This document shows, piece by piece, positions 1 to 64,000 of a stretch of DNA of 64,000 nt. Source of the stretch: Fidelibacterota bacterium. Its GTDB lineage: Bacteria; Fidelibacterota; Marinisomatia; SCGC-AAA003-L08; D37C17. The translations under genes and the position numbers were made by a program. The DNA is taken from assembly GCA_002707645.1 (NCBI GenBank), contig PANN01000025.1, forward strand, positions 1-64,000. The letters are read 5' to 3'. The notes beneath the pieces are model-generated. The model ran no database searches, had not been told where the DNA came from, and was given only the letters and a program-made list of their open reading frames with translations. How positions within the stretch are numbered: the first letter of the stretch is position 1; every line of letters begins with the position of its first letter.

Positions 1-2151
1 AGTTGAATCAAAATCGACAAAATTATATCCAAAGCTATTTCTATAGCCAAACGGATTAGAAATATTAAAGAAAACAACCATAAAACCATCATCAACTTGA
101 GGCAAATAACTACCGCCTATATCAAATGAAAGGTATGGATCAGATTCAAATTGTTCATTATTAAACGGATCATAATATGGATATCCAGAAGTACCCGTAA
201 TAGCAAGACTAGTATTAAATCCATCCCCATTTTTTAACTTAAATGCATTTTTGTAAATAAATGTTAGTTTATGGTTCGAAGCAAAACTTGGGATGATTTC
301 ATTTGAGAATTGCTTAAACTTACGTTTACTATCTAAATATGAATAAGCAATCCAGATATCTTTACCAATACCATCAATAGTTTGGTTAGACCTCCAAAAA
401 AGTTCTGCTCCTCTTGAATAACCAAAACCTTCATTTGATAAATTATTTTTACAACCATTAACACAATCAATATCAATACTGTTGGAAACAACTAAATTTT
501 CATATTTTTTATTAAATATTTCAAATCGTATTGTTTTTTTCTTTTTTGACCACTCGTAATTCAAAATATTATGAATCGACTTTTCAAAATCTAACCCAGA
601 ATTATTAAAATCAATGTCTATGTTATTTTGTCTATACCACTGATCAAAGCCCATGTCAGGAGTTTGATAATACACACCATAAGCATAAGAAATCTGACTA
701 TTTTTTGTTACTTTAATTGCAGATGAAAATCTTGGAGAAAAGCTACTTTTATCTAGTAATTTAGAATTTTCATACCTTATGCCTGCATTAATAGCAAAAT
801 TTTTAAATAAACGTAAATCTAATTCAGTAAAAGCAGTTGATAAAAACTCATCAATCATTACCAAGTTAGGTGGATCAAAACTAAATTCATCGTTATCATC
901 AAATTCATAAGTATAATTAATAAATTCACTCGATTGGTCAAATAAATGAATTCCAAAATTAATTTTAGATCTACCTAGAAATTTTTTAGTAAATACCGTT
1001 CTTAATTGAAATAAATCGTCATAAGAGTCTATATCTAATGGATCTATAAAATCTTCTGAAATAATTTCAGAATCGTTCGAATTTTCAGAGTATGAAATTC
1101 CAAACTGAGCCCTCCAATTTTTATTTATTTTTCCTCTGTAAGTGGATAATAAAAATAAATTTTTATTATCAAGATTAAAACCAGAGCCTATATCAGCTTC
1201 CTTTGTTCCTAAGCTATAATCTGTAATTCTTCCAATATATTTATAAATACCATTTTTAAATTTTTTAGCATAATTAGTTTTAATTTCTAATCCTTCTGGA
1301 GGACTTGTAAAATCTACCCTGCTTTTAATAAAATTAGAACTGTTATTAAAATTTTGAAAATATTCTATATTTGAATAATCTATATTAATTCCACAAGCAG
1401 TGCTATCATTTCCATAACCTCTTCCATAACCTACACTAAGAGGTGTAATTCCAAATGTATTTGCATTAAAATCTCCAAACCTTGTCCATGTTTTAAGATC
1501 AACTATTGCTGATAACGCTTGCCCATATTGGGCAGAATATCCTCCTTGGCTAAAAGCAGTGCCTTGAAAATCAAAGGGCTCAAATCTACCTCTTTGTGGA
1601 ATATCAGGAACATCGCTGAAATATGGATTCTGAATAAGCATACCATCAACGATTTGTTTTGCTTCAGTTGCATCTCCACCTCTTACATAAACGCCTTCTT
1701 TGTCAGCTTGTGGTTGAGTACCTGGAAGTGCTTCTAGTGCCCCAGATATTTCACCTCGTGAACTTGCAACTGTAACAATATCAATTGGATCTAAAACAAT
1801 AACTTTTTCATCATCACTCGCTCCAAAAGAACCTGCAGTTATAACTACCTCATCAGCTCTAGTAATCAACTGTTTAAGTATAATATCTAAAGTTAAATTT
1901 TCATCTATATTATATTCCTTCTCATAAGATTCATAACCAATAAAACTAATAATAAGAGTTTGATTTCCAGTTTCGTATGTTTCAAAAGCAAAAGAGCCTT
2001 TATCATCTGATGAGGTTCCATCAAATGTATCTTTTAAATACACGTTTGCATATATGATAGGGTTTCCGTCTTCATCTTTAACTGTTCCAACTATAATAGC
2101 AGAATACATAAAAGAAAAAAATAAAAAATATATTAGCTTATTAAAAGTCAT
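1..2151 (-). CDS. TonB-dependent receptor with N-terminal carboxypeptidase-regulatory-like domain (partial, C-terminus runs off window)
   Basis: My reverse-strand translation from ATG at 2151: MTFNKLIYFLFFSFMYSAIIVGTVKDEDGNPIIYANVYLKDT...GYESYEKEYNI...ADEVVITAGSF...GALEALPGTQPQADKEGVYVRGGDATEAKQIVDGM; open to position 1; plug domain then beta-barrel-like sequence. Absent from the ORF track because it has no stop inside the window. Confidence 0.88.
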   Translation of the reverse strand, partial: MTFNKLIYFLFFSFMYSAIIVGTVKDEDGNPIIYANVYLKDTFDGTSSDDKGSFAFETYETGNQTLIISFIGYESYEKEYNIDENLTLDIILKQLITRADEVVITAGSFGASDDEKVIVLDPIDIVTVASSRGEISGALEALPGTQPQADKEGVYVRGGDATEAKQIVDGMLIQNPYFSDVPDIPQRGRFEPFDFQGTAFSQGGYSAQYGQALSAIVDLKTWTRFGDFNANTFGITPLSVGYGRGYGNDSTACGINIDYSNIEYFQNFNNSSNFIKSRVDFTSPPEGLEIKTNYAKKFKNGIYKYIGRITDYSLGTKEADIGSGFNLDNKNLFLLSTYRGKINKNWRAQFGISYSENSNDSEIISEDFIDPLDIDSYDDLFQLRTVFTKKFLGRSKINFGIHLFDQSSEFINYTYEFDDNDEFSFDPPNLVMIDEFLSTAFTELDLRLFKNFAINAGIRYENSKLLDKSSFSPRFSSAIKVTKNSQISYAYGVYYQTPDMGFDQWYRQNNIDIDFNNSGLDFEKSIHNILNYEWSKKKKTIRFEIFNKKYENLVVSNSIDIDCVNGCKNNLSNEGFGYSRGAELFWRSNQTIDGIGKDIWIAYSYLDSKRKFKQFSNEIIPSFASNHKLTFIYKNAFKLKNGDGFNTSLAITGTSGYPYYDPFNNEQFESDPYLSFDIGGSYLPQVDDGFMVVFFNISNPFGYRNSFGYNFVDFDST

Positions 2152-2726
2152 TAATTATTGATAAAATCAATTATTTTTTTATCTTGAGGCTTAACTTTTG
2201 AAGAGAGGATATCTACTAATTCACCTTTTTCATTAACTAAGTATTTATAAAAATTCCAACCTGGTTCTGAATCATTCCACCCATTTAATTGCTTTGAAGA
2301 TAACCAAGAATATATTGGATGTTGATTAATATTCTTTTTAACAACGGTTTTTTTAATAATGGGGAAAGTAACACCATAATTAACGCTACAAAAAGTTTGA
2401 ATATCCTTATTTTTTCCAGGTTCTTGCCACATAAAATCATTAGAAGGGATACCTATAATTTCTATTTTATCACTATATTCTTCATATAAATTTTGCAATC
2501 CACCATATTGGTAAGTGTAACCACATTTTGAAGCAACATTAACAATTATAACTTTTTTACCTTTATATTTATCTAATGTGATTTTTTCTCCATCAATTAA
2601 TTCTAAAGAATAATCATAAAAATTTTCAGATAAGTTCTTAATGTCTAATTCTTTAGCTTTAAAAAAAGGATATACAAAACCTACTAGTAAGGTTACACAA
2701 ACAAATACTACAATATATTTCATCAT
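2151..2726 (-). CDS. glutathione peroxidase family protein (Cys form)
   Basis: NVASKCGYTYQYGGLQNLYEEY and GIPSNDFMWQEPG motifs, WNFYKYLV; N-terminal signal/TM segment. Confidence 0.9.
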   Translation of the reverse strand: MMKYIVVFVCVTLLVGFVYPFFKAKELDIKNLSENFYDYSLELIDGEKITLDKYKGKKVIIVNVASKCGYTYQYGGLQNLYEEYSDKIEIIGIPSNDFMWQEPGKNKDIQTFCSVNYGVTFPIIKKTVVKKNINQHPIYSWLSSKQLNGWNDSEPGWNFYKYLVNEKGELVDILSSKVKPQDKKIIDFINN

Positions 2727-2728
2727 TA

Positions 2729-3355
2729 TTATTTTTCTCCCGTTTGATAAGTTAACATATCATTAAATATGTTAACAGCGTAATTAATTCTTAATTTTTG
2801 AATAATCATTGACGATAAATTTACTTCATCATCCAAGTATAATCTATATATTAATTTATTTTTATTACCCATTTTTTTTATTTGCCATGAACCAGCACCT
2901 GATGATAATAAATAATCATTATTATCCATGTAATCTTCCAAAAAATTATTATAATCAGCAGTTAAATACCAATCAATTCTGTTTGGATTAACTTTAAATA
3001 GTTTGAAGATATAAATTCTGTTTTTTGTGAATGGTATAGCATTTGAAATTGTCTGCAACACAACCAAGGTATCATTATTATTTGATAATAATTTTGTTTC
3101 TATGTTTTTGTTAGATATTATTTCATTCCAATTTTCTATTGATTGAATATTATTTAAAATGACTTCTTCATCTTTTAAAATATCTTTTTCTATTTTAATA
3201 AATTTATAATTATTTATATCACTTTCAGCTTCGTAAATATTTTTATCATCTGATATTTGTAAATGCTCCCAATCAATAATAGAATACATCTCAAATAATA
3301 GGTATTCGTTACTAGAAGAAAATAAAAAGGAACAGATAAATACAATATATATCAT
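2729..3355 (-). CDS. START/SRPBCC-like domain protein with signal peptide
   Basis: Length and pattern (NAIPFTKNRIYIFKL...WYLTADY...SGAGSWQIKKM) resemble START-domain proteins; weak family call. Confidence 0.45.
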   Translation of the reverse strand: MIYIVFICSFLFSSSNEYLLFEMYSIIDWEHLQISDDKNIYEAESDINNYKFIKIEKDILKDEEVILNNIQSIENWNEIISNKNIETKLLSNNNDTLVVLQTISNAIPFTKNRIYIFKLFKVNPNRIDWYLTADYNNFLEDYMDNNDYLLSSGAGSWQIKKMGNKNKLIYRLYLDDEVNLSSMIIQKLRINYAVNIFNDMLTYQTGEK

Positions 3356-3870
3356 GATTCTAAGATTCTGTCAGATATATAAATAAATAATGGGAAAAAT
3401 AATCCCCAAAGAATAGATGTAAATATTATCACAATAATTTTATCAGCACCAAACTTTATAACATCCATGGATTGCATTGAAAAATAAATCAAAGGTGCTG
3501 ATAAGATTCCAAGTACGGAACTTGTTAAATATTTTTTACTAAGCCACTTAAAACTATGTAGTAAAGTTGTTGCAAAACATAACCAAAGGGACACAGACCA
3601 GAATGGAGCTATATTGTATTTAACAAGAATTCCTTTATGTATGATTATATCTAAATTGAGTAAAAGAGTCTCTATAAAAAGGCCTAAAAAAAAAGAAATT
3701 AATAAAAAAACATCTTCTTTTTTATGATTTGTCAATTTTACAAGGTGAATGATAATAAAAATAAATGTAGCTACAGGACCGATATAGTATAACTTTGATA
3801 CAGCACCATAAATAGTTATCCACCAGCATACATAAAAACCTATTACATTGATTATAATACTATTTTTCAT
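3352..3870 (-). CDS. DUF2878-like integral membrane protein
   Basis: Multiple hydrophobic segments; WWITIYGA...FWSVSLWLCFATTL...LGILSAPLIYFS pattern. Confidence 0.5.
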   Translation of the reverse strand: MKNSIIINVIGFYVCWWITIYGAVSKLYYIGPVATFIFIIIHLVKLTNHKKEDVFLLISFFLGLFIETLLLNLDIIIHKGILVKYNIAPFWSVSLWLCFATTLLHSFKWLSKKYLTSSVLGILSAPLIYFSMQSMDVIKFGADKIIVIIFTSILWGLFFPLFIYISDRILES

Positions 3871-4819
3871 TAGATAAATAATCTAATGAATCAATATTAA
3901 ATTCTATCGGTTCTTTGATATCAAACAAGTTAAATGCTTCTGAACCATTGCATGTGTTGCCTTCCAATAACATTGTAAGCTGATCTTTAGCAATTGGGAA
4001 CCAAGAAAATCTATCAAAAAATGAAGCTATAATTTTAATAGGTAGAACCGGAGCAGGGATAAACATTTTATCTTCTTTATCAGAAGCAATAGCAATAGTT
4101 TTTGTAATTTGCTTCCATGTTAATTCTTTACCTCCAAGTGAAAATGTTTTTCCGAATGATTTTTTTTCTTTTAAAGAACTTACAAAACATTTAGCAACAT
4201 CTTCAACATGAACAGGACTCATCTTAAACTTTCCTGCATTAAAAGGCAAAAAACCTTGTTGAAATAAAGGAGCTGGAATAGGTAAAGATAACATATCATT
4301 TTTTAATTGCTTACAGAATTCTTGCTTTCCAAAAGAATTTCCAAATATTAGAGAAGGTTGAAAAATAGTATAGTCTAGCCCCGAGCTTTTCAAATACTCT
4401 TCTGCTCTAAACTTAGTAGATTGGTACCCAGTTCCATCTTCCTTAACTCCATTTGCACTCATTAAAATGAATCTCTTAATATTTAATTTTTTAGCCTGAT
4501 CAACACATTTTTTTAAACCCTCAAAATGTAACTTTTCAAATGTTACTTCATCGTGCACAGGAACAGATAGAGAAGGAGATGATTTAAATTCTCTTATTAT
4601 TCCTATATTATAGATAATAGCTTCTGTGTTCATCATTGTTTGTTCAACAGCTGTGCCATTATCTATATCGCCAGTAACTATATTACATTTCTTGTATTCA
4701 GTAATTTTAGATTCATTTCCAAGCCTAACTAAAACATAAGGAGTTAAATTATTTTTAATTAATTCACTAATTATATAATCTCCAACAAAACCACTTCCTC
4801 CAAAAACTGATACCTTCAT
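3860..4819 (-). CDS. NAD(P)-binding SDR / complex I NDUFA9-like protein
   Basis: MKVSVFGGSGFVGDYIISEL Rossmann motif; RFILMSANGV, YQSTKFRAEEYLKSSGLDYTIFQPSLIFG. Confidence 0.85.
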   Translation of the reverse strand: MKVSVFGGSGFVGDYIISELIKNNLTPYVLVRLGNESKITEYKKCNIVTGDIDNGTAVEQTMMNTEAIIYNIGIIREFKSSPSLSVPVHDEVTFEKLHFEGLKKCVDQAKKLNIKRFILMSANGVKEDGTGYQSTKFRAEEYLKSSGLDYTIFQPSLIFGNSFGKQEFCKQLKNDMLSLPIPAPLFQQGFLPFNAGKFKMSPVHVEDVAKCFVSSLKEKKSFGKTFSLGGKELTWKQITKTIAIASDKEDKMFIPAPVLPIKIIASFFDRFSWFPIAKDQLTMLLEGNTCNGSEAFNLFDIKEPIEFNIDSLDYLSNEK

Positions 4820-4938
4820 TTTCTCTCCTTTAATAAAAAATTAAATAAAACGAACTTAAGCCTGCACGATTTGCGCGTTTATATATACAAAACTTAACAA
4901 TTATTTACCTAGTTTGCAAATAATACAATCACAGAAAA

Positions 4939-5013
4939 GTACACCCGGTAGGATTCGAACCTACAACCTCTTGATCCGTAGTCAAGTGCTCTATCCAATT
5001 GAGCTACGGGTGC
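4939..5013 (-). tRNA. tRNA-Arg (anticodon ACG)
   Basis: Reverse complement GCACCCGTAGCTCAATTGGATAGAGCACTTGACTACGGATCAAGAGGTTGTAGGTTCGAATCCTACCGGGTGTA; 7-bp acceptor stem, D arm, anticodon loop CTACGGA, T arm GTTCGAATCC. Confidence 0.95.
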
Positions 5014-5098
5014 AATTCAATTAAAAATTATAGTTATAATTTAATTAGCATTTCATAACTTATAAAATTAGTTTAATAAAAATTATTGATTATATTAA

Positions 5099-5902
5099 AT
5101 GAAAAATATCAAAAATATTCATTTTATTCATGCAAACGGATATCCACCAGGAGCCTATTCTTCTTTATTTTCTAAAATTAATAAATCATACAAAGTTAAT
5201 TATTTTAATTTATTTTCAGATAAAATAGATATAAAAAACTTAAAAAACTGGGAACAATTCCACAAGAATTTCACTAAAGAACTTTCCTATCAAAGCAAAA
5301 CTATAGGAATAGGACACTCAATTGGTGGAAATTTAATTTTAAGATCTGCAATATCACATCCTGAAAAATTTTCTAAAATAGTATTACTAGATCCTACTTT
5401 GTTTACTCCAAAAATTATATTTTTTTGGAAATTTATACGACTTTTAAGATTAGATGATAGTTTGCACCCCTTATCTAAAAAAACTCTAAATAGAAAAATG
5501 ATTTACGAAGATTATGATTCCATGTACAAATCTTACAGAAAAAAAAGTATCTTCAAGTATATCAATGATAAAAACTTAAACATCTATATAAAATCTATAA
5601 CGAAACAGAATAAAGATAAAACTATCAAAATCACTTTTCCAAAAGAATGGGAATACAAAATATACAAAACAGGAATTGTTGAAGATAATTATATTTGGAA
5701 AAATATTAAGAATATTAACATACCTACACTAATTCTAAGAGCTAATGAATCTAACACTTTTTTTAAATCAGCAGAAAACAAAATAAATAAGATTAAAAAC
5801 AATAATATTAAAATAATATCTATAAATGAATGTTCTCACTTATTCCCAATGGAGATTCCTGAACAGGTATATAAGAAAATAGCAAACTTTCTTAATCAAT
5901 AA
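5099..5902 (+). CDS. alpha/beta hydrolase
   Basis: FIHANGYPPGAY oxyanion region, GHSIGGN nucleophile elbow, SHLFPMEIPEQV terminal His region. Confidence 0.85.
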   Translation: MKNIKNIHFIHANGYPPGAYSSLFSKINKSYKVNYFNLFSDKIDIKNLKNWEQFHKNFTKELSYQSKTIGIGHSIGGNLILRSAISHPEKFSKIVLLDPTLFTPKIIFFWKFIRLLRLDDSLHPLSKKTLNRKMIYEDYDSMYKSYRKKSIFKYINDKNLNIYIKSITKQNKDKTIKITFPKEWEYKIYKTGIVEDNYIWKNIKNINIPTLILRANESNTFFKSAENKINKIKNNNIKIISINECSHLFPMEIPEQVYKKIANFLNQ

Positions 5903-5941
5903 TGGATATATCAAATATATTATTCAAATTGTTTTATATAT

Positions 5942-5968
5942 AAAAAAAGGGGCTAAAAAAGCCCCTTT
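5942..5968 (-). terminator. intrinsic terminator between convergent genes
   Basis: Stem AAAGGGGCT/AGCCCCTTT with A5 loop on + strand; on the minus strand it is followed by a T7 tract, so it mainly ends the minus-strand cluster. Confidence 0.85.
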
Positions 5969-5999
5969 CAAATTATTAAATAATAGTACTAATATAAAA

Positions 6000-6980
6000 T
6001 TAATCTATTTGATACTTATCAAAATCAATTTGAACACGAAGAATTGAATTAATAACCAAAATGACATCTTGGATATTAATAATATCATCATTATTCATAT
6101 CTGCATCAGTTAGCATGCATGAAGAAGTATCCTGCGTAACATTTAGTATTATATTAACTAAACCTACTAAATCCAAAACATCAACCATCATATCATCATT
6201 CAAATCACCAGACATATTTAAACAATCATCACATTCGTCTGCTAACCCATCATTATCAGTATCTACAGTACCAGTACATGATGAGCATAAAGATATCCAA
6301 GCTGCATCTGAACCTTCACAATAGTTATCTTCACTATCACTAAATTCATAATATGTTCCACCAAAGTCTTCGCAACAATAGGACTGATAGGAGTCATTGC
6401 TTGAACTAAAATCTTCAATTAACGAACCATCAATCCTGCATTCACCACAACTTTCTAGCATCTCGTTTATCCTTGATGATATAGACCAGCTACCTGCTGA
6501 GTTCATGGCATCATGAACGCGCATATTATGATCTATCCAAACAGTCATAGGAACATAACCATTACCAAACATATTGTATATACCAGAAGCAGTATCATGA
6601 ACAATTTGAGAATATCCATCATCTGGAGTATTACCCCACTGAGCACATGAATAAGGTTGATTTAAATCAGATAAAGCACCTAAAAATTTAACATAATCAT
6701 TATCTTCAAAATTGTGATGCACTTCACCCGCCGGGCCTGATAGTGCCTGATAACAAGAAGGTCACCATGTAGCTGACATATCTATAAAAATCACATTATA
6801 ATCACCACCATTAAGAGAACCATTCCAATCAGATAAACTCCAATCATCTCCAACTTCATATCCATTTCCAGCATAGCAAGTTTCTTTGACAACGTTTTGA
6901 TCGGAAATAGATACAACATCACCAACATTATAACTTAATAAAAGTGATGAAAATAAAGCTAAAAAAACATATCTAAACAT
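6000..6980 (-). CDS. secreted thioredoxin-like selenoprotein (WUPSC) with C-terminal dockerin-type repeats; in-frame TGA at 6764..6762 read as Sec
   Basis: ORF 6762-6980 ends ...NVIFIDMSATW-TGA and the same frame continues PSCYQALSGPAGEVHHNFEDNDYVKFLGALSDLNQPYSCAQWGN...VWIDH into ORF 6000-6722. Total 981 nt = 327 codons. Dockerin-like GDLNDDMMVDVLDLVGLVNIIL...DADMNNDDIINIQDVILVINSIL. Confidence 0.87.
6719..6746 (-). promoter_or_regulatory. candidate bacterial SECIS hairpin downstream of UGA at 6764..6762
   Basis: Minus strand GCACT-A-TCA-GG-CCC-GGC-GGG-TGA-AGTGC: 11 bp with A and GG bulges, loop GGC; starts after a 15-nt spacer from TGA. Confidence 0.65.
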
Positions 6981-6983
6981 ACT

Positions 6984-7190
6984 TTAACCTTCCTTATTAT
7001 CTTCTTTTGAACAAGATGATTTTTTGCAAGCTGTATTACATGATTTTGCATCTTTATCTTTACTACAACTACTTGTTTTAGAACAAAGTGAAGTTGAACA
7101 ACAACCACCAATGCAATTCATGGTGGAACAAGAACTAAAAAAGGTTCCTAAGCTAAAAACCAAGATAAATGATAAAATATATTTCCTCAT
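6984..7190 (-). CDS. small Cys-rich lipoprotein (9 Cys in 68 aa)
   Basis: MRKYILSFILVFSLGTFFSSC lipobox-like signal followed by MNCIGGCCSTSLCSKTSSCSKDKDAKSCNTACKKSSC. Confidence 0.7.
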   Translation of the reverse strand: MRKYILSFILVFSLGTFFSSCSTMNCIGGCCSTSLCSKTSSCSKDKDAKSCNTACKKSSCSKEDNKEG

Positions 7191-7199
7191 GATACCTCC

Positions 7200-7382
7200 C
7201 TATTTTTTACTACAAGATTTACCTTCAACAACAGCAGTATTTTTACAGCATGAAGTTCCAGAGTCACAACTACTCATACAACATACAGCGCTCATCACAC
7301 CCCAAGTAAATACAGCAACAAAAATAACTTTTAAAGCCAATTCAATCCCATCTTTCCAACAGTTCCAATTATCACACTTCAT
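7200..7382 (-). CDS. small Cys-rich single-TM protein (8 Cys in 60 aa)
   Basis: MKCDNWNCWKDGIELALKVIFVAVFTWGVMSAVCCMSSCDSGTSCCKNTAVVEGKSCSKK; tightly packed with neighbours. Confidence 0.65.
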   Translation of the reverse strand: MKCDNWNCWKDGIELALKVIFVAVFTWGVMSAVCCMSSCDSGTSCCKNTAVVEGKSCSKK

Positions 7383-7401
7383 TTATCACTCCTTTATTTG
7401 A

Positions 7402-8403
7402 TTAAGATAAAATAATATTAATTAAACTTACAATATCAGTAACATTTACTACTCCATCACTATTAATATCTGCTGCACAAAACTCACTACTTTCTAAAGT
7501 TGAACTTCCTATTATATGATTTACAGCAGAAATAACATCTAAAACATTAATTAAACCATCTCCACTAACATCTCCAGCAGTACATTGATTTGAATCTGTA
7601 TCTATATAATAATAAGAGTTTGCATTGCCCCAGTATGTATTGTTGGGATAGTGAACATAAAATGTATATTTTGCAAAAAACTCATTTTGCTCAAACACTG
7701 GATCTATATCATCATAAGATGTACTTAAATTAAAGGACATAGGTGCAATAAGCATAGAACAGTTTTCATATTCATATACACCGTCACCATCAGAATCACC
7801 ATCAGGATCCAAGCATCTTTGCAAAGTATATTGCAAAACAGCTACGGGAGGAATAAACAAGCTCCAATCAACATTATAACCACCTTCAATAGATGAAATA
7901 ATAAACTCATCATTACTAGGAACATCATTGTACATACACAACCCATTATCAATTGTTGCATTTACATTGTAATAATTTTCACAAGGATTTAAATCTGAGC
8001 ATGTTGTACATTCTGGAAAATATACAGTATTTATATCATCGCTACATGTTATAGCATTTGGATCAGTACAACCTTCTGATTCACTCTCTGTGACTATAAT
8101 TGAACCGACCATACCCAATGCAGCATGATTACCAACACTACATATATAATCATATGTTCCTGCTAGTAAAAATGTATAAGAACCAATAGAACATGGACCA
8201 GAGCAGGGTGAAAAAGAAAACAACTCTGGACCAGAGGTTATCGCAACATCATGATAACCTTGAACATTATTCCATTCAACAGTATCACCAACCTGGATTT
8301 CTAAATTTTCTGGACTGTAGTACATACTTCCGGCATCAATAACGTGAGTAGTAGCATTTAATGTAATAGATAATACTAATGAATATAATATTTTATTTAA
8401 CAC
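7402..8403 (-). CDS. secreted cupredoxin (plastocyanin/azurin-like) domain protein with C-terminal dockerin-type repeats
   Basis: IQVGDTVEWNNVQGYHDV...YDYICSVGNHAALGMVGSIIV (C-x4-H-x4-M type-1 copper ligands); GDVSGDGLINVLDVISAVNHII...ADINSDGVVNVTDIVSLINIIL. Confidence 0.85.
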   Translation of the reverse strand: MLNKILYSLVLSITLNATTHVIDAGSMYYSPENLEIQVGDTVEWNNVQGYHDVAITSGPELFSFSPCSGPCSIGSYTFLLAGTYDYICSVGNHAALGMVGSIIVTESESEGCTDPNAITCSDDINTVYFPECTTCSDLNPCENYYNVNATIDNGLCMYNDVPSNDEFIISSIEGGYNVDWSLFIPPVAVLQYTLQRCLDPDGDSDGDGVYEYENCSMLIAPMSFNLSTSYDDIDPVFEQNEFFAKYTFYVHYPNNTYWGNANSYYYIDTDSNQCTAGDVSGDGLINVLDVISAVNHIIGSSTLESSEFCAADINSDGVVNVTDIVSLINIILS

Positions 8404-8407
8404 AAAA

Positions 8408-9292
8408 CTAATCCTCCAATAATTCTAACATTTCATCTATCTTAAATTTTATTTCAGCATCGCTCATATATCCTACAACTAAATCATAAACCTTAAGCTC
8501 GTGATCAATAAATACTCTTTTTGGAATTTGATTCGATGTAAAAAACTTACTTTCCAAGCCATTCTGATTACCGAAAGTTAATGAATTACCGCCGTTAATC
8601 AAAATGGGTAATTTACTATTACCATGATTTCCCCAAGACTCGCAAGAATGTGGTTGACCAATATCCATTAATACAGATAGAGCAACAAAATTAGGATTAT
8701 TGACGTAATCTTTAATTAAATCATCTGCCTCCGGCAAATGTGTATAACAAGTGGCTCACCAAGTACTTGTAATTTCCATCCAAATTACTTTACCATAAAA
8801 ATCACTCAACTTTACATTATCTACACAATTAGAAGGAAAACATATACCTAGAGGTTCTTCAACATCAGCGCAACTTAATTGTTCCCCAATCTGATAAGGA
8901 TAATTTACTTGAGAACTATTGCACGACGATTCTACATTTGATGGTATTGTTTCGCATATATCGTATATACATAATGAATTGTCTTGCTTATATCCGTCTG
9001 GAATAAATGAATTGTCATTTAAAGCATCTATATCAGAACAAATACCAGGAATCTCTTCACATATCCCATTGCCTCCACATACACCACATGCATCATCTAC
9101 CGCATCACCAAAACAATTATCAAAACAATCTTTATCATGCCCAGCAGTAAAACCTGTGTTTTCTCCAACACACCTTCCACATTCATCTATAAATGCTGAA
9201 CCCATATTAATACCGCTACAATCAGCATTAGCTTCATTCGGTAAATCACATGAGAAGATAAACAAAGTAATTAATAAAAAATATAATTTCAT
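8408..9292 (-). CDS. secreted thioredoxin-like selenoprotein (WUATC) with N-terminal DxxGxCxG repeats; in-frame TGA at 8758..8756 read as Sec
   Basis: ORF 8756-9292 ends ...GKVIWMEITSTW-TGA and the frame continues ATCYTHLPEADDLIKDYV...LMDIGQPHSCESWGN...KRVFIDHELKVYD. Total 885 nt = 295 codons. Confidence 0.87.
8722..8740 (-). promoter_or_regulatory. candidate bacterial SECIS hairpin downstream of UGA at 8758..8756
   Basis: Minus strand CATTTGCC-GGA-GGCAGATG: uninterrupted 8-bp stem (one G-U), loop GGA; 15-nt spacer from TGA. Confidence 0.72.
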
Positions 9293-9295
9293 TAA

Positions 9296-10246
9296 TTAAT
9301 TTAAAATATTATTTATTACTAAAATCACATCTTGAATATTTACTGTTGAATCACTATTGTAATCAGCATCTGATATCTCACAATCTGATGGATTTTGGTT
9401 TACAACTAAAATAATATTTACAAGATTTACTACATCTAATACATCAATAACCAAATCATCATTTAAATCTCCTGCCATATCATTACAATCATCGCAGACA
9501 TCACCTATAGTATCATTATCAGTATCAGACTGATTAGGATTGTAATCATTAGGACAATTATCATCACCAGATAAAATACCATCTAAATCCACATCAGGAT
9601 TATTTTCACATAGAGTGCCGCATTCATCCAGAAGTTGCTGTATGAAATTCTCAACACTTCCTCCACTCCATCCATTGAGATATGAACTACTGCCATCACA
9701 TGCGCTTGTATTTGAGTTACTCGTTAAAGTCCATGGTTTTCCTCTTAAAGTCATTGTATGGTCAATTAAAGCAAAAGTAGGGAATGCGCTATATGAATCA
9801 TGTAATAAATCAAATAAGCTAATACTACTTGCATTCTGGTCAATAACAAGAGGAATTCCATCAACACCTAAATTCTGCCAGCCTAATGAAGAAAGATTTG
9901 AAATGCCACTATCACTTGTTCCGGCATCTTGATAGCCAGTAATAAATTTAACATTATAATCTGAAAATTGTTGTTCAAGCTCATCAACTGATGGTGCTAA
10001 AGAAATACAGGTTCCTCACCAGCTTGCACTCATTTCAACAAAGATTATTGAATAACTACCACCGTTTAAATCACCATTAAAATCTGATAAATATAAATCA
10101 TCACCAGCATTATATTCTTCAAATCCTGCACCTACAGTTAATTGACTATTTTGATGCTCTAGGCTTATTTGATCACCAGCACAATATGTTTGAGAAAAAG
10201 AAAATCCAAAAAATAATAAAAATAAGCCAATACCGATTTTGTTCAT
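9296..10246 (-). CDS. secreted thioredoxin-like selenoprotein (WUGTC) with C-terminal dockerin-type repeats; in-frame TGA at 10018..10016 read as Sec
   Basis: ORF 10016-10246 ends ...SIIFVEMSASW-TGA and the frame continues with 87 stop-free codons GTCISLAPSVDELEQQFSDYNVKFITGYQDAG...SLGWQNLG...FPTFALIDHT into ORF 9296-9754. Total 951 nt = 317 codons. C-term GDLNDDLVIDVLDVVNLVNIIL...VNIQDVILVINNILN. Confidence 0.87.
9978..9998 (-). promoter_or_regulatory. candidate bacterial SECIS hairpin downstream of UGA at 10018..10016
   Basis: Minus strand AGC-AC-CATC-AGTT-GATG-A-GCT; 17-nt spacer from TGA; weakest of the three hairpins. Confidence 0.5.
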
Positions 10247-10326
10247 AATAACTCCAAATTTATATAAAAAATAATCCTAGTATAATATATTAACTATTAA
10301 CTCTAGATAAAGTATCAAAATGTAAC

Positions 10327-11910
10327 CTAAAAATTTGTTCTTAATGTTACTTTTAACCCGTCATCAAAATCAGGCTGCTGAATACAAGAGCCGTTTGCAC
10401 ACACCATCCCACCCTTTTGAGATCCAACAAATAAAGACAACTGAGTATCTTTAATGTTGACTGTATAATCGAAAGCATAGCAGTCTTCATTGTCTAAATC
10501 CAAATCAGCAAAAAATGTAAAAGACCACTTACCATAGTGACTGTAACTAGGGCTTAAATAAACAAAATTATATTCTTTATAATTAGTTGCATCATATTTA
10601 TTTTGCAGTTCAAAGTAAACTGTGAAAGAATTACCTTTCTTTAATTTATAAACATATTGCATCGGTATTGTTTTTGCCTCAATAGTTTTATCAAAAAGTG
10701 ATTCATAATAATGATCATAACCAATTCGGTAATAAAATTTATCATTTTTTGACCAATTACTAAATTCTATATAATATTGTTTGTAAGGAAGCAAAGTCAT
10801 TATAGAAGTTAAATCGTTATAAATATTAAAATCAAATAAATCCTGATTTTCATAATTTTCTCTATGCTGAAGTGCAAATGCATATGAAATATTAAAAGAT
10901 AAATTATTTTTATAAATTTTATTAATATCGATTTGGTGACCATATTCGCTGCTAAAATCGATAGAATGCAAATTCCTACCTATTAAAACAGAAGAGGGTT
11001 CTTTAAAAACAACAGGAGGATTGGCAAAAACATTATATAACATTGTAGTGTTATAATCTTTGTACTCATAAAGAATATCATAACCTAGAATATTAGTATA
11101 AATTGACATATAGTTTTTATATCCACTTTGTCTTTCAGATAATATCTTGTTATAAAAAACAAAAGACTTCTCCAAATTAAAATCAAACGTACCTAATACA
11201 AAAGAGATTCCAACGTTATGCTCTAAATTATTCATTTCTATATTAGGGTTTTCATTTACTATAAAATCAGTTAAACTACTTAAATGATTTCCTAAATCAT
11301 TTGTAAGCGAAAAAAGGCTCATTAAATCTTTAGAATCATATTTTTGTTTGTATGCCATACTAAGGTAATGCAATTCAAAACTATCATGAAAAAATCGTGT
11401 CCCAATAACTCCAACACTATTTTTTATTGAGATTGAGGGTGAAATATCACCGGGATTAATTCTAGACTTCACATTATTAAATCCAATTGAAGAAAAAATA
11501 TCAAACTTACTATTTAAATTATAATTTATATCTACACCATATAAGCTATTATCATAATCAATATCTTGATTTTGAAATGTGTGCAAAGATAAACCCATAC
11601 CCTGTAATAAATATAAATTTCCAACTGTTAAATCATAGTTATTTCCTGAAAATTGAGCATACATAATATTAATGATATCATCAATATTATTACCATTCTC
11701 CCCAATTAATGGTGGAACGCTATACTCTAACTGAGTAAAAAAGTACAAACCATTATCATGAAATGTATTTATATCAATTGAATTTTCAAAAAAATTGCGA
11801 CTTTCTCCCTTGCCATTTGCAATTTTTAATTCATATGTAATAATTGATTCAGCATTAGAAAATAAAAAAGAAATTAATACTAATAAGAAAAAATTTTTAA
11901 TTTTATACAA
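10327..11910 (-). CDS. DUF6029-like secreted/outer-membrane protein
   Basis: Signal peptide; GNLYLLQGMGLSLHTFQNQDIDYDNSLYGVDINY; beta-rich body ending in NF. Confidence 0.6.
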   Translation of the reverse strand: MYKIKNFFLLVLISFLFSNAESIITYELKIANGKGESRNFFENSIDINTFHDNGLYFFTQLEYSVPPLIGENGNNIDDIINIMYAQFSGNNYDLTVGNLYLLQGMGLSLHTFQNQDIDYDNSLYGVDINYNLNSKFDIFSSIGFNNVKSRINPGDISPSISIKNSVGVIGTRFFHDSFELHYLSMAYKQKYDSKDLMSLFSLTNDLGNHLSSLTDFIVNENPNIEMNNLEHNVGISFVLGTFDFNLEKSFVFYNKILSERQSGYKNYMSIYTNILGYDILYEYKDYNTTMLYNVFANPPVVFKEPSSVLIGRNLHSIDFSSEYGHQIDINKIYKNNLSFNISYAFALQHRENYENQDLFDFNIYNDLTSIMTLLPYKQYYIEFSNWSKNDKFYYRIGYDHYYESLFDKTIEAKTIPMQYVYKLKKGNSFTVYFELQNKYDATNYKEYNFVYLSPSYSHYGKWSFTFFADLDLDNEDCYAFDYTVNIKDTQLSLFVGSQKGGMVCANGSCIQQPDFDDGLKVTLRTNF

Positions 11911-11911
11911 C

Positions 11912-12457
11912 CTACCTACTCGATGGTTTTATAATATTTAGTATATTAATAATACTCGAATCAGTAAGGGTTGTATCTGAAGATATTTCAGAGTACATCA
12001 TAGAAACAATTTCTTGTTCTAGCTTTATCTCATCTCCGGGATTATAACCTGAATGTCTATTAATAATTTCGCCTTTATCATCAACAACTAAAAGATAAGG
12101 ACAAACCTTAGCCCCGACTTTTCTAAAAAATAATGATTTAGGATCTAATAAAACTGGAAAAGAATAGTTCTGAGAATTTACAAAAGGTTTAACTTTATTT
12201 AATGTCCTAGAATTATCAGTATTAACACTTAAAACTTTAAAACCATATTTTGAATATTTTAAATTAAAATCACTTAAATAAACCATTTCTTTTTTACATG
12301 GTTCACAAGCTAAAAACCAAAAATTAATAACAGTATAACTACCATCAATCATCTCATATAAATCTATCTTTTTTTTATCTAAACTCTTCAACTGACCATT
12401 AGGCAAAGATTCTGCATATAAATTAAAACTTATAAGTAATAATATAATTTTAAACAT
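11912..12457 (-). CDS. TlpA/ResA-like thioredoxin-fold protein (Cys form)
   Basis: YTVINFWFLACEPCKKEM active site, VLLDPKSLFFRKVGAKVCPYLLVVDDKGEI cis-Pro region. Confidence 0.88.
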   Translation of the reverse strand: MFKIILLLISFNLYAESLPNGQLKSLDKKKIDLYEMIDGSYTVINFWFLACEPCKKEMVYLSDFNLKYSKYGFKVLSVNTDNSRTLNKVKPFVNSQNYSFPVLLDPKSLFFRKVGAKVCPYLLVVDDKGEIINRHSGYNPGDEIKLEQEIVSMMYSEISSDTTLTDSSIINILNIIKPSSR

Positions 12458-12458
12458 C

Positions 12459-14360
12459 TTAATTATTTCCTAAATATGAACTTAACTCATTTGTCAAATT
12501 GTTGAAATAGAAGAAGTCAACTGAAACATATTGGTATTCAAGATATTCTTTTTCGCTTAATGATATACTGTAACCATTTAACAATGAATCTAACTGAAAA
12601 TTAAATTGAACGGTTGATTTACCTGGAGTAATTGATACCAATGGAGAAAACTGATTTGAAAAGTCAACTTTAATACCTTTACTTAAAATAGAATTAAAAT
12701 CAGAATTATTATTATTCCATGAGTCAATAATTACTTTACTTACATTATCTTCTGAATCAATAAAAAATAAAACAGGAATAATTTGATAATTCATAGAAGA
12801 CAAGTAATTATTTAAATCTTCATCAATATTAAAGTACTCTTTATTGATTTCATATATGACTGTTCCATTTAGGTTTTCTTTTTTTTCATAAGGTATATTA
12901 TTGAACATAGCAATAAACTTATTATTTATAGAATACTCTACAGGAATTGTTATTTCAATCAAATTATCAGATGTTTCCTTTAATATATTTGAAATATTCA
13001 CATCATAAAGATTAGTTTTTATACCGTCTAATATTTCTAATAAGTACGTAGTATTTTCAAATATATCCTCATGATTTTTTACATTTTTTAAAGCCATAGG
13101 TTCTTTAATATTTTTTTTATCATGAATTACTTTTATATTTTTTTTAAAACTAGATTTATTTTCAAAAGCTATAGTGCCTTTACTTTTATCTAAATTAGAG
13201 CAATTATTATTCCCATTACATACACCACAGTCATCTAATTTTGAATTACCCCAACAGATACCTTCACAATCAAGTCCCTTGTCATTCAAAAAATTAGTTT
13301 TACCACCAACGCATACAGAACAATCATTGATGAAAGCCAGTCCACCCCATTCACCATTACAATCTTGAGTACAATCATTAGCACTACTGTAGTCACATTC
13401 ACCGCAATTATCTATAATTGCAAGACCATTTGGATTACCCATACAATCTGAACATGATGAATTATCACCACCACAAACACCGCATGCATCAAACATTGTT
13501 TTTCCATAGCAAACACCATTACAATCAAATCCTAAATTAATATTATTATTAGTATTACCATCGACACAAACATTACATTCATTAAGATAAGCTGTACCAT
13601 TACAATCTCCATTACAATCTAAAACTGCTCCTCCACCACATACTCCAAGACAATCCATCCCAGAAGATTCATTAACTTCATCTGAAATACACATATTACA
13701 CTCATTTAAATATGCATTGCCACCCCAAATTTCTTTACAATCTTTTTTACAATCATTATCTCTATCATAATCACAAATCCCACACTTATCTAATTCTGCA
13801 CTTCCCCAGCATGTTCCCTTACAGTCAATGTTAGCATTTCCATTACATACTCCTTCACAATCTTCAATAGAAGAGCCATTACACTCACCCAGACAATCTA
13901 ACTTTGCTGTTCCACTACATACACCCATACAATCATAATACGGACAAAAAAGAGGTAAAACACTGTCATTCATACAAACACTTAAAGCTCTTTCAATACA
14001 CTCATTATCAGTAGACTTACAGTAATACGATCTAAATGCTTTTTTTTCCCAAGTATTAACATCATAAGCATCAAAAGATATAATGATGTTATCATACGAT
14101 GATAAAAATCTTCCATTAATTAAAACTCCATTATCTAAATCAGAGTTTTTTTCGTAGATCGATGGAATAATTTTAGGGGCGTATGAGATATTCATATAAT
14201 CTAAATCTGAAAAATTATTAATTATATATGATGGTAAAATCTCAGAAAAAGAATCCAACTTATAATCTCTTGAGATATTATCAAATTCCATTAAATATAA
14301 ATTTTCGTAAGAAAACAATGAGCTTAATGTAATTAAGATAGTAAGAAGAAATTTATTCAT
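12459..14360 (-). CDS. secreted Cys-rich protein with tandem DCxGxCxG / DECGVCxG repeats
   Basis: Signal peptide; many copies of DCLGECNGSSIEDCEGVCNGNANIDCKGTC...DACGVCGGDNSSC; C-terminal non-repeat domain. Confidence 0.8.
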   Translation of the reverse strand: MNKFLLTILITLSSLFSYENLYLMEFDNISRDYKLDSFSEILPSYIINNFSDLDYMNISYAPKIIPSIYEKNSDLDNGVLINGRFLSSYDNIIISFDAYDVNTWEKKAFRSYYCKSTDNECIERALSVCMNDSVLPLFCPYYDCMGVCSGTAKLDCLGECNGSSIEDCEGVCNGNANIDCKGTCWGSAELDKCGICDYDRDNDCKKDCKEIWGGNAYLNECNMCISDEVNESSGMDCLGVCGGGAVLDCNGDCNGTAYLNECNVCVDGNTNNNINLGFDCNGVCYGKTMFDACGVCGGDNSSCSDCMGNPNGLAIIDNCGECDYSSANDCTQDCNGEWGGLAFINDCSVCVGGKTNFLNDKGLDCEGICWGNSKLDDCGVCNGNNNCSNLDKSKGTIAFENKSSFKKNIKVIHDKKNIKEPMALKNVKNHEDIFENTTYLLEILDGIKTNLYDVNISNILKETSDNLIEITIPVEYSINNKFIAMFNNIPYEKKENLNGTVIYEINKEYFNIDEDLNNYLSSMNYQIIPVLFFIDSEDNVSKVIIDSWNNNNSDFNSILSKGIKVDFSNQFSPLVSITPGKSTVQFNFQLDSLLNGYSISLSEKEYLEYQYVSVDFFYFNNLTNELSSYLGNN

Positions 14361-14411
14361 ATATACAATATATCAATGATTTGAAAATTCATCAATTACT
14401 TTTAAATATAA

Positions 14412-17400
14412 TTATTTTAATAAAATCACTTTGTTATTAGCAATTATTTGATTGTCAATAGAAATTTGAATAAAATAGATTCCACTTGCTTGATCAACTG
14501 CCATCCAATTGATTTTATTCAAGCCTGACATCATACCTTTGTGTAGGACAGCAATTTCTTGTCCTGCTAAATTATATACTCTAGCCTCTACAAATTTAGA
14601 GCCATCTAATTCTAAATCAAAGTTAACAACTGGATTAAATGGATTTGGATAAGCTGAACTTAGCTTGAAACTATCAGGATTTTCTAAATTATTAAACTCA
14701 ATAGGATTAAATCCATTACCTAAACTCATATCAGGAATAAATGTTATCTCTTGTTCAACATCTAAATAACTATCTGAAATATTATCATATATTTTAAAAG
14801 TTAAATTCGTTCCTTGGTTATTACCATAAACCATTAATGGAAAAATGACATTGCCATCAAGTGGAAAATATACTCCCTCAGCATAACCAGCACATGAAAA
14901 ACCATCAAATGCAACTAAAGTATAGTCTAAATTATCAACTCTAGAATTATCAATATATATTGCAGATGTTATTGTTGCGTTATGCTCATAATCGTGAATA
15001 TTTAAACCAAATTTATCATTTGAAAATTCAGAAGCAGATGATATTGCTCTTGATAGAACTCCTTCATTATATACAAACTCAGTATCATTATTTAATTTAA
15101 TAATATAACCAAGTAATGGATTCATGTTTGTTAAAGTACCAAACCAACCAAATCCTGAATAATAATCTGCATAAGCTGTCTGACTTTTAATAAACTGAGC
15201 ATTTCCTTCAGGAATATTTGATAATGCAACACTCACATCCAGAGACAATTGAGGAGTATATCCTATCCAATTAAACCCAGAACCTAAGTCTAAAACAGAC
15301 TCACTTACATCAACTGGCATACCACCTAGTGTCATTGTATCATCTTGAGTCATATTTAACTTGTACATAGATACATTATTAATATCTGTTAACGTTCCAA
15401 ACCAACCAAAACCTGGGTAATAATCTGCATAAGCTGTCTGATTTTTAATAAATTGAGCACTACCTTCTATAGAAGAAAATACATTATTTAAAGCCATGTC
15501 ATCATTTAACACATTTAAAGATACCCAATTCCAACCACTTGGAATATCCAAAGTAATATCAATACCAATATTTATATTTAAAATTTCTGGATCAACTACT
15601 GAACCTTCAATCATATCACTTGTAAATTCGAAAGACTCAGATAAATCATACATCTGATCTGACTCATAATCATAATATTTAAAAGTAATTTCCTCACCAG
15701 AAGCCTCATTACTATAAATAAGTGTTAAAAACTGATAAGTACCGGAATAAGGACCAAAAGGAACTTCTGATGCTGAAGAAAAACCTCTCAAGTCACCATT
15801 AACAAACGCACCCAGCAAGTCGTTTGGACTTCCAATATTTTCACCATCAAGAAGTACAGCAGCAGTTATTGAACCACTATTTTGATATAAAGATATATCA
15901 TCAAAGTATCCATCACCATTGGAATCCCAAGCTGGACAATTATCGCAATCTAACGGACAATCTAATGCATCACAAACAAATGAACCATCCCAGCATTCTA
16001 CATCTTGACCAGGTCCATTACACAGTCCACAATCATCAATCTCTCCAACACACTCATCAACATCATCACAAATACCATCTTGATCAGCATCAATACCATC
16101 ACCTCCGCAAATACCACACTGATCTAAAATATTACTGTCACAATCACATGAACCATCAGAAATTCCATCACCTCCGCAAACACCACACTCATCTAATACA
16201 TTTCCATCACAATCACATGCACCATCTGGGATATCACAAAGATAAATTTCAGTTACAACTGTAAATAGACCATTAAAAGTACCATTACCTGCAGAAATTT
16301 CATATTCTAATGTATACTCTTGCTGTGAAGATTCATCCCACACTTTAAGAACCATATCATTCCCAGAAACACTTCCGGGAAGAACTGGACCACCAAATAA
16401 AGATAAGTCAACAGATGAAATTGCAGGTATTTCTAATTGACTACCTAACCAAATACCTTCACCAACTAATACTTCTCCAGTGTTACCATTAGAATCAATA
16501 AGACCATTTGAATCAAACAAACCGATTTGATCATTTACATCTAAATTTGAAATTGAATCTTGAAAAATAAACAATGTTGATTCCCCTGTTTCTTCAATTT
16601 GAATTGGGAAATATGGTATATAAGGACATTCACTTAATTCACAAACAGTAGAACCATCCCAACATTGAGATGTACCAGGTCCGTTACATAGACCACAATC
16701 ATCATATTCACCAATACAGTCGTCTTCACTGTCGCATATACCATCTAAATCTGCATCAATATTGCCATCACAGTCACATTCACCAGGTTGAATATACACA
16801 CAAGTTCCATCATCTTCCTGAGCAGCAGGGTCAAAATTACATGCCAAGGAATCAGTACAACCTAATGCTCCAACATTAACTAAGACACCATCAAAAACTG
16901 CAATAACATTTCCAGAAGGACTAGAAATATTAATATTATCAGAAATTCCCGTTAAAAAGGGTGAATAATCACATTGATAAGCTAAGTCAACTAATAAGCC
17001 ACTACTACCAGAAGGAATTACACCTCCATTTGCAGAAATAGTCTGATTGATAATTTCAACATTATAACCATTATCATATATTAAACCCCCAGATGAACCA
17101 CTAAATACAACTAACGAATTATCAATTGTAAATTCAATGTCACTAATTTCTATCGGAGTATCGATTAAAATTTCCATAGAAGTACCTATAACATTCCCAA
17201 ATGATAATGTAACTGTACAACTAGAATTATCACCTTCACATACGCCACACTCATCATTTATAGCATCACCATTTGGAATACCAGCACAATCTGAACAAGA
17301 GGAATTATCACCATCACAAACACCACACTCATCCACCAAAGCAGAGCCACCACATTCACCAGAACAATCTAAAATATTTCCATCACAATCACATTCTCCA

Positions 17401-20012
17401 AAATTAATATCTGAGCACCCACATTCATAAACTGCACCTGGACCATCACAAACACCACATTCATCAAAAAGATTTCCATCACAATCACATGCTCCATCAG
17501 GGATTTCACACAGATAAATTTCGCTAATAACAGAAAATAAACTATTAAAAGTTCCAGAACCATTTAATACATCATAGTCAACGGTGTATTCTACAGACTC
17601 ATCTGCTTTCCATATTTTCAGAACCATGGAGTTGCCATCACTGGTTCCAGGTAATATTGGACCACCAAATTCAGATAAATCAATAGATGAAATAGCAACA
17701 ACTGACAACTGATCACCTGACCATATACCTGAACCTACTAATACTTCCCCGGTATTTCCATCAGAATCAATAATTCCATTTAAATCATACAATCCTAATT
17801 GATCACCTTCATTTAAGCTTGAAATTGAATTTTGAAATATAAATAATGTAGATTCTCCTGTTTCTTCAAGTTGAACATCAAAATAAGAAGGACAATTTGT
17901 TAATCCACAAATATCTGAACCATCCCAACATTGCTGTGTTCCTGGACCATTACATATTCCGCATCCATCATATTCACCAACACAATCATCAACGTCATCA
18001 CACAAACCATCTAGATCTGCATCAACTCCTGAACCTCCACAAACATTACATTCATCTAAAACGTTTCCATCGCAATCACATGTTCCTTCTAATAAATCTA
18101 AGCAACCACATTCATAAATTGCTCCAGGACCATTACAAACTTGACATTCATCATACTCCCCTACACAATCATCTATATCATCACACACACCATCTTGATC
18201 AGCATCAATACCAGAACCTCCACAAACACCACATTCATCAAAAAGGTTTCCATCACAATCACATGTGCCCTCTGGTATATCAGAACAACCACACTCATAA
18301 ACTTGCCCAGGACCACCACAAACTCCGCAATCATCAAAAGTATTTCCATTACAATCACAATCTCCATCTGGAATATCACATAAATAAACTTCACTTACAG
18401 CAGTAAAGAGTCCATTAAATACGCCAGAACCAACTGCAATATCATAGGTCACATTATACTCTATTTCATCAGAACTATCCCACACTTTCAGTGACATAGG
18501 TTGACCAGATACTGCGCCAGGTAATATTGGACCACCAAATTGAGATAAATCAACAGAAGTTATTGCTGCTATTTCTAATTGACTACCTTCCCAAAAACCC
18601 GTTCCAACAAGTACTTCTCCAGTATTGCCTTCAGAATCAATAATACCATTTAAATCAAATAAAGCAATTTGATCATTAACATCTAAATTTGTAATTGTAT
18701 CCTGAAATATGAAAAGAGTTGATTCTCCTGTCTCGTCTAAATCTAATACAAAGTAAGGTTCAATAGGACAATCAGCTAAATCACAAACTTCTGAATCATC
18801 CCAACATACTAGTGCACTTTCACAACCACAATCATAAATAGCTCCAGGACCATTACAAACTTGACATTCATCATAATCACCAACACAATCATCAATATCA
18901 TCACATACACCATCTTGATCTAAGTCAATACCAGAACCTCCACAAACGCCACAATCATCCAAAACACTTCCATCACAATCACAAAATCCTTCAGCAATAT
19001 CAGAACACCCACATTCGTAAACTAAACCTGGACCACCACAAACGCCACAATCATCTAAAATATTTCCATCACAATCACATGCTCCATCAGGAATTTCACA
19101 AAGATAAATCTCGCTGATAACTGTAAACAAGCCATTAAAAGAACCATTCCCACTAGTAGAATCATAAGTCACATCATATAAAACATTTTCAGAATTATCC
19201 CATACTCTTAGAGACATTGAATGACCTGATACAGCTCCAGGTAAAACGGGCCCGCCAAATTGAGATAAATCAACAGCTGTTATTGCTGTAACTTCTAACT
19301 GCTCACCACTCCAAACACCTGAACCAACTAATATTTCACCAGTGTTACCATCACTATCTAATACACCATCTAAATCAAAAATACCTACTTCATCTCCATC
19401 ATTTAAAGTAGTTATAGAATCTTGGAAAATAAATAGCGTTGATTCTCCTGTTTCTTCAATATCAACATTAAAATATAATTCTAAACAAGTTGAACCATCA
19501 CCTCCACATACTCCACACTCATCCTCCAAAGAAAAACCATTACAAACACCAGCACAATCTTCCTCAGCTGTTCCATCGCATACGCCAAGACAATCAAATA
19601 AACCACTTTCGCAATCAGGCGGTTGGTGATAGCTCACATCAAAACCATTCCCAGAAGTATCAGAAAACACAATACCAGTTAAACCGTAGGGTTCACCATT
19701 TAAAGACAAAGAAGTTAATGTTCCACAGCCTGATGGTATAGTTGCACCAGTAAATGAAAATCCTAAAACAGTAGAACCTCCTGCAGATACTGTGAATCCA
19801 GCTGAAGCAGCATCACCACCAGAAGCTCCACTTGCAGTTGTTCCATCAACTTCAAACTGGAAACCAGCAATATCTGTATTTACATTATACCAAACATCAC
19901 CGCCATCTAAAGAAATTGTATTTTGAGGCATATCGCAAGGGTCAGCAATTAAAAAATTGATTGAAAAAAATAATGTCATTAATGAAAAAAATCTTCTCTG
20001 GAAAGTAATCAT
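14412..20012 (-). CDS. 1866-aa secreted repeat protein with four ~130-aa EETGESTLFIFQ modules, DCDGNxxDECGVCGG linkers and a C-terminal T9SS type A sorting domain
   Basis: Signal peptide; four near-identical modules; tail SAYPNPFNPVVNFDLELDGSKFVEARVYNLAGQEIAVL...GIYFIQISIDNQIIANNKVILLK. Confidence 0.9.
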   Translation of the reverse strand: MITFQRRFFSLMTLFFSINFLIADPCDMPQNTISLDGGDVWYNVNTDIAGFQFEVDGTTASGASGGDAASAGFTVSAGGSTVLGFSFTGATIPSGCGTLTSLSLNGEPYGLTGIVFSDTSGNGFDVSYHQPPDCESGLFDCLGVCDGTAEEDCAGVCNGFSLEDECGVCGGDGSTCLELYFNVDIEETGESTLFIFQDSITTLNDGDEVGIFDLDGVLDSDGNTGEILVGSGVWSGEQLEVTAITAVDLSQFGGPVLPGAVSGHSMSLRVWDNSENVLYDVTYDSTSGNGSFNGLFTVISEIYLCEIPDGACDCDGNILDDCGVCGGPGLVYECGCSDIAEGFCDCDGSVLDDCGVCGGSGIDLDQDGVCDDIDDCVGDYDECQVCNGPGAIYDCGCESALVCWDDSEVCDLADCPIEPYFVLDLDETGESTLFIFQDTITNLDVNDQIALFDLNGIIDSEGNTGEVLVGTGFWEGSQLEIAAITSVDLSQFGGPILPGAVSGQPMSLKVWDSSDEIEYNVTYDIAVGSGVFNGLFTAVSEVYLCDIPDGDCDCNGNTFDDCGVCGGPGQVYECGCSDIPEGTCDCDGNLFDECGVCGGSGIDADQDGVCDDIDDCVGEYDECQVCNGPGAIYECGCLDLLEGTCDCDGNVLDECNVCGGSGVDADLDGLCDDVDDCVGEYDGCGICNGPGTQQCWDGSDICGLTNCPSYFDVQLEETGESTLFIFQNSISSLNEGDQLGLYDLNGIIDSDGNTGEVLVGSGIWSGDQLSVVAISSIDLSEFGGPILPGTSDGNSMVLKIWKADESVEYTVDYDVLNGSGTFNSLFSVISEIYLCEIPDGACDCDGNLFDECGVCDGPGAVYECGCSDINFGECDCDGNILDCSGECGGSALVDECGVCDGDNSSCSDCAGIPNGDAINDECGVCEGDNSSCTVTLSFGNVIGTSMEILIDTPIEISDIEFTIDNSLVVFSGSSGGLIYDNGYNVEIINQTISANGGVIPSGSSGLLVDLAYQCDYSPFLTGISDNINISSPSGNVIAVFDGVLVNVGALGCTDSLACNFDPAAQEDDGTCVYIQPGECDCDGNIDADLDGICDSEDDCIGEYDDCGLCNGPGTSQCWDGSTVCELSECPYIPYFPIQIEETGESTLFIFQDSISNLDVNDQIGLFDSNGLIDSNGNTGEVLVGEGIWLGSQLEIPAISSVDLSLFGGPVLPGSVSGNDMVLKVWDESSQQEYTLEYEISAGNGTFNGLFTVVTEIYLCDIPDGACDCDGNVLDECGVCGGDGISDGSCDCDSNILDQCGICGGDGIDADQDGICDDVDECVGEIDDCGLCNGPGQDVECWDGSFVCDALDCPLDCDNCPAWDSNGDGYFDDISLYQNSGSITAAVLLDGENIGSPNDLLGAFVNGDLRGFSSASEVPFGPYSGTYQFLTLIYSNEASGEEITFKYYDYESDQMYDLSESFEFTSDMIEGSVVDPEILNINIGIDITLDIPSGWNWVSLNVLNDDMALNNVFSSIEGSAQFIKNQTAYADYYPGFGWFGTLTDINNVSMYKLNMTQDDTMTLGGMPVDVSESVLDLGSGFNWIGYTPQLSLDVSVALSNIPEGNAQFIKSQTAYADYYSGFGWFGTLTNMNPLLGYIIKLNNDTEFVYNEGVLSRAISSASEFSNDKFGLNIHDYEHNATITSAIYIDNSRVDNLDYTLVAFDGFSCAGYAEGVYFPLDGNVIFPLMVYGNNQGTNLTFKIYDNISDSYLDVEQEITFIPDMSLGNGFNPIEFNNLENPDSFKLSSAYPNPFNPVVNFDLELDGSKFVEARVYNLAGQEIAVLHKGMMSGLNKINWMAVDQASGIYFIQISIDNQIIANNKVILLK
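16230..19475 (-). repeat. four intragenic coding repeats (approx. 19090-19475, 18365-18760, 17500-17888, 16230-16617)
   Basis: Each encodes (I/L)xETGESTLFIFQ(D/N)(S/T)I...GNTGE(V/I)LVG(S/T/E)G...FGGP(V/I)LPG...(F/L)(N/D)GLF...SEIYLC(E/D)IPDG(A/D)CDC(D/N)GN; boundaries approximate. Confidence 0.85.
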
Positions 20013-20163
20013 AAAGTTCTCCTAAATAATAGTAATCTAATCATAAAAAAAATCGAAGGTATAATATACGACAAACTATAATTAAAGCTATACCTAAAAT
20101 GAATTTAAGTTTTAAAATAACTTATATCCACTTTTTACTCGTAACAATATGTAACTCTAATTT

Positions 20164-21132
20164 TTACAAATAGTTTGTAATTAATTTTAAAGCTTTATCA
20201 AGATTTACTTTAGTTACTGAAGATATTTTTAGAACATTATTTTTTTTGTTCAAGCCTGTACTATCTTTTTTATCAAGAATAGTATCTAATTTACTTAATA
20301 AAATAATAGAGGGTTTCTGAAGTAGCTTTTCATCAAATGATTTCAACTCATTACATAAAAGATCATATTCTTCTCTAATATCATTGGAATTTAAATCAAT
20401 AATAAATACTAAAATCTTAGTTCTTTCAATATGCTTAAGAAATTGAGTACCCAGTCCTTTTCCACTTGAGGCTCCTTCTATCAAACCAGGTATATCTGCC
20501 ATCACAAATGATTTATATTTATCATACTTAACAATCCCTAGGTTAGGTATTAAAGTTGTAAAAGGATAGTCTGCAATTTTAGGTTTTGCATTAGAAACAG
20601 ATGATATGAATGTGGATTTACCAGCATTTGGGAATCCAACTAATCCCACATCTGCTAACACTTTTAATTCTAATTCTAAATTTAATAAAGTACTTTTCTC
20701 TCCTGGGTTAGAAAATCTTGGAGCAGGGTTTTTATTTGTTTTAAATCTTGCATTACCAAAACCACCATTCCCTCCTTTGCAAATTGTAATTTTTTCGTTG
20801 TCCTTACTAAAATCATGAATTATTTTATTTTGATCAATATCTTTTACAATTGTACCAATAGGTACTTTCAAGATTATATTTTCCGCATTTTTACCATGCA
20901 TATTTTTTCCTTTACCATTTTCTCCTGATTTGGCAAAGTATTGTTTATTATACGAATAATCCTGCAAAGTTGACAACTTTGAATCTGATATGAAAACTAC
21001 GCTACCACCATTTCCGCCATCTCCTCCAGATGGACCACCTTTAGGTCTAAATTTTTCTCTTAAAAAAGCTACACATCCATCTCCACCTTTACCAGAACTA
21101 ACTGATATTTTTGCATAATCTATAAATTTCAT
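20164..21132 (-). CDS. obgE: GTPase ObgE/CgtA
   Basis: FRPKGGPSGGDGGNGG Obg fold; GFPNAGKSTFIS, ADIPGLIEGAS. Confidence 0.97.
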   Translation of the reverse strand: MKFIDYAKISVSSGKGGDGCVAFLREKFRPKGGPSGGDGGNGGSVVFISDSKLSTLQDYSYNKQYFAKSGENGKGKNMHGKNAENIILKVPIGTIVKDIDQNKIIHDFSKDNEKITICKGGNGGFGNARFKTNKNPAPRFSNPGEKSTLLNLELELKVLADVGLVGFPNAGKSTFISSVSNAKPKIADYPFTTLIPNLGIVKYDKYKSFVMADIPGLIEGASSGKGLGTQFLKHIERTKILVFIIDLNSNDIREEYDLLCNELKSFDEKLLQKPSIILLSKLDTILDKKDSTGLNKKNNVLKISSVTKVNLDKALKLITNYL

Positions 21133-21141
21133 ATAAGAAAA

Positions 21142-22449
21142 TTACATATTATCAATTAATGCTTCTCCAAATTCTGAACATTTCAGTAATGTTGCTCCTG
21201 ACATTTGCCTTTCAAAATCATATGTTACTAATTTTTTGCTTAATGTTTTATCAATAGATGATATAATCATATCTGCAACTTCATGCCATCCAAGATACCT
21301 AAACATCATTTCACCAGATAAAATCACTGAACAAGGGTTAACTTTATCGAGCCCAGCATATTTTGGTGCTGTCCCATGAGTTGCCTCAAATAATGCTTTT
21401 CCAGATTCATAATTTATATTAGCACCAGGAGCTATACCTATACCTCCAACTTGAGCAGCTAGTGCATCTGATATATAATCACCATTTAAATTCATTGTGG
21501 CAATAACATCATATTCTTTAGGTCTAGTTAAAATTTGCTGTAAAAAAGCATCAGCAATTACATCTTTAATTACTATTTTACCATCTGATACAGCCATATT
21601 CATTTTATTATCTGCAGATTCCTTACCTTCATTTTCTGCAATCCTATCATATTGAGCCCATGTAAATACTTTATCCTTGTATTTTTTTTCTGCAAGCTCA
21701 TAACCCCATTTCTTGAAACTGCCCTCTGTAAACTTCATTATATTGCCTTTATGAACCAATGTAACACTGCTTCTATTATTACTAATAGCATAATCGATAG
21801 CATCAATTACTAATCTTTCAGTTCCTTCCTTTGAAATAGGTTTGATACCTAGTCCACAAGAATCAGGAAATCTAATTTTATCATATTTATCTTTAAAACT
21901 TTCTTTTAAAATATTTAAAAATTTAGTCGTTTGTTGATCACCTTCCTCAAACTCAATACCTGCATATATATCTTCGGTGTTTTCTCTGAATATAACCATA
22001 TCAATGTCGCCAGGATTCTTAACAGGAGAAGGAACATTATTAAACCATCTTACAGGTCTTAAACAAACATATAAATCTAATTTTTGTCTTAGAGCCACAT
22101 TTATTGAACGGATACCCCCTCCGATTGGAGTTGTCAAGGGTCCTTTAATAGCAACTAAGTATTCATTAATTAACTCTAAAGTTTCATTTGGTAACCATGT
22201 ATTAGGACCATAAACATCGTTTGCTTTATCACCAGCATATATTTCAAGCCAATCGACAGCTTTATTATTTCCATATGCTTTTTTAACAGCAGCATTAAAA
22301 ACTTTAACTGAAGTTTTCCATATATCAGAACCAATACCATCACCTTCTATAAACGGAATAATAGGATTATCAGGAACTAATAATTTTCCATTACTATGCA
22401 TCTTTATTTTAGAACCAAACTCAGGACTTTTTACATTTTTTATACTCAT
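21142..22449 (-). CDS. icd: NADP-dependent isocitrate dehydrogenase
   Basis: [51 protein letters not shown]. Confidence 0.96.
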
Positions 22450-22530
22450 TATATATCCAATCTTTTAAAAATTCTTGTATTTTACAACGATATTTTACGA
22501 ATAAAGAAAACTAGATTTTTAATTATTTTT

Positions 22531-23439
22531 TTAATTACTTTGTATTGCAGTAATAGCACTTACATAAATAATATCTTCAACACTACATCCTCTAGATAAA
22601 TCATTAACAGGCTTATTTAATCCTATTAAAATAGGACCTAAAGACTGATATCCTGCTAAGTGATTCGTAATCTTATACGCAATATTGGCTGAATTTAGAT
22701 CAGGGAATATAAATACGTTAGCATCACCAAATAATTTTGAATTTGGCATTTTAATCGATGATATTTCTGGATTCACAGCTGCATCAAATTGCATTTCACC
22801 ATCATGTATAACATCATCATATCTAGAAGAAAATAATTTAACAGCATCTTGAACTTTAGTTACTTTGTAATGCTTTGCACTGCCAAGGGTAGAAAAAGAT
22901 AAAAAAGAAACTTTAGGAGCCTTGCAAAGTATTAAATCATGTAGTTTAGATGCCTGATAGCCTATATCACATAATTGTTCTGCGCTTGGATCAGGTATAA
23001 CACCACAGTCTGAGTAAGTATACAGTTTTTTAAAATCTGGAGATAACATAAAAAAAACGCTTGATACCCATTTGGTGGATTTTTTTAAACCAATTATTCT
23101 TATAGCTGATCTTAAAACATTAGATGTTGTATTAATTGCACCAGCCACAACGCAATCAATATCATTATTTTCAAGTGCCAACAATGATAGATTAAGATCA
23201 TATTTAATATAATCTGAAATCATTTTAGAAGTCCAATTTTTAGAAAAAGGCTTAGAAGAAATAATATCGATATACTTATTATTATTTTTTTTTATATTTT
23301 CTAAACTAATAATTTCAAAACCCATTTTTTTTAACTTTTCACTTGCTTTTCTAACTCGACTATCTGATTCTTCAGGTAAACAAATTTTTTTATTTTTTGA
23401 TAAAGCTCTATCTACTATGCTGTTTCTAATATCGTTCAT
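22531..23439 (-). CDS. pta: phosphate acetyltransferase (phosphotransacetylase)
   Basis: LPEESDSRVRKASEKL; DCVVAGAINTTSNVLRSAIRIIGL; GEMQFDAAVNPE; LNSANIAYKITNHLAGYQSLGPILIGLNKPVNDLSRGCSVEDI. Confidence 0.93.
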   Translation of the reverse strand: MNDIRNSIVDRALSKNKKICLPEESDSRVRKASEKLKKMGFEIISLENIKKNNNKYIDIISSKPFSKNWTSKMISDYIKYDLNLSLLALENNDIDCVVAGAINTTSNVLRSAIRIIGLKKSTKWVSSVFFMLSPDFKKLYTYSDCGVIPDPSAEQLCDIGYQASKLHDLILCKAPKVSFLSFSTLGSAKHYKVTKVQDAVKLFSSRYDDVIHDGEMQFDAAVNPEISSIKMPNSKLFGDANVFIFPDLNSANIAYKITNHLAGYQSLGPILIGLNKPVNDLSRGCSVEDIIYVSAITAIQSN

Positions 23440-23915
23440 TATATTCTATCTTTAACCTTTTTGATTATGGATTCTGGAGCATAATCTTTCACATCACCTC
23501 CAAGAGCAATGACCTCTTTTAATAATGAGGAACTTATATGTGTAAACTTTTCATGTGGCATCATAAATAAAGTAGATATATTATCATTTAATTTTCTATT
23601 CATAAGAGCCATTTGAAATTCATACTCAAAATCAGACAGTGCTCGCAAACCTCTTATTATAATTTTGCTTTCTTCTTGAACTGCGAAATCAACTAATAAT
23701 GAATTAAATACTTTGACCTCAACATTTGGATAATTATTTAATGAACTTTCAATCATCATTCTGCGTTCCATATCATCAAATAAAAAGTTCTTCTTATTAT
23801 TATCTTTAATTACTCCTACTATAAGTTTATCGTAAATTTTTGAACATCTTTTAATGATATCCATATGGCCATAAGTAATAGGATCAAAAGATCCTGGATA
23901 AATTGCTTTATTCAT
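23439..23915 (-). CDS. coaD: pantetheine-phosphate adenylyltransferase (start chosen at internal MNKAIYPG)
   Basis: AIYPGSFDPITYGHMDII; IIRGLRALSDFEYEFQMALMN. Confidence 0.96.
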   Translation of the reverse strand: MNKAIYPGSFDPITYGHMDIIKRCSKIYDKLIVGVIKDNNKKNFLFDDMERRMMIESSLNNYPNVEVKVFNSLLVDFAVQEESKIIIRGLRALSDFEYEFQMALMNRKLNDNISTLFMMPHEKFTHISSSLLKEVIALGGDVKDYAPESIIKKVKDRI

Positions 23916-24436
23916 TCTTTCCTCCAAAATATTAATTGAGAATTTCCATATTTTTTTATTTTTAAATTTATATCACATTCTATTTTTTCCTTTTTACTCT
24001 CATAGCAAAAAGTTCCTCCCTTTTTAAGAATATTAGATACTTTAGGCATCAACTCAGTAAAAAAAAAATTGCCATATGGAGGATCAGCAATAATCAAATC
24101 AAATTTATACTTTTCTCTATTTAAAAAATTAAATACATCATTTTTATATATTGTGAAAAACTCACTTTCAATACTTAGTAAATCAAGATTATTATTTAAA
24201 ATATTGAGTGCTTTTATATTATGATCAACAAAACATACTGACCTTGCTCCCCTACTAATTGCTTCAATACCAACTGAACCAACACCACAAAAAAGGTCTA
24301 AAACAATTTTATTTTGTAAATTGCCAAGAGTATCAAACATAGATTTTCTAACTCTTGCCTGAGTAGGCCTCACAGATTCAATATTAAAATGTTTTAATTT
24401 TCTATTTTTATATTTTCCTGCTATTATTCTAATCAT
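23912..24436 (-). CDS. rsmD: 16S rRNA (guanine(966)-N(2))-methyltransferase
   Basis: RIIAGKYKNRKL, RPTQARVRKSMFDTL, VLDLFCGVGSVGIEAISRGA, LIIADPPYG. Confidence 0.95.
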   Translation of the reverse strand: MIRIIAGKYKNRKLKHFNIESVRPTQARVRKSMFDTLGNLQNKIVLDLFCGVGSVGIEAISRGARSVCFVDHNIKALNILNNNLDLLSIESEFFTIYKNDVFNFLNREKYKFDLIIADPPYGNFFFTELMPKVSNILKKGGTFCYESKKEKIECDINLKIKKYGNSQLIFWRKE

Positions 24437-25121
24437 TTAAAATAGTCATCTGATAATATTCATTATTATTATTCGATTTTATTAGATTAAGCTTGAAATT
24501 ATAAACATAACTCTTAGTTGCTTCAAAAATATTTTTTATATCGAGACTATCTCCCACAATAATTAAATTGTTATTGACTATATCCTTTTCAATATTTATT
24601 TCTTCTATATAGTTAATAATACTAAAAAGATCATAGAAGTCAATATTATTTTTCAAATTATAACTATTCCTTATGTGTATTTGAGATTCCTTATTATTAA
24701 TTAGCAATCTAACATCGCCATATTTGGAATCATAAAAATCATAGTCTTCATAAACACTACCAGGTTCATTATAATCTAAGATTATCTTTAAATCATTGTG
24801 CAAAAAATTGATCGAATAAATTCGATTATTATTTGATTCACTAAATATTTTAGTAAAATCTACTTCAATTTTATTAGAATAAAGGGATAAAGAGCTAATG
24901 TATATGCTATAAGAAAAGAACAAAAACAAAACTAATGTTATTAGTTGAATTAAGTTAAAATATGAAAATTTATTTCTATACCGCTTACCCTTCTTAGTAT
25001 TTTTTCTAAATTCTTCAAAATTCTTTTGATTTTTTTTATCACTTTTTTCACCAGATACAGTACTATGTTTAAACTTAGAATTTAAATTACTTTGAATACC
25101 TGTATTATTAAGTAAGTTCAT
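24429..25121 (-). CDS. uncharacterised single-TM protein
   Basis: Coding-like composition, tight gene packing; one TM (FNLIQLITLVLFLFFSYSIYI); no family recognised. Confidence 0.6.
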   Translation of the reverse strand: MNLLNNTGIQSNLNSKFKHSTVSGEKSDKKNQKNFEEFRKNTKKGKRYRNKFSYFNLIQLITLVLFLFFSYSIYISSLSLYSNKIEVDFTKIFSESNNNRIYSINFLHNDLKIILDYNEPGSVYEDYDFYDSKYGDVRLLINNKESQIHIRNSYNLKNNIDFYDLFSIINYIEEINIEKDIVNNNLIIVGDSLDIKNIFEATKSYVYNFKLNLIKSNNNNEYYQMTILND

Positions 25122-26011
25122 TAAATATCTAATCCTTTAAAAGCAATTCCATTTTCTACATAGGATAAAAATTTTAAAGGATTATAATCTTTTGTTTTAT
25201 CAATTATTTTATTAAAGTTTAAAACTTTAATATTTTTAAAATTCAAATCTATTATTTTATTTATATTTAATTTACTCTGCATAGTTTGATATATATAAAT
25301 ATTTTTAAATCTATGGAAATTAGACTTATTAACTACTATCTCAGTAACACAATTAATTAATAATTCCTTGTAAATACTAGACCCAACATACAACCTAGAA
25401 ATATACTCGTTATTTTTTTTATATAATTCCAAATAAGCTTTTAATTTGTATCCATCGTAAAGAACTAATTTGTGTGTGTTGTTATTACAAATTTTCCAAA
25501 TTAAGTACTCATCATCAATTTCATTATTATAAATTTGTTTTGCTCCTAAAGCTGCTGAAAATATATCAATTGATAAATACCTTAATTCATAACCTAATGC
25601 TAATGAACAATTTAAAATATTATCTTTAATGTTTCGTGGTAAATATACACCAAGATAATCAGATAATTTATTTGAGTAAAGGGGGAAATAATAATTATAA
25701 TGATTTTTACAAAAATGACTGCCTAAAATATTTGATTCATGCCAATCAATAATATTTTTATTTTTATCATTTGAATCTAGGACTTCCATTCCTGACAATG
25801 ATAAGTGACTACTATTTAAAACTATTGATAAAGACTTCGACTCTGATTTTACTTTAGATTTGTAAAGTTCAAGGATATCTCTCAAATCATTTTCATTTTT
25901 GAAATCTAGATTTAATTTAACATGTTCTAAATTAATAATTATGGGACCTTTTTCAGTAGAGACCCATTCTATGCAAAAAAAACCTCTAGAAGTTTGAGAT
26001 ATAGAAAGCAA
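25121..26011 (-). CDS. uncharacterised protein
   Basis: Long ORF packed with neighbours; no recognised motif. Confidence 0.6.
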   Translation of the reverse strand: MLSISQTSRGFFCIEWVSTEKGPIIINLEHVKLNLDFKNENDLRDILELYKSKVKSESKSLSIVLNSSHLSLSGMEVLDSNDKNKNIIDWHESNILGSHFCKNHYNYYFPLYSNKLSDYLGVYLPRNIKDNILNCSLALGYELRYLSIDIFSAALGAKQIYNNEIDDEYLIWKICNNNTHKLVLYDGYKLKAYLELYKKNNEYISRLYVGSSIYKELLINCVTEIVVNKSNFHRFKNIYIYQTMQSKLNINKIIDLNFKNIKVLNFNKIIDKTKDYNPLKFLSYVENGIAFKGLDI

Positions 26012-26020
26012 AAAAAATCC

Positions 26021-26803
26021 TTACTTCTCTGCCCAGCTCTTAACTCCTCCTAAAATATATTCTTCACTACCAGGATTATACCTGAAGATACCATATCTTA
26101 ATTCTTTATCTTCATTTGTTACAGGAGAAGTGATTTTAAATACTGAATCATTATCTTTATTTTTTTCAATATTTAAAATAAATTTTTTATTTTTATTTGA
26201 CTCTGAAATTGGGCAATAAATTAAATCGTCACTCAAATGAAATCTTCTTCGTAAATAATTTGATTGTTTTTCTAATCTGTCTATACTTTCAAATGCAATA
26301 ATTTCATTAAATTTTTCATCACTCTTATATCTGTTAAATAATCTAGAATTAACTAAAAGTGTATCAAGAAAATTTGTTTCGCTATTTAACATTGAAATTG
26401 TATAAATCGTATCAGTAACTTCATATTTTAAAACTTCAATAGAGCTGAAAGTTGTATCGACTATGATGTGGAAATCTGAGTCTAAATTTACATTATATAT
26501 TTTATTATTAAGGTATATGGTTTGGTTTCCAGTAAATAAGCTATCCGCAATCAAGGAGTCTGTTGCAGATTCCACCAAAGAAAATAATTCATTAGTATCT
26601 AATGTATATTCACCAGTTAATTCAAAATAAAAATCCTCAGCTTTAGAAATTATATCCATTTTTTCTCTTCTTAAATTCTTGAAACCATCTTCCTCCTGCC
26701 AAATAAATTGAGGAATAAAAATCATTAATGCCATAATAAGAATCGAAATAAAAATAGCCCAATCTAAAATACCAATTTTCTTATCTTTAAATTTTTGATA
26801 CAC
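26021..26803 (-). CDS. uncharacterised membrane-anchored protein
   Basis: N-terminal TM (ILDWAIFISILIMALMIFIPQFIW); rest unassigned. Confidence 0.6.
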   Translation of the reverse strand: MYQKFKDKKIGILDWAIFISILIMALMIFIPQFIWQEEDGFKNLRREKMDIISKAEDFYFELTGEYTLDTNELFSLVESATDSLIADSLFTGNQTIYLNNKIYNVNLDSDFHIIVDTTFSSIEVLKYEVTDTIYTISMLNSETNFLDTLLVNSRLFNRYKSDEKFNEIIAFESIDRLEKQSNYLRRRFHLSDDLIYCPISESNKNKKFILNIEKNKDNDSVFKITSPVTNEDKELRYGIFRYNPGSEEYILGGVKSWAEK

Positions 26804-26825
26804 TTATAATACTCCTTTGATAAAA

Positions 26826-27893
26826 TTAATCATTGCTAATTTTTTTGAATTCAGTTTCACTATCTAAATTTAGTCTTAAATCTTGTAAAATGCTCTTAGT
26901 TTTATTATTTATTTTAGATGGTATAATGATATTAATTCTAACATATTGGCTACCGGACCTATGTCTATTTAATTCATTTATACCTTTATTTTTTAATCTC
27001 AACAACTGACCATTATTTATTCCCTCTGGAACTTTCATTTTCACAAAACCACTTAATGTTGGAACTTTAATTTCGGTTCCTAAAACGGCATCTACATAAT
27101 TAATCAAACAATCAATATAAATATCATTGTTCGAACGTGAAAATAATTCATGATTCTTTTCTTTAAAGTATACTATTAAATTTCCATTTTGACTTCCTAC
27201 TATACTTTTATCACCTTCGCCATCCAAAGTCATAAAATTACCTTCTCCAACACCAATAGGAACATTAATTTTAATCTCAGCAGTTTTTTGTATTCTTCCA
27301 CCTCTATAACCCATACCAGAACAAGATGAACAAGGTTGGACATTAACAACTTGGCCTAAAAAAGACTTTTGTACAAATCTAACTTCTCCACTTCCGCTAC
27401 ATTCAGAGCATTTGATAGCTTCCTCATTTGATTTTTCCCATCTTTTAATTTTAATAGTTTTGGTTGTACCTTTAAATATTTCTTCAAGTGAAAGATTAAT
27501 TGTGATCTTCAAATCATTACCTCTAGAGGAATTATTTTGCCTAGAACTCCTTCCACCAAAAATATCTCCTCCACCAAAAATATCACTAAAAGAACCGCCG
27601 CCACCAAAAACACTATTAAAAATATCTTCCACATTAATTCCACCAGAAAAACCTTGGCCTTGAGAACCAAATTGTTGATATTGCTGATGTCCCATTTGAT
27701 CATATCTATTTTTTTTATCTTGATCACTTAAAACTGAGTAAGCTTCTGCAGATTCCTTGAACTTTTCTTCTGATGCTTTATCACCTGGATTCTTATCTGG
27801 ATGATATTTCATTGCTACTTTTCTATATGCTTTCTTTATTTCGTTAGCATTTGCATTTTTATCTACATTTAATATATCATAATAATCTCTCAT
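26826..27893 (-). CDS. dnaJ: chaperone DnaJ
   Basis: J domain with HPD (YRKVAMKYHPDKNPGDK); G/F-rich region; a single pair of CxxCxGxG-type zinc motifs (CSECSGSGE, CSSCSGMGY), fewer than the four of canonical DnaJ. Confidence 0.92.
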   Translation of the reverse strand: MRDYYDILNVDKNANANEIKKAYRKVAMKYHPDKNPGDKASEEKFKESAEAYSVLSDQDKKNRYDQMGHQQYQQFGSQGQGFSGGINVEDIFNSVFGGGGSFSDIFGGGDIFGGRSSRQNNSSRGNDLKITINLSLEEIFKGTTKTIKIKRWEKSNEEAIKCSECSGSGEVRFVQKSFLGQVVNVQPCSSCSGMGYRGGRIQKTAEIKINVPIGVGEGNFMTLDGEGDKSIVGSQNGNLIVYFKEKNHELFSRSNNDIYIDCLINYVDAVLGTEIKVPTLSGFVKMKVPEGINNGQLLRLKNKGINELNRHRSGSQYVRINIIIPSKINNKTKSILQDLRLNLDSETEFKKISND

Positions 27894-27896
27894 AAA

Positions 27897-28409
27897 TTAC
27901 TCACTCACCACTACCTTAGCATGTCTTAAAACTTTGTCTTTGTACATATATCCTTTTTCGTATTCTTCAATTACTAAGTTCGAATCTTTTTTTGACTTTT
28001 TCATCATTATTGCTTCATGAAATTCTGGATTAAAATTTTCATTCATAGAATCATAAGTTGCTATCTCTTTTGACTCTAGTAAATTTGTAATTTTAGATTT
28101 AATCATACTAAAACCATCAAAAATAGATTTATTTTTTTTTACATCTTTTAAATTTAAGGTTCTATCAATATCGTCTAAAATAGGGAGAATAGACTTAAAA
28201 AAATCAAAGCCTTCATATTTAATTAATTTTTCAATTTCATTAACTTTTCTTTTTTTAAAATTATCAAACTCAGCTAGAAGCCTAATATGCTTGTCCTCGC
28301 TCGATTTTACTTTAATTTTTAATTCATTAATATTCTGCTTCGTTTTAGAACTTTTAGAAATATTTTTTTTCTTAGGTGTTTTTTTAATTTTATCTGATGT
28401 CTTAGGCAT
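27897..28409 (-). CDS. grpE: nucleotide exchange factor GrpE
   Basis: LLAEFDNFKKRKVNEIE...ILPILDDIDRTL...FNPEFHEAIMM...VLRHAKVVVSE. Confidence 0.94.
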   Translation of the reverse strand: MPKTSDKIKKTPKKKNISKSSKTKQNINELKIKVKSSEDKHIRLLAEFDNFKKRKVNEIEKLIKYEGFDFFKSILPILDDIDRTLNLKDVKKNKSIFDGFSMIKSKITNLLESKEIATYDSMNENFNPEFHEAIMMKKSKKDSNLVIEEYEKGYMYKDKVLRHAKVVVSE

Positions 28410-28419
28410 ATTTTTCCAA

Positions 28420-29295
28420 TTATTTTTTATAAATTTTATTAATTGATCTTGTACTGCTAATCAAACCAAGGAAACTTCCAAAAAATAAATTAAATGTAAC
28501 TATGAAGTTATAATTAGCTGAGTTAAACTCATAGTATGGAAGTATAATATAAAGAGAAATATTATCTACAAGGAAAAGCATGATCAATGAAATAATAGAA
28601 CCAAATAAACCAACCAAAATTCCATTAATAATATACGGTGCTTTAATAAATAAATCATTTGCACCTAATAACTTTAAAACTTTAATCTCATCTTTTTTTG
28701 AATGAACTACTAGTAATATAGTATTAGAAACAAAGAAATATGAAACTACTATTATAAACAGGCCAATTAAAAAAGAAAAACTTAGAAGATTTCTAATAGA
28801 ACGATCAAATTTTACAATTGACTCTTGAGGAAAAATTGCATCTTCGACACCAGCTATATATTTAATCTCTTTAGTAATTTTTGACATAGAATCATAGGAT
28901 CTATAATCACTAGATATTCCAAATATACCTCCCATTGGCAAAGGATTTTGTCCAATAATTTTAGTGACTTCTTCATTAAATTCATCTTTGAAAATATTAG
29001 CAGCTGCATCTTTATCAATAAAAACGCCATCTTCTATACCATCAATAAATAAAATTGCATTAAAAATATTTAGTGATGCTTCTTGGCTTAAATCATCATC
29101 AAAAAAAACTTCTATTTTATATTCATTTTTAAAATCAGATGTAAAAGATTCTAAGTTTATATAAAGATAGTATGAAACTGAAAGCACAAGTAAGCTAATA
29201 CCAATTGTTATAGCTGATATGATAGATGGAATTAACGAACGATATATTGTTTTAAATCCTTCTTGTATCAAATAAATAACTTTGTTTATAAACAT
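28420..29295 (-). CDS. ftsX: cell division protein FtsX-like permease
   Basis: Four-TM layout; YKIEVFFDDDLSQEASLNIF; HSKKDEIKVLKLLGANDLFIKAPYIINGILVGLFGS. Confidence 0.92.
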   Translation of the reverse strand: MFINKVIYLIQEGFKTIYRSLIPSIISAITIGISLLVLSVSYYLYINLESFTSDFKNEYKIEVFFDDDLSQEASLNIFNAILFIDGIEDGVFIDKDAAANIFKDEFNEEVTKIIGQNPLPMGGIFGISSDYRSYDSMSKITKEIKYIAGVEDAIFPQESIVKFDRSIRNLLSFSFLIGLFIIVVSYFFVSNTILLVVHSKKDEIKVLKLLGANDLFIKAPYIINGILVGLFGSIISLIMLFLVDNISLYIILPYYEFNSANYNFIVTFNLFFGSFLGLISSTRSINKIYKK

Positions 29296-29945
29296 CAGAC
29301 CATTCTACCTTTACTTAATTCAATAAATTTTTTATTTCTAGGTTTTATTAATGGGAAATTATGGGTGGACATTAAGACAGCTGATCCATTATCTGTAAAA
29401 ACTTCCAAAAGATCTAATATTTCGTCAGAAATATTAGGATCTAAATTACCAGTAGGTTCATCAGCTAAAATTATTTTAGGATTATTTACTAAAGCTCTTG
29501 CAATAGCGATACGCTGCTGCTCTCCTCCACTTAATTCAAGAGGATATGATAGCTCATAATTTGACATGTTAACTTTATTTAATGATTCTCTGACCATATG
29601 TTTAATGTTTTTATTTGAAACTCCTAATATTCTAAGGGGTAAAGCCACATTATCGTACACACTTCGATTATTTAATAATTTAAAATCTTGAAAAATCATT
29701 CCAATTTGATTTCTAGTATTTGATATTGATAAATTACTACTAGAATTAGAGATTTCTTTATTATTAAGGAATATTTTCCCAGAATCAATATGTATATCTT
29801 TATATATTGTTTTTAATATAGTCGATTTACCTGCTCCGGTTGGACCCATTATAAAAACTAATTCTCCTGGATTAACCTCAAATGAAATATTAAAAATACC
29901 TATATTTTTTTTATACGTAGCTGTTACATTATCAAATCTAATCAT
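29295..29945 (-). CDS. ftsE: cell division ATP-binding protein FtsE
   Basis: GPTGAGKSTILK Walker A; LSGGEQQRIAIARAL; ILADEPTGNLD. Confidence 0.95.
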   Translation of the reverse strand: MIRFDNVTATYKKNIGIFNISFEVNPGELVFIMGPTGAGKSTILKTIYKDIHIDSGKIFLNNKEISNSSSNLSISNTRNQIGMIFQDFKLLNNRSVYDNVALPLRILGVSNKNIKHMVRESLNKVNMSNYELSYPLELSGGEQQRIAIARALVNNPKIILADEPTGNLDPNISDEILDLLEVFTDNGSAVLMSTHNFPLIKPRNKKFIELSKGRMV

Positions 29946-29956
29946 AAAATATTTAC

Positions 29957-30901
29957 CTAGTTACTGATATAAAAATTTAAATATATAAAAACAAAATATA
30001 TACTAATAAATAATAAACTAAATTTTTTACTAATTTTTTTAAACAATAATAATGATATAACAACAAAGAATGTTAAAAGAATCATATAATTATTATAAAT
30101 AATTAAATAGCCATAATTGAAATATATATCCTTAATTATACTAGATAATCCAATTGCAAAAACAATATTAGCAATATTTGATCCGATAATATTTCCGATA
30201 GAAATATCAATTTGTTTTTTTAATATGGAATTTATTGATACAATTATCTCTGGAACACTGGTCCCAAGCGCAACAACTGTCATACCAATAATCATATCAC
30301 TGACTCCTAATTTTAAAGAAATTCCTATAGCACCGTCTATAAACAAATTAGAACCATAATAAATTAATACTGAGCTAAAAATGACTTTTAATACCGCATA
30401 ATCTGAATGATTATTATTATCAAATTCAAAATTATCATTGTTAAAGTAAATTATTGAAACTACTATATAAACTACAAATAAAGAAATTAAAATTAATCCA
30501 GAATAAACTGAAATATGAGCATTAAGAAGTATAAAATAAAATAAGGTTGTTATAAATAACAAAAATAATAAATGAAATTTGATATTTTTATCTTTATTTA
30601 TATTTATTGCTCTAAACAAAAGCAAAACACCAATAACCAAACTTATATTTGCAATATTCGAGCCTACAATATTCCCTATTACTATGTTAGAATTACCATT
30701 AATATTTGCAATTATACTTACAACTATCTCTGGTAGGCTAGTTCCTAAAGCAACAATAGTACTTCCAATAAATATTTTTGATAGGTTAAATTTAGTTGCA
30801 ATAGCAATAGCATTGTCAATTAGAAATTCAGAGCCAATATATAAAAAGATTGCTCCTAAAAGAAATATTATATATGGATTTAAAAAGATAAAATCAAACA
30901 T
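29957..30901 (-). CDS. calcium/sodium antiporter (CaCA family)
   Basis: Two inverted repeats: STIVALGTSLPEIVVSI...NIVGSNIANISLVIG and MTVVALGTSVPEIIVSI...NIIGSNIANIVFAIG. Confidence 0.93.
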   Translation of the reverse strand: MFDFIFLNPYIIFLLGAIFLYIGSEFLIDNAIAIATKFNLSKIFIGSTIVALGTSLPEIVVSIIANINGNSNIVIGNIVGSNIANISLVIGVLLLFRAININKDKNIKFHLLFLLFITTLFYFILLNAHISVYSGLILISLFVVYIVVSIIYFNNDNFEFDNNNHSDYAVLKVIFSSVLIYYGSNLFIDGAIGISLKLGVSDMIIGMTVVALGTSVPEIIVSINSILKKQIDISIGNIIGSNIANIVFAIGLSSIIKDIYFNYGYLIIYNNYMILLTFFVVISLLLFKKISKKFSLLFISIYFVFIYLNFYISN

Positions 30902-31468
30902 AAATTTTCTTTTCTTTTATATAGTTAATAACTTTTTTATCAAGCATAGGCTCAATATTAGCAAACGATTTATTTAATATATTTCCTCTAATCATATTAG
31001 AGGATATATTAACATTAAAATTCTCAACAAATTTAAGATTGTATTTCAAACTTTTACTCAATTCTATATTTTTTAAAACAGATCTATTAAAACATAAAAT
31101 TTTCACTTTTGATAGTATATAATTAATATTTTTCCAATTTTTTAAATTTAATAACTGATCATTACCTAATATCATTGTTATATCTGATGATTTATATTTT
31201 TTTTCAAATAATCAATTGTTAAATACGTATAATTATTAATTGATGATTTTAATTCAAATTCACAAATATTAATTTTATTATGAGCAAATAAAATACTTAG
31301 CATTTTTTTTCTTTGTTTTGCAGATGCAATTGGATGATTTTTTTTGTGAGGTGATTTTTTATTTGGTACTATAATTAGCTTATCACATTTTTCTAAACAG
31401 TAATTAACTATTGTTTCATGACCGTTGTGTGGAGGATCAAATGTACCGCCAAAAAAAAATATTTTCAT
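30894..31468 (-). pseudogene. nadD: nicotinate-nucleotide adenylyltransferase split by a 1-nt frame break at a poly-A8 run (~31197-31204)
   Basis: N-part MKIFFFGGTFDPPHNGHETIV...SSINNYTYLTIDYLKK; C-part in another frame (K)YKSSDITMILGNDQLLNLKNWKNI; adding one A restores TIDYLKKKYKSSDITMILGND. Confidence 0.85.
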
Positions 31469-32238
31469 TTCAAATAAGAAAGATAATAAGATTCATTTTC
31501 ATTTAATTTCAAAGATTTGACTAGACTTGAAATTTCTTCGAAATTTGAATAATCAAGAAAATTATCTTTATGTTTGTCTAAGTAAATTTTTGCTTTATCG
31601 ATATCCTCTATGCAATATATCAATGAAATATTTGCTAAAGCACTATTAACAAATTCAGTATCATAATAGTCATTAACTATATTCTCATAGTAAATAATGG
31701 CTGCATCTAATTCTTCCAATTTTATATATAATTTAGCTGTATAAAAAATTTTTTTTGCTAGCTTTGTTCTCAAGTCTAATATCATTATTTCAATATCTTC
31801 GATGTAGTCTCTCATGGTCTCTTTTTCAATAAAATATTGCAATTTTTCTATTGCAATATATGTATCTGATTGATCTTTATTGTATTCCAATGAAATATTA
31901 AAATAACACTTACATAACATGAATTGAGATTTTTTTACTAATTCTTCAATAGTATCATTTCTTGTTAAGTATTTATTATATTCAATAATAGACTGGCTGA
32001 AATCATTTAAGTGAAAATAACACTCGCCAATGTAAAACTGAGCAAGAGCAGAATATTCTGATAGAGGATCATTAAACATAATATAATTCAATTCATCAAT
32101 TGCTCTTGAATATTTTTCATCTTTAATGAGATTTTTTACATAATCTATTTTATTACTAGATGGTTCTGTAGATACAATATATGTTCCACAGCTAGTAAAT
32201 AAAAAAAGGAATGATATTAGATATAGTTTTACTACCAT
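31465..32238 (-). CDS. BamD/YfiO-like outer membrane assembly lipoprotein
   Basis: Lipobox LFLFTSCG; TPR-like YSRAIDELNYIMFNDPLSEYSALAQFYIGECYFHLNDFSQSIIEYNKYL. Confidence 0.78.
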   Translation of the reverse strand: MVVKLYLISFLFLFTSCGTYIVSTEPSSNKIDYVKNLIKDEKYSRAIDELNYIMFNDPLSEYSALAQFYIGECYFHLNDFSQSIIEYNKYLTRNDTIEELVKKSQFMLCKCYFNISLEYNKDQSDTYIAIEKLQYFIEKETMRDYIEDIEIMILDLRTKLAKKIFYTAKLYIKLEELDAAIIYYENIVNDYYDTEFVNSALANISLIYCIEDIDKAKIYLDKHKDNFLDYSNFEEISSLVKSLKLNENESYYLSYLK

Positions 32239-33173
32239 TGTAATGAAAACTCTATCCCATTTAATTTCATATTATTATCGTAAAGAGGTTGTGTCATATA
32301 ATTTATACTTGATTTATTGCTAGCTAAATTTACAATAAATGCATCAAGCATACTAACAGCATGATTAATAAAAATAAATGTTAATGCATTTTCAGCAATA
32401 TCATAATTTTTATTTGCTTTATCTCTAAGCTCATATTGGTAATATATTTTATTATCAGTATATGCATTTTCAGTATTATTTGTTAGTAATACGTAACTAC
32501 AACTTCCATATTGAGCTATAGTATCTTCGCTACATTCTCCATCTTGAGTATCATCCCAACCTGCAAAAAACAAATCATACTTACCTATCCCTTCATAAAA
32601 ATCATGATTTTTAACTACTTCAGCATCTTCAAAATAATTATTATCACATTCTTGATTATTAATAAAAGCATCATTACATTCTGTTTTATACGTATTTTCA
32701 AACCAACCATTACCATTTGAACTATTTGTTCTCCTTAAATAACCATCTAAATAAAACTCTATATGATGTGAATCATCCCATGGGTAAAAAAAATCGTTAT
32801 TTGGGCCAAGCATCACTGAATTCACTGGATTACTTTCATCAGCATAAATATTAAGATCACTAATCCATCTATTAAAACTCCAATGATTATTTGCAAAATT
32901 TTTATATTGAACAACAAATTCATCGCCTTTATCTAAATACTTTGAACGTTTTGTTAGATTTATTAATTCAAAAGCTAAATAAGCAATACCTCTCTTATAA
33001 TTTTTATTATAAATTTGTCCAGCACCTGGCAAAATTGCAGATAAAGCAAGAGCTATGAATGCATTATTATTAGCTTTATTTTCTATTACATCTAAATTAT
33101 TTTTGTTTACTAAATGATTAGTTGATTGGGACTGAAGTAGTGTAATAAAAAATAAAAGTATAAAAATCTTCAA
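32232..33173 (-). CDS. DUF5683-like membrane protein
   Basis: ALALSAILPGAGQIYNKNYKRGIAYLAFE; VSMLDAFIVN. Confidence 0.65.
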   Translation of the reverse strand: MKIFILLFFITLLQSQSTNHLVNKNNLDVIENKANNNAFIALALSAILPGAGQIYNKNYKRGIAYLAFELINLTKRSKYLDKGDEFVVQYKNFANNHWSFNRWISDLNIYADESNPVNSVMLGPNNDFFYPWDDSHHIEFYLDGYLRRTNSSNGNGWFENTYKTECNDAFINNQECDNNYFEDAEVVKNHDFYEGIGKYDLFFAGWDDTQDGECSEDTIAQYGSCSYVLLTNNTENAYTDNKIYYQYELRDKANKNYDIAENALTFIFINHAVSMLDAFIVNLASNKSSINYMTQPLYDNNMKLNGIEFSLQW

Positions 33174-33181
33174 AATAATCC

Positions 33182-36100
33182 TTAATTAAAATCAAATAAA
33201 ATTTTCAAATACTGTTTTCCTTTATTATCCCAGGGGTCTGATAAAGGAATATGATATTCATAAGTTAAAGCAGTTGGATAGGAGTAAAAAGAATAACCCA
33301 ATAACTTAACTTCTAAACCAATTGAATATTTATATGCATTATATCTTTCCCTTAAATCTAAAATATTTTTTTCCTTTTGAGTGAAATTATTATCGTCATA
33401 TTCTGAATATATATCAGGGTATAAATAAGGTTCTATATCATAAGGTATGAGACCTGCATTATCTAACCCATCAATAGATGGAGACAAATCAAGGAATTCC
33501 TGTATACTACCATAATTACTGCCTTTGTATTCAACCTCTAAATTTTGAAAAATGTTAAGGATATCATTCGGCATTTCATTCAAGCTGTAACCAACATTTG
33601 TTACCATAACTTTGCCTTTGTAAGATTTTCCAAGTTGAGTTTTAAGACCCAATGCTAAGCTATTTAAATACATATGGCCAACTTTAATAGACTTTTGATC
33701 AAAGATTGGTAGATTCAGGGTATTAGATATTATAATTTGTCTAGGGCCTTGCAAAGTAGGTTCATAAAAAGTATATCCTTGCAAACCAATTAGGCCACCC
33801 CCAAAAAAATATAAAAAATCATCTACTTTATAATTTGATAAATGGAAATATTTAAAATTATTAGTAATAGTAATATTAAACTTTGGGTTCAAAATCCAGT
33901 GATTAGATAAATCTATTTTATATCTAAAAGTGTTATGTGAATCAAGAGACTCAATAAAACCACCATAATCTTGATTTACCTTAAATTCTTCAAAAATTGA
34001 ATTAGATTCATATGAAATAGATGTATTTATCTTAAAACCACTTTTAGGTACCATATTATATAAATAATGAGGCTTTCTTCCTTCATAATCATATTCAAAT
34101 GTTATAATATGTCCTCTATAATAATCATAAGCACCTTTTCCATAAATCGTATTTATATTTAGACCATTAAAATTATATTCCTGAATTTGAACAGCATTAT
34201 AAAATTGCCTGTATTTAGAATAGGTGTATTTTAACCAAAATTTATGATTTTTTATTATGAATCGATTACCTATATCTGCTGAAAATAACTGGTATTTATA
34301 GTCTACATCCCAATTAATACTTGGAATAACTTCACCATTTGCATTTATATACGCATGATTTCTGGATTTATTTCTGGTAATCCAATAGAAATTAAAAAAA
34401 TAAGTGCTTTTATATTGGTTATTTTCAAATAATAAAAATAAATCTATATCTCTATTTGTATTAAAACTGAGTCCACTTAAAATTGAACTTTTATTTAAAA
34501 AATCATTATCAAATAAATAAAGACCAGGTTTAAAAGTATTATAATCATATGTTAATCTTGGCATAAAAAATGGACCAGAGGTTTCTGATTTATACGATTT
34601 ATAATTAAAATCTTTATCATCTAATAATCTTGATGATACAGAGATTTTACTTGATTTAGGCTTAGTATAAAAATTATTACTCTCCTGGAAAGTAATAAAA
34701 TCAGATCTTTCACTACTAAAGTTAGCATATCCAACTTTATCATTATACTTAGCAATATTGTTTAAAATAGCTATTTGATAAGCACCATTTTCATATAGAC
34801 TAAAAACAATTTTATCATCATTGGATATATCAGGCATAAATGCTCCACCTTTAACATTTGTCAAATAGCTAGTTTCATTTCTATCTCCATCTTTTAAAAT
34901 AAGATTAAAAATACCATATTTATCATCCGAATAAATAAATTTATTGTTTGAAAAAACAGGGTCTCTATTATCCCAATCATTATTAATAAAATCGACTATT
35001 TCTTCTGTTTTTTTATTTAACGAATATAACTTTCTACTATGATTAATGACTGCATCAAAAATTATTAGAGTATCATTACTTGATAATGAAAAAATTTGGG
35101 TCCCATCGTCAAAATCAGTTATTTGTTTATAATTAGCTGAATCTACTTGGCCTTCAAAAATATTAGATGTTCCATCATATGTATTAACTGCGTATATCTT
35201 ATTACTTATCTCATCAAAATGAGGCGAATATAATCTCAGACCGTTTGTTAAACGATTTTGTTTTTTTTCAATCAAATTATAACTGTATAAATCAAAGAAT
35301 TTTGATCCATTTTCATCGGGCTCACTAATTTTTGAATAAATAATCAAAGAATCATTTATCCATGTTGGACAAGTTTTAACACCACCTGCAATTTTGCTTG
35401 ATAATGAATCTTTTAAACTATATATATATAAATCAGTTTGACTAAAGTAATCATTTGCTTTATTAGATAGATAAGCAATCTGAGAACCATCCACTGAAAA
35501 AACTGGATGGATATTTGTTGTTCCACTATTTTCAATTATATAATAATTTTCTTTGTCTATTACTTCTTTTAACTGCTTGCTATATATTTCAATAAGATCT
35601 TGTTTCCAATTTTTATAAATATTATAACCCGTTATACCTATAGCATTTTCTAGAGCTTGATTAATGGAGAATATAAATGGTTTAGACAGTTCGTTTGATA
35701 TATCTTTTAATGATTTTTCACCGTAATGCTTAACTAAATACTTTGTTAAAGAAAATCCTTGATTATAGATTGATTCATTTCCAATACCCTTTTTCCCAAA
35801 AGTATTCATTTCATCAAATGACAATAAGTTATTATTTATTACCCTATCCCTTAGTATCATATCTCTAATTGAATCCCAGTAATCATAATTTGCTCCATCA
35901 TACATATATTGAGCAGTACCTTCAGCAAACCACGGTGTAACTGAAGTTGCTGGAATAGGATAACTTGCTATTTTATTAGGATATCCATATAAAACATCTT
36001 CTCTTTTTTCATCTTCATATGCTAAGATTTGTATGTAAGAACCAGGGAAATTTCTTGAAAATTTCATTGAAGCACCAAGCTGAACTATATGAGTATATTC

Positions 36101-36463
36101 ATGCGTAATTACATCTTGCAACCACCTATGTGAGCCCCTTAAATCATAATCCAAAGGTTTTGCCCATATAATAATTTTATTATCATAGAAATATGCTGAA
36201 CCATTTGAATAATCATCGACATCTTTGATGATTATATATGTTTTTTCATCAGGATAAAAATCATACAATGTTGTTACCTTTTGATAAATCTCCTCAACAA
36301 TAATTTCTGTCTCTGCAGCACTTCTCTTTGTCTCATCATGGAAACAAATAATGAAATGTTCTGTTTCAATTTCTTTCCAATCTAATTCAGAATGATTATA
36401 CCAATCTAGTTGAGGAAATAAATAAAATGAAAATAAAATTAAAGAAAAAAAATATTTTTTCAT
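33182..36463 (-). CDS. TolB-like beta-propeller protein with N-terminal peptidase MA-like (HExxH) domain and C-terminal barrel
   Basis: VITHEYTHIVQLG zinc motif; TPWFAEGTAQYMYDG; VFSVDGSQIAYLSNKANDYFSQTDLYIY propeller blades; C-terminus ...ILFDFN. Confidence 0.85.
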   Translation of the reverse strand: MKKYFFSLILFSFYLFPQLDWYNHSELDWKEIETEHFIICFHDETKRSAAETEIIVEEIYQKVTTLYDFYPDEKTYIIIKDVDDYSNGSAYFYDNKIIIWAKPLDYDLRGSHRWLQDVITHEYTHIVQLGASMKFSRNFPGSYIQILAYEDEKREDVLYGYPNKIASYPIPATSVTPWFAEGTAQYMYDGANYDYWDSIRDMILRDRVINNNLLSFDEMNTFGKKGIGNESIYNQGFSLTKYLVKHYGEKSLKDISNELSKPFIFSINQALENAIGITGYNIYKNWKQDLIEIYSKQLKEVIDKENYYIIENSGTTNIHPVFSVDGSQIAYLSNKANDYFSQTDLYIYSLKDSLSSKIAGGVKTCPTWINDSLIIYSKISEPDENGSKFFDLYSYNLIEKKQNRLTNGLRLYSPHFDEISNKIYAVNTYDGTSNIFEGQVDSANYKQITDFDDGTQIFSLSSNDTLIIFDAVINHSRKLYSLNKKTEEIVDFINNDWDNRDPVFSNNKFIYSDDKYGIFNLILKDGDRNETSYLTNVKGGAFMPDISNDDKIVFSLYENGAYQIAILNNIAKYNDKVGYANFSSERSDFITFQESNNFYTKPKSSKISVSSRLLDDKDFNYKSYKSETSGPFFMPRLTYDYNTFKPGLYLFDNDFLNKSSILSGLSFNTNRDIDLFLLFENNQYKSTYFFNFYWITRNKSRNHAYINANGEVIPSINWDVDYKYQLFSADIGNRFIIKNHKFWLKYTYSKYRQFYNAVQIQEYNFNGLNINTIYGKGAYDYYRGHIITFEYDYEGRKPHYLYNMVPKSGFKINTSISYESNSIFEEFKVNQDYGGFIESLDSHNTFRYKIDLSNHWILNPKFNITITNNFKYFHLSNYKVDDFLYFFGGGLIGLQGYTFYEPTLQGPRQIIISNTLNLPIFDQKSIKVGHMYLNSLALGLKTQLGKSYKGKVMVTNVGYSLNEMPNDILNIFQNLEVEYKGSNYGSIQEFLDLSPSIDGLDNAGLIPYDIEPYLYPDIYSEYDDNNFTQKEKNILDLRERYNAYKYSIGLEVKLLGYSFYSYPTALTYEYHIPLSDPWDNKGKQYLKILFDFN

Positions 36464-39228
36464 TTCTCTATTACCATTCTAATTAACTTTGATTCATTAT
36501 AATCAGATTTTAATTCTGCAAAGTATAACCCAGAATTTAAATTTGATACCTGCCATAAAATTTCATTAAATTCATTATGTATAAGGTTCTCGGCATCCAA
36601 TCTATCAACAAGAATACCGGCAGCATCATATACTTTAATAGTTACCTTATTCGAGTTAAGTACAAAAAATCTAAATTTCGTAAATCCTTCTACAATTGGA
36701 TTAGGATAATTATATGCTTTAGATATATCAATTCCACCAATATCATTTTCTAAGCCTTCCCTTAATGTAGGACCAGAGACAACTGAATTATTAGAACTAT
36801 TAGAGTTAGGACTATGCCAATACGAATAATTTGAATTATAATTATCAAATATTAATAATCTATTTCCATTGATTAATGCAGCAGTATTATTTGAACTCCA
36901 ATTTGGAACGATACTTAATTTATCAGCTTGAGAATAACTAGGAATATTTATTTTTACATTACCTTCATTATCTAAGATTGATATTACTTCACCATTTTTA
37001 CAAATAATTTCTGGTTTATTATCATTATCTAAAATATCAACTATCAATGGAATACCTTCAAAAAACCCATGAATTGGAAAACCAGAACAAACAGATTCAT
37101 TAGCATTAAAACACTGCAGAGTATTATCTATAATTAATAATTTTTCATCATAACCATCTTGATCAATGTCACCAAGAGATAAAGCATCTTGAACTTCAAT
37201 CATTTCTTCTAAACTATTATAATAACCATTCGCATATTCTAGACCATTAATCAATTTTTCATTTTCAATATAAAAGTTTGAGTTTTCCGATAGAAAAAGA
37301 TTTGAATTTATATCAACTAAAATTCTTGAATCTTCATTTACAAAATCTAAATTTCCAAAATACAAATCATCTTGGACTAATTGATTAATATTATAATCAG
37401 AGCACATTTTATAAAGAATATTAGAATTATTAAAATAAATACACCCATTATTGCTATTTCCAATTACTGTAATGTTATCATCAATATATTTAGTATCAAA
37501 TAATGGATTTAAATTCGTAGCTATTTCAACAGTCATACTACTGCTAGCATTATCTTTGATCTCAAAGCTAATATTAGAATCGATATTTTCTGTAGTTTTA
37601 GAACTAGGGATACTTTGATTGTTAAATAAAATAGAATTATTTAAATAATTTTGATTTTCATATCCTTCGTAATTTATATATTGGTAAAAGTCATTTGATA
37701 AATACCAAAAATCTCCATTACTTCCCTTAGAAAAGTCGGTAAATAAGTAATAATTAGGATTTCCAATATGCTCTATCCCATCACCTTCTTCTAAAGAGAT
37801 TGACTTATTCATTAAATCATTATTAACTCCAGCTATATAATCTTCCGAGTTTGGTTCATCAATATGCCAAATTAAAATTCCTGACCCAGGTAATCCATAA
37901 TCATAATTTTCAACTCTCGTAATTACATTATATATATCATTAATCTCAAAAATATCGTGGCCATTTTCTATATTAAAAAATTCTACAATATCAAAAAAGC
38001 TTACAAACTCATCATTTTCTTCTAAATAGTTGTCATCAAATTCATTTTCAGCATTAATAATTTCTTCTATAGACATATTGGAATAATCACCATTTACATC
38101 TAATTTGTTATTTCTATTTTCCATTAAAAAATATTCATTATCAGAAATTTCAAATTTATAAATCTGATCAGATTGATTATCTATAGCATTAATATCTATT
38201 GATAAAGATTGATTTTGATACAAACTTTCTTGATTTTCAATAACATTAACCCATCCAAGAACATTTTGTGAAAGATTCGACCGTGTCCAAGGATTAGGTC
38301 GAGGAGGAATTATACCATTCATATTTGACCACCCAGTGTCCATTAAACCAAATTTACCAATTCTTGTATCACCTGTTTCTACATTAGACATTAGAGGAAA
38401 CCCAAAGTGAAATCCTAATAAATGAGCAAATAAACCAGTCATTCCAATTTGTATATCACAATACAAATTACTCAAATCATCTTCATCAACAAAACTTACT
38501 GGAAAAATATCTTCTATAACATCATAGAATATCCAATTAAGTGTTTCTGGTAAAACTATTCCTGATTGAATATTGTTAACACTTGTCCAAGAAGATGCAG
38601 AAACATTTTCTAGCATTAGAGGATCAATATAGGCACTTCTTATATCATATATGGTTGGATCGAATTCTTGAGAGGCTTCTTGTCCTAGACCCGCGTGAAA
38701 AACTACAAAAAGAATATCATTTAAATTAATATTATTGTTTTCAGTAAATTGTTCGATATCTAAAGAAGCTAATTCGATTGCATCAGAAAATAATGATCCT
38801 ATCTTTTGATCAGAAGTAGAATAGTAAGCCATTGATTCACTTAGCTCATATGTATTTTCTAACATATTTATTTCAAATGATATAAAATTATTAGTAATGG
38901 ATTCATAATAATTTTTCACTGCCAACATTTGCAAGCTAAAATATTCTGGATTATGTGGTGGCAAATCAATAACTAATTTAGAATTTTTATCGCATCTTTG
39001 AATATTAGGATAATTAATATAAGATAAATCTTCTAATGATAAAAATTTTCCATTGCCTGAAGTTTGGGAGTTATTATCCTCATCAAATTCAACCATTATT
39101 CCAATCATATTAGAGAAGTTAGAGTTTCTTGAATTTAAATTGATTTTTGATTTATTAACTTCTAATTCAAAATCATATGAATACACTAAATGAGAAAGTA
39201 ATAAAAAATAAAAATAGATTTTAATCAA
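36460..39228 (-). CDS. M6-family metalloprotease-domain protein with C-terminal T9SS type A sorting domain
   Basis: FAHLLGFHFGFPLMSN (degenerate HELGHxxG region), GKFGLMDTGWSN, GSGILIWHIDEP; tail AYNYPNPIVEGFTKFRFFVLNSNKVTIKVYDAAGILV...NSGLYFAELKS. Confidence 0.85.
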   Translation of the reverse strand: MIKIYFYFLLLSHLVYSYDFELEVNKSKINLNSRNSNFSNMIGIMVEFDEDNNSQTSGNGKFLSLEDLSYINYPNIQRCDKNSKLVIDLPPHNPEYFSLQMLAVKNYYESITNNFISFEINMLENTYELSESMAYYSTSDQKIGSLFSDAIELASLDIEQFTENNNINLNDILFVVFHAGLGQEASQEFDPTIYDIRSAYIDPLMLENVSASSWTSVNNIQSGIVLPETLNWIFYDVIEDIFPVSFVDEDDLSNLYCDIQIGMTGLFAHLLGFHFGFPLMSNVETGDTRIGKFGLMDTGWSNMNGIIPPRPNPWTRSNLSQNVLGWVNVIENQESLYQNQSLSIDINAIDNQSDQIYKFEISDNEYFLMENRNNKLDVNGDYSNMSIEEIINAENEFDDNYLEENDEFVSFFDIVEFFNIENGHDIFEINDIYNVITRVENYDYGLPGSGILIWHIDEPNSEDYIAGVNNDLMNKSISLEEGDGIEHIGNPNYYLFTDFSKGSNGDFWYLSNDFYQYINYEGYENQNYLNNSILFNNQSIPSSKTTENIDSNISFEIKDNASSSMTVEIATNLNPLFDTKYIDDNITVIGNSNNGCIYFNNSNILYKMCSDYNINQLVQDDLYFGNLDFVNEDSRILVDINSNLFLSENSNFYIENEKLINGLEYANGYYNSLEEMIEVQDALSLGDIDQDGYDEKLLIIDNTLQCFNANESVCSGFPIHGFFEGIPLIVDILDNDNKPEIICKNGEVISILDNEGNVKINIPSYSQADKLSIVPNWSSNNTAALINGNRLLIFDNYNSNYSYWHSPNSNSSNNSVVSGPTLREGLENDIGGIDISKAYNYPNPIVEGFTKFRFFVLNSNKVTIKVYDAAGILVDRLDAENLIHNEFNEILWQVSNLNSGLYFAELKSDYNESKLIRMVIEK

Positions 39229-39231
39229 GTT

Positions 39232-41115
39232 TTATAACCCCATAGATAATGAGAAAAACATAGTATTTTCTCTTGGGTGACCCTTATCACCTGCTGTATA
39301 ACCAAAATCAAAGCCATAATTATTAAAATTTAAACCTGCTCCAAAAGTTGGATTTTTTATATCACCTTCTAAATCATAAATAAACCCAAGTCTCATAACA
39401 AAATTTTGAGTGTATTCCCACTCAAGACCAAAATTATAAATCATTTCTTCTAATTCATCTTTAAATTCTCTTTGATCACCGGTTCCTTTTTCAAAATTTC
39501 CATGAGCATTATATATTCCATATTCTGAATCTGAAAAATTATATCGACCATTATCATTTACAACAATATCATAATGAGCTTCACCATTTTCAGGTTCTTC
39601 CATTAATCCATTAAGCTCTTGATTATCGCAAATATAATTTTGATCAAAATCACATGAAGGATCAAATACATCGAAATCACCTAGACCATCATGAGGCATA
39701 TCAATATATGATAGTTCATCAAAATTATCATTTTGATTCATTATCCAAGTTGGATCATTGAAAGAACCTAAATTAGTCGGTTCCATATAAGATTCTCCTT
39801 CTGAGTCATAACATAGTGAATATCCGTGCCAATCAACATTAACACCTTCTGCATATACATTGCCTCCATATGGAGTATAAACTTCATCACAAAAACCTGA
39901 ATAATTTGGTATATATATAATTTGATCATCCATTTTACTTATTTTTCCAGATAAGGCAGTCAGATTATTTTTTACAAACCAATCAATAGATGTTAAATAT
40001 TCTCCATCAAGAGCAGACAAATTATTATTTTCTATGTCATCAAAAAGAAGACCTTCGCTCCAAAAATCTGCATATTCTCCTAAAGCATTATCTAAACTTG
40101 ACAATGTTGCATATAAATTTTCATTATTAATATAATCAAAATTAGAAATTTCATAGTACCCACCTATACGATTATCTCTTGAAGTACCAAATGAAGATAC
40201 AATATCTTTATCAATAGTAGATTGGCCACACGGGTCTTCACAAAGATCATAATCTCCGCCATAATACCAATCATCAAGCCATGCGGTAACAACACCTTTA
40301 TACCAGGGATCAATATGGGATTCTTCTTTACTACCACTTATTAATCCATCACCATTCCAATCCATTGCAGGATAAGAAGCTACTAGTAATTTATTTGCAT
40401 CAAATAATAGATTAATCTTATTAATTCCATCATCATATAATTGAGAGTAAATTCCAAACTTCATATTTGTTGGTGCAGGATCTGCTTGTTGACTATCTAT
40501 AAAATCAATTGGTGGGCCTATATTTTGAATAGAAAATCCAAACTGATGTTGCATATTACTACCAAACTTTTGCAAATATCCTATATCAAAAGCAAAGTCT
40601 GTAGAATATGGATCACCTGTCTCACCTTGAACAACATCATCAGCTAACTTTTGATAAAAAACTTTAAAATTCATACCAACAGATTTATCTTCTGCAATTT
40701 GAGTTCCATAGCTTAGATTAAATGCCATCATATAACTTTTAAATAAATTAGTAGCATTACCTTGTGCATCCATACCTTGCTGCTCGCCTAAATTAAGATA
40801 TATCAAATGACCTCCAAATGTTCCAAGTCCAGGAACAGATTGCCTGTATGCTAAAAAATCATAAAAAATATCATCAGCTAAATTTGGTAGCCAATTTACA
40901 TGCTGCATAACGACTTCTTTTCCTCTTAAAAAACCTAGCCCGGCAGGATTATAATATGAAGCGTACGCATCATCAACTTTAGCAACCTGAGCTTCTCCTG
41001 CTCCTGCAGCAGATGAACCCGGGTTAATTAATAAAAAAACAGCTCCTGCTTCACCAACTGAAAAAGCTTTTGAAATAAGCAATATTGTAAATAAAAATTT
41101 TATTCTATTCTTCAT
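39232..41115 (-). CDS. PorV/PorQ-like outer-membrane protein with a large central insertion (start chosen at MKNRIKF)
   Basis: GEAGAVFLLINPGSSAAGAGEAQVAKVDDAYASYYNPAGLGFLRGKEVVMQHVNWLPNLADDIFYDFLAY; C-term FVMRLGFIYDLEGDIKNPTFGAGLNFNNYGFDFGYT. Confidence 0.85.
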   Translation of the reverse strand: MKNRIKFLFTILLISKAFSVGEAGAVFLLINPGSSAAGAGEAQVAKVDDAYASYYNPAGLGFLRGKEVVMQHVNWLPNLADDIFYDFLAYRQSVPGLGTFGGHLIYLNLGEQQGMDAQGNATNLFKSYMMAFNLSYGTQIAEDKSVGMNFKVFYQKLADDVVQGETGDPYSTDFAFDIGYLQKFGSNMQHQFGFSIQNIGPPIDFIDSQQADPAPTNMKFGIYSQLYDDGINKINLLFDANKLLVASYPAMDWNGDGLISGSKEESHIDPWYKGVVTAWLDDWYYGGDYDLCEDPCGQSTIDKDIVSSFGTSRDNRIGGYYEISNFDYINNENLYATLSSLDNALGEYADFWSEGLLFDDIENNNLSALDGEYLTSIDWFVKNNLTALSGKISKMDDQIIYIPNYSGFCDEVYTPYGGNVYAEGVNVDWHGYSLCYDSEGESYMEPTNLGSFNDPTWIMNQNDNFDELSYIDMPHDGLGDFDVFDPSCDFDQNYICDNQELNGLMEEPENGEAHYDIVVNDNGRYNFSDSEYGIYNAHGNFEKGTGDQREFKDELEEMIYNFGLEWEYTQNFVMRLGFIYDLEGDIKNPTFGAGLNFNNYGFDFGYTAGDKGHPRENTMFFSLSMGL

Positions 41116-41137
41116 TTTATCATCTCCTTTATATTTA

Positions 41138-41167
41138 AAAAAAAACCGGGCTATACTAAACCCGGTT
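41138..41167 (-). terminator. intrinsic terminator downstream of the mla/glyA-side operon
   Basis: Minus strand AACCGGG-TTTAGTATAG-CCCGGTT followed by T-run. Confidence 0.85.
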
Positions 41168-41347
41168 GAAGTTATAGTATTGCCAATACGGAAACTATTA
41201 AAAAAACACACATCTTTTTTTCAATCAAAGTAACCTATTAACAATTAACTATAACTATACTCCTTTTTAAATACTTTTCTAATTTATATAAATCTAACTA
41301 TATATACAAACTCTATTATTTTATAATACTGTAATATCAGTTTGTTC

Positions 41348-42259
41348 CTATTTCTTTTTTGCTTCAAACCATGCTCTTAAATATTTGGCTGGATTATTTT
41401 TAACATCATCTAATATTAATCTCGCATCTAAGACTAATCCATTTATATTATCATAGAGCTCATCATTATTTAATAATTTAGACAAAGAACCATTACCATT
41501 ATTTAAATTTTTAATGATTCCATTTACATCTAATAAAATTTCATCAATCTCATTTGAAATGGATGGCATCTTCTCCATAAATAAATTGAAATTATCAACA
41601 GAATTACTTAGTTTATTTTTTTCACCATCTAATAAACTATTTAAATTATTAGAAATATCATCAATATTAGAAATAATATTACTTAAACTTTGTTTATCTT
41701 CACTTGAAATTATATTTTTATTTATAGTAATAAATTCTTCTAATTGTTTTGTCGCAGATTCAATATTAGAAATAGTATTAACTATTTGTTTTTTTTGTTC
41801 ATTTCCAAAAGTTTGATTTAACCTATTAGCAACGTCGCCAATATCTTTAGTAAGGGAAGCAACCTCAGCATTTTTGCCCGCAATAGTTTCACTGTCAAGA
41901 ATAAATTTATTATTATCCTTGCCTGGATAAATAGATATAAATTTACTACCCATAATATCAGTTTGAGTAATTTCTATTTTTGAATCAATAGGAATTTTAA
42001 ATGCAAAATCATTATCAATAGTAAGTTCTACCACTATTTTCTCGCCAATAATTCTTGTACCAGTCACTCGACCTATTCTTTTACCTAACATCCTAACATC
42101 ATCGCTTACATCTAGTCCCTGTAAATCATTAAAAACGACGTTAAAAATAAAATTTGATTTTTGAAAGGATTCATCCTGTAAGAATCTAATTCCATAAAAG
42201 AATATGCATACAGATACAAATACTACAACACCTACTATACTTAATTTATTATATTTCAT
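41348..42259 (-). CDS. mlaD: MlaD/MCE family protein
   Basis: FNVVFNDLQGLDVSDDVRMLGKRIGRVTG...VELTIDNDFAFKIPIDSKIEITQTDIMGSKFISIYPG. Confidence 0.92.
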   Translation of the reverse strand: MKYNKLSIVGVVVFVSVCIFFYGIRFLQDESFQKSNFIFNVVFNDLQGLDVSDDVRMLGKRIGRVTGTRIIGEKIVVELTIDNDFAFKIPIDSKIEITQTDIMGSKFISIYPGKDNNKFILDSETIAGKNAEVASLTKDIGDVANRLNQTFGNEQKKQIVNTISNIESATKQLEEFITINKNIISSEDKQSLSNIISNIDDISNNLNSLLDGEKNKLSNSVDNFNLFMEKMPSISNEIDEILLDVNGIIKNLNNGNGSLSKLLNNDELYDNINGLVLDARLILDDVKNNPAKYLRAWFEAKKK

Positions 42260-42263
42260 ATAT

Positions 42264-42989
42264 TCACTCTTTTCCTAATATAAAAGATTTTATATACTTA
42301 TCTTTAGAAGAATTTAAATCTTTTGGACTACCATCAAAAATAATATTACCATTTTTTAACATAATCACTCTTGAAACAAATTCATTTACAATTTTCATTT
42401 CATGAGTAACTATAATTGATGTTATTTTTTTACTATTCTTTATCGATTGCATTAATTTAATAATTTTACCTGTATTTATAGGATCTAAGCCCGTAGTTGG
42501 TTCGTCATAGAGAATATAGGTTGGTCTAATCGAAATTGCCCTTGATATACCAACTCTTTTTTTCATTCCTCCTGACAAATCATTTAGATATAAATGATCT
42601 ATATGAGATAAATTAACTAAATCTAATGATTCTATTACTCTCTTTTCTTTTTCATCGGTATCCAACGATGTATTATTATCCAATGAAATTAAAATGTTAT
42701 CTTTTATAGAAAGAGAATCAAATAAAGCACCAAATTGAAAGACCATAGACATATTTTTTCTTACCAATTGTAAATCAGAAAATGATAATTCATTTATAAT
42801 TTTTTTGTCTATAATAACTTGTCCACTATCTGGCATCATTAACCCATTGAAATGTTTTAATAACACACTTTTTCCTTCTCCACTTTGTCCAATAATTGCT
42901 ACTGATTCTCCTGTTTTAATTTTAAAAGATATATTATTTAATATATCTTTAGAAGAAAATGATTTTGAAATATTTTTAAATTCTATCAT
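42264..42989 (-). CDS. mlaF: ABC transporter ATP-binding protein, MlaF-like (true start MIEFKNISKSF; the longer ORF overlaps mlaE out of frame)
   Basis: GQSGEGKSVLLKHFNGL; DLSGGMKKRVGISRAI; ILYDEPTTGLDPI. Confidence 0.93.
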   Translation of the reverse strand: MIEFKNISKSFSSKDILNNISFKIKTGESVAIIGQSGEGKSVLLKHFNGLMMPDSGQVIIDKKIINELSFSDLQLVRKNMSMVFQFGALFDSLSIKDNILISLDNNTSLDTDEKEKRVIESLDLVNLSHIDHLYLNDLSGGMKKRVGISRAISIRPTYILYDEPTTGLDPINTGKIIKLMQSIKNSKKITSIIVTHEMKIVNEFVSRVIMLKNGNIIFDGSPKDLNSSKDKYIKSFILGKE

Positions 42990-43759
42990 AATAATAAGGC
43001 TGCTAAAATATAATCTAGTAACATTATAGCTACACAGGATACTACAACACTTGATGTTGTGGACTTCCCTACACCTGCTGCACCACCCTTTGTGTAGAAA
43101 CCATAAAAACATGATATGGATGTAATAGCCATTCCAAAAGACAAACCTTTTATTATTCCATACCAAGCATCCCATGGTTTAAACCATGTTTTAAAACCTT
43201 TCATAAATTGATAAGTATCAATGTCTAGAGAGGTTGCTGCAGCAAAAACTCCTCCTGATATACCAAAAACATCAGCTATAATTATTAAAACAGGGAACAT
43301 AATAAAACCTGCTAATACTCTTGGAAATACTAAATATGCAATTGGATCAAGTGACAGGGATTCTAAAGCATCAATTTGTTCTGTTACTCTCATCGTTCCT
43401 AATTCGGCTGCAATTGTTGCACCAATTCTACCTGCTAGAACTAAAGAAGTAATAACTGGAGCCAGCTCTAGTAACATTGTCTCACCAACAAGACTTCCTA
43501 TAATCCATTTTGGGGTAATAGAAGATTCCATCTGATATCCTGCTTGAACGGATGAAACCATACCAGTAAAAAAACTTGTTAAAATAACAATTGGAATTGA
43601 TTTAGTTCCAATAATAATCATTTGATCAATTGAATTAGAAAAATAAACAGGCCAAGAACTATATGATCGAAAAACATTTACAATTAACATTATAAATTTA
43701 CCAAATTCTTCGAATAAAGATATTATCTTCTTTAAAGGATATTTTAATAATGAATACAT
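42986..43759 (-). CDS. mlaE: MlaE family ABC transporter permease
   Basis: IVILTSFFTGMVSSVQAGYQM; LAGRIGATIAAELGTMRVTEQIDALESLSLDPIAYLVFPRVLAG. Confidence 0.95.
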   Translation of the reverse strand: MYSLLKYPLKKIISLFEEFGKFIMLIVNVFRSYSSWPVYFSNSIDQMIIIGTKSIPIVILTSFFTGMVSSVQAGYQMESSITPKWIIGSLVGETMLLELAPVITSLVLAGRIGATIAAELGTMRVTEQIDALESLSLDPIAYLVFPRVLAGFIMFPVLIIIADVFGISGGVFAAATSLDIDTYQFMKGFKTWFKPWDAWYGIIKGLSFGMAITSISCFYGFYTKGGAAGVGKSTTSSVVVSCVAIMLLDYILAALLL

Positions 43760-43801
43760 ATTATATAATATTATTAAATATTAATAAGAATAAATAGAAA
43801 T

Positions 43802-45094
43802 TTAAATAGTAGAATAGAGACTAAAAGAACTACATAATTCCTCAACAGATGATTTAACTTTACTTATATTTTTATCATCTTCTATATTAGATAGAACCGA
43901 ATCTATTAAATCTGCAATCTTCCTCATTTCATCGCTACCCATCCCTCTTGTAGTTACAGCTGGAGTACCAATTCTTATTCCGCTTGTTACTAGTGGAGAT
44001 TTTCGATCAAAAGGAACCATGTTTTTATTTGCAGTTATACCTGCTTCTTCAAGTTTTTTCTCAGCTAATTTACCAGTTATATCTCTATTCGACAAATCAA
44101 TCAAAACTAAGTGGGTATCTGTTCCATTTGAAACTAAATCATAACCTTTTAATTTTAATTCCTCAGCTAAAACTTTAGAATTTGAAACGATATTATTACA
44201 ATATATTTTAAATTCTGGCTCTAGGGCTTCTTTAAAAGCTATTGCCTTTCCAGCTATTGAATGCATCAATGGTCCTCCCTGTATTCCAGGCATTACAGAC
44301 TTATCTAGTAGTTCTGAAATCATTTTAACCCTACCAGATTTAGGAGCAACAACTCCCCATTTATTCTCAAAATCTTTTCCTGCAATTATGATACCACCTC
44401 TAGGTCCGCGAAGTGTTTTATGTGTAGTAGAAGTAGCAACATGACAAAAAGGCCATGGTGAAGGATGAACTCCTGATGCAATAAGCCCAGATGGATGAGC
44501 TATATCAGCCATAAGATATGAATCTACTGTATCTGCAACTTCTCTAAATTTTTCAAATTCTATATATCTAGGATAAGCACTTCCTCCGCAAATAATTAAT
44601 TTTGGCTTATGTTCTCTTGCAATTTTTAAAACATTATCAAAATTTACTCTTCCTGTTTTTTTTTCTAATCCATATGAAACAAAGTCATAAAATTGACCGG
44701 AAAAATTTACTTTACTTCCATGAGTCAAATGTCCACCATGTGCTAAATCTAGACCCATTACTTTATCACCCGGATTTAGCATTGTTAAATAAACAGCCAT
44801 ATTTGCCTGAGATCCTGAATGTGGCTGGACATTTGCATATTCAGCATTAAATAGTTTCTTCAATCTATATCTTGCAATGTTTTCAACTTCATCAACTGCT
44901 TCACATCCACCATAATATCGTTGACCTGGATATCCTTCAGCATACTTATTAGTTAAAATACTACCCACAATATTTAGCACATTAGTACTAGTAAAATTTT
45001 CAGATGCTATAAGCTCTAGAGTGTTTCTTTCTCTCTTAAGCTCTTTTTCAATGCAGTTGTATAATTCTAAATCATATTCTTTAATCTTTTTCAT
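43802..45094 (-). CDS. glyA: serine hydroxymethyltransferase
   Basis: [38 protein letters not shown] (PLP Lys), [12 protein letters not shown]. Confidence 0.98.
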
Positions 45095-45098
45095 TTTT

Positions 45099-45536
45099 CT
45101 ATATTTCTATTAAATTAATTCGTTCTTGATGACGACCACCTTCAAATTCTGTGTTTAACCAAGTATCAACAATTTCTAAAATTATATTATAATCTGTCAT
45201 TCTTGCACCAAGAGCTAATACATTTGCATCGTTATGCTTTCTACTCATTTCAGCATAAACTGAAGTATTGCATAAAGCAGCTCTTACACCTTTGACTTTA
45301 TTTGCTGCAATAGACATTCCAATTCCGCTTCCACAAATAACAATACCTTTATTTACTTTATTATTTGCTACCATTGTTCCTACTTTATGTCCATATGAAG
45401 GATAATCAACAGAATCTAATGAGTTTGTACCTACATCAAACAAATCATATCCTTTTTTAATTAAATATAACTTTAAATTTTCTTTTTCTTTAAAGGCTGC
45501 GTGATCGCATCCTATAGCAATTTTATATTTCATCAA
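45099..45536 (-). CDS. rpiB: ribose-5-phosphate isomerase B
   Basis: [67 protein letters not shown]-like. Confidence 0.96.
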
Positions 45537-45537
45537 T

Positions 45538-46800
45538 CTACCTTTTAGAAATTACTTTTCTATTTAACCATTTGTAACAATCTGAACCTTTCAAATTTGA
45601 ACATTCCTTATTGGAAGGTGATAATTCGCTGAATTTTTCTGCGTTTAAAAACCAATCACCTTTTGTAGTGATAAAATTTTCTAATTGATTTATATATACT
45701 TTAGCATTTAAATATCCATTATCATACGACGTATTGTAATCTTCCCAAGCTAAATCATAGACTAAGCGATCACAAAAATCAACTTCATCATTTATATTAT
45801 ACTCAACTAAAGCAACTAATAATTCAGCTCGCTGAAAATAACATTTCCCTGTTGATATTTTTAATGCAATAGATTTATTTACCCAATTATATCCTTTTTT
45901 AAATTCACCTATAGTCATACATAAATCAGCAATCTCTAGTAAAGTATTTACATTTTTACTATCTAACTCTCCTAATTTTTCAAGATATTGTAAAGCTTGA
46001 CTTTCCTGGTAAGAATTAATATATGCATTAGAAATTACTTTTAATAATCTCTTATTACTATCATCATAAACCATTAATTCATTGCATACCTCAATTGCTA
46101 GCTCATTATTTCCTTTTTCAATTAATCCCTCTGCATAATCAAGACCATACTGTATATTTCTTTTATCACCATTCCATCTCTCTTTATCAATTTCAATTTC
46201 ATCTTTTCCTAATTTGCCATATGCTATTTTCTTTTCTGAAATTGCTTTTTTATTTTCCGAATCTAAGTTTAACCAAACCTCTAAAATTCTTAGCTGTTCT
46301 TCAAACATTTCATTTTTTTTATAGGTATCATTCATACGTTCTAAAGCACGAACATTTTCTGGATTAATTTCAAGTAATCTTTCAATAAAATATAACTGCT
46401 CCTGAATATTATTTAACTTTCCAGCATTCCAAGCAGCATACTCTAATAAAACTTCATCATTTGGGTTAGTTTTTAGACCTTGATTAAATGCCCATGATGC
46501 ACTATCTGGTTTTCCAAGCTCTATAAAAGATCTTCCCATATATCTATACATTTTTTCTTCTTCACCATTTATACAACCACAATAGATGGCTGTTTTGTAT
46601 TGATCAACACATCCTCTGTAATCTTTACCTTTCCAATTAGTTGATGCAAAACTTAAAAAGAGACTACAATCAGTTTCTCCATCAAAATCCATATCGCATT
46701 GAGGTTCGAACACTTCTTCATAATTATCATATGAAAAAAGTATACTGAACATCAATAAAAATATTTTTGTATACCTATACATTTTATTTATTCCTTTCAT
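45538..46800 (-). CDS. TPR-repeat protein
   Basis: Repeated AWNFNQGLKTNPNDEVLLEYAAW / LLEINPENVRALERMNDTY / YLEKLGELDSKNVNTLLEIADL helices. Confidence 0.78.
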   Translation of the reverse strand: MKGINKMYRYTKIFLLMFSILFSYDNYEEVFEPQCDMDFDGETDCSLFLSFASTNWKGKDYRGCVDQYKTAIYCGCINGEEEKMYRYMGRSFIELGKPDSASWAFNQGLKTNPNDEVLLEYAAWNAGKLNNIQEQLYFIERLLEINPENVRALERMNDTYKKNEMFEEQLRILEVWLNLDSENKKAISEKKIAYGKLGKDEIEIDKERWNGDKRNIQYGLDYAEGLIEKGNNELAIEVCNELMVYDDSNKRLLKVISNAYINSYQESQALQYLEKLGELDSKNVNTLLEIADLCMTIGEFKKGYNWVNKSIALKISTGKCYFQRAELLVALVEYNINDEVDFCDRLVYDLAWEDYNTSYDNGYLNAKVYINQLENFITTKGDWFLNAEKFSELSPSNKECSNLKGSDCYKWLNRKVISKR

Positions 46801-48013
46801 TTACAAACCATTTTTCTCCACTTACCAAAGATAAAATGACTTGATAATAATTTTCATCTTTATAAATATTATTGGCAAAATTTTTACTACCAAATTTAAA
46901 TGAAATATCTAAAAAGTTTTTAGTACTGAAATAATTTATTCCAAAACCAAGAGTTATACCTTGATCTGAAATTTGAAAATCATTTAAATCATATTTTTTT
47001 TCATACAATCCCATTTTAAATATAGACTTGCTAATTTTTAAATTTGGCTTCTTGTAATCAATAATATATACACCAAGATGATTAGATTTTATACTATTAA
47101 CATTACTGTTTAGAATATTTAAAAAATCATAACTATTAAATGAGTTATAATAATGATTTTCATAAATGACTCCAATTGTATTACTGAATTTATATTTCAT
47201 TCCAAAATCTCTTTCATACAGATTATTGTTTATATAATAATTTTCTGTATTTAAGCTCCCCAAGGTATCAAAATAGGGCGTAAAACTAATATCTAATGGT
47301 TTTGATTGGCTATAAGACAAAACAAATTCATATTTCTCTAAATTATATCTAAACTCTAAATTATATTTTTCAGATGAGTATTCCTGATTATTGATAAATG
47401 ATTCTGTATTATTAAAATCATATGATATGTTTTCATCGCTATCAAAGCTCACATTATATAAATTTAAAAAATACTTATATTCGCTAGAACCAAACAATTT
47501 ACTCCATTTAAATCCAAAAGAAATTTTATCAGTTATTTTTGATGAATATAAAAGAAAAAATTCTGATATTCCTCCATTAAATGAATAATCCGTATTATAT
47601 GCAAGTGGTTGACCAGTTGGTGAACTTTGGCTAGGAATAAATACATAATCTAATTCAGAAATATCTATATTAGACCTTAGCAAAGGATTCATACCTAATG
47701 AAACCGCTTTATTATTACCAACAGGGAAAGCAAAAGATAACATCTTAAAATTATTAGAGACTAGATTATCAGAATCTAAAGAGTAATTATGCACATCTAT
47801 TGACATTATTAAGTTTGAAAAAGATGATTTCCAAAATGAAGATGGAGAAGAAAAACTAATTCTATCGGAATAACCGTTAAAAAACTTTGAATCTGCTAAA
47901 CCTATAGATGAAGCATCATATGTATTAATATAATCACCAAAACCATTTAACGATGTCGTTGATGTTTGAGAAAATAAAAAAGTAAATAATATATATATGC
48001 AAGCAAACTTCAT
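46784..48013 (-). CDS. outer-membrane beta-barrel-like protein, uncharacterised
   Basis: Signal peptide; GFGDYINTYDASSIGLADSKFFNGYSDRISFSSPSSFW; alternating beta pattern. Confidence 0.6.
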   Translation of the reverse strand: MKFACIYILFTFLFSQTSTTSLNGFGDYINTYDASSIGLADSKFFNGYSDRISFSSPSSFWKSSFSNLIMSIDVHNYSLDSDNLVSNNFKMLSFAFPVGNNKAVSLGMNPLLRSNIDISELDYVFIPSQSSPTGQPLAYNTDYSFNGGISEFFLLYSSKITDKISFGFKWSKLFGSSEYKYFLNLYNVSFDSDENISYDFNNTESFINNQEYSSEKYNLEFRYNLEKYEFVLSYSQSKPLDISFTPYFDTLGSLNTENYYINNNLYERDFGMKYKFSNTIGVIYENHYYNSFNSYDFLNILNSNVNSIKSNHLGVYIIDYKKPNLKISKSIFKMGLYEKKYDLNDFQISDQGITLGFGINYFSTKNFLDISFKFGSKNFANNIYKDENYYQVILSLVSGEKWFVNERNK

Positions 48014-51000
48014 TCTGAATAGAATATTTCCAACCTTGGATTAAACCTTGTATCATTTTCATTATATATTATTGATAAATTATTAAAATTATAATCTTCA
48101 TTAGAAACAGACATTTTAAGACCAGAATAATCGTAATCATTATTGATATATTTTTGAATTAAAGAACCAATGTTAATTTTTATTGAATCCATAGATGCAG
48201 TTACATTTTGATTATTAATAAAATCAAAAACTTTATATTCACTATCATTACTATTAAAATATTCAAATATAATTTCAGATTTGTCTTCAATAAAATGATT
48301 AGAACCTTCTGTTTTATCAAAATATAAAATTAAATTTGTGAATTCATTTGAAATATTAGAATTTGAATGATTATCAATAAAACTTTCGAAAGAATAATTA
48401 GAGTTATAAAAATCTAAAGAACTCTTAATTCCATACCCATAACATAAATCATAATTAGCAGAATTGTAAATATAACTTTCATCGCAATCATTATTATCGC
48501 ACATCTCTGGTAAATCATAAAAGGTAGCATCTAAAATATATTTATAACCATTTTCGACTAGCTCAGATACTTCAGGAAAAAAGTTATTATTATCATCATT
48601 AAACTCATATGGGAAGAGGTAAAGTGATTGATTATCTACTACTTCAATTTCACTTGATAAAGGAATGTGCTTTAATTGAAATTGAAATGCTTTTATTTCT
48701 AGCAAGGAATATGCATTAACTTTTATTTTATATTTACCGGTTCCAATTCTTTCAATTGAAGATATCCATAAAGCTAATTGGTCATCAGATGATAGTGAAG
48801 GTTGAGTAAATTCTATTAAATTATCTGATTCAGCGTCAAACTCAGCAGAGATAATAGGTAAACTATATAGATTTGAACCTAATGATAAATTTGCTAAATT
48901 TGAAAAATAATTAGTTTCTTGACTATTCTCTGTATGATCATAACCATAATCATACCATTTTTCACCTTCATTATATGAACTCCAAAGACTATTACTATCT
49001 AAGTCATTCCAATCTAATAATCCATTATTTTCAGTTCCTTCAGGATTTTGATTAATATCATAATTATCATTATTTGGATCAAGAATATAATTATCAACAT
49101 TTAAATTATACTCTGTGATATTACAGTCACTATTTTCACAACATGCATCATTTCCAAGTTCTAAATTATCTTGACATTGATCAAGACCATAATCATAGAA
49201 ATTCTCCCTTATATCATTATTATAATAGTCATAAGTTAAATTATTTTCTTTTCCAATAGAGTTGAAACCATTTTCTTCATATGATTGTAATTGATCTATA
49301 CCATAATCAAAAAAAGGTTCATATAAGTCATATTCAATATCAAAAATATCATTTCCATTTTTATCAACATAATCCCATTTTCCATTATTTTCCGTACCAT
49401 TAGGATTGTTTTCAATATTATAATTATCATCTTCGATATTCAAATTATAATTCTCATATAAATCTGGGATACCATCAATTCCATAATCAAAGAATAATTC
49501 ATGAGTATCATATTGAATATTAAAATCTCCACTATTATCAATATCTTCGTAATCCCATAGAGAATTATTTTCTTTACCATCTAAATTATCTTCAGCATTA
49601 TAATCATCCTGGTTTGGATCAATAAGATAGTTATCACCATTCGGATCGTTTGAATGACATGTCAAACAATTATCAACCCAATGTAATGCTCCACATATCG
49701 TTTGATTAAGACTATTTGTATAAGTATCCAATTCGATTTCAGGGAAATTATAAATAAATTCACTGTAAATATCTTGATAAGTATTTCCTATTGAAGAATC
49801 CAAAGAAGAACCATATGTATTTTCTGAATCAAAACATCCTGATTCATACAAATCATCAACTAGGTCATATCCTAAATCATCAAACTGTTCACATTCACCA
49901 ATATCACAAATCCCATCTCCATCGTAACCTTCTTCTGACTGATCCCATGAATTATTATTCTCTGTACCTAGAATATTATATAAAGTATTTTCACTATCAC
50001 AACCATTATCACCTGACTCATTTTCATCCGGGCAAGAATCGAGACCATGATCATCAAAAATCTCAAAAGTATCATACAAAAAATCAAATTCACTATTATT
50101 ATTCAAATCCTCAAAATCCCAAGATAAATTATTTTCAATATTTTCACCCGTATCATAAATCAAGTTGTTTTGGGTTCCATCTTCATCAATTATCATACAA
50201 TCACCATCTGCACCACAATCATTCCAATTATCTAAAGAGGGGTCTAAATCTTGAAATACAAAATTAACATTATTAAAATAAAAATTAACTTCATCAAAAG
50301 AATCTATAATATCTTCATTTAAATCAATTTCATATTCAAAAATCACATCATTAAATTCATTTTCAATAATAGTGTTAGATTCAATATCTAAGCAATCAGA
50401 AATACTACAATCTAAATTATTTTCATTATCTAAATTAATTAAATTAATTATAGAGGGATCTAAACCCAAAATTGTTCCATATAAGCTAGATTCACTATTA
50501 TTATTAACGAAATAATCAGACTCATTATTAAAATAATTTGATACAACTGAACTTATTGAATATCTGTTTATATAATCTTGAGATAATCCATTTATATCAT
50601 ACTTTATATATACATAAGGACTATTATAAATATTCGTATTATCTGAAGAATATAATTCAATAATTTTTGTAGATAAATTTGTATTACTAAACTCTAGGAC
50701 TATATCAATATCATTCCCCATACCGCTACAATAATCATCAATAATAATTTCTAATTGGGGCATTTGATTATCAAAACAGAAATTTCCAATTTGATTATTT
50801 GGGGGTGCATTGGGGCTATTCCAATAACAATCATTATTCAGATCAATACAATATCCTAATTCATCCTCATCATTACATAAACAATCATCATAATCAAGTG
50901 CAGAACAATCAATTTGATTTTCATTTAAGATATATTCAGATAACAAGTATCCCCTTAAATCAATGGATATATAGTCAAAAATATTACTAATATTGACAGG

Positions 51001-51528
51001 TAATTCAACATTTTGTGACAAGTTATTAAATTCTATAATATTTTCTTCATGGACAAAAGAATTTTCACCTTCAATTAAATCAATATTATTATTTAGTTTG
51101 TATGCACTAATATAATATTCAGGACTAGATTCATTATTAAAAAAATTAATAAAAGAAGAATCTAATAAATTCTCATTCAAATCTGAAAAATCTGTTATAC
51201 CTGGTAATTTTAAATCAATACTCTTAATACTAAGGAGATTATCTTCAGAGCAAATAGGATTATCTACAAATAATTCATTCTTAATTTTAAGATATAAATA
51301 TAAGTTATGGTTATAATTATTACTTCCAAGATAAAGCCGCGAACTTTCACTCGAATTAAAATTTTCTTCTTGAAAAGAAAATGAACTTTCTGGCTTTAAC
51401 TCAAAAATTTCAAAGCTATAAACCTCTCCTCCATTAGGAGTCAAAATCACAGAGGAATCTTCTTTGCAAGAAAAGAGGAATATTAATAGAAAAGATGAGA
51501 GCTTTAAAAAAAATAATTTTTTTTTCAT
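48010..51528 (-). CDS. 1172-aa Asp/Asn-rich surface lipoprotein with tandem ENNxxWDxxDxNxxxxFDxxYDxxExFxDYGxD repeats
   Basis: Lipobox LLIFLFSC; repeats such as ENNSLWDYEDIDNSGDFNIQYDTHELFFDYGIDGIPD and ENNGKWDYVDKNGNDIFDIEYDLYEPFFDYGID. Confidence 0.75.
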   Translation of the reverse strand: MKKKLFFLKLSSFLLIFLFSCKEDSSVILTPNGGEVYSFEIFELKPESSFSFQEENFNSSESSRLYLGSNNYNHNLYLYLKIKNELFVDNPICSEDNLLSIKSIDLKLPGITDFSDLNENLLDSSFINFFNNESSPEYYISAYKLNNNIDLIEGENSFVHEENIIEFNNLSQNVELPVNISNIFDYISIDLRGYLLSEYILNENQIDCSALDYDDCLCNDEDELGYCIDLNNDCYWNSPNAPPNNQIGNFCFDNQMPQLEIIIDDYCSGMGNDIDIVLEFSNTNLSTKIIELYSSDNTNIYNSPYVYIKYDINGLSQDYINRYSISSVVSNYFNNESDYFVNNNSESSLYGTILGLDPSIINLINLDNENNLDCSISDCLDIESNTIIENEFNDVIFEYEIDLNEDIIDSFDEVNFYFNNVNFVFQDLDPSLDNWNDCGADGDCMIIDEDGTQNNLIYDTGENIENNLSWDFEDLNNNSEFDFLYDTFEIFDDHGLDSCPDENESGDNGCDSENTLYNILGTENNNSWDQSEEGYDGDGICDIGECEQFDDLGYDLVDDLYESGCFDSENTYGSSLDSSIGNTYQDIYSEFIYNFPEIELDTYTNSLNQTICGALHWVDNCLTCHSNDPNGDNYLIDPNQDDYNAEDNLDGKENNSLWDYEDIDNSGDFNIQYDTHELFFDYGIDGIPDLYENYNLNIEDDNYNIENNPNGTENNGKWDYVDKNGNDIFDIEYDLYEPFFDYGIDQLQSYEENGFNSIGKENNLTYDYYNNDIRENFYDYGLDQCQDNLELGNDACCENSDCNITEYNLNVDNYILDPNNDNYDINQNPEGTENNGLLDWNDLDSNSLWSSYNEGEKWYDYGYDHTENSQETNYFSNLANLSLGSNLYSLPIISAEFDAESDNLIEFTQPSLSSDDQLALWISSIERIGTGKYKIKVNAYSLLEIKAFQFQLKHIPLSSEIEVVDNQSLYLFPYEFNDDNNNFFPEVSELVENGYKYILDATFYDLPEMCDNNDCDESYIYNSANYDLCYGYGIKSSLDFYNSNYSFESFIDNHSNSNISNEFTNLILYFDKTEGSNHFIEDKSEIIFEYFNSNDSEYKVFDFINNQNVTASMDSIKINIGSLIQKYINNDYDYSGLKMSVSNEDYNFNNLSIIYNENDTRFNPRLEIFYSE

Positions 51529-52335
51529 TTAGATCAATGAAGACACTTCTTTACTGATAGAATTAAATACATCTAGTTTTTCTGAACTTTTAAGATTAGC
51601 CAAGGAACCTATAATTTTATGTTTATTATTTTTTAATAATGAATTTATTTTTTTATCTTTTAATTCATTGAATACAAAGGTAAAATCACTATTATTTATT
51701 GCTATTTCCATTAAATCTTGTTTCTTATTTCTCTTATTATATTCCAAATCTAACTTATCAAATAAACTGTTAGAATAATTGTAGTCAGGTGTATTATTAT
51801 GAAGAAAAAACACAGTCTTTATATTTTTGAACCATGGATCATTTTTAATTTTCTTCTGAAGTAAAAGAGGCAAAATAGAAGTTTGCCAATCATTGAAGAT
51901 AATAACATCTGGTACCCAGAATAATTTTTTTAATGTTTCTAAAGAAGATTCAACAAAAAAAGAAAATTTCTCATCATTATCTTTGTATACTCTTCCATTT
52001 CTAGACTTATATAATAAATCTGGCAAATCTTTAAAGTAGTCACTATGCTCTAAAAAATAAATTTGAGATCTTGTATTAGGTATAAATGCTGACTTTATAT
52101 TTGTTAATTTTGTATTGTTTCCAAAATTAATCTCCATATCTTTTAAACGAATAACTTCTCTTAAAATATATTTCCTTTCACTAATAAATCCATATTTAGG
52201 GTGAATTGTTCGCATATCAAAATTATCTTGATCATTTAAGAATATAGATATAGATTTTGAAAATTCTGATAGAGGGGTTGATTGAACATATGGAAATAGC
52301 TCAGAAGTTAAATGATATATTTTAAGTGGTTTCAA
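51529..52335 (-). CDS. short glycogen/starch synthase-like protein (GT5 catalytic N-domain only)
   Basis: LKIYHLTSELFPYVQSTPLSEFSKSISIFL; FSFFVESSLETLKKLFWVPDVIIFNDWQTSILPLLL; VFFLHN; ends at 268 aa without the C-terminal GT-B half. Confidence 0.8.
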   Translation of the reverse strand: MKPLKIYHLTSELFPYVQSTPLSEFSKSISIFLNDQDNFDMRTIHPKYGFISERKYILREVIRLKDMEINFGNNTKLTNIKSAFIPNTRSQIYFLEHSDYFKDLPDLLYKSRNGRVYKDNDEKFSFFVESSLETLKKLFWVPDVIIFNDWQTSILPLLLQKKIKNDPWFKNIKTVFFLHNNTPDYNYSNSLFDKLDLEYNKRNKKQDLMEIAINNSDFTFVFNELKDKKINSLLKNNKHKIIGSLANLKSSEKLDVFNSISKEVSSLI

Positions 52336-52385
52336 TATACTATAATTTACAAATTGATACCTATTAAATTCAATCTATTATAATA

Positions 52386-53615
52386 TTAAATGTGATTATT
52401 AATAATATTGTTAATTAATCCTACACCAATACTACACGTTAAAAAAAATGATCCTCCATAACTTATGAAAGGTACTGGTAGTCCAGTAACAGGCAACAGG
52501 CCTGATATCATTCCCATGTTAATAATAATATGCATAAAAATCATACTGCATAAACCAATTAATAAAGTACTCGTAAAATTATTTTCAATTCTTTGAGCAA
52601 AATCTACGACCCAATAAACAAACCATATTAAAGATAACAAAATAATAGATATAGTAAAAAAACACATTTCTTCTGAAACGACTGATATAATGAAATCTGT
52701 ATCTCTAACAGGAAGAAATTTCAAATGTGTTTGAGTCCCTTCACCAAGTCCTTTGCCCCAGAAACCACCCGAACCAATTGTAATCATAGATTGTATAACT
52801 TGATAACCATTACCCATAGGATCACTAAAAGGATCTATAAAAGAAATTATTCTATTTCGTTGGTGATTTTCTAAAATATTTGTCCATGCATATGGAGTTA
52901 TAATACTTGTAAGTAAGTTAATTGTAAAATGAAAAACCTTAAAAATAATTGGCTTATTAATTATAAATAAATAGAAAAGAACAAATATCATCCAAACATA
53001 ATAAAAAATAATACTTGATGAAGCGACCATACTGATAAAAGGGAAAATCATTAACAATATTAATTTTATATCAAAATCTGACCAATATAATATTGGTAGA
53101 ATTAAAGACAAATAGATAATAGCTGTTCCTAAATCAGGCTGTTTAAATATTATCAAAGGCGGGACAGTGGATATAAAGATTAAGAAGATAAAAAATAGAC
53201 TAAACTTATTTTTAATTCTGTAATCATTGAATAATCTCGATAAGCCAATGATATAAACAATCTTTCCTAACTCAGATGGTTGAAAATATATTTCTCCCAA
53301 AATAATCCATCTTTGCGATCCTTCAATTACTGGAGATAAAAAAGTAATACATAATAAAAATAAAATTAAAATGTAAAATATATAAGCATAATCATATATA
53401 AACTGGATTCTAACATACTGTACCAGCGTAAAAATCGAAATTCCAATTAATGCCCACAATATTTGTTTATAAAAAGTTGATGAAAAAAAACTTATATAAC
53501 TGCTTGTGCTGCTAAGAGCCATAACACCTATAATGGTATATATAACAATAGGCAATAGTACAATCCATCTAATTGAAATGTGATAATTCTTAAAATCAAA
53601 TAAACCTTTAAACAT
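52386..53615 (-). CDS. rodA: rod shape-determining protein RodA (SEDS)
   Basis: LGEIYFQPSELGKIVYI; FKQPDLGTAIIY; GNGYQVIQSMITIGSGGFWGKGLGEGTQTHLKFLPVRDTDFIISVVSEE; PVPFISYGGS. Confidence 0.96.
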   Translation of the reverse strand: MFKGLFDFKNYHISIRWIVLLPIVIYTIIGVMALSSTSSYISFFSSTFYKQILWALIGISIFTLVQYVRIQFIYDYAYIFYILILFLLCITFLSPVIEGSQRWIILGEIYFQPSELGKIVYIIGLSRLFNDYRIKNKFSLFFIFLIFISTVPPLIIFKQPDLGTAIIYLSLILPILYWSDFDIKLILLMIFPFISMVASSSIIFYYVWMIFVLFYLFIINKPIIFKVFHFTINLLTSIITPYAWTNILENHQRNRIISFIDPFSDPMGNGYQVIQSMITIGSGGFWGKGLGEGTQTHLKFLPVRDTDFIISVVSEEMCFFTISIILLSLIWFVYWVVDFAQRIENNFTSTLLIGLCSMIFMHIIINMGMISGLLPVTGLPVPFISYGGSFFLTCSIGVGLINNIINNHI

Positions 53616-55302
53616 TATTATCTACTAAATATTTGAAAATTTTTCTAGACATCTCTGTTGGTAAATCAGAACCTTTTCCACCATTTTCTATAATTACAGC
53701 AATGGAATATTTTTTATTCTTAAATTCTAAAAAACCAGCGAACCAAGCATGTGGTAATAAATCACAATCAGAGCATATTTGCGCTGTTCCTGTTTTACCA
53801 TATACTTTTACTCCTCTCATATTTAAATTAGCTTTATATGCTGTTCCTTTATCCTTATTAACTGCATCAAACATTGATTGTTTTATGATTTTCCATACTT
53901 TTCTGTCATAATCAATTATATTTTTATTATAAACATAACTTTTATTCAAATGAGGTGGGAATGAATAACCTTCATTTTGAATTATATTCATTAAGTTAGC
54001 TATCTGAATAGGGGTAACCATTATTTCTCCTTGACCAATTGATAAATTTAATAGATGTCCCGTTGACCAACCACCTTTGTTTTTGTAGCGCTCATTCATG
54101 TAAGACCTATCAGGAACTATACCTTTTACTTCTCCATTTAAATCAATTTTAGTAACATCACCAAAACCAAATTTTTTAACTTCTGATGACCAAAGCTCAA
54201 AGTCTACCATCTGTATTAGGTTATAAAAATATATATTACAGGATTGTTGCAATGCTTTATTTAAGTTTGTTTTACCATGTCCATCTTCTTTCCAACAACG
54301 GAATTTTGTATCATAAAAATCATATACACCATTACAATTTATTAATCTATTTTTACTTATTAAATTTTTATCTAATACAATAGCTGATAATACAAGTTTA
54401 AATATCGACCCAGGAGGATAATGGTTTTGAATTGATCTATTATTAAATGGTTTATTACTATTATTATTAATTTTATTCCAAACTTTTTTAGGAATTTCTC
54501 CTGCAAAAGAACTCAAATCATAATCTGGCTTACTTACCATAGATAAAATCTCACCAGATTCAGGATTCATTACGATTACTGAACCGACAAAATCATTCAT
54601 TAGATTTTCAGAAAATGCTTGAAGCTTAGAATCTATTGTTAAATGCAAATCACTCCCTTGAAGAGGAAGAATATTTCCGTCAGTCTGAAAAATACCTTGA
54701 TCGATTGAAAAACGATCTACTTTATGATATTCAATACCATCCGTTCCTTTTAATAAATCTTGATAATATTTCTCAACTCCACTAAAACCCACTAAATCTT
54801 CATTTTTTCTCAAATAACCTAAAACATGTGATAAGTTACAATCCATCATGTATGTCCTAACTTGAGATTTTGAAAAATAAAGACCTTTTAAATCTAATTT
54901 AGATTCTTCTAATATCGATTTTTTTTCCAAGTTAATATTTCGAGCTATGAGAACTGGCTTAAATTTTTTGATAGATGTATTATTTTGTTTAATTATAGAA
55001 TCAATTTTGATTTTATTAATTTTAGTAATTTTTTCAATCAGATCATAATTAAATGATTGTGAGTCAAAATCTTTTGGAATTATATTTAAATCATAAATAA
55101 ATTTATTATCAACAATTGGCTTATTACTTAAATCATAAATTATTCCTCTTGGAGCCTCTAATTCAATACGCCTAAGACTATTATTTCCTGCTTTCTCTTG
55201 GTATTTACTATAATCTATAATTTGTAATTTAAAATATCTAAAAAATACCACAAGCACCAAAAATAAATAAACTGATAATATTATATTTTTTTTAGAGTAC
55301 AT
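53608..55302 (-). CDS. mrdA: penicillin-binding protein 2
   Basis: APRGIIYDLSNKPIVDN; HYPPGSIFKLV (SxxK); SCNIYFYNL; KTGTAQ. Confidence 0.97.
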   Translation of the reverse strand: MYSKKNIILSVYLFLVLVVFFRYFKLQIIDYSKYQEKAGNNSLRRIELEAPRGIIYDLSNKPIVDNKFIYDLNIIPKDFDSQSFNYDLIEKITKINKIKIDSIIKQNNTSIKKFKPVLIARNINLEKKSILEESKLDLKGLYFSKSQVRTYMMDCNLSHVLGYLRKNEDLVGFSGVEKYYQDLLKGTDGIEYHKVDRFSIDQGIFQTDGNILPLQGSDLHLTIDSKLQAFSENLMNDFVGSVIVMNPESGEILSMVSKPDYDLSSFAGEIPKKVWNKINNNSNKPFNNRSIQNHYPPGSIFKLVLSAIVLDKNLISKNRLINCNGVYDFYDTKFRCWKEDGHGKTNLNKALQQSCNIYFYNLIQMVDFELWSSEVKKFGFGDVTKIDLNGEVKGIVPDRSYMNERYKNKGGWSTGHLLNLSIGQGEIMVTPIQIANLMNIIQNEGYSFPPHLNKSYVYNKNIIDYDRKVWKIIKQSMFDAVNKDKGTAYKANLNMRGVKVYGKTGTAQICSDCDLLPHAWFAGFLEFKNKKYSIAVIIENGGKGSDLPTEMSRKIFKYLVDNNV

Positions 55303-55307
55303 ATAAA

Positions 55308-55805
55308 TTAAAATACTTTTTTTGTAAAAATTAATCTATCAATTAATATTATTAATATTAGATTCATTAAAGATTCTAAAAAAATATAAATTAGAGCATA
55401 GAAATTAAATTCATTAATGAAGATATAATGATATAAAGAATTATGTATAAATAACAAGAATGTTATGAAAAAATACTTAAATTGCAAGCTCCAAATATTG
55501 TTAGAATCTTTTAGATACCCAATAAAATAGACAAACAAAACTTTAAGAAAAGAAAATAAACCTATCGTAGAAGGTTGCACCAACAAGTCTTGAAAAAGAC
55601 CTATAAAAAAAGCAAAACATATTATTAAATAAATCCTGTAATTAAAAGAAAGATAAACTAAATATATAAGAATAAAATCAAATTTGATTAACAAAAAATC
55701 TTCAGACGTTACAATTGAAGGGAAATACATTTGAAAAATAAGTAATAAAATAACAATAAAAAAATTAATAATAATTTTTTTATAATTATTGAATAACAAA
55801 TACAT
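55308..55805 (-). CDS. mreD: rod shape-determining protein MreD
   Basis: Small multi-TM protein between mreC and mrdA; GLFQDLLVQPSTIGLFSFLKVLFVYFIGY. Confidence 0.85.
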   Translation of the reverse strand: MYLLFNNYKKIIINFFIVILLLIFQMYFPSIVTSEDFLLIKFDFILIYLVYLSFNYRIYLIICFAFFIGLFQDLLVQPSTIGLFSFLKVLFVYFIGYLKDSNNIWSLQFKYFFITFLLFIHNSLYHYIFINEFNFYALIYIFLESLMNLILIILIDRLIFTKKVF

Positions 55806-56562
55806 AATTCAACTCATTTATTTTAGCTAAAATTTCAACAATAACATTTTGGGTTAACTTATCTGGATCCTTGGTAAATGAAACTACTTTTGCAACAGGT
55901 AAATCGGAAGGGTAAATTTCGGATACACCAGAGGTATAAATAATTTCTCCTTCATTTAATACTAATGTTTTCAATACTCCTTCTAAATATCCATATCTAC
56001 CAAAAGTAGGTTTGAATATAGCTAAGGACATCTCATTTCCCACTTTTACTGAAATAGCAAAATTTTTATCGGTAATTAATTGGACTTTTGAAGCATTATC
56101 ACCTACTTTTATTGTTTTACCAACAAGTCCATTCATATCAATAACTGGTTGATTTTTATTAATAGCATCATTTATTCCAACATTAATTATAATTGAATAA
56201 ATAGAAGTGAAATTATCATTAACTTTATTAGCCGGAAGTAAGCTTAACATCGGATGAGTTTCCTTGAAATCTAGCATTTCTCTCAATTTGATATTTTCAA
56301 TTTGATAATTAGTTAATTTTGAATTTAATAACTTTAATTGTGTTACATTTTGTGATAGAAGATCATTGCTGGACTTAACATATAGAATGTTTTCATACCA
56401 TAATTTAGGATAAGATATAAAAGCTACTAAATCAATAATATCTTTTTCAACTTTTTGAACAAATTTAGATTTATTGGTAAAAAAAAGAAGAAGGGAAAAA
56501 AATAAAAATATAAAAAGAGTTATTAATCGTTTATTTAAGAAAAATGTATTAGTATAACTCAT
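55786..56562 (-). CDS. mreC: rod shape-determining protein MreC
   Basis: VINVGINDAINKNQPVIDMNGLVGKTIKVGDNASKVQLITDKNFAISVKV...GEIIYTSGVSEIYPSDLPVAKV. Confidence 0.95.
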   Translation of the reverse strand: MSYTNTFFLNKRLITLFIFLFFSLLLFFTNKSKFVQKVEKDIIDLVAFISYPKLWYENILYVKSSNDLLSQNVTQLKLLNSKLTNYQIENIKLREMLDFKETHPMLSLLPANKVNDNFTSIYSIIINVGINDAINKNQPVIDMNGLVGKTIKVGDNASKVQLITDKNFAISVKVGNEMSLAIFKPTFGRYGYLEGVLKTLVLNEGEIIYTSGVSEIYPSDLPVAKVVSFTKDPDKLTQNVIVEILAKINELNYVFVIQ

Positions 56563-57594
56563 CTAAGGATTTATGAGAACTTCAGAATATTTTTTTATAT
56601 TTTCCAAGACCATCCCTGTCCCTTTAACAACAGAAAACAAAGGGTCTTCAGCAATATGAACAGGTAAACCTGTTTTATTTTTAATATGAATATCTAAATC
56701 TTTTAATAATGCTCCGCCTCCTGTTAATACAATTCCATAATCAATAATATCTGAAGCATGTTCAGGAGGAGTTTTATCTAATGCTTTCTTAATTGCAGTT
56801 GTAATTTGGAACACTGTTTCTGCAAGAGCTTGCCTTATTTCATCAGAAGATATTTCAATGGTTTTAGGGATTCCTGTAATTAAATCTCTCCCCTTAACAG
56901 AAATTTGTTCTCCTTTTGTTCTCACCGCAGTTCCAGCATTACACTTAATATCTTCCGCAGTGCGTTCACCAATTTCTAATTTATGTTGAGATTTAAACCA
57001 TCCCACTATTGCTAAAGTTTGTTTATCTCCTGCTACTTTAATAGTCTCCATTGCTCCAATTCCATTTAATGAGATAACTGCTATTTCAGTTGTTCCTCCA
57101 CCAATGTCAACAATCATATTACCAACTGGTTTGCTTACATCAAGACCAATGCCTATGGCTGCGGCCATTGGTTCTTCTATTAAATGAACTTCACTAGCAT
57201 TGGCATGTTCAGCAGACTCTCTTACTGAGCGCTGTTCAACATCCGTAACACCAGAGGGAATACAGATAACTATTCTAGGTCGTGAAATTCTACTTCTTGA
57301 AATCTTTCTCATAAAACCTTGAATCATAGCATCTGTCATTTTATAATCAGCTATAACTCCATCTTTTAATGGTCTAATGGTTTCAATTTTCGGGTTTGTT
57401 CTACCAAGCATTTGCTTTGCTTCTTCACCTACTGCAATGATTTTGTCATCTACAATATTTCGAGCAACTACAGAGGGTTCATTTAAAACGATACCTTCAC
57501 CTTTGATCCAAATAATTGTGTTAGCAGTTCCTAAATCTATTGCAATATCACCAGAAAAAATTCCAGAAAAAAAGTTTTTAAAATTATTTATCAT
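56563..57594 (-). CDS. mreB: rod shape-determining protein MreB
   Basis: DIAIDLGTANTIIW; RPLKDGVIADY; GNMIVDIGGGTTEIAVISL; VLTGGGALLKDLD. Confidence 0.98.
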   Translation of the reverse strand: MINNFKNFFSGIFSGDIAIDLGTANTIIWIKGEGIVLNEPSVVARNIVDDKIIAVGEEAKQMLGRTNPKIETIRPLKDGVIADYKMTDAMIQGFMRKISRSRISRPRIVICIPSGVTDVEQRSVRESAEHANASEVHLIEEPMAAAIGIGLDVSKPVGNMIVDIGGGTTEIAVISLNGIGAMETIKVAGDKQTLAIVGWFKSQHKLEIGERTAEDIKCNAGTAVRTKGEQISVKGRDLITGIPKTIEISSDEIRQALAETVFQITTAIKKALDKTPPEHASDIIDYGIVLTGGGALLKDLDIHIKNKTGLPVHIAEDPLFSVVKGTGMVLENIKKYSEVLINP

Positions 57595-57609
57595 AGTTAG
57601 CCCAAAATA

Positions 57610-59163
57610 TTAATGTAAAAAATGTCTTTCACCTGTGAATACCATAAAAAGATTATTTTCATTTGCAAAATCTATTACTTCACCATCTTTTATTGATCCA
57701 CCTGGCTGAATAATTCCCTCAATGCCTTCTTTTAAAGCAAGTTCTAAAGAGTCAGAAAAAGGAAAAAAAGCATCTGAAGCCATAATTGAATTTACTAAAT
57801 TTAATCTATTTTCTTTAGACTTTCTAATAGCAATTTTAACAGAATCTACTCTTGACATTTGACCAGCACCAATTCCTAATAGTTTTCTAGAGTTATTGAT
57901 AACGATTGCATTAGATTTAACATATTTAACTATTTTCCAACCTAATAATAATGCTTTCATTTGTTTTTCATTCGGCTTTCTATTTGTTACAACTTTAAAA
58001 TCTTTTTTAATCATTTTATCTTTATCTTGAAATAAATAACCATTAAAAACTGATTTAATCACAAAATTATTTTCATTATTATAAATATTTTTTTTATCTA
58101 ATTCAATAATTCTTAGATTTTTTTTCTTAGAAAATACTTCAATTGCTTCTTCAGTAAAGGATGGAGCAATAATACACTCAAGAAAAACTTCCGTCATTTT
58201 GTATGCTTCTTGTGAACCAACTTCAGAATTAAATGCAACAATACCTCCAAAATAACTAACTGGATCAGTACTTACAGCATTATTATAGGCTATCAAATTA
58301 TTTTCACCAAATCCAAAACCACATGGATTAGAATGTTTAATTATAACGCAAGAAATATTATTAAAACCATAAACTATATTACATGCTGATTCCATGTCTA
58401 AATAATTATTATAGGATAGTTGCTTTCCTTGAATTTTCGTCCATATTTTTTTTTGATTATCATCAACATAATAAGCTGATTTTTGATGAGGATTTTCGCC
58501 ATATCTTAAATCTGTTTCTTTCTTTAAATTAATTGAAAAACTGCTTGGTAAAATATTTATTCCATTTGATTGATTATAATTAATAAAATATTTATTAATA
58601 TCATAATCATACTTCATCGTTAATGCAAAAACAGATTTAGCATAGAAAGCTCTTTTTTCATCCGAGAAAAAACCATTATTTATTTCAAAGTCATTCATAA
58701 AATTTTGATATTGATTAATATCACACATAGGTATAACATTTTTATAGTTTTTAGCTGCAGCCCTAAGCATTGATGGACCACCAATATCAATAAACTCTAT
58801 AGATTTTTCTAATTTTAATTTTTTATTTACCGCTTCTTTAACAAAAGGATATAAATTTATGATTACTAAATCGATTAGCCTTGATTCTATTAAATTTAAA
58901 TCATCAAGATGCTTATGATTAGATCTATCAGCTAAAATACCTCCAAATAAGTTCGGATGAATTGTTTTTACTCTCCCATCCATAATTTCTTGTTGGTTTG
59001 TCAATGAAGATACAGATAAAACAGGGATACCTGCTTTTTCTAGTTCTTTTTTAGTTCCACCTGTTGAAATAATTTCAACGTTATGGGATACTAAAAAACT
59101 TGCTAAATCAACTATACCTGCTTTATCCCAAACACTAATTACTGCTCTTTTAATTTTATTCAT
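57610..59163 (-). CDS. purH: bifunctional AICAR formyltransferase/IMP cyclohydrolase
   Basis: AVISVWDKAGIVDLASFL; MDGRVKTIHPNLFGGIL; DLRYGENPHQ; IKHSNPCGFG; ASDAFFPFSDSLELA. Confidence 0.97.
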   Translation of the reverse strand: MNKIKRAVISVWDKAGIVDLASFLVSHNVEIISTGGTKKELEKAGIPVLSVSSLTNQQEIMDGRVKTIHPNLFGGILADRSNHKHLDDLNLIESRLIDLVIINLYPFVKEAVNKKLKLEKSIEFIDIGGPSMLRAAAKNYKNVIPMCDINQYQNFMNDFEINNGFFSDEKRAFYAKSVFALTMKYDYDINKYFINYNQSNGINILPSSFSINLKKETDLRYGENPHQKSAYYVDDNQKKIWTKIQGKQLSYNNYLDMESACNIVYGFNNISCVIIKHSNPCGFGFGENNLIAYNNAVSTDPVSYFGGIVAFNSEVGSQEAYKMTEVFLECIIAPSFTEEAIEVFSKKKNLRIIELDKKNIYNNENNFVIKSVFNGYLFQDKDKMIKKDFKVVTNRKPNEKQMKALLLGWKIVKYVKSNAIVINNSRKLLGIGAGQMSRVDSVKIAIRKSKENRLNLVNSIMASDAFFPFSDSLELALKEGIEGIIQPGGSIKDGEVIDFANENNLFMVFTGERHFLH

Positions 59164-59169
59164 TATTAT

Positions 59170-59757
59170 TTACATTTTATTTAAAAAAATTTGTACCGCT
59201 TTTGGAAAAATCTCATGCTCAATTTCTAAAACTTTTTTTGCAATTTCATTTGGGCCTTTGCAATTTTGAATCTCTACTTTTTTTTGAATTAAAATAGGAC
59301 CTCTATCATAATCTTTATTTACATAGTGAACAGTTGCTCCAGAAATTTTTTCATTAGCATTAAAAACTGCATGATGAACATTCATTCCAAAAAATCCTTT
59401 TCCACCATAGTCAGGCAATAAAGAGGGATGAATATTTAAAATTTTATTTCTGTATATTTTTATTAAATCTACTGGAATTTTTTTCATAAATCCTGCTAAC
59501 AAAATTAAATTAATTTTATTTTCTTTTAAAGAAGATTTATACTCTTTATTAATTGTAGTTTTATCTTTATATCTAAACTTATTTATAATTTTAATACAAA
59601 TATCATTATTTTTTGCAAACTTTACTGCTCCAGAATTTGGATTATTAGAAACTAATAAGACTATGCTTCCATTTAAGTTATTACTAGCTATTTTATTAAA
59701 TAAATTAATGAAGTTTGAACCAGCCCCAGATGCAAAAACTGCTATATTTATGGGCAT
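59170..59757 (-). CDS. purN: phosphoribosylglycinamide formyltransferase
   Basis: IAVFASGAGSNFINL; LAGFMKKIP; NIHPSLLPDYGGKGFFGMNVHHAV; SGATVHYVNKDYDRGPIL. Confidence 0.96.
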   Translation of the reverse strand: MPINIAVFASGAGSNFINLFNKIASNNLNGSIVLLVSNNPNSGAVKFAKNNDICIKIINKFRYKDKTTINKEYKSSLKENKINLILLAGFMKKIPVDLIKIYRNKILNIHPSLLPDYGGKGFFGMNVHHAVFNANEKISGATVHYVNKDYDRGPILIQKKVEIQNCKGPNEIAKKVLEIEHEIFPKAVQIFLNKM

Positions 59758-60380
59758 AGATTTGGAACTTTCTTTAAAATTGAATTTTTTATATCTAAAT
59801 ATTTATTGTGATCTTTAAAAATATTAAAATTATTTGTATTAACAATAAGTACTTTATTTTGATCAATTCTTGATATCCACTTATCATAATAAATATTTAA
59901 ACTGTGAATATATTCTGGAGATATATCAGATTCAAAATCTCTTTTTCTATTTTTTATTCTAGATATTAATGTTGGAGTACTTGCCTTCAAATATATAATT
60001 AAATCTGGCTCTTCAATAAATTGTATCATATCATTGAATAAATTACAGTAAGTATCCCAATCAATATCCGACATTGATTTCATATCATTTAAATTCTTAG
60101 CAAATATTTCTTTATCTTCATATATTGATCGGTCTTGAACATAACTTTTTCTTGAATTAATTAATTCTAATTGATTTGAAAATCTTTTATGTAAAAAAAA
60201 TATTTGTAAATTAAAACTCCACCTACTCATATCATTATAAAAAAGCTCTAAATAAGGATTATCATCTACAGACTCAAATATTGGATTAATTTTCAAATCT
60301 TCTGAAAGCTTTTGAGTTAATGTAGTTTTTCCAGCTCCAATATTTCCTGCAATTGCTATTTGAGAAAATTTATCGGACAA
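59748..60380 (-). CDS. deoxynucleoside kinase
   Basis: IAIAGNIGAGKTTLTQKL; DRSIYEDKEIFAKNL; DLIIYLKASTPTLISRIKNRKRDFE. Confidence 0.92.
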   Translation of the reverse strand: MSDKFSQIAIAGNIGAGKTTLTQKLSEDLKINPIFESVDDNPYLELFYNDMSRWSFNLQIFFLHKRFSNQLELINSRKSYVQDRSIYEDKEIFAKNLNDMKSMSDIDWDTYCNLFNDMIQFIEEPDLIIYLKASTPTLISRIKNRKRDFESDISPEYIHSLNIYYDKWISRIDQNKVLIVNTNNFNIFKDHNKYLDIKNSILKKVPNLCP

Positions 60381-61656
60381 TTAACTCTCCATTAACATCA
60401 TTGTTCTTATATTTTATCAAATTTACTTCTTTAATTTGATTTATAAGTGTTTTATCTCCTCGACTGTATACTCTTATATAGTTTTCGGTTAAACCATCTA
60501 ATATTCCATTATTATAATTCTCAAATAAGACTCTTTTAGAACTATTTAAATTTTTATTTATATATGATGAAAACTTACTCCTTGATAGTTGTTGCAATAA
60601 TTTTCTTCTATATTTTTTATCTTCATCTGAAACCTTATTTACTAATCCATTAGCATAGGTATTACTTCTATCTGAATAACTAAAAACATGCAAATAACTA
60701 ATATCTAATTCACTAACTAAACTATATGTTTCTAAGAAGTTTTTTTCTTCTTCAATTGGATATCCTACGATAACATCAACACCTATGCAGACGTTAGGTA
60801 TTATTTTATTTAATTTATTAATTAGTTTTTTATAATATGAAACACTATATCTCCTTCTCATATTTTTTAAAACTTTATCACTTCCTGATTGCAGCGGAAT
60901 ATGTAAATGAGGAAGAGCTTTTTTTGACTTAGATAAAAAATATATAATATCATCATTAAGTAAGTTAGGCTCTATAGAAGAAATTCTATATCTTTGTAAA
61001 CCTTCAATTAGTTCAATAGCTTTTAATAAGTCTAATAGGTTTTCATTATTACCCTTACCAAAATCTCCAATATTAATTCCGCTCATTATAATTTCTTTGG
61101 TTCCATTATTTACTAACTCTTTTATAACATTAATAATTTCATTAATTTTCCCACTTCTACTCTTACCCCTTGCTCTAGGAATGGTACAGTAGGAACAAAT
61201 ATAGTCACAACCATCTTGGATTTTGATAAAAGCTCTTACTCTTTCACTTAAAGAATAGGAAATTTGAAATTTATTAGTGTTTAGTTTTCTTGTAATACTA
61301 TCATCATTAATAAGATTATAATATTCTTTAAAATTAAACTTATCATTTAGTCCTATTACTTTTGATACTCCTTTAATTTCACTTATTTCTTTTGGTTTTA
61401 ACTGGGCATAACATCCAGTTACAATTATTTTAGACTGCGGATATTTCAAATGAAGTTTTTTAATAAATTTTTGAGCTTTTTTATCTGCATTTTCTGTTAC
61501 AGAACATGTATTTAATATATAGATATCAGCTTGATCTTTTATATTTACTTGTGATAGACCTTCTTTTATGAGTTCCCTAGAAATTAGGCATGAATCAGCA
61601 AAGTTAACTTTACAGCCAAATGTATGATATGCGAATTTTAAATAAGGGCTACTCAT
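60370..61656 (-). CDS. mtaB: MiaB/MtaB-type tRNA methylthiotransferase
   Basis: FAYHTFGCKVNFADSCLI; NTCSVTENADKKAQKFI; QDGCDYICSYCTIPRARGKSRSG; HLHIPLQSGSDKVLKNMRRRYS. Confidence 0.92.
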   Translation of the reverse strand: MSSPYLKFAYHTFGCKVNFADSCLISRELIKEGLSQVNIKDQADIYILNTCSVTENADKKAQKFIKKLHLKYPQSKIIVTGCYAQLKPKEISEIKGVSKVIGLNDKFNFKEYYNLINDDSITRKLNTNKFQISYSLSERVRAFIKIQDGCDYICSYCTIPRARGKSRSGKINEIINVIKELVNNGTKEIIMSGINIGDFGKGNNENLLDLLKAIELIEGLQRYRISSIEPNLLNDDIIYFLSKSKKALPHLHIPLQSGSDKVLKNMRRRYSVSYYKKLINKLNKIIPNVCIGVDVIVGYPIEEEKNFLETYSLVSELDISYLHVFSYSDRSNTYANGLVNKVSDEDKKYRRKLLQQLSRSKFSSYINKNLNSSKRVLFENYNNGILDGLTENYIRVYSRGDKTLINQIKEVNLIKYKNNDVNGELIVR

Positions 61657-61660
61657 ATAA

Positions 61661-62104
61661 CTATTTTTTAATATTTTTTTCCATTAACCAATGCTGTAAA
61701 TTACCAAATAATAAATGTGATTTCTCTATAATTTTATATCCATTTTTAATATAAAATTCTATAGCAGATTCTCTTGAATTTAAATATATACTTTCTAAGG
61801 ACATATTAAAAGCGTAATTTTCTAATTCCTTAAGCATTAATTTTCCAAGTTTAATCCTTCTAAATTCTTCTTTAACTGCCATATATCTAATTTGAGCTTT
61901 TTTATTGCAATCTTTATGAATTCTACCAACTCCAATTACTGTATTGTCAAAACTGCAAGCCATGATATGATAACTATCTAACTCTTTAGAGTCTTTTTCC
62001 GAACCTACTTTCTCCCCATATGGCTTTCTAAGAATTTTCCATCTTAAGTAATAATACGATTCGAAATCATCCTTACTTTTAGGAGTTTTTATTAAAAAAT
62101 TCAT
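61661..62104 (-). CDS. GNAT family N-acetyltransferase
   Basis: YYLRWKILRKPYG; IGVGRIHKDCNKKAQIRYMAVKEEFRRIKLGKLMLKELENYA; FYIKNGYKIIEK. Confidence 0.88.
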   Translation of the reverse strand: MNFLIKTPKSKDDFESYYYLRWKILRKPYGEKVGSEKDSKELDSYHIMACSFDNTVIGVGRIHKDCNKKAQIRYMAVKEEFRRIKLGKLMLKELENYAFNMSLESIYLNSRESAIEFYIKNGYKIIEKSHLLFGNLQHWLMEKNIKK

Positions 62105-62955
62105 TTCTATTTAATTTAGTTGTAGGATTATCAATTGATTTATAATCACATTGACTCCAGAAAAAACACCAGTCACAAAGAATACTTTCTCTACCATTAA
62201 AATCTTTGTCTTTGCTTATTAATTCAATATTATTTAATATCTTATTTTCTAACTTTAAAAGCTCTTCATCATTATGCTTGCAAGATAGATATGTATTAGA
62301 TTTTAAAAAAAACAAACTAAGAACAACACCATTCAAATCCTGAAATTCTTTACTCTTCCGAATAGCCATTTCATAAATATATAACTGTAAATCTTTTTTT
62401 AATTTAGATTGAGTATGAGGTTTTGAACTTGTTTTATAATCAATTATATGAATAATACCATCTTTATCCTGATCTATTCTATCAATAAATCCAATAAACG
62501 TGTATTTACCAATTTTAATATTAAACTTGTATTCAACATGCAATACATTTTGCTTAAAATATCCAGAATCATTGAATTTTTTATAGTAATTAGATAAACA
62601 TTTTTTACCTTCACTAAATATTTTATTGTAGTATGTTTTTTCTATTGAATTACTATTAAAAACTATACTTTTATCATTTTTTATTTGATTGTACTTAAAT
62701 CTTGTTAAAATAATATCATTATCCCATTTTTTTTTGCCAGTACTCACAATACATTTCAATTAAATAATCAAATGAAATAAATTGATTTTTCAAATTTTTC
62801 ATAGTGTAAAGTCTTTCTAAAACATCATGAACGCTTTTACCCATAAAAGCTTCTAAACTATTTTTAGAAGAATATATTTTATCAATATATTGAATTTTAT
62901 ATTTTTGAGGACATTGATTGTAAGTACTAATTCTTGAATATGAAAATTTATTCAT
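62079..62955 (-). pseudogene. PD-(D/E)XK (RecB-family) nuclease split by a 1-nt frame break at a poly-A9 run (~62727-62735)
   Basis: N-part MNKFSYSRISTYNQCPQKYKIQYIDKIYSSKNSLEAFMGKSVHDVLERLY...CEYWQKK; C-part WDNDIILTRFKYNQ...GFIDRIDQDKDGIIHIIDYKTSSKPHTQSKLKKDLQLYIYEMAIRK...CDWCFFWSQC; removing one A joins the frames. Confidence 0.85.
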
Positions 62956-62967
62956 ATAAATATAGAT

Positions 62968-64000
62968 TTAATAATTATCATTAAATAATTCATAGATACC
63001 AAACCTATTTATGAAAACAAATTGTAAATTATTTTTGTATATCCAAATTTCATAATCACCATTAATATCAAACTGTTTTTTAATATCAGTTGGTTTTCCA
63101 TAAATGATATGAATTTTTCCTCTATCACTCTCCCATCCAGATGCAGAACTATATCCAAAATTTTTATTTACATATAAAACTCTTCTATAAAATTCTTCTA
63201 ATAAATCATTTTTTTTATCATCCTTAGCATCCCAGTAATTCATTAAGAATTCAATTTTACTACTATCATTTAGTGCACTATATTTTCTATATAAGCTAAA
63301 CTCGCTATTCTCTAGTATATACTCCATAGGTCCAATCATTATATCGTAATCAAATTGAAAATCAGATTCTCTGTTAAAATTAATTACTTTCTTCTTTGTA
63401 CTATCATTTATAAAAATACTTAATTCTAATCTATTAAAGAAGTCATCCACTACTCCTATAGGCATATAGCTTGATTTTTTATTACTATCAACCATAGATT
63501 CATATACAAGAAACGAAGTATCTAATGTTATATTGTAATATTTATATTCTAATTTAAAATCATCAAAATCGTTATTAACCAAAGTATTAATCCAAATGGT
63601 ATCTAGATCAAGAATCTGTTCGTTCATAATATATTTATATTGGTTATTTACTTTTTGATATATTGTAAGCTCAGGGAAACTTAATTTTTTATCAACTTTA
63701 AAATCAATCTTTTTATACCAGGAAAGATTATTACTATAATCACTGATAAATAGATTCAGGACGTAATCTCCCTCATATAGTAATAAATTTTTATTTATAA
63801 CTAATTTTGTATTTGATTTTGTATCTTCAAAAAAATCTTCGAAAACTATTTCATCCCACACCTGATTTAGAACAATATTATTATTACTATCACTTACAAT
63901 AATATTAAAAGATAAATTAGATTTAAAGCCCTTAGAATACTTATAAAAAACCATTTTATTATTGGGTATAGTAATAATTAATTGTGAATTGATTTTATCA
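62968..64000 (-). CDS. GWxTD domain-containing protein (partial, 5' end beyond window)
   Basis: SKIEFLMNYWDAKDDKKNDLLEEFYRRVLYVNKNFGYSSASGWESDRGKIHIIYGKPTDIKKQFDINGDYEIWIY; the frame stays open upstream of 63954 to the window edge (DKINSQLIITIPNNK). Confidence 0.85.
   Translation of the reverse strand, partial: DKINSQLIITIPNNKMVFYKYSKGFKSNLSFNIIVSDSNNNIVLNQVWDEIVFEDFFEDTKSNTKLVINKNLLLYEGDYVLNLFISDYSNNLSWYKKIDFKVDKKLSFPELTIYQKVNNQYKYIMNEQILDLDTIWINTLVNNDFDDFKLEYKYYNITLDTSFLVYESMVDSNKKSSYMPIGVVDDFFNRLELSIFINDSTKKKVINFNRESDFQFDYDIMIGPMEYILENSEFSLYRKYSALNDSSKIEFLMNYWDAKDDKKNDLLEEFYRRVLYVNKNFGYSSASGWESDRGKIHIIYGKPTDIKKQFDINGDYEIWIYKNNLQFVFINRFGIYELFNDNY

Follow-up and report, generated by a model that had tools for sequence, protein, structure and literature searches.

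A cysteine-tailed single-helix protein family of Candidatus Neomarinimicrobiota with a putative role in soft-metal buffering

Here we report that two small cysteine-rich open reading frames on the minus strand of the window, the whole 64,000-nucleotide stretch of Fidelibacterota DNA that was analysed, are real genes. The 60-aa protein encoded by one of them belongs to a family that appears to be uncatalogued in the libraries searched and, at the search sensitivity used, appears restricted to Candidatus Neomarinimicrobiota (SAR406). Its short members combine a conserved helix with a variable tail that is rich in cysteines spaced as CC and CxxxC and entirely lacks CxC and CxxC. Our tentative reading, which we hold at somewhat short of an even chance, is that the 60-aa protein buffers a soft metal, most likely Cu(I), through thiolates tethered to the membrane.

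Two small genes within a run of selenoprotein genes

The 60-aa single-helix protein is encoded at 7200..7382 (-) and contains 8 Cys, located before the helix (C3, C8) and from the helix end to the C-terminus (C34, C35, C39, C44, C45, C57). The adjacent 68-aa lipoprotein-like ORF, with 9 Cys and a Ser/Lys/Cys tail, is located at 6984..7190 (-). An earlier note on this DNA had placed a 68-aa and a 60-aa Cys-rich ORF at 6984-7382, which was confirmed, and the motifs it listed (GGCCS, AVCCMSSC and TSCC) were all found in the pair. With a Cys content of 13%, the two rank highest among the 155 window ORFs of at least 45 aa, and no ORF of 55-80 aa with at least 8 Cys occurred in 60 simulated second-order Markov windows. 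Purifying selection was detected within the genus for both ORFs, with omega values of 0.08-0.27 for the 60-aa ORF (window versus G008, 0.11; versus G007, 0.12; versus G009, 0.08) and 0.20-0.25 for the 68-aa ORF; the near-identical G007/G008 pair, having too few changes, was set aside in this reading. Against the genomes of another genus, g4, the dN/dS of the 60-aa ORF was higher, up to 0.70. AGGAG-like Shine-Dalgarno stretches precede both ORFs (GGAG for the 60-aa and GGGAGG for the 68-aa ORF), and a similar stretch is found ahead of nearly every 60-aa homologue. Low dN/dS, these Shine-Dalgarno sites and tight operon spacing uphold the earlier view of both ORFs as genuine genes. That they are spurious or untranslated, or precursors of secreted or modified peptides, is scarcely credible: they are small and of low complexity, but set against this are the same selection and Shine-Dalgarno evidence, operon gaps of 3-19 nt, the phylum-wide conservation of the 60-aa protein and, for the precursor variant, the lack of recognisable peptide-modifying enzymes among the neighbour genes examined.

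The gene order on the minus strand is TlpA-like, DUF6029, SASWUGTC, TSTWUATC, cupredoxin, 60-aa, 68-aa and SATWUPSC, with intergenic gaps of 3-19 nt from the SASWUGTC gene onward. The first of these genes encodes a TlpA/redoxin-type thioredoxin in the Cys form, CEPC (11912..12457 (-); Redoxin 5.4e-22), and the second a DUF6029 protein of the same gene run (10327..11910 (-); PF19494 3e-18). They are followed by the UxxC protein SASWUGTC (9296..10246 (-); NF045500 1e-17, Thioredoxin 6e-7), the C-terminal part of which resembles the Omp28-related selenoprotein model below cutoff, and by the weakly TlpA/ResA-like UxxC protein TSTWUATC (8408..9292 (-)). The small genes are flanked as the earlier note had claimed: on the upstream side, 19 nt from the 60-aa ORF, by a cupredoxin of the plastocyanin/azurin type with a C-terminal dockerin-type repeat (7402..8403 (-); Pfam Copper-bind 3.4e-9, Dockerin_1 8.1e-10), and on the downstream side by the thioredoxin-like selenoprotein SATWUPSC, an ORF with an in-frame TGA read through and a C-terminal dockerin-type repeat (6000..6980 (-); Dockerin_1), which follows the 68-aa ORF after 3 nt. 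An intrinsic terminator just past this last selenoprotein gene, consisting of a 10-pair stem and then a T-rich tail (5945..5969 (-)), probably marks the operon end. The selenoprotein calls stand because the genome carries selB and tRNA-Sec and the in-frame TGA is retained in most relatives.

Three selenoproteins (9296-10246, 8408-9292 and 6000-6980) share this operon, and dockerin-type C-terminal repeats occur in two of the three UxxC proteins. Their relatives are widespread in the taxonomic family, and some homologues without a TGA stop may be Cys forms. Directly upstream of the operon, 12459-14360 and 14412-20012 encode secreted repeat proteins with 41 and 108 Cys (repeat unit, e.g., DCxGxCxGxAxxDxCGVCxG), possibly another thiol- or disulfide-rich surface component.

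The view of both genes as small, Cys-rich and membrane-associated is supported; the check on export of their products covered part of that claim. The 68-aa protein has a lipoprotein-type signal (MRKYILSFILVFSLGTFFSSC) whose lipobox, FFSSC, has an unusual Phe at -3 against the strict consensus [LVI][ASTVI][GAS]C. FSSC is retained in all 4 genomes of the genus, and F-x-S-C recurs in the window at 31408-32238, where a further lipoprotein-like ORF reads LFTSC. The 60-aa protein is without a canonical lipobox, and the charges flanking its helix are nearly balanced. AlphaFold2 returned a helix (residues 6-38) followed by a low-confidence tail (pLDDT 63); the protein is predicted to be membrane-anchored by this helix, and the tail is probably disordered. 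For the 60-aa protein we also weighed a cleaved signal peptide, given the conserved V-x-S that follows its hydrophobic stretch, and discarded the idea in view of the long acidic N-terminus, the N for S in G005 and the missing site in longer relatives.

Family distribution, longer relatives and cysteine spacing

Searches with the 60-aa protein at E<=1 gave homologues in 21 of the order's 41 genomes, with strong matches in 17; the protein family was present in 16 of the 23 genomes of its own taxonomic family and extended to further families of the phylum. A conserved-peptide scan of the genomes of 84,980 species gave 15 confirmed loci, 13 of which bore the name Candidatus Neomarinimicrobiota or Marinimicrobia and 2 were named only as TMED MAGs, and none of 288 pattern matches in viral contigs was confirmed. 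Pfam and NCBIfam scans of the 60-aa, 68-aa and other scanned family proteins returned sub-threshold chance matches only (for the 68-aa ORF, no Pfam match and one NCBIfam match), a PDB profile search for the family gave no match, and a literature search for it in SAR406/Marinimicrobia found no paper. Homologues of the 68-aa protein were found at E<0.001 only in the 3 other genomes of the same genus.

As used here, the family is defined by the N-terminal module K[DE]KLxLxWK[FY]LxLAV, matched by profiles of both the short and the long members, and the conserved N-terminal helix of the 60-aa family reads KDKLNLLWKFLFLAVFTYGVxSxTCC. The tails carry 3-13 further Cys, and their length and order vary, in places through internal repeats; every short member retains a Cys-rich tail while tail length and order shift, and exact Cys positions vary outside the TCC..C cluster and the final KPC. 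Against the short profile, in which it is included, the window protein scores 6.7e-24. With the profile of the long proteins, described below, it and the other proteins of its genus (g1) did not attain E<=0.001; the window protein is tied to the family through direct matches to relatives G012, G013 and G015-G017.

The cysteine spacing of the tails was compared with composition-preserving shuffles, which ignore common ancestry and internal repeats, so that exact probabilities are not meaningful, and which were run after the pattern had been noticed: in 19 short tails, C-x1-C and C-x2-C were each observed 0 times against about 25 expected, C-x3-C 43 times against 24 and CC 37 times against 26. 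The 68-aa tails (n=4) likewise contained 0 CxC against 5.7 expected and 0 CxxC against 5.5. The total absence of CxC and CxxC in such variable tails is notable, and it argues against metallothionein, zinc-ribbon and thioredoxin-type motifs. The CC and CxxxC groups recall the Cu(I) ligand arrangements of Cox17 and Sco, a resemblance that serves as a lead only.

A phylum-wide profile search recovered longer proteins, about 105-165 aa in length, that share the N-terminal module and continue with a linker often rich in His, Met or Cys and then with a segment GDTTVxVxVNGExVD with a low-confidence beta-hairpin prediction; the AlphaFold2 model of a long relative was poor (pLDDT 48). Clusters of His, Met and Cys occupy the same post-helix position in many, not all, long members, e.g., CRAGHCDRSTHVC..MAFMGKGCMGMGHG. 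A profile built from the long proteins only recovers short Cys-tailed proteins of other genera at E values of 1e-7 to 1e-12, and L142, whose genome encodes a short copy as well, combines a Cys-rich linker with the hairpin. The long relatives L136, L139 and L141 have few or no Cys or His, so that metal binding need not have been the original role of the module. Among the gene neighbours of the long relatives, none stood out as a copper or redox partner. Four of these relatives (L079, L128, L129 and L140) are located downstream of a gene from one recurring family of large proteins (PEKRPFFNxGxDLxDTWINxIYTRSINNPIA), and a functional link between the two is possible.

Possible functions

The 60-aa protein would be a single-pass protein of the cytoplasmic membrane, in which the conserved helix anchors a short disordered tail that could lie on either side of the membrane. 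With their CC and CxxxC groups, the tail cysteines would be ligands of a soft metal, for which Cu(I) is the likeliest candidate, and the protein may act as a tethered metal-thiolate buffer or hand-over site. The genus-specific 68-aa lipoprotein would contribute a comparable, lipid-anchored thiolate tail. Both small genes are presumed to be co-transcribed with those of the cupredoxin and the extracytoplasmic thioredoxin-like selenoproteins, which could receive metal or keep thiols reduced. Metal binding, as the earlier note had suggested, is plausible and the best-supported reading, being predicted from sequence features: it is favoured by the retention of the Cys tail, the spacing rule, the His, Met and Cys residues of long relatives and the cupredoxin in g1 and g4, and it is weakened by gene contexts outside these two genera that are not copper-related.

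The search for homologues next to UxxC proteins that the earlier note had proposed yielded conserved homologues, with adjacency limited to g1 and g4. In g4, the 68-aa gene is absent and the 60-aa gene directly precedes a UxxC selenoprotein gene; the two ORFs, described as a pair, are hence no obligatory unit. The 60-aa gene adjoins a UxxC gene or a cupredoxin gene in g1 and g4 only, and adjacency to UxxC is confined to these among the roughly 21 genomes with the 60-aa family. In g6 and g9, the gene upstream of the homologue encodes a secreted sorbosone-dehydrogenase-like protein (named from sequence), and in several genomes the homologue is without a close co-directional neighbour. Since neighbours differ outside g1 and g4, and UxxC relatives are present elsewhere in many genomes whose 60-aa gene stands apart, a dedicated role as selenoprotein partner, one of the earlier suggestions, is unsupported. 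SelB scored over its cut-off in 31 of the 41 order genomes and did not separate carriers from non-carriers of the 60-aa protein. On contig L045 of G012, the cupredoxin, 60-aa and UxxC genes occur twice (32-2890 and 3831-6686) with apparently identical protein ends; this double copy near the contig start reflects either tandem duplication in the recent past or an error of assembly.

The main rivals to metal buffering place the function in thiol chemistry or in the helix. The tails could serve as a thiol/disulfide substrate or electron relay, linking the membrane by electron transfer with the TlpA/UxxC selenothioredoxins of the operon. The many tail Cys, the genus operon shared with a TlpA-like and three UxxC proteins, and the g4 gene directly before a UxxC gene all fit such a relay, but in most genera the 60-aa gene is far from the UxxC genes present elsewhere in the genome, and Cys number and position drift freely. 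The tails also contain no CxxC, and we consider the redox role proposed earlier unlikely. Transfer of sulfur rather than electrons, with the protein carrying sulfur or persulfide in cooperation with rhodanese-type sulfurtransferases, is suggested by genus g7, in which a small rhodanese-like gene, named from sequence, ends 9-11 nt before the homologue (G016 and G017, L048 and L049). This arrangement is limited to a single genus, the other neighbours are secreted proteins and the CxxC sulfur-relay motif is absent, making a carrier role very improbable.

A different emphasis is given by the helix, the most conserved part of the protein, which suggests that the main function is the helix partner. 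The protein would then be a small accessory subunit of a membrane complex, with the helix as its working part and the Cys tail merely stabilising or anchoring. Conservation is much stronger in the helix residues (WKFLFLAVFTYGV) than in the tail, and across the phylum this module is joined to tails of very different kinds; the short members in all genera, however, keep a Cys-rich tail that strictly avoids CxC and CxxC, which is more than a passive tail needs. We give this explanation a minor but appreciable chance.

For the metal-buffering reading, the Cu+-exporting ATPase provides a hint. TIGR01511 was not found in 15 of the 17 order genomes that carry the short protein, compared with 8 of the 24 that lack it, and at the phylum level the ATPase was present in 3 of 21 genomes with the short protein against 98 of 224 others; these counts are confounded by ancestry and genome streamlining, many genomes are incomplete, and the association loses significance when only the family is considered (p=0.21). 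The inverse association is not evidence of replacement. By inspection, the presence of SCO1/SenC did not obviously track the family. The bolder proposal, that a phylum-specific, membrane-tethered copper-thiolate system with an unusual ligand code of CC and CxxxC only takes the place of the missing Cu+-exporting ATPase in streamlined SAR406 bacteria, while also supplying or protecting the co-encoded cupredoxin and selenothioredoxins, seems to us improbable.

Comparison with known systems

The family adds an uncatalogued group of small proteins, without Pfam, NCBIfam or PDB match, to an abundant uncultured ocean phylum, and its ligand-spacing rule is clear and testable. If the metal reading is true, it would bear on copper handling in streamlined marine bacteria without a recognisable Cu+-ATPase and would provide a membrane-anchored counterpart of metallothioneins. 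Bacterial metallothioneins (SmtA/BmtA, PF02069; MymT) are likewise small and Cys-rich, with few tail aromatics and a presumed metal-thiolate role, but they are soluble and based on CxC and CxxC, whereas the 60-aa family has a conserved membrane helix and lacks both motifs; PF02069 was not listed in the Pfam scans of the 60-aa, 68-aa and other family proteins. Cox17, with CC in a KPCC context, and Sco, with CxxxC, use as Cu(I) ligands cysteine spacings that are also found in the tails. No Cox17/CHCH model was listed at E<=1 to 5 in the Pfam scans of family proteins, and the 60-aa protein differs in having neither a CHCH nor a thioredoxin fold, with a prokaryotic single-helix anchor and a low-confidence tail. 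Proteins of the GolB, CopK and CusF type are also small soft-metal binders, extracytoplasmic or cytosolic, but they are folded soluble domains with defined sites, set apart here by description, no sequence match having been found. The Omp28-related and TlpA-like UxxC selenoproteins share the g1 operon and extracytoplasmic thiol chemistry with the small proteins; they are neighbours, not relatives, and the linkage is not conserved beyond g1 and g4.
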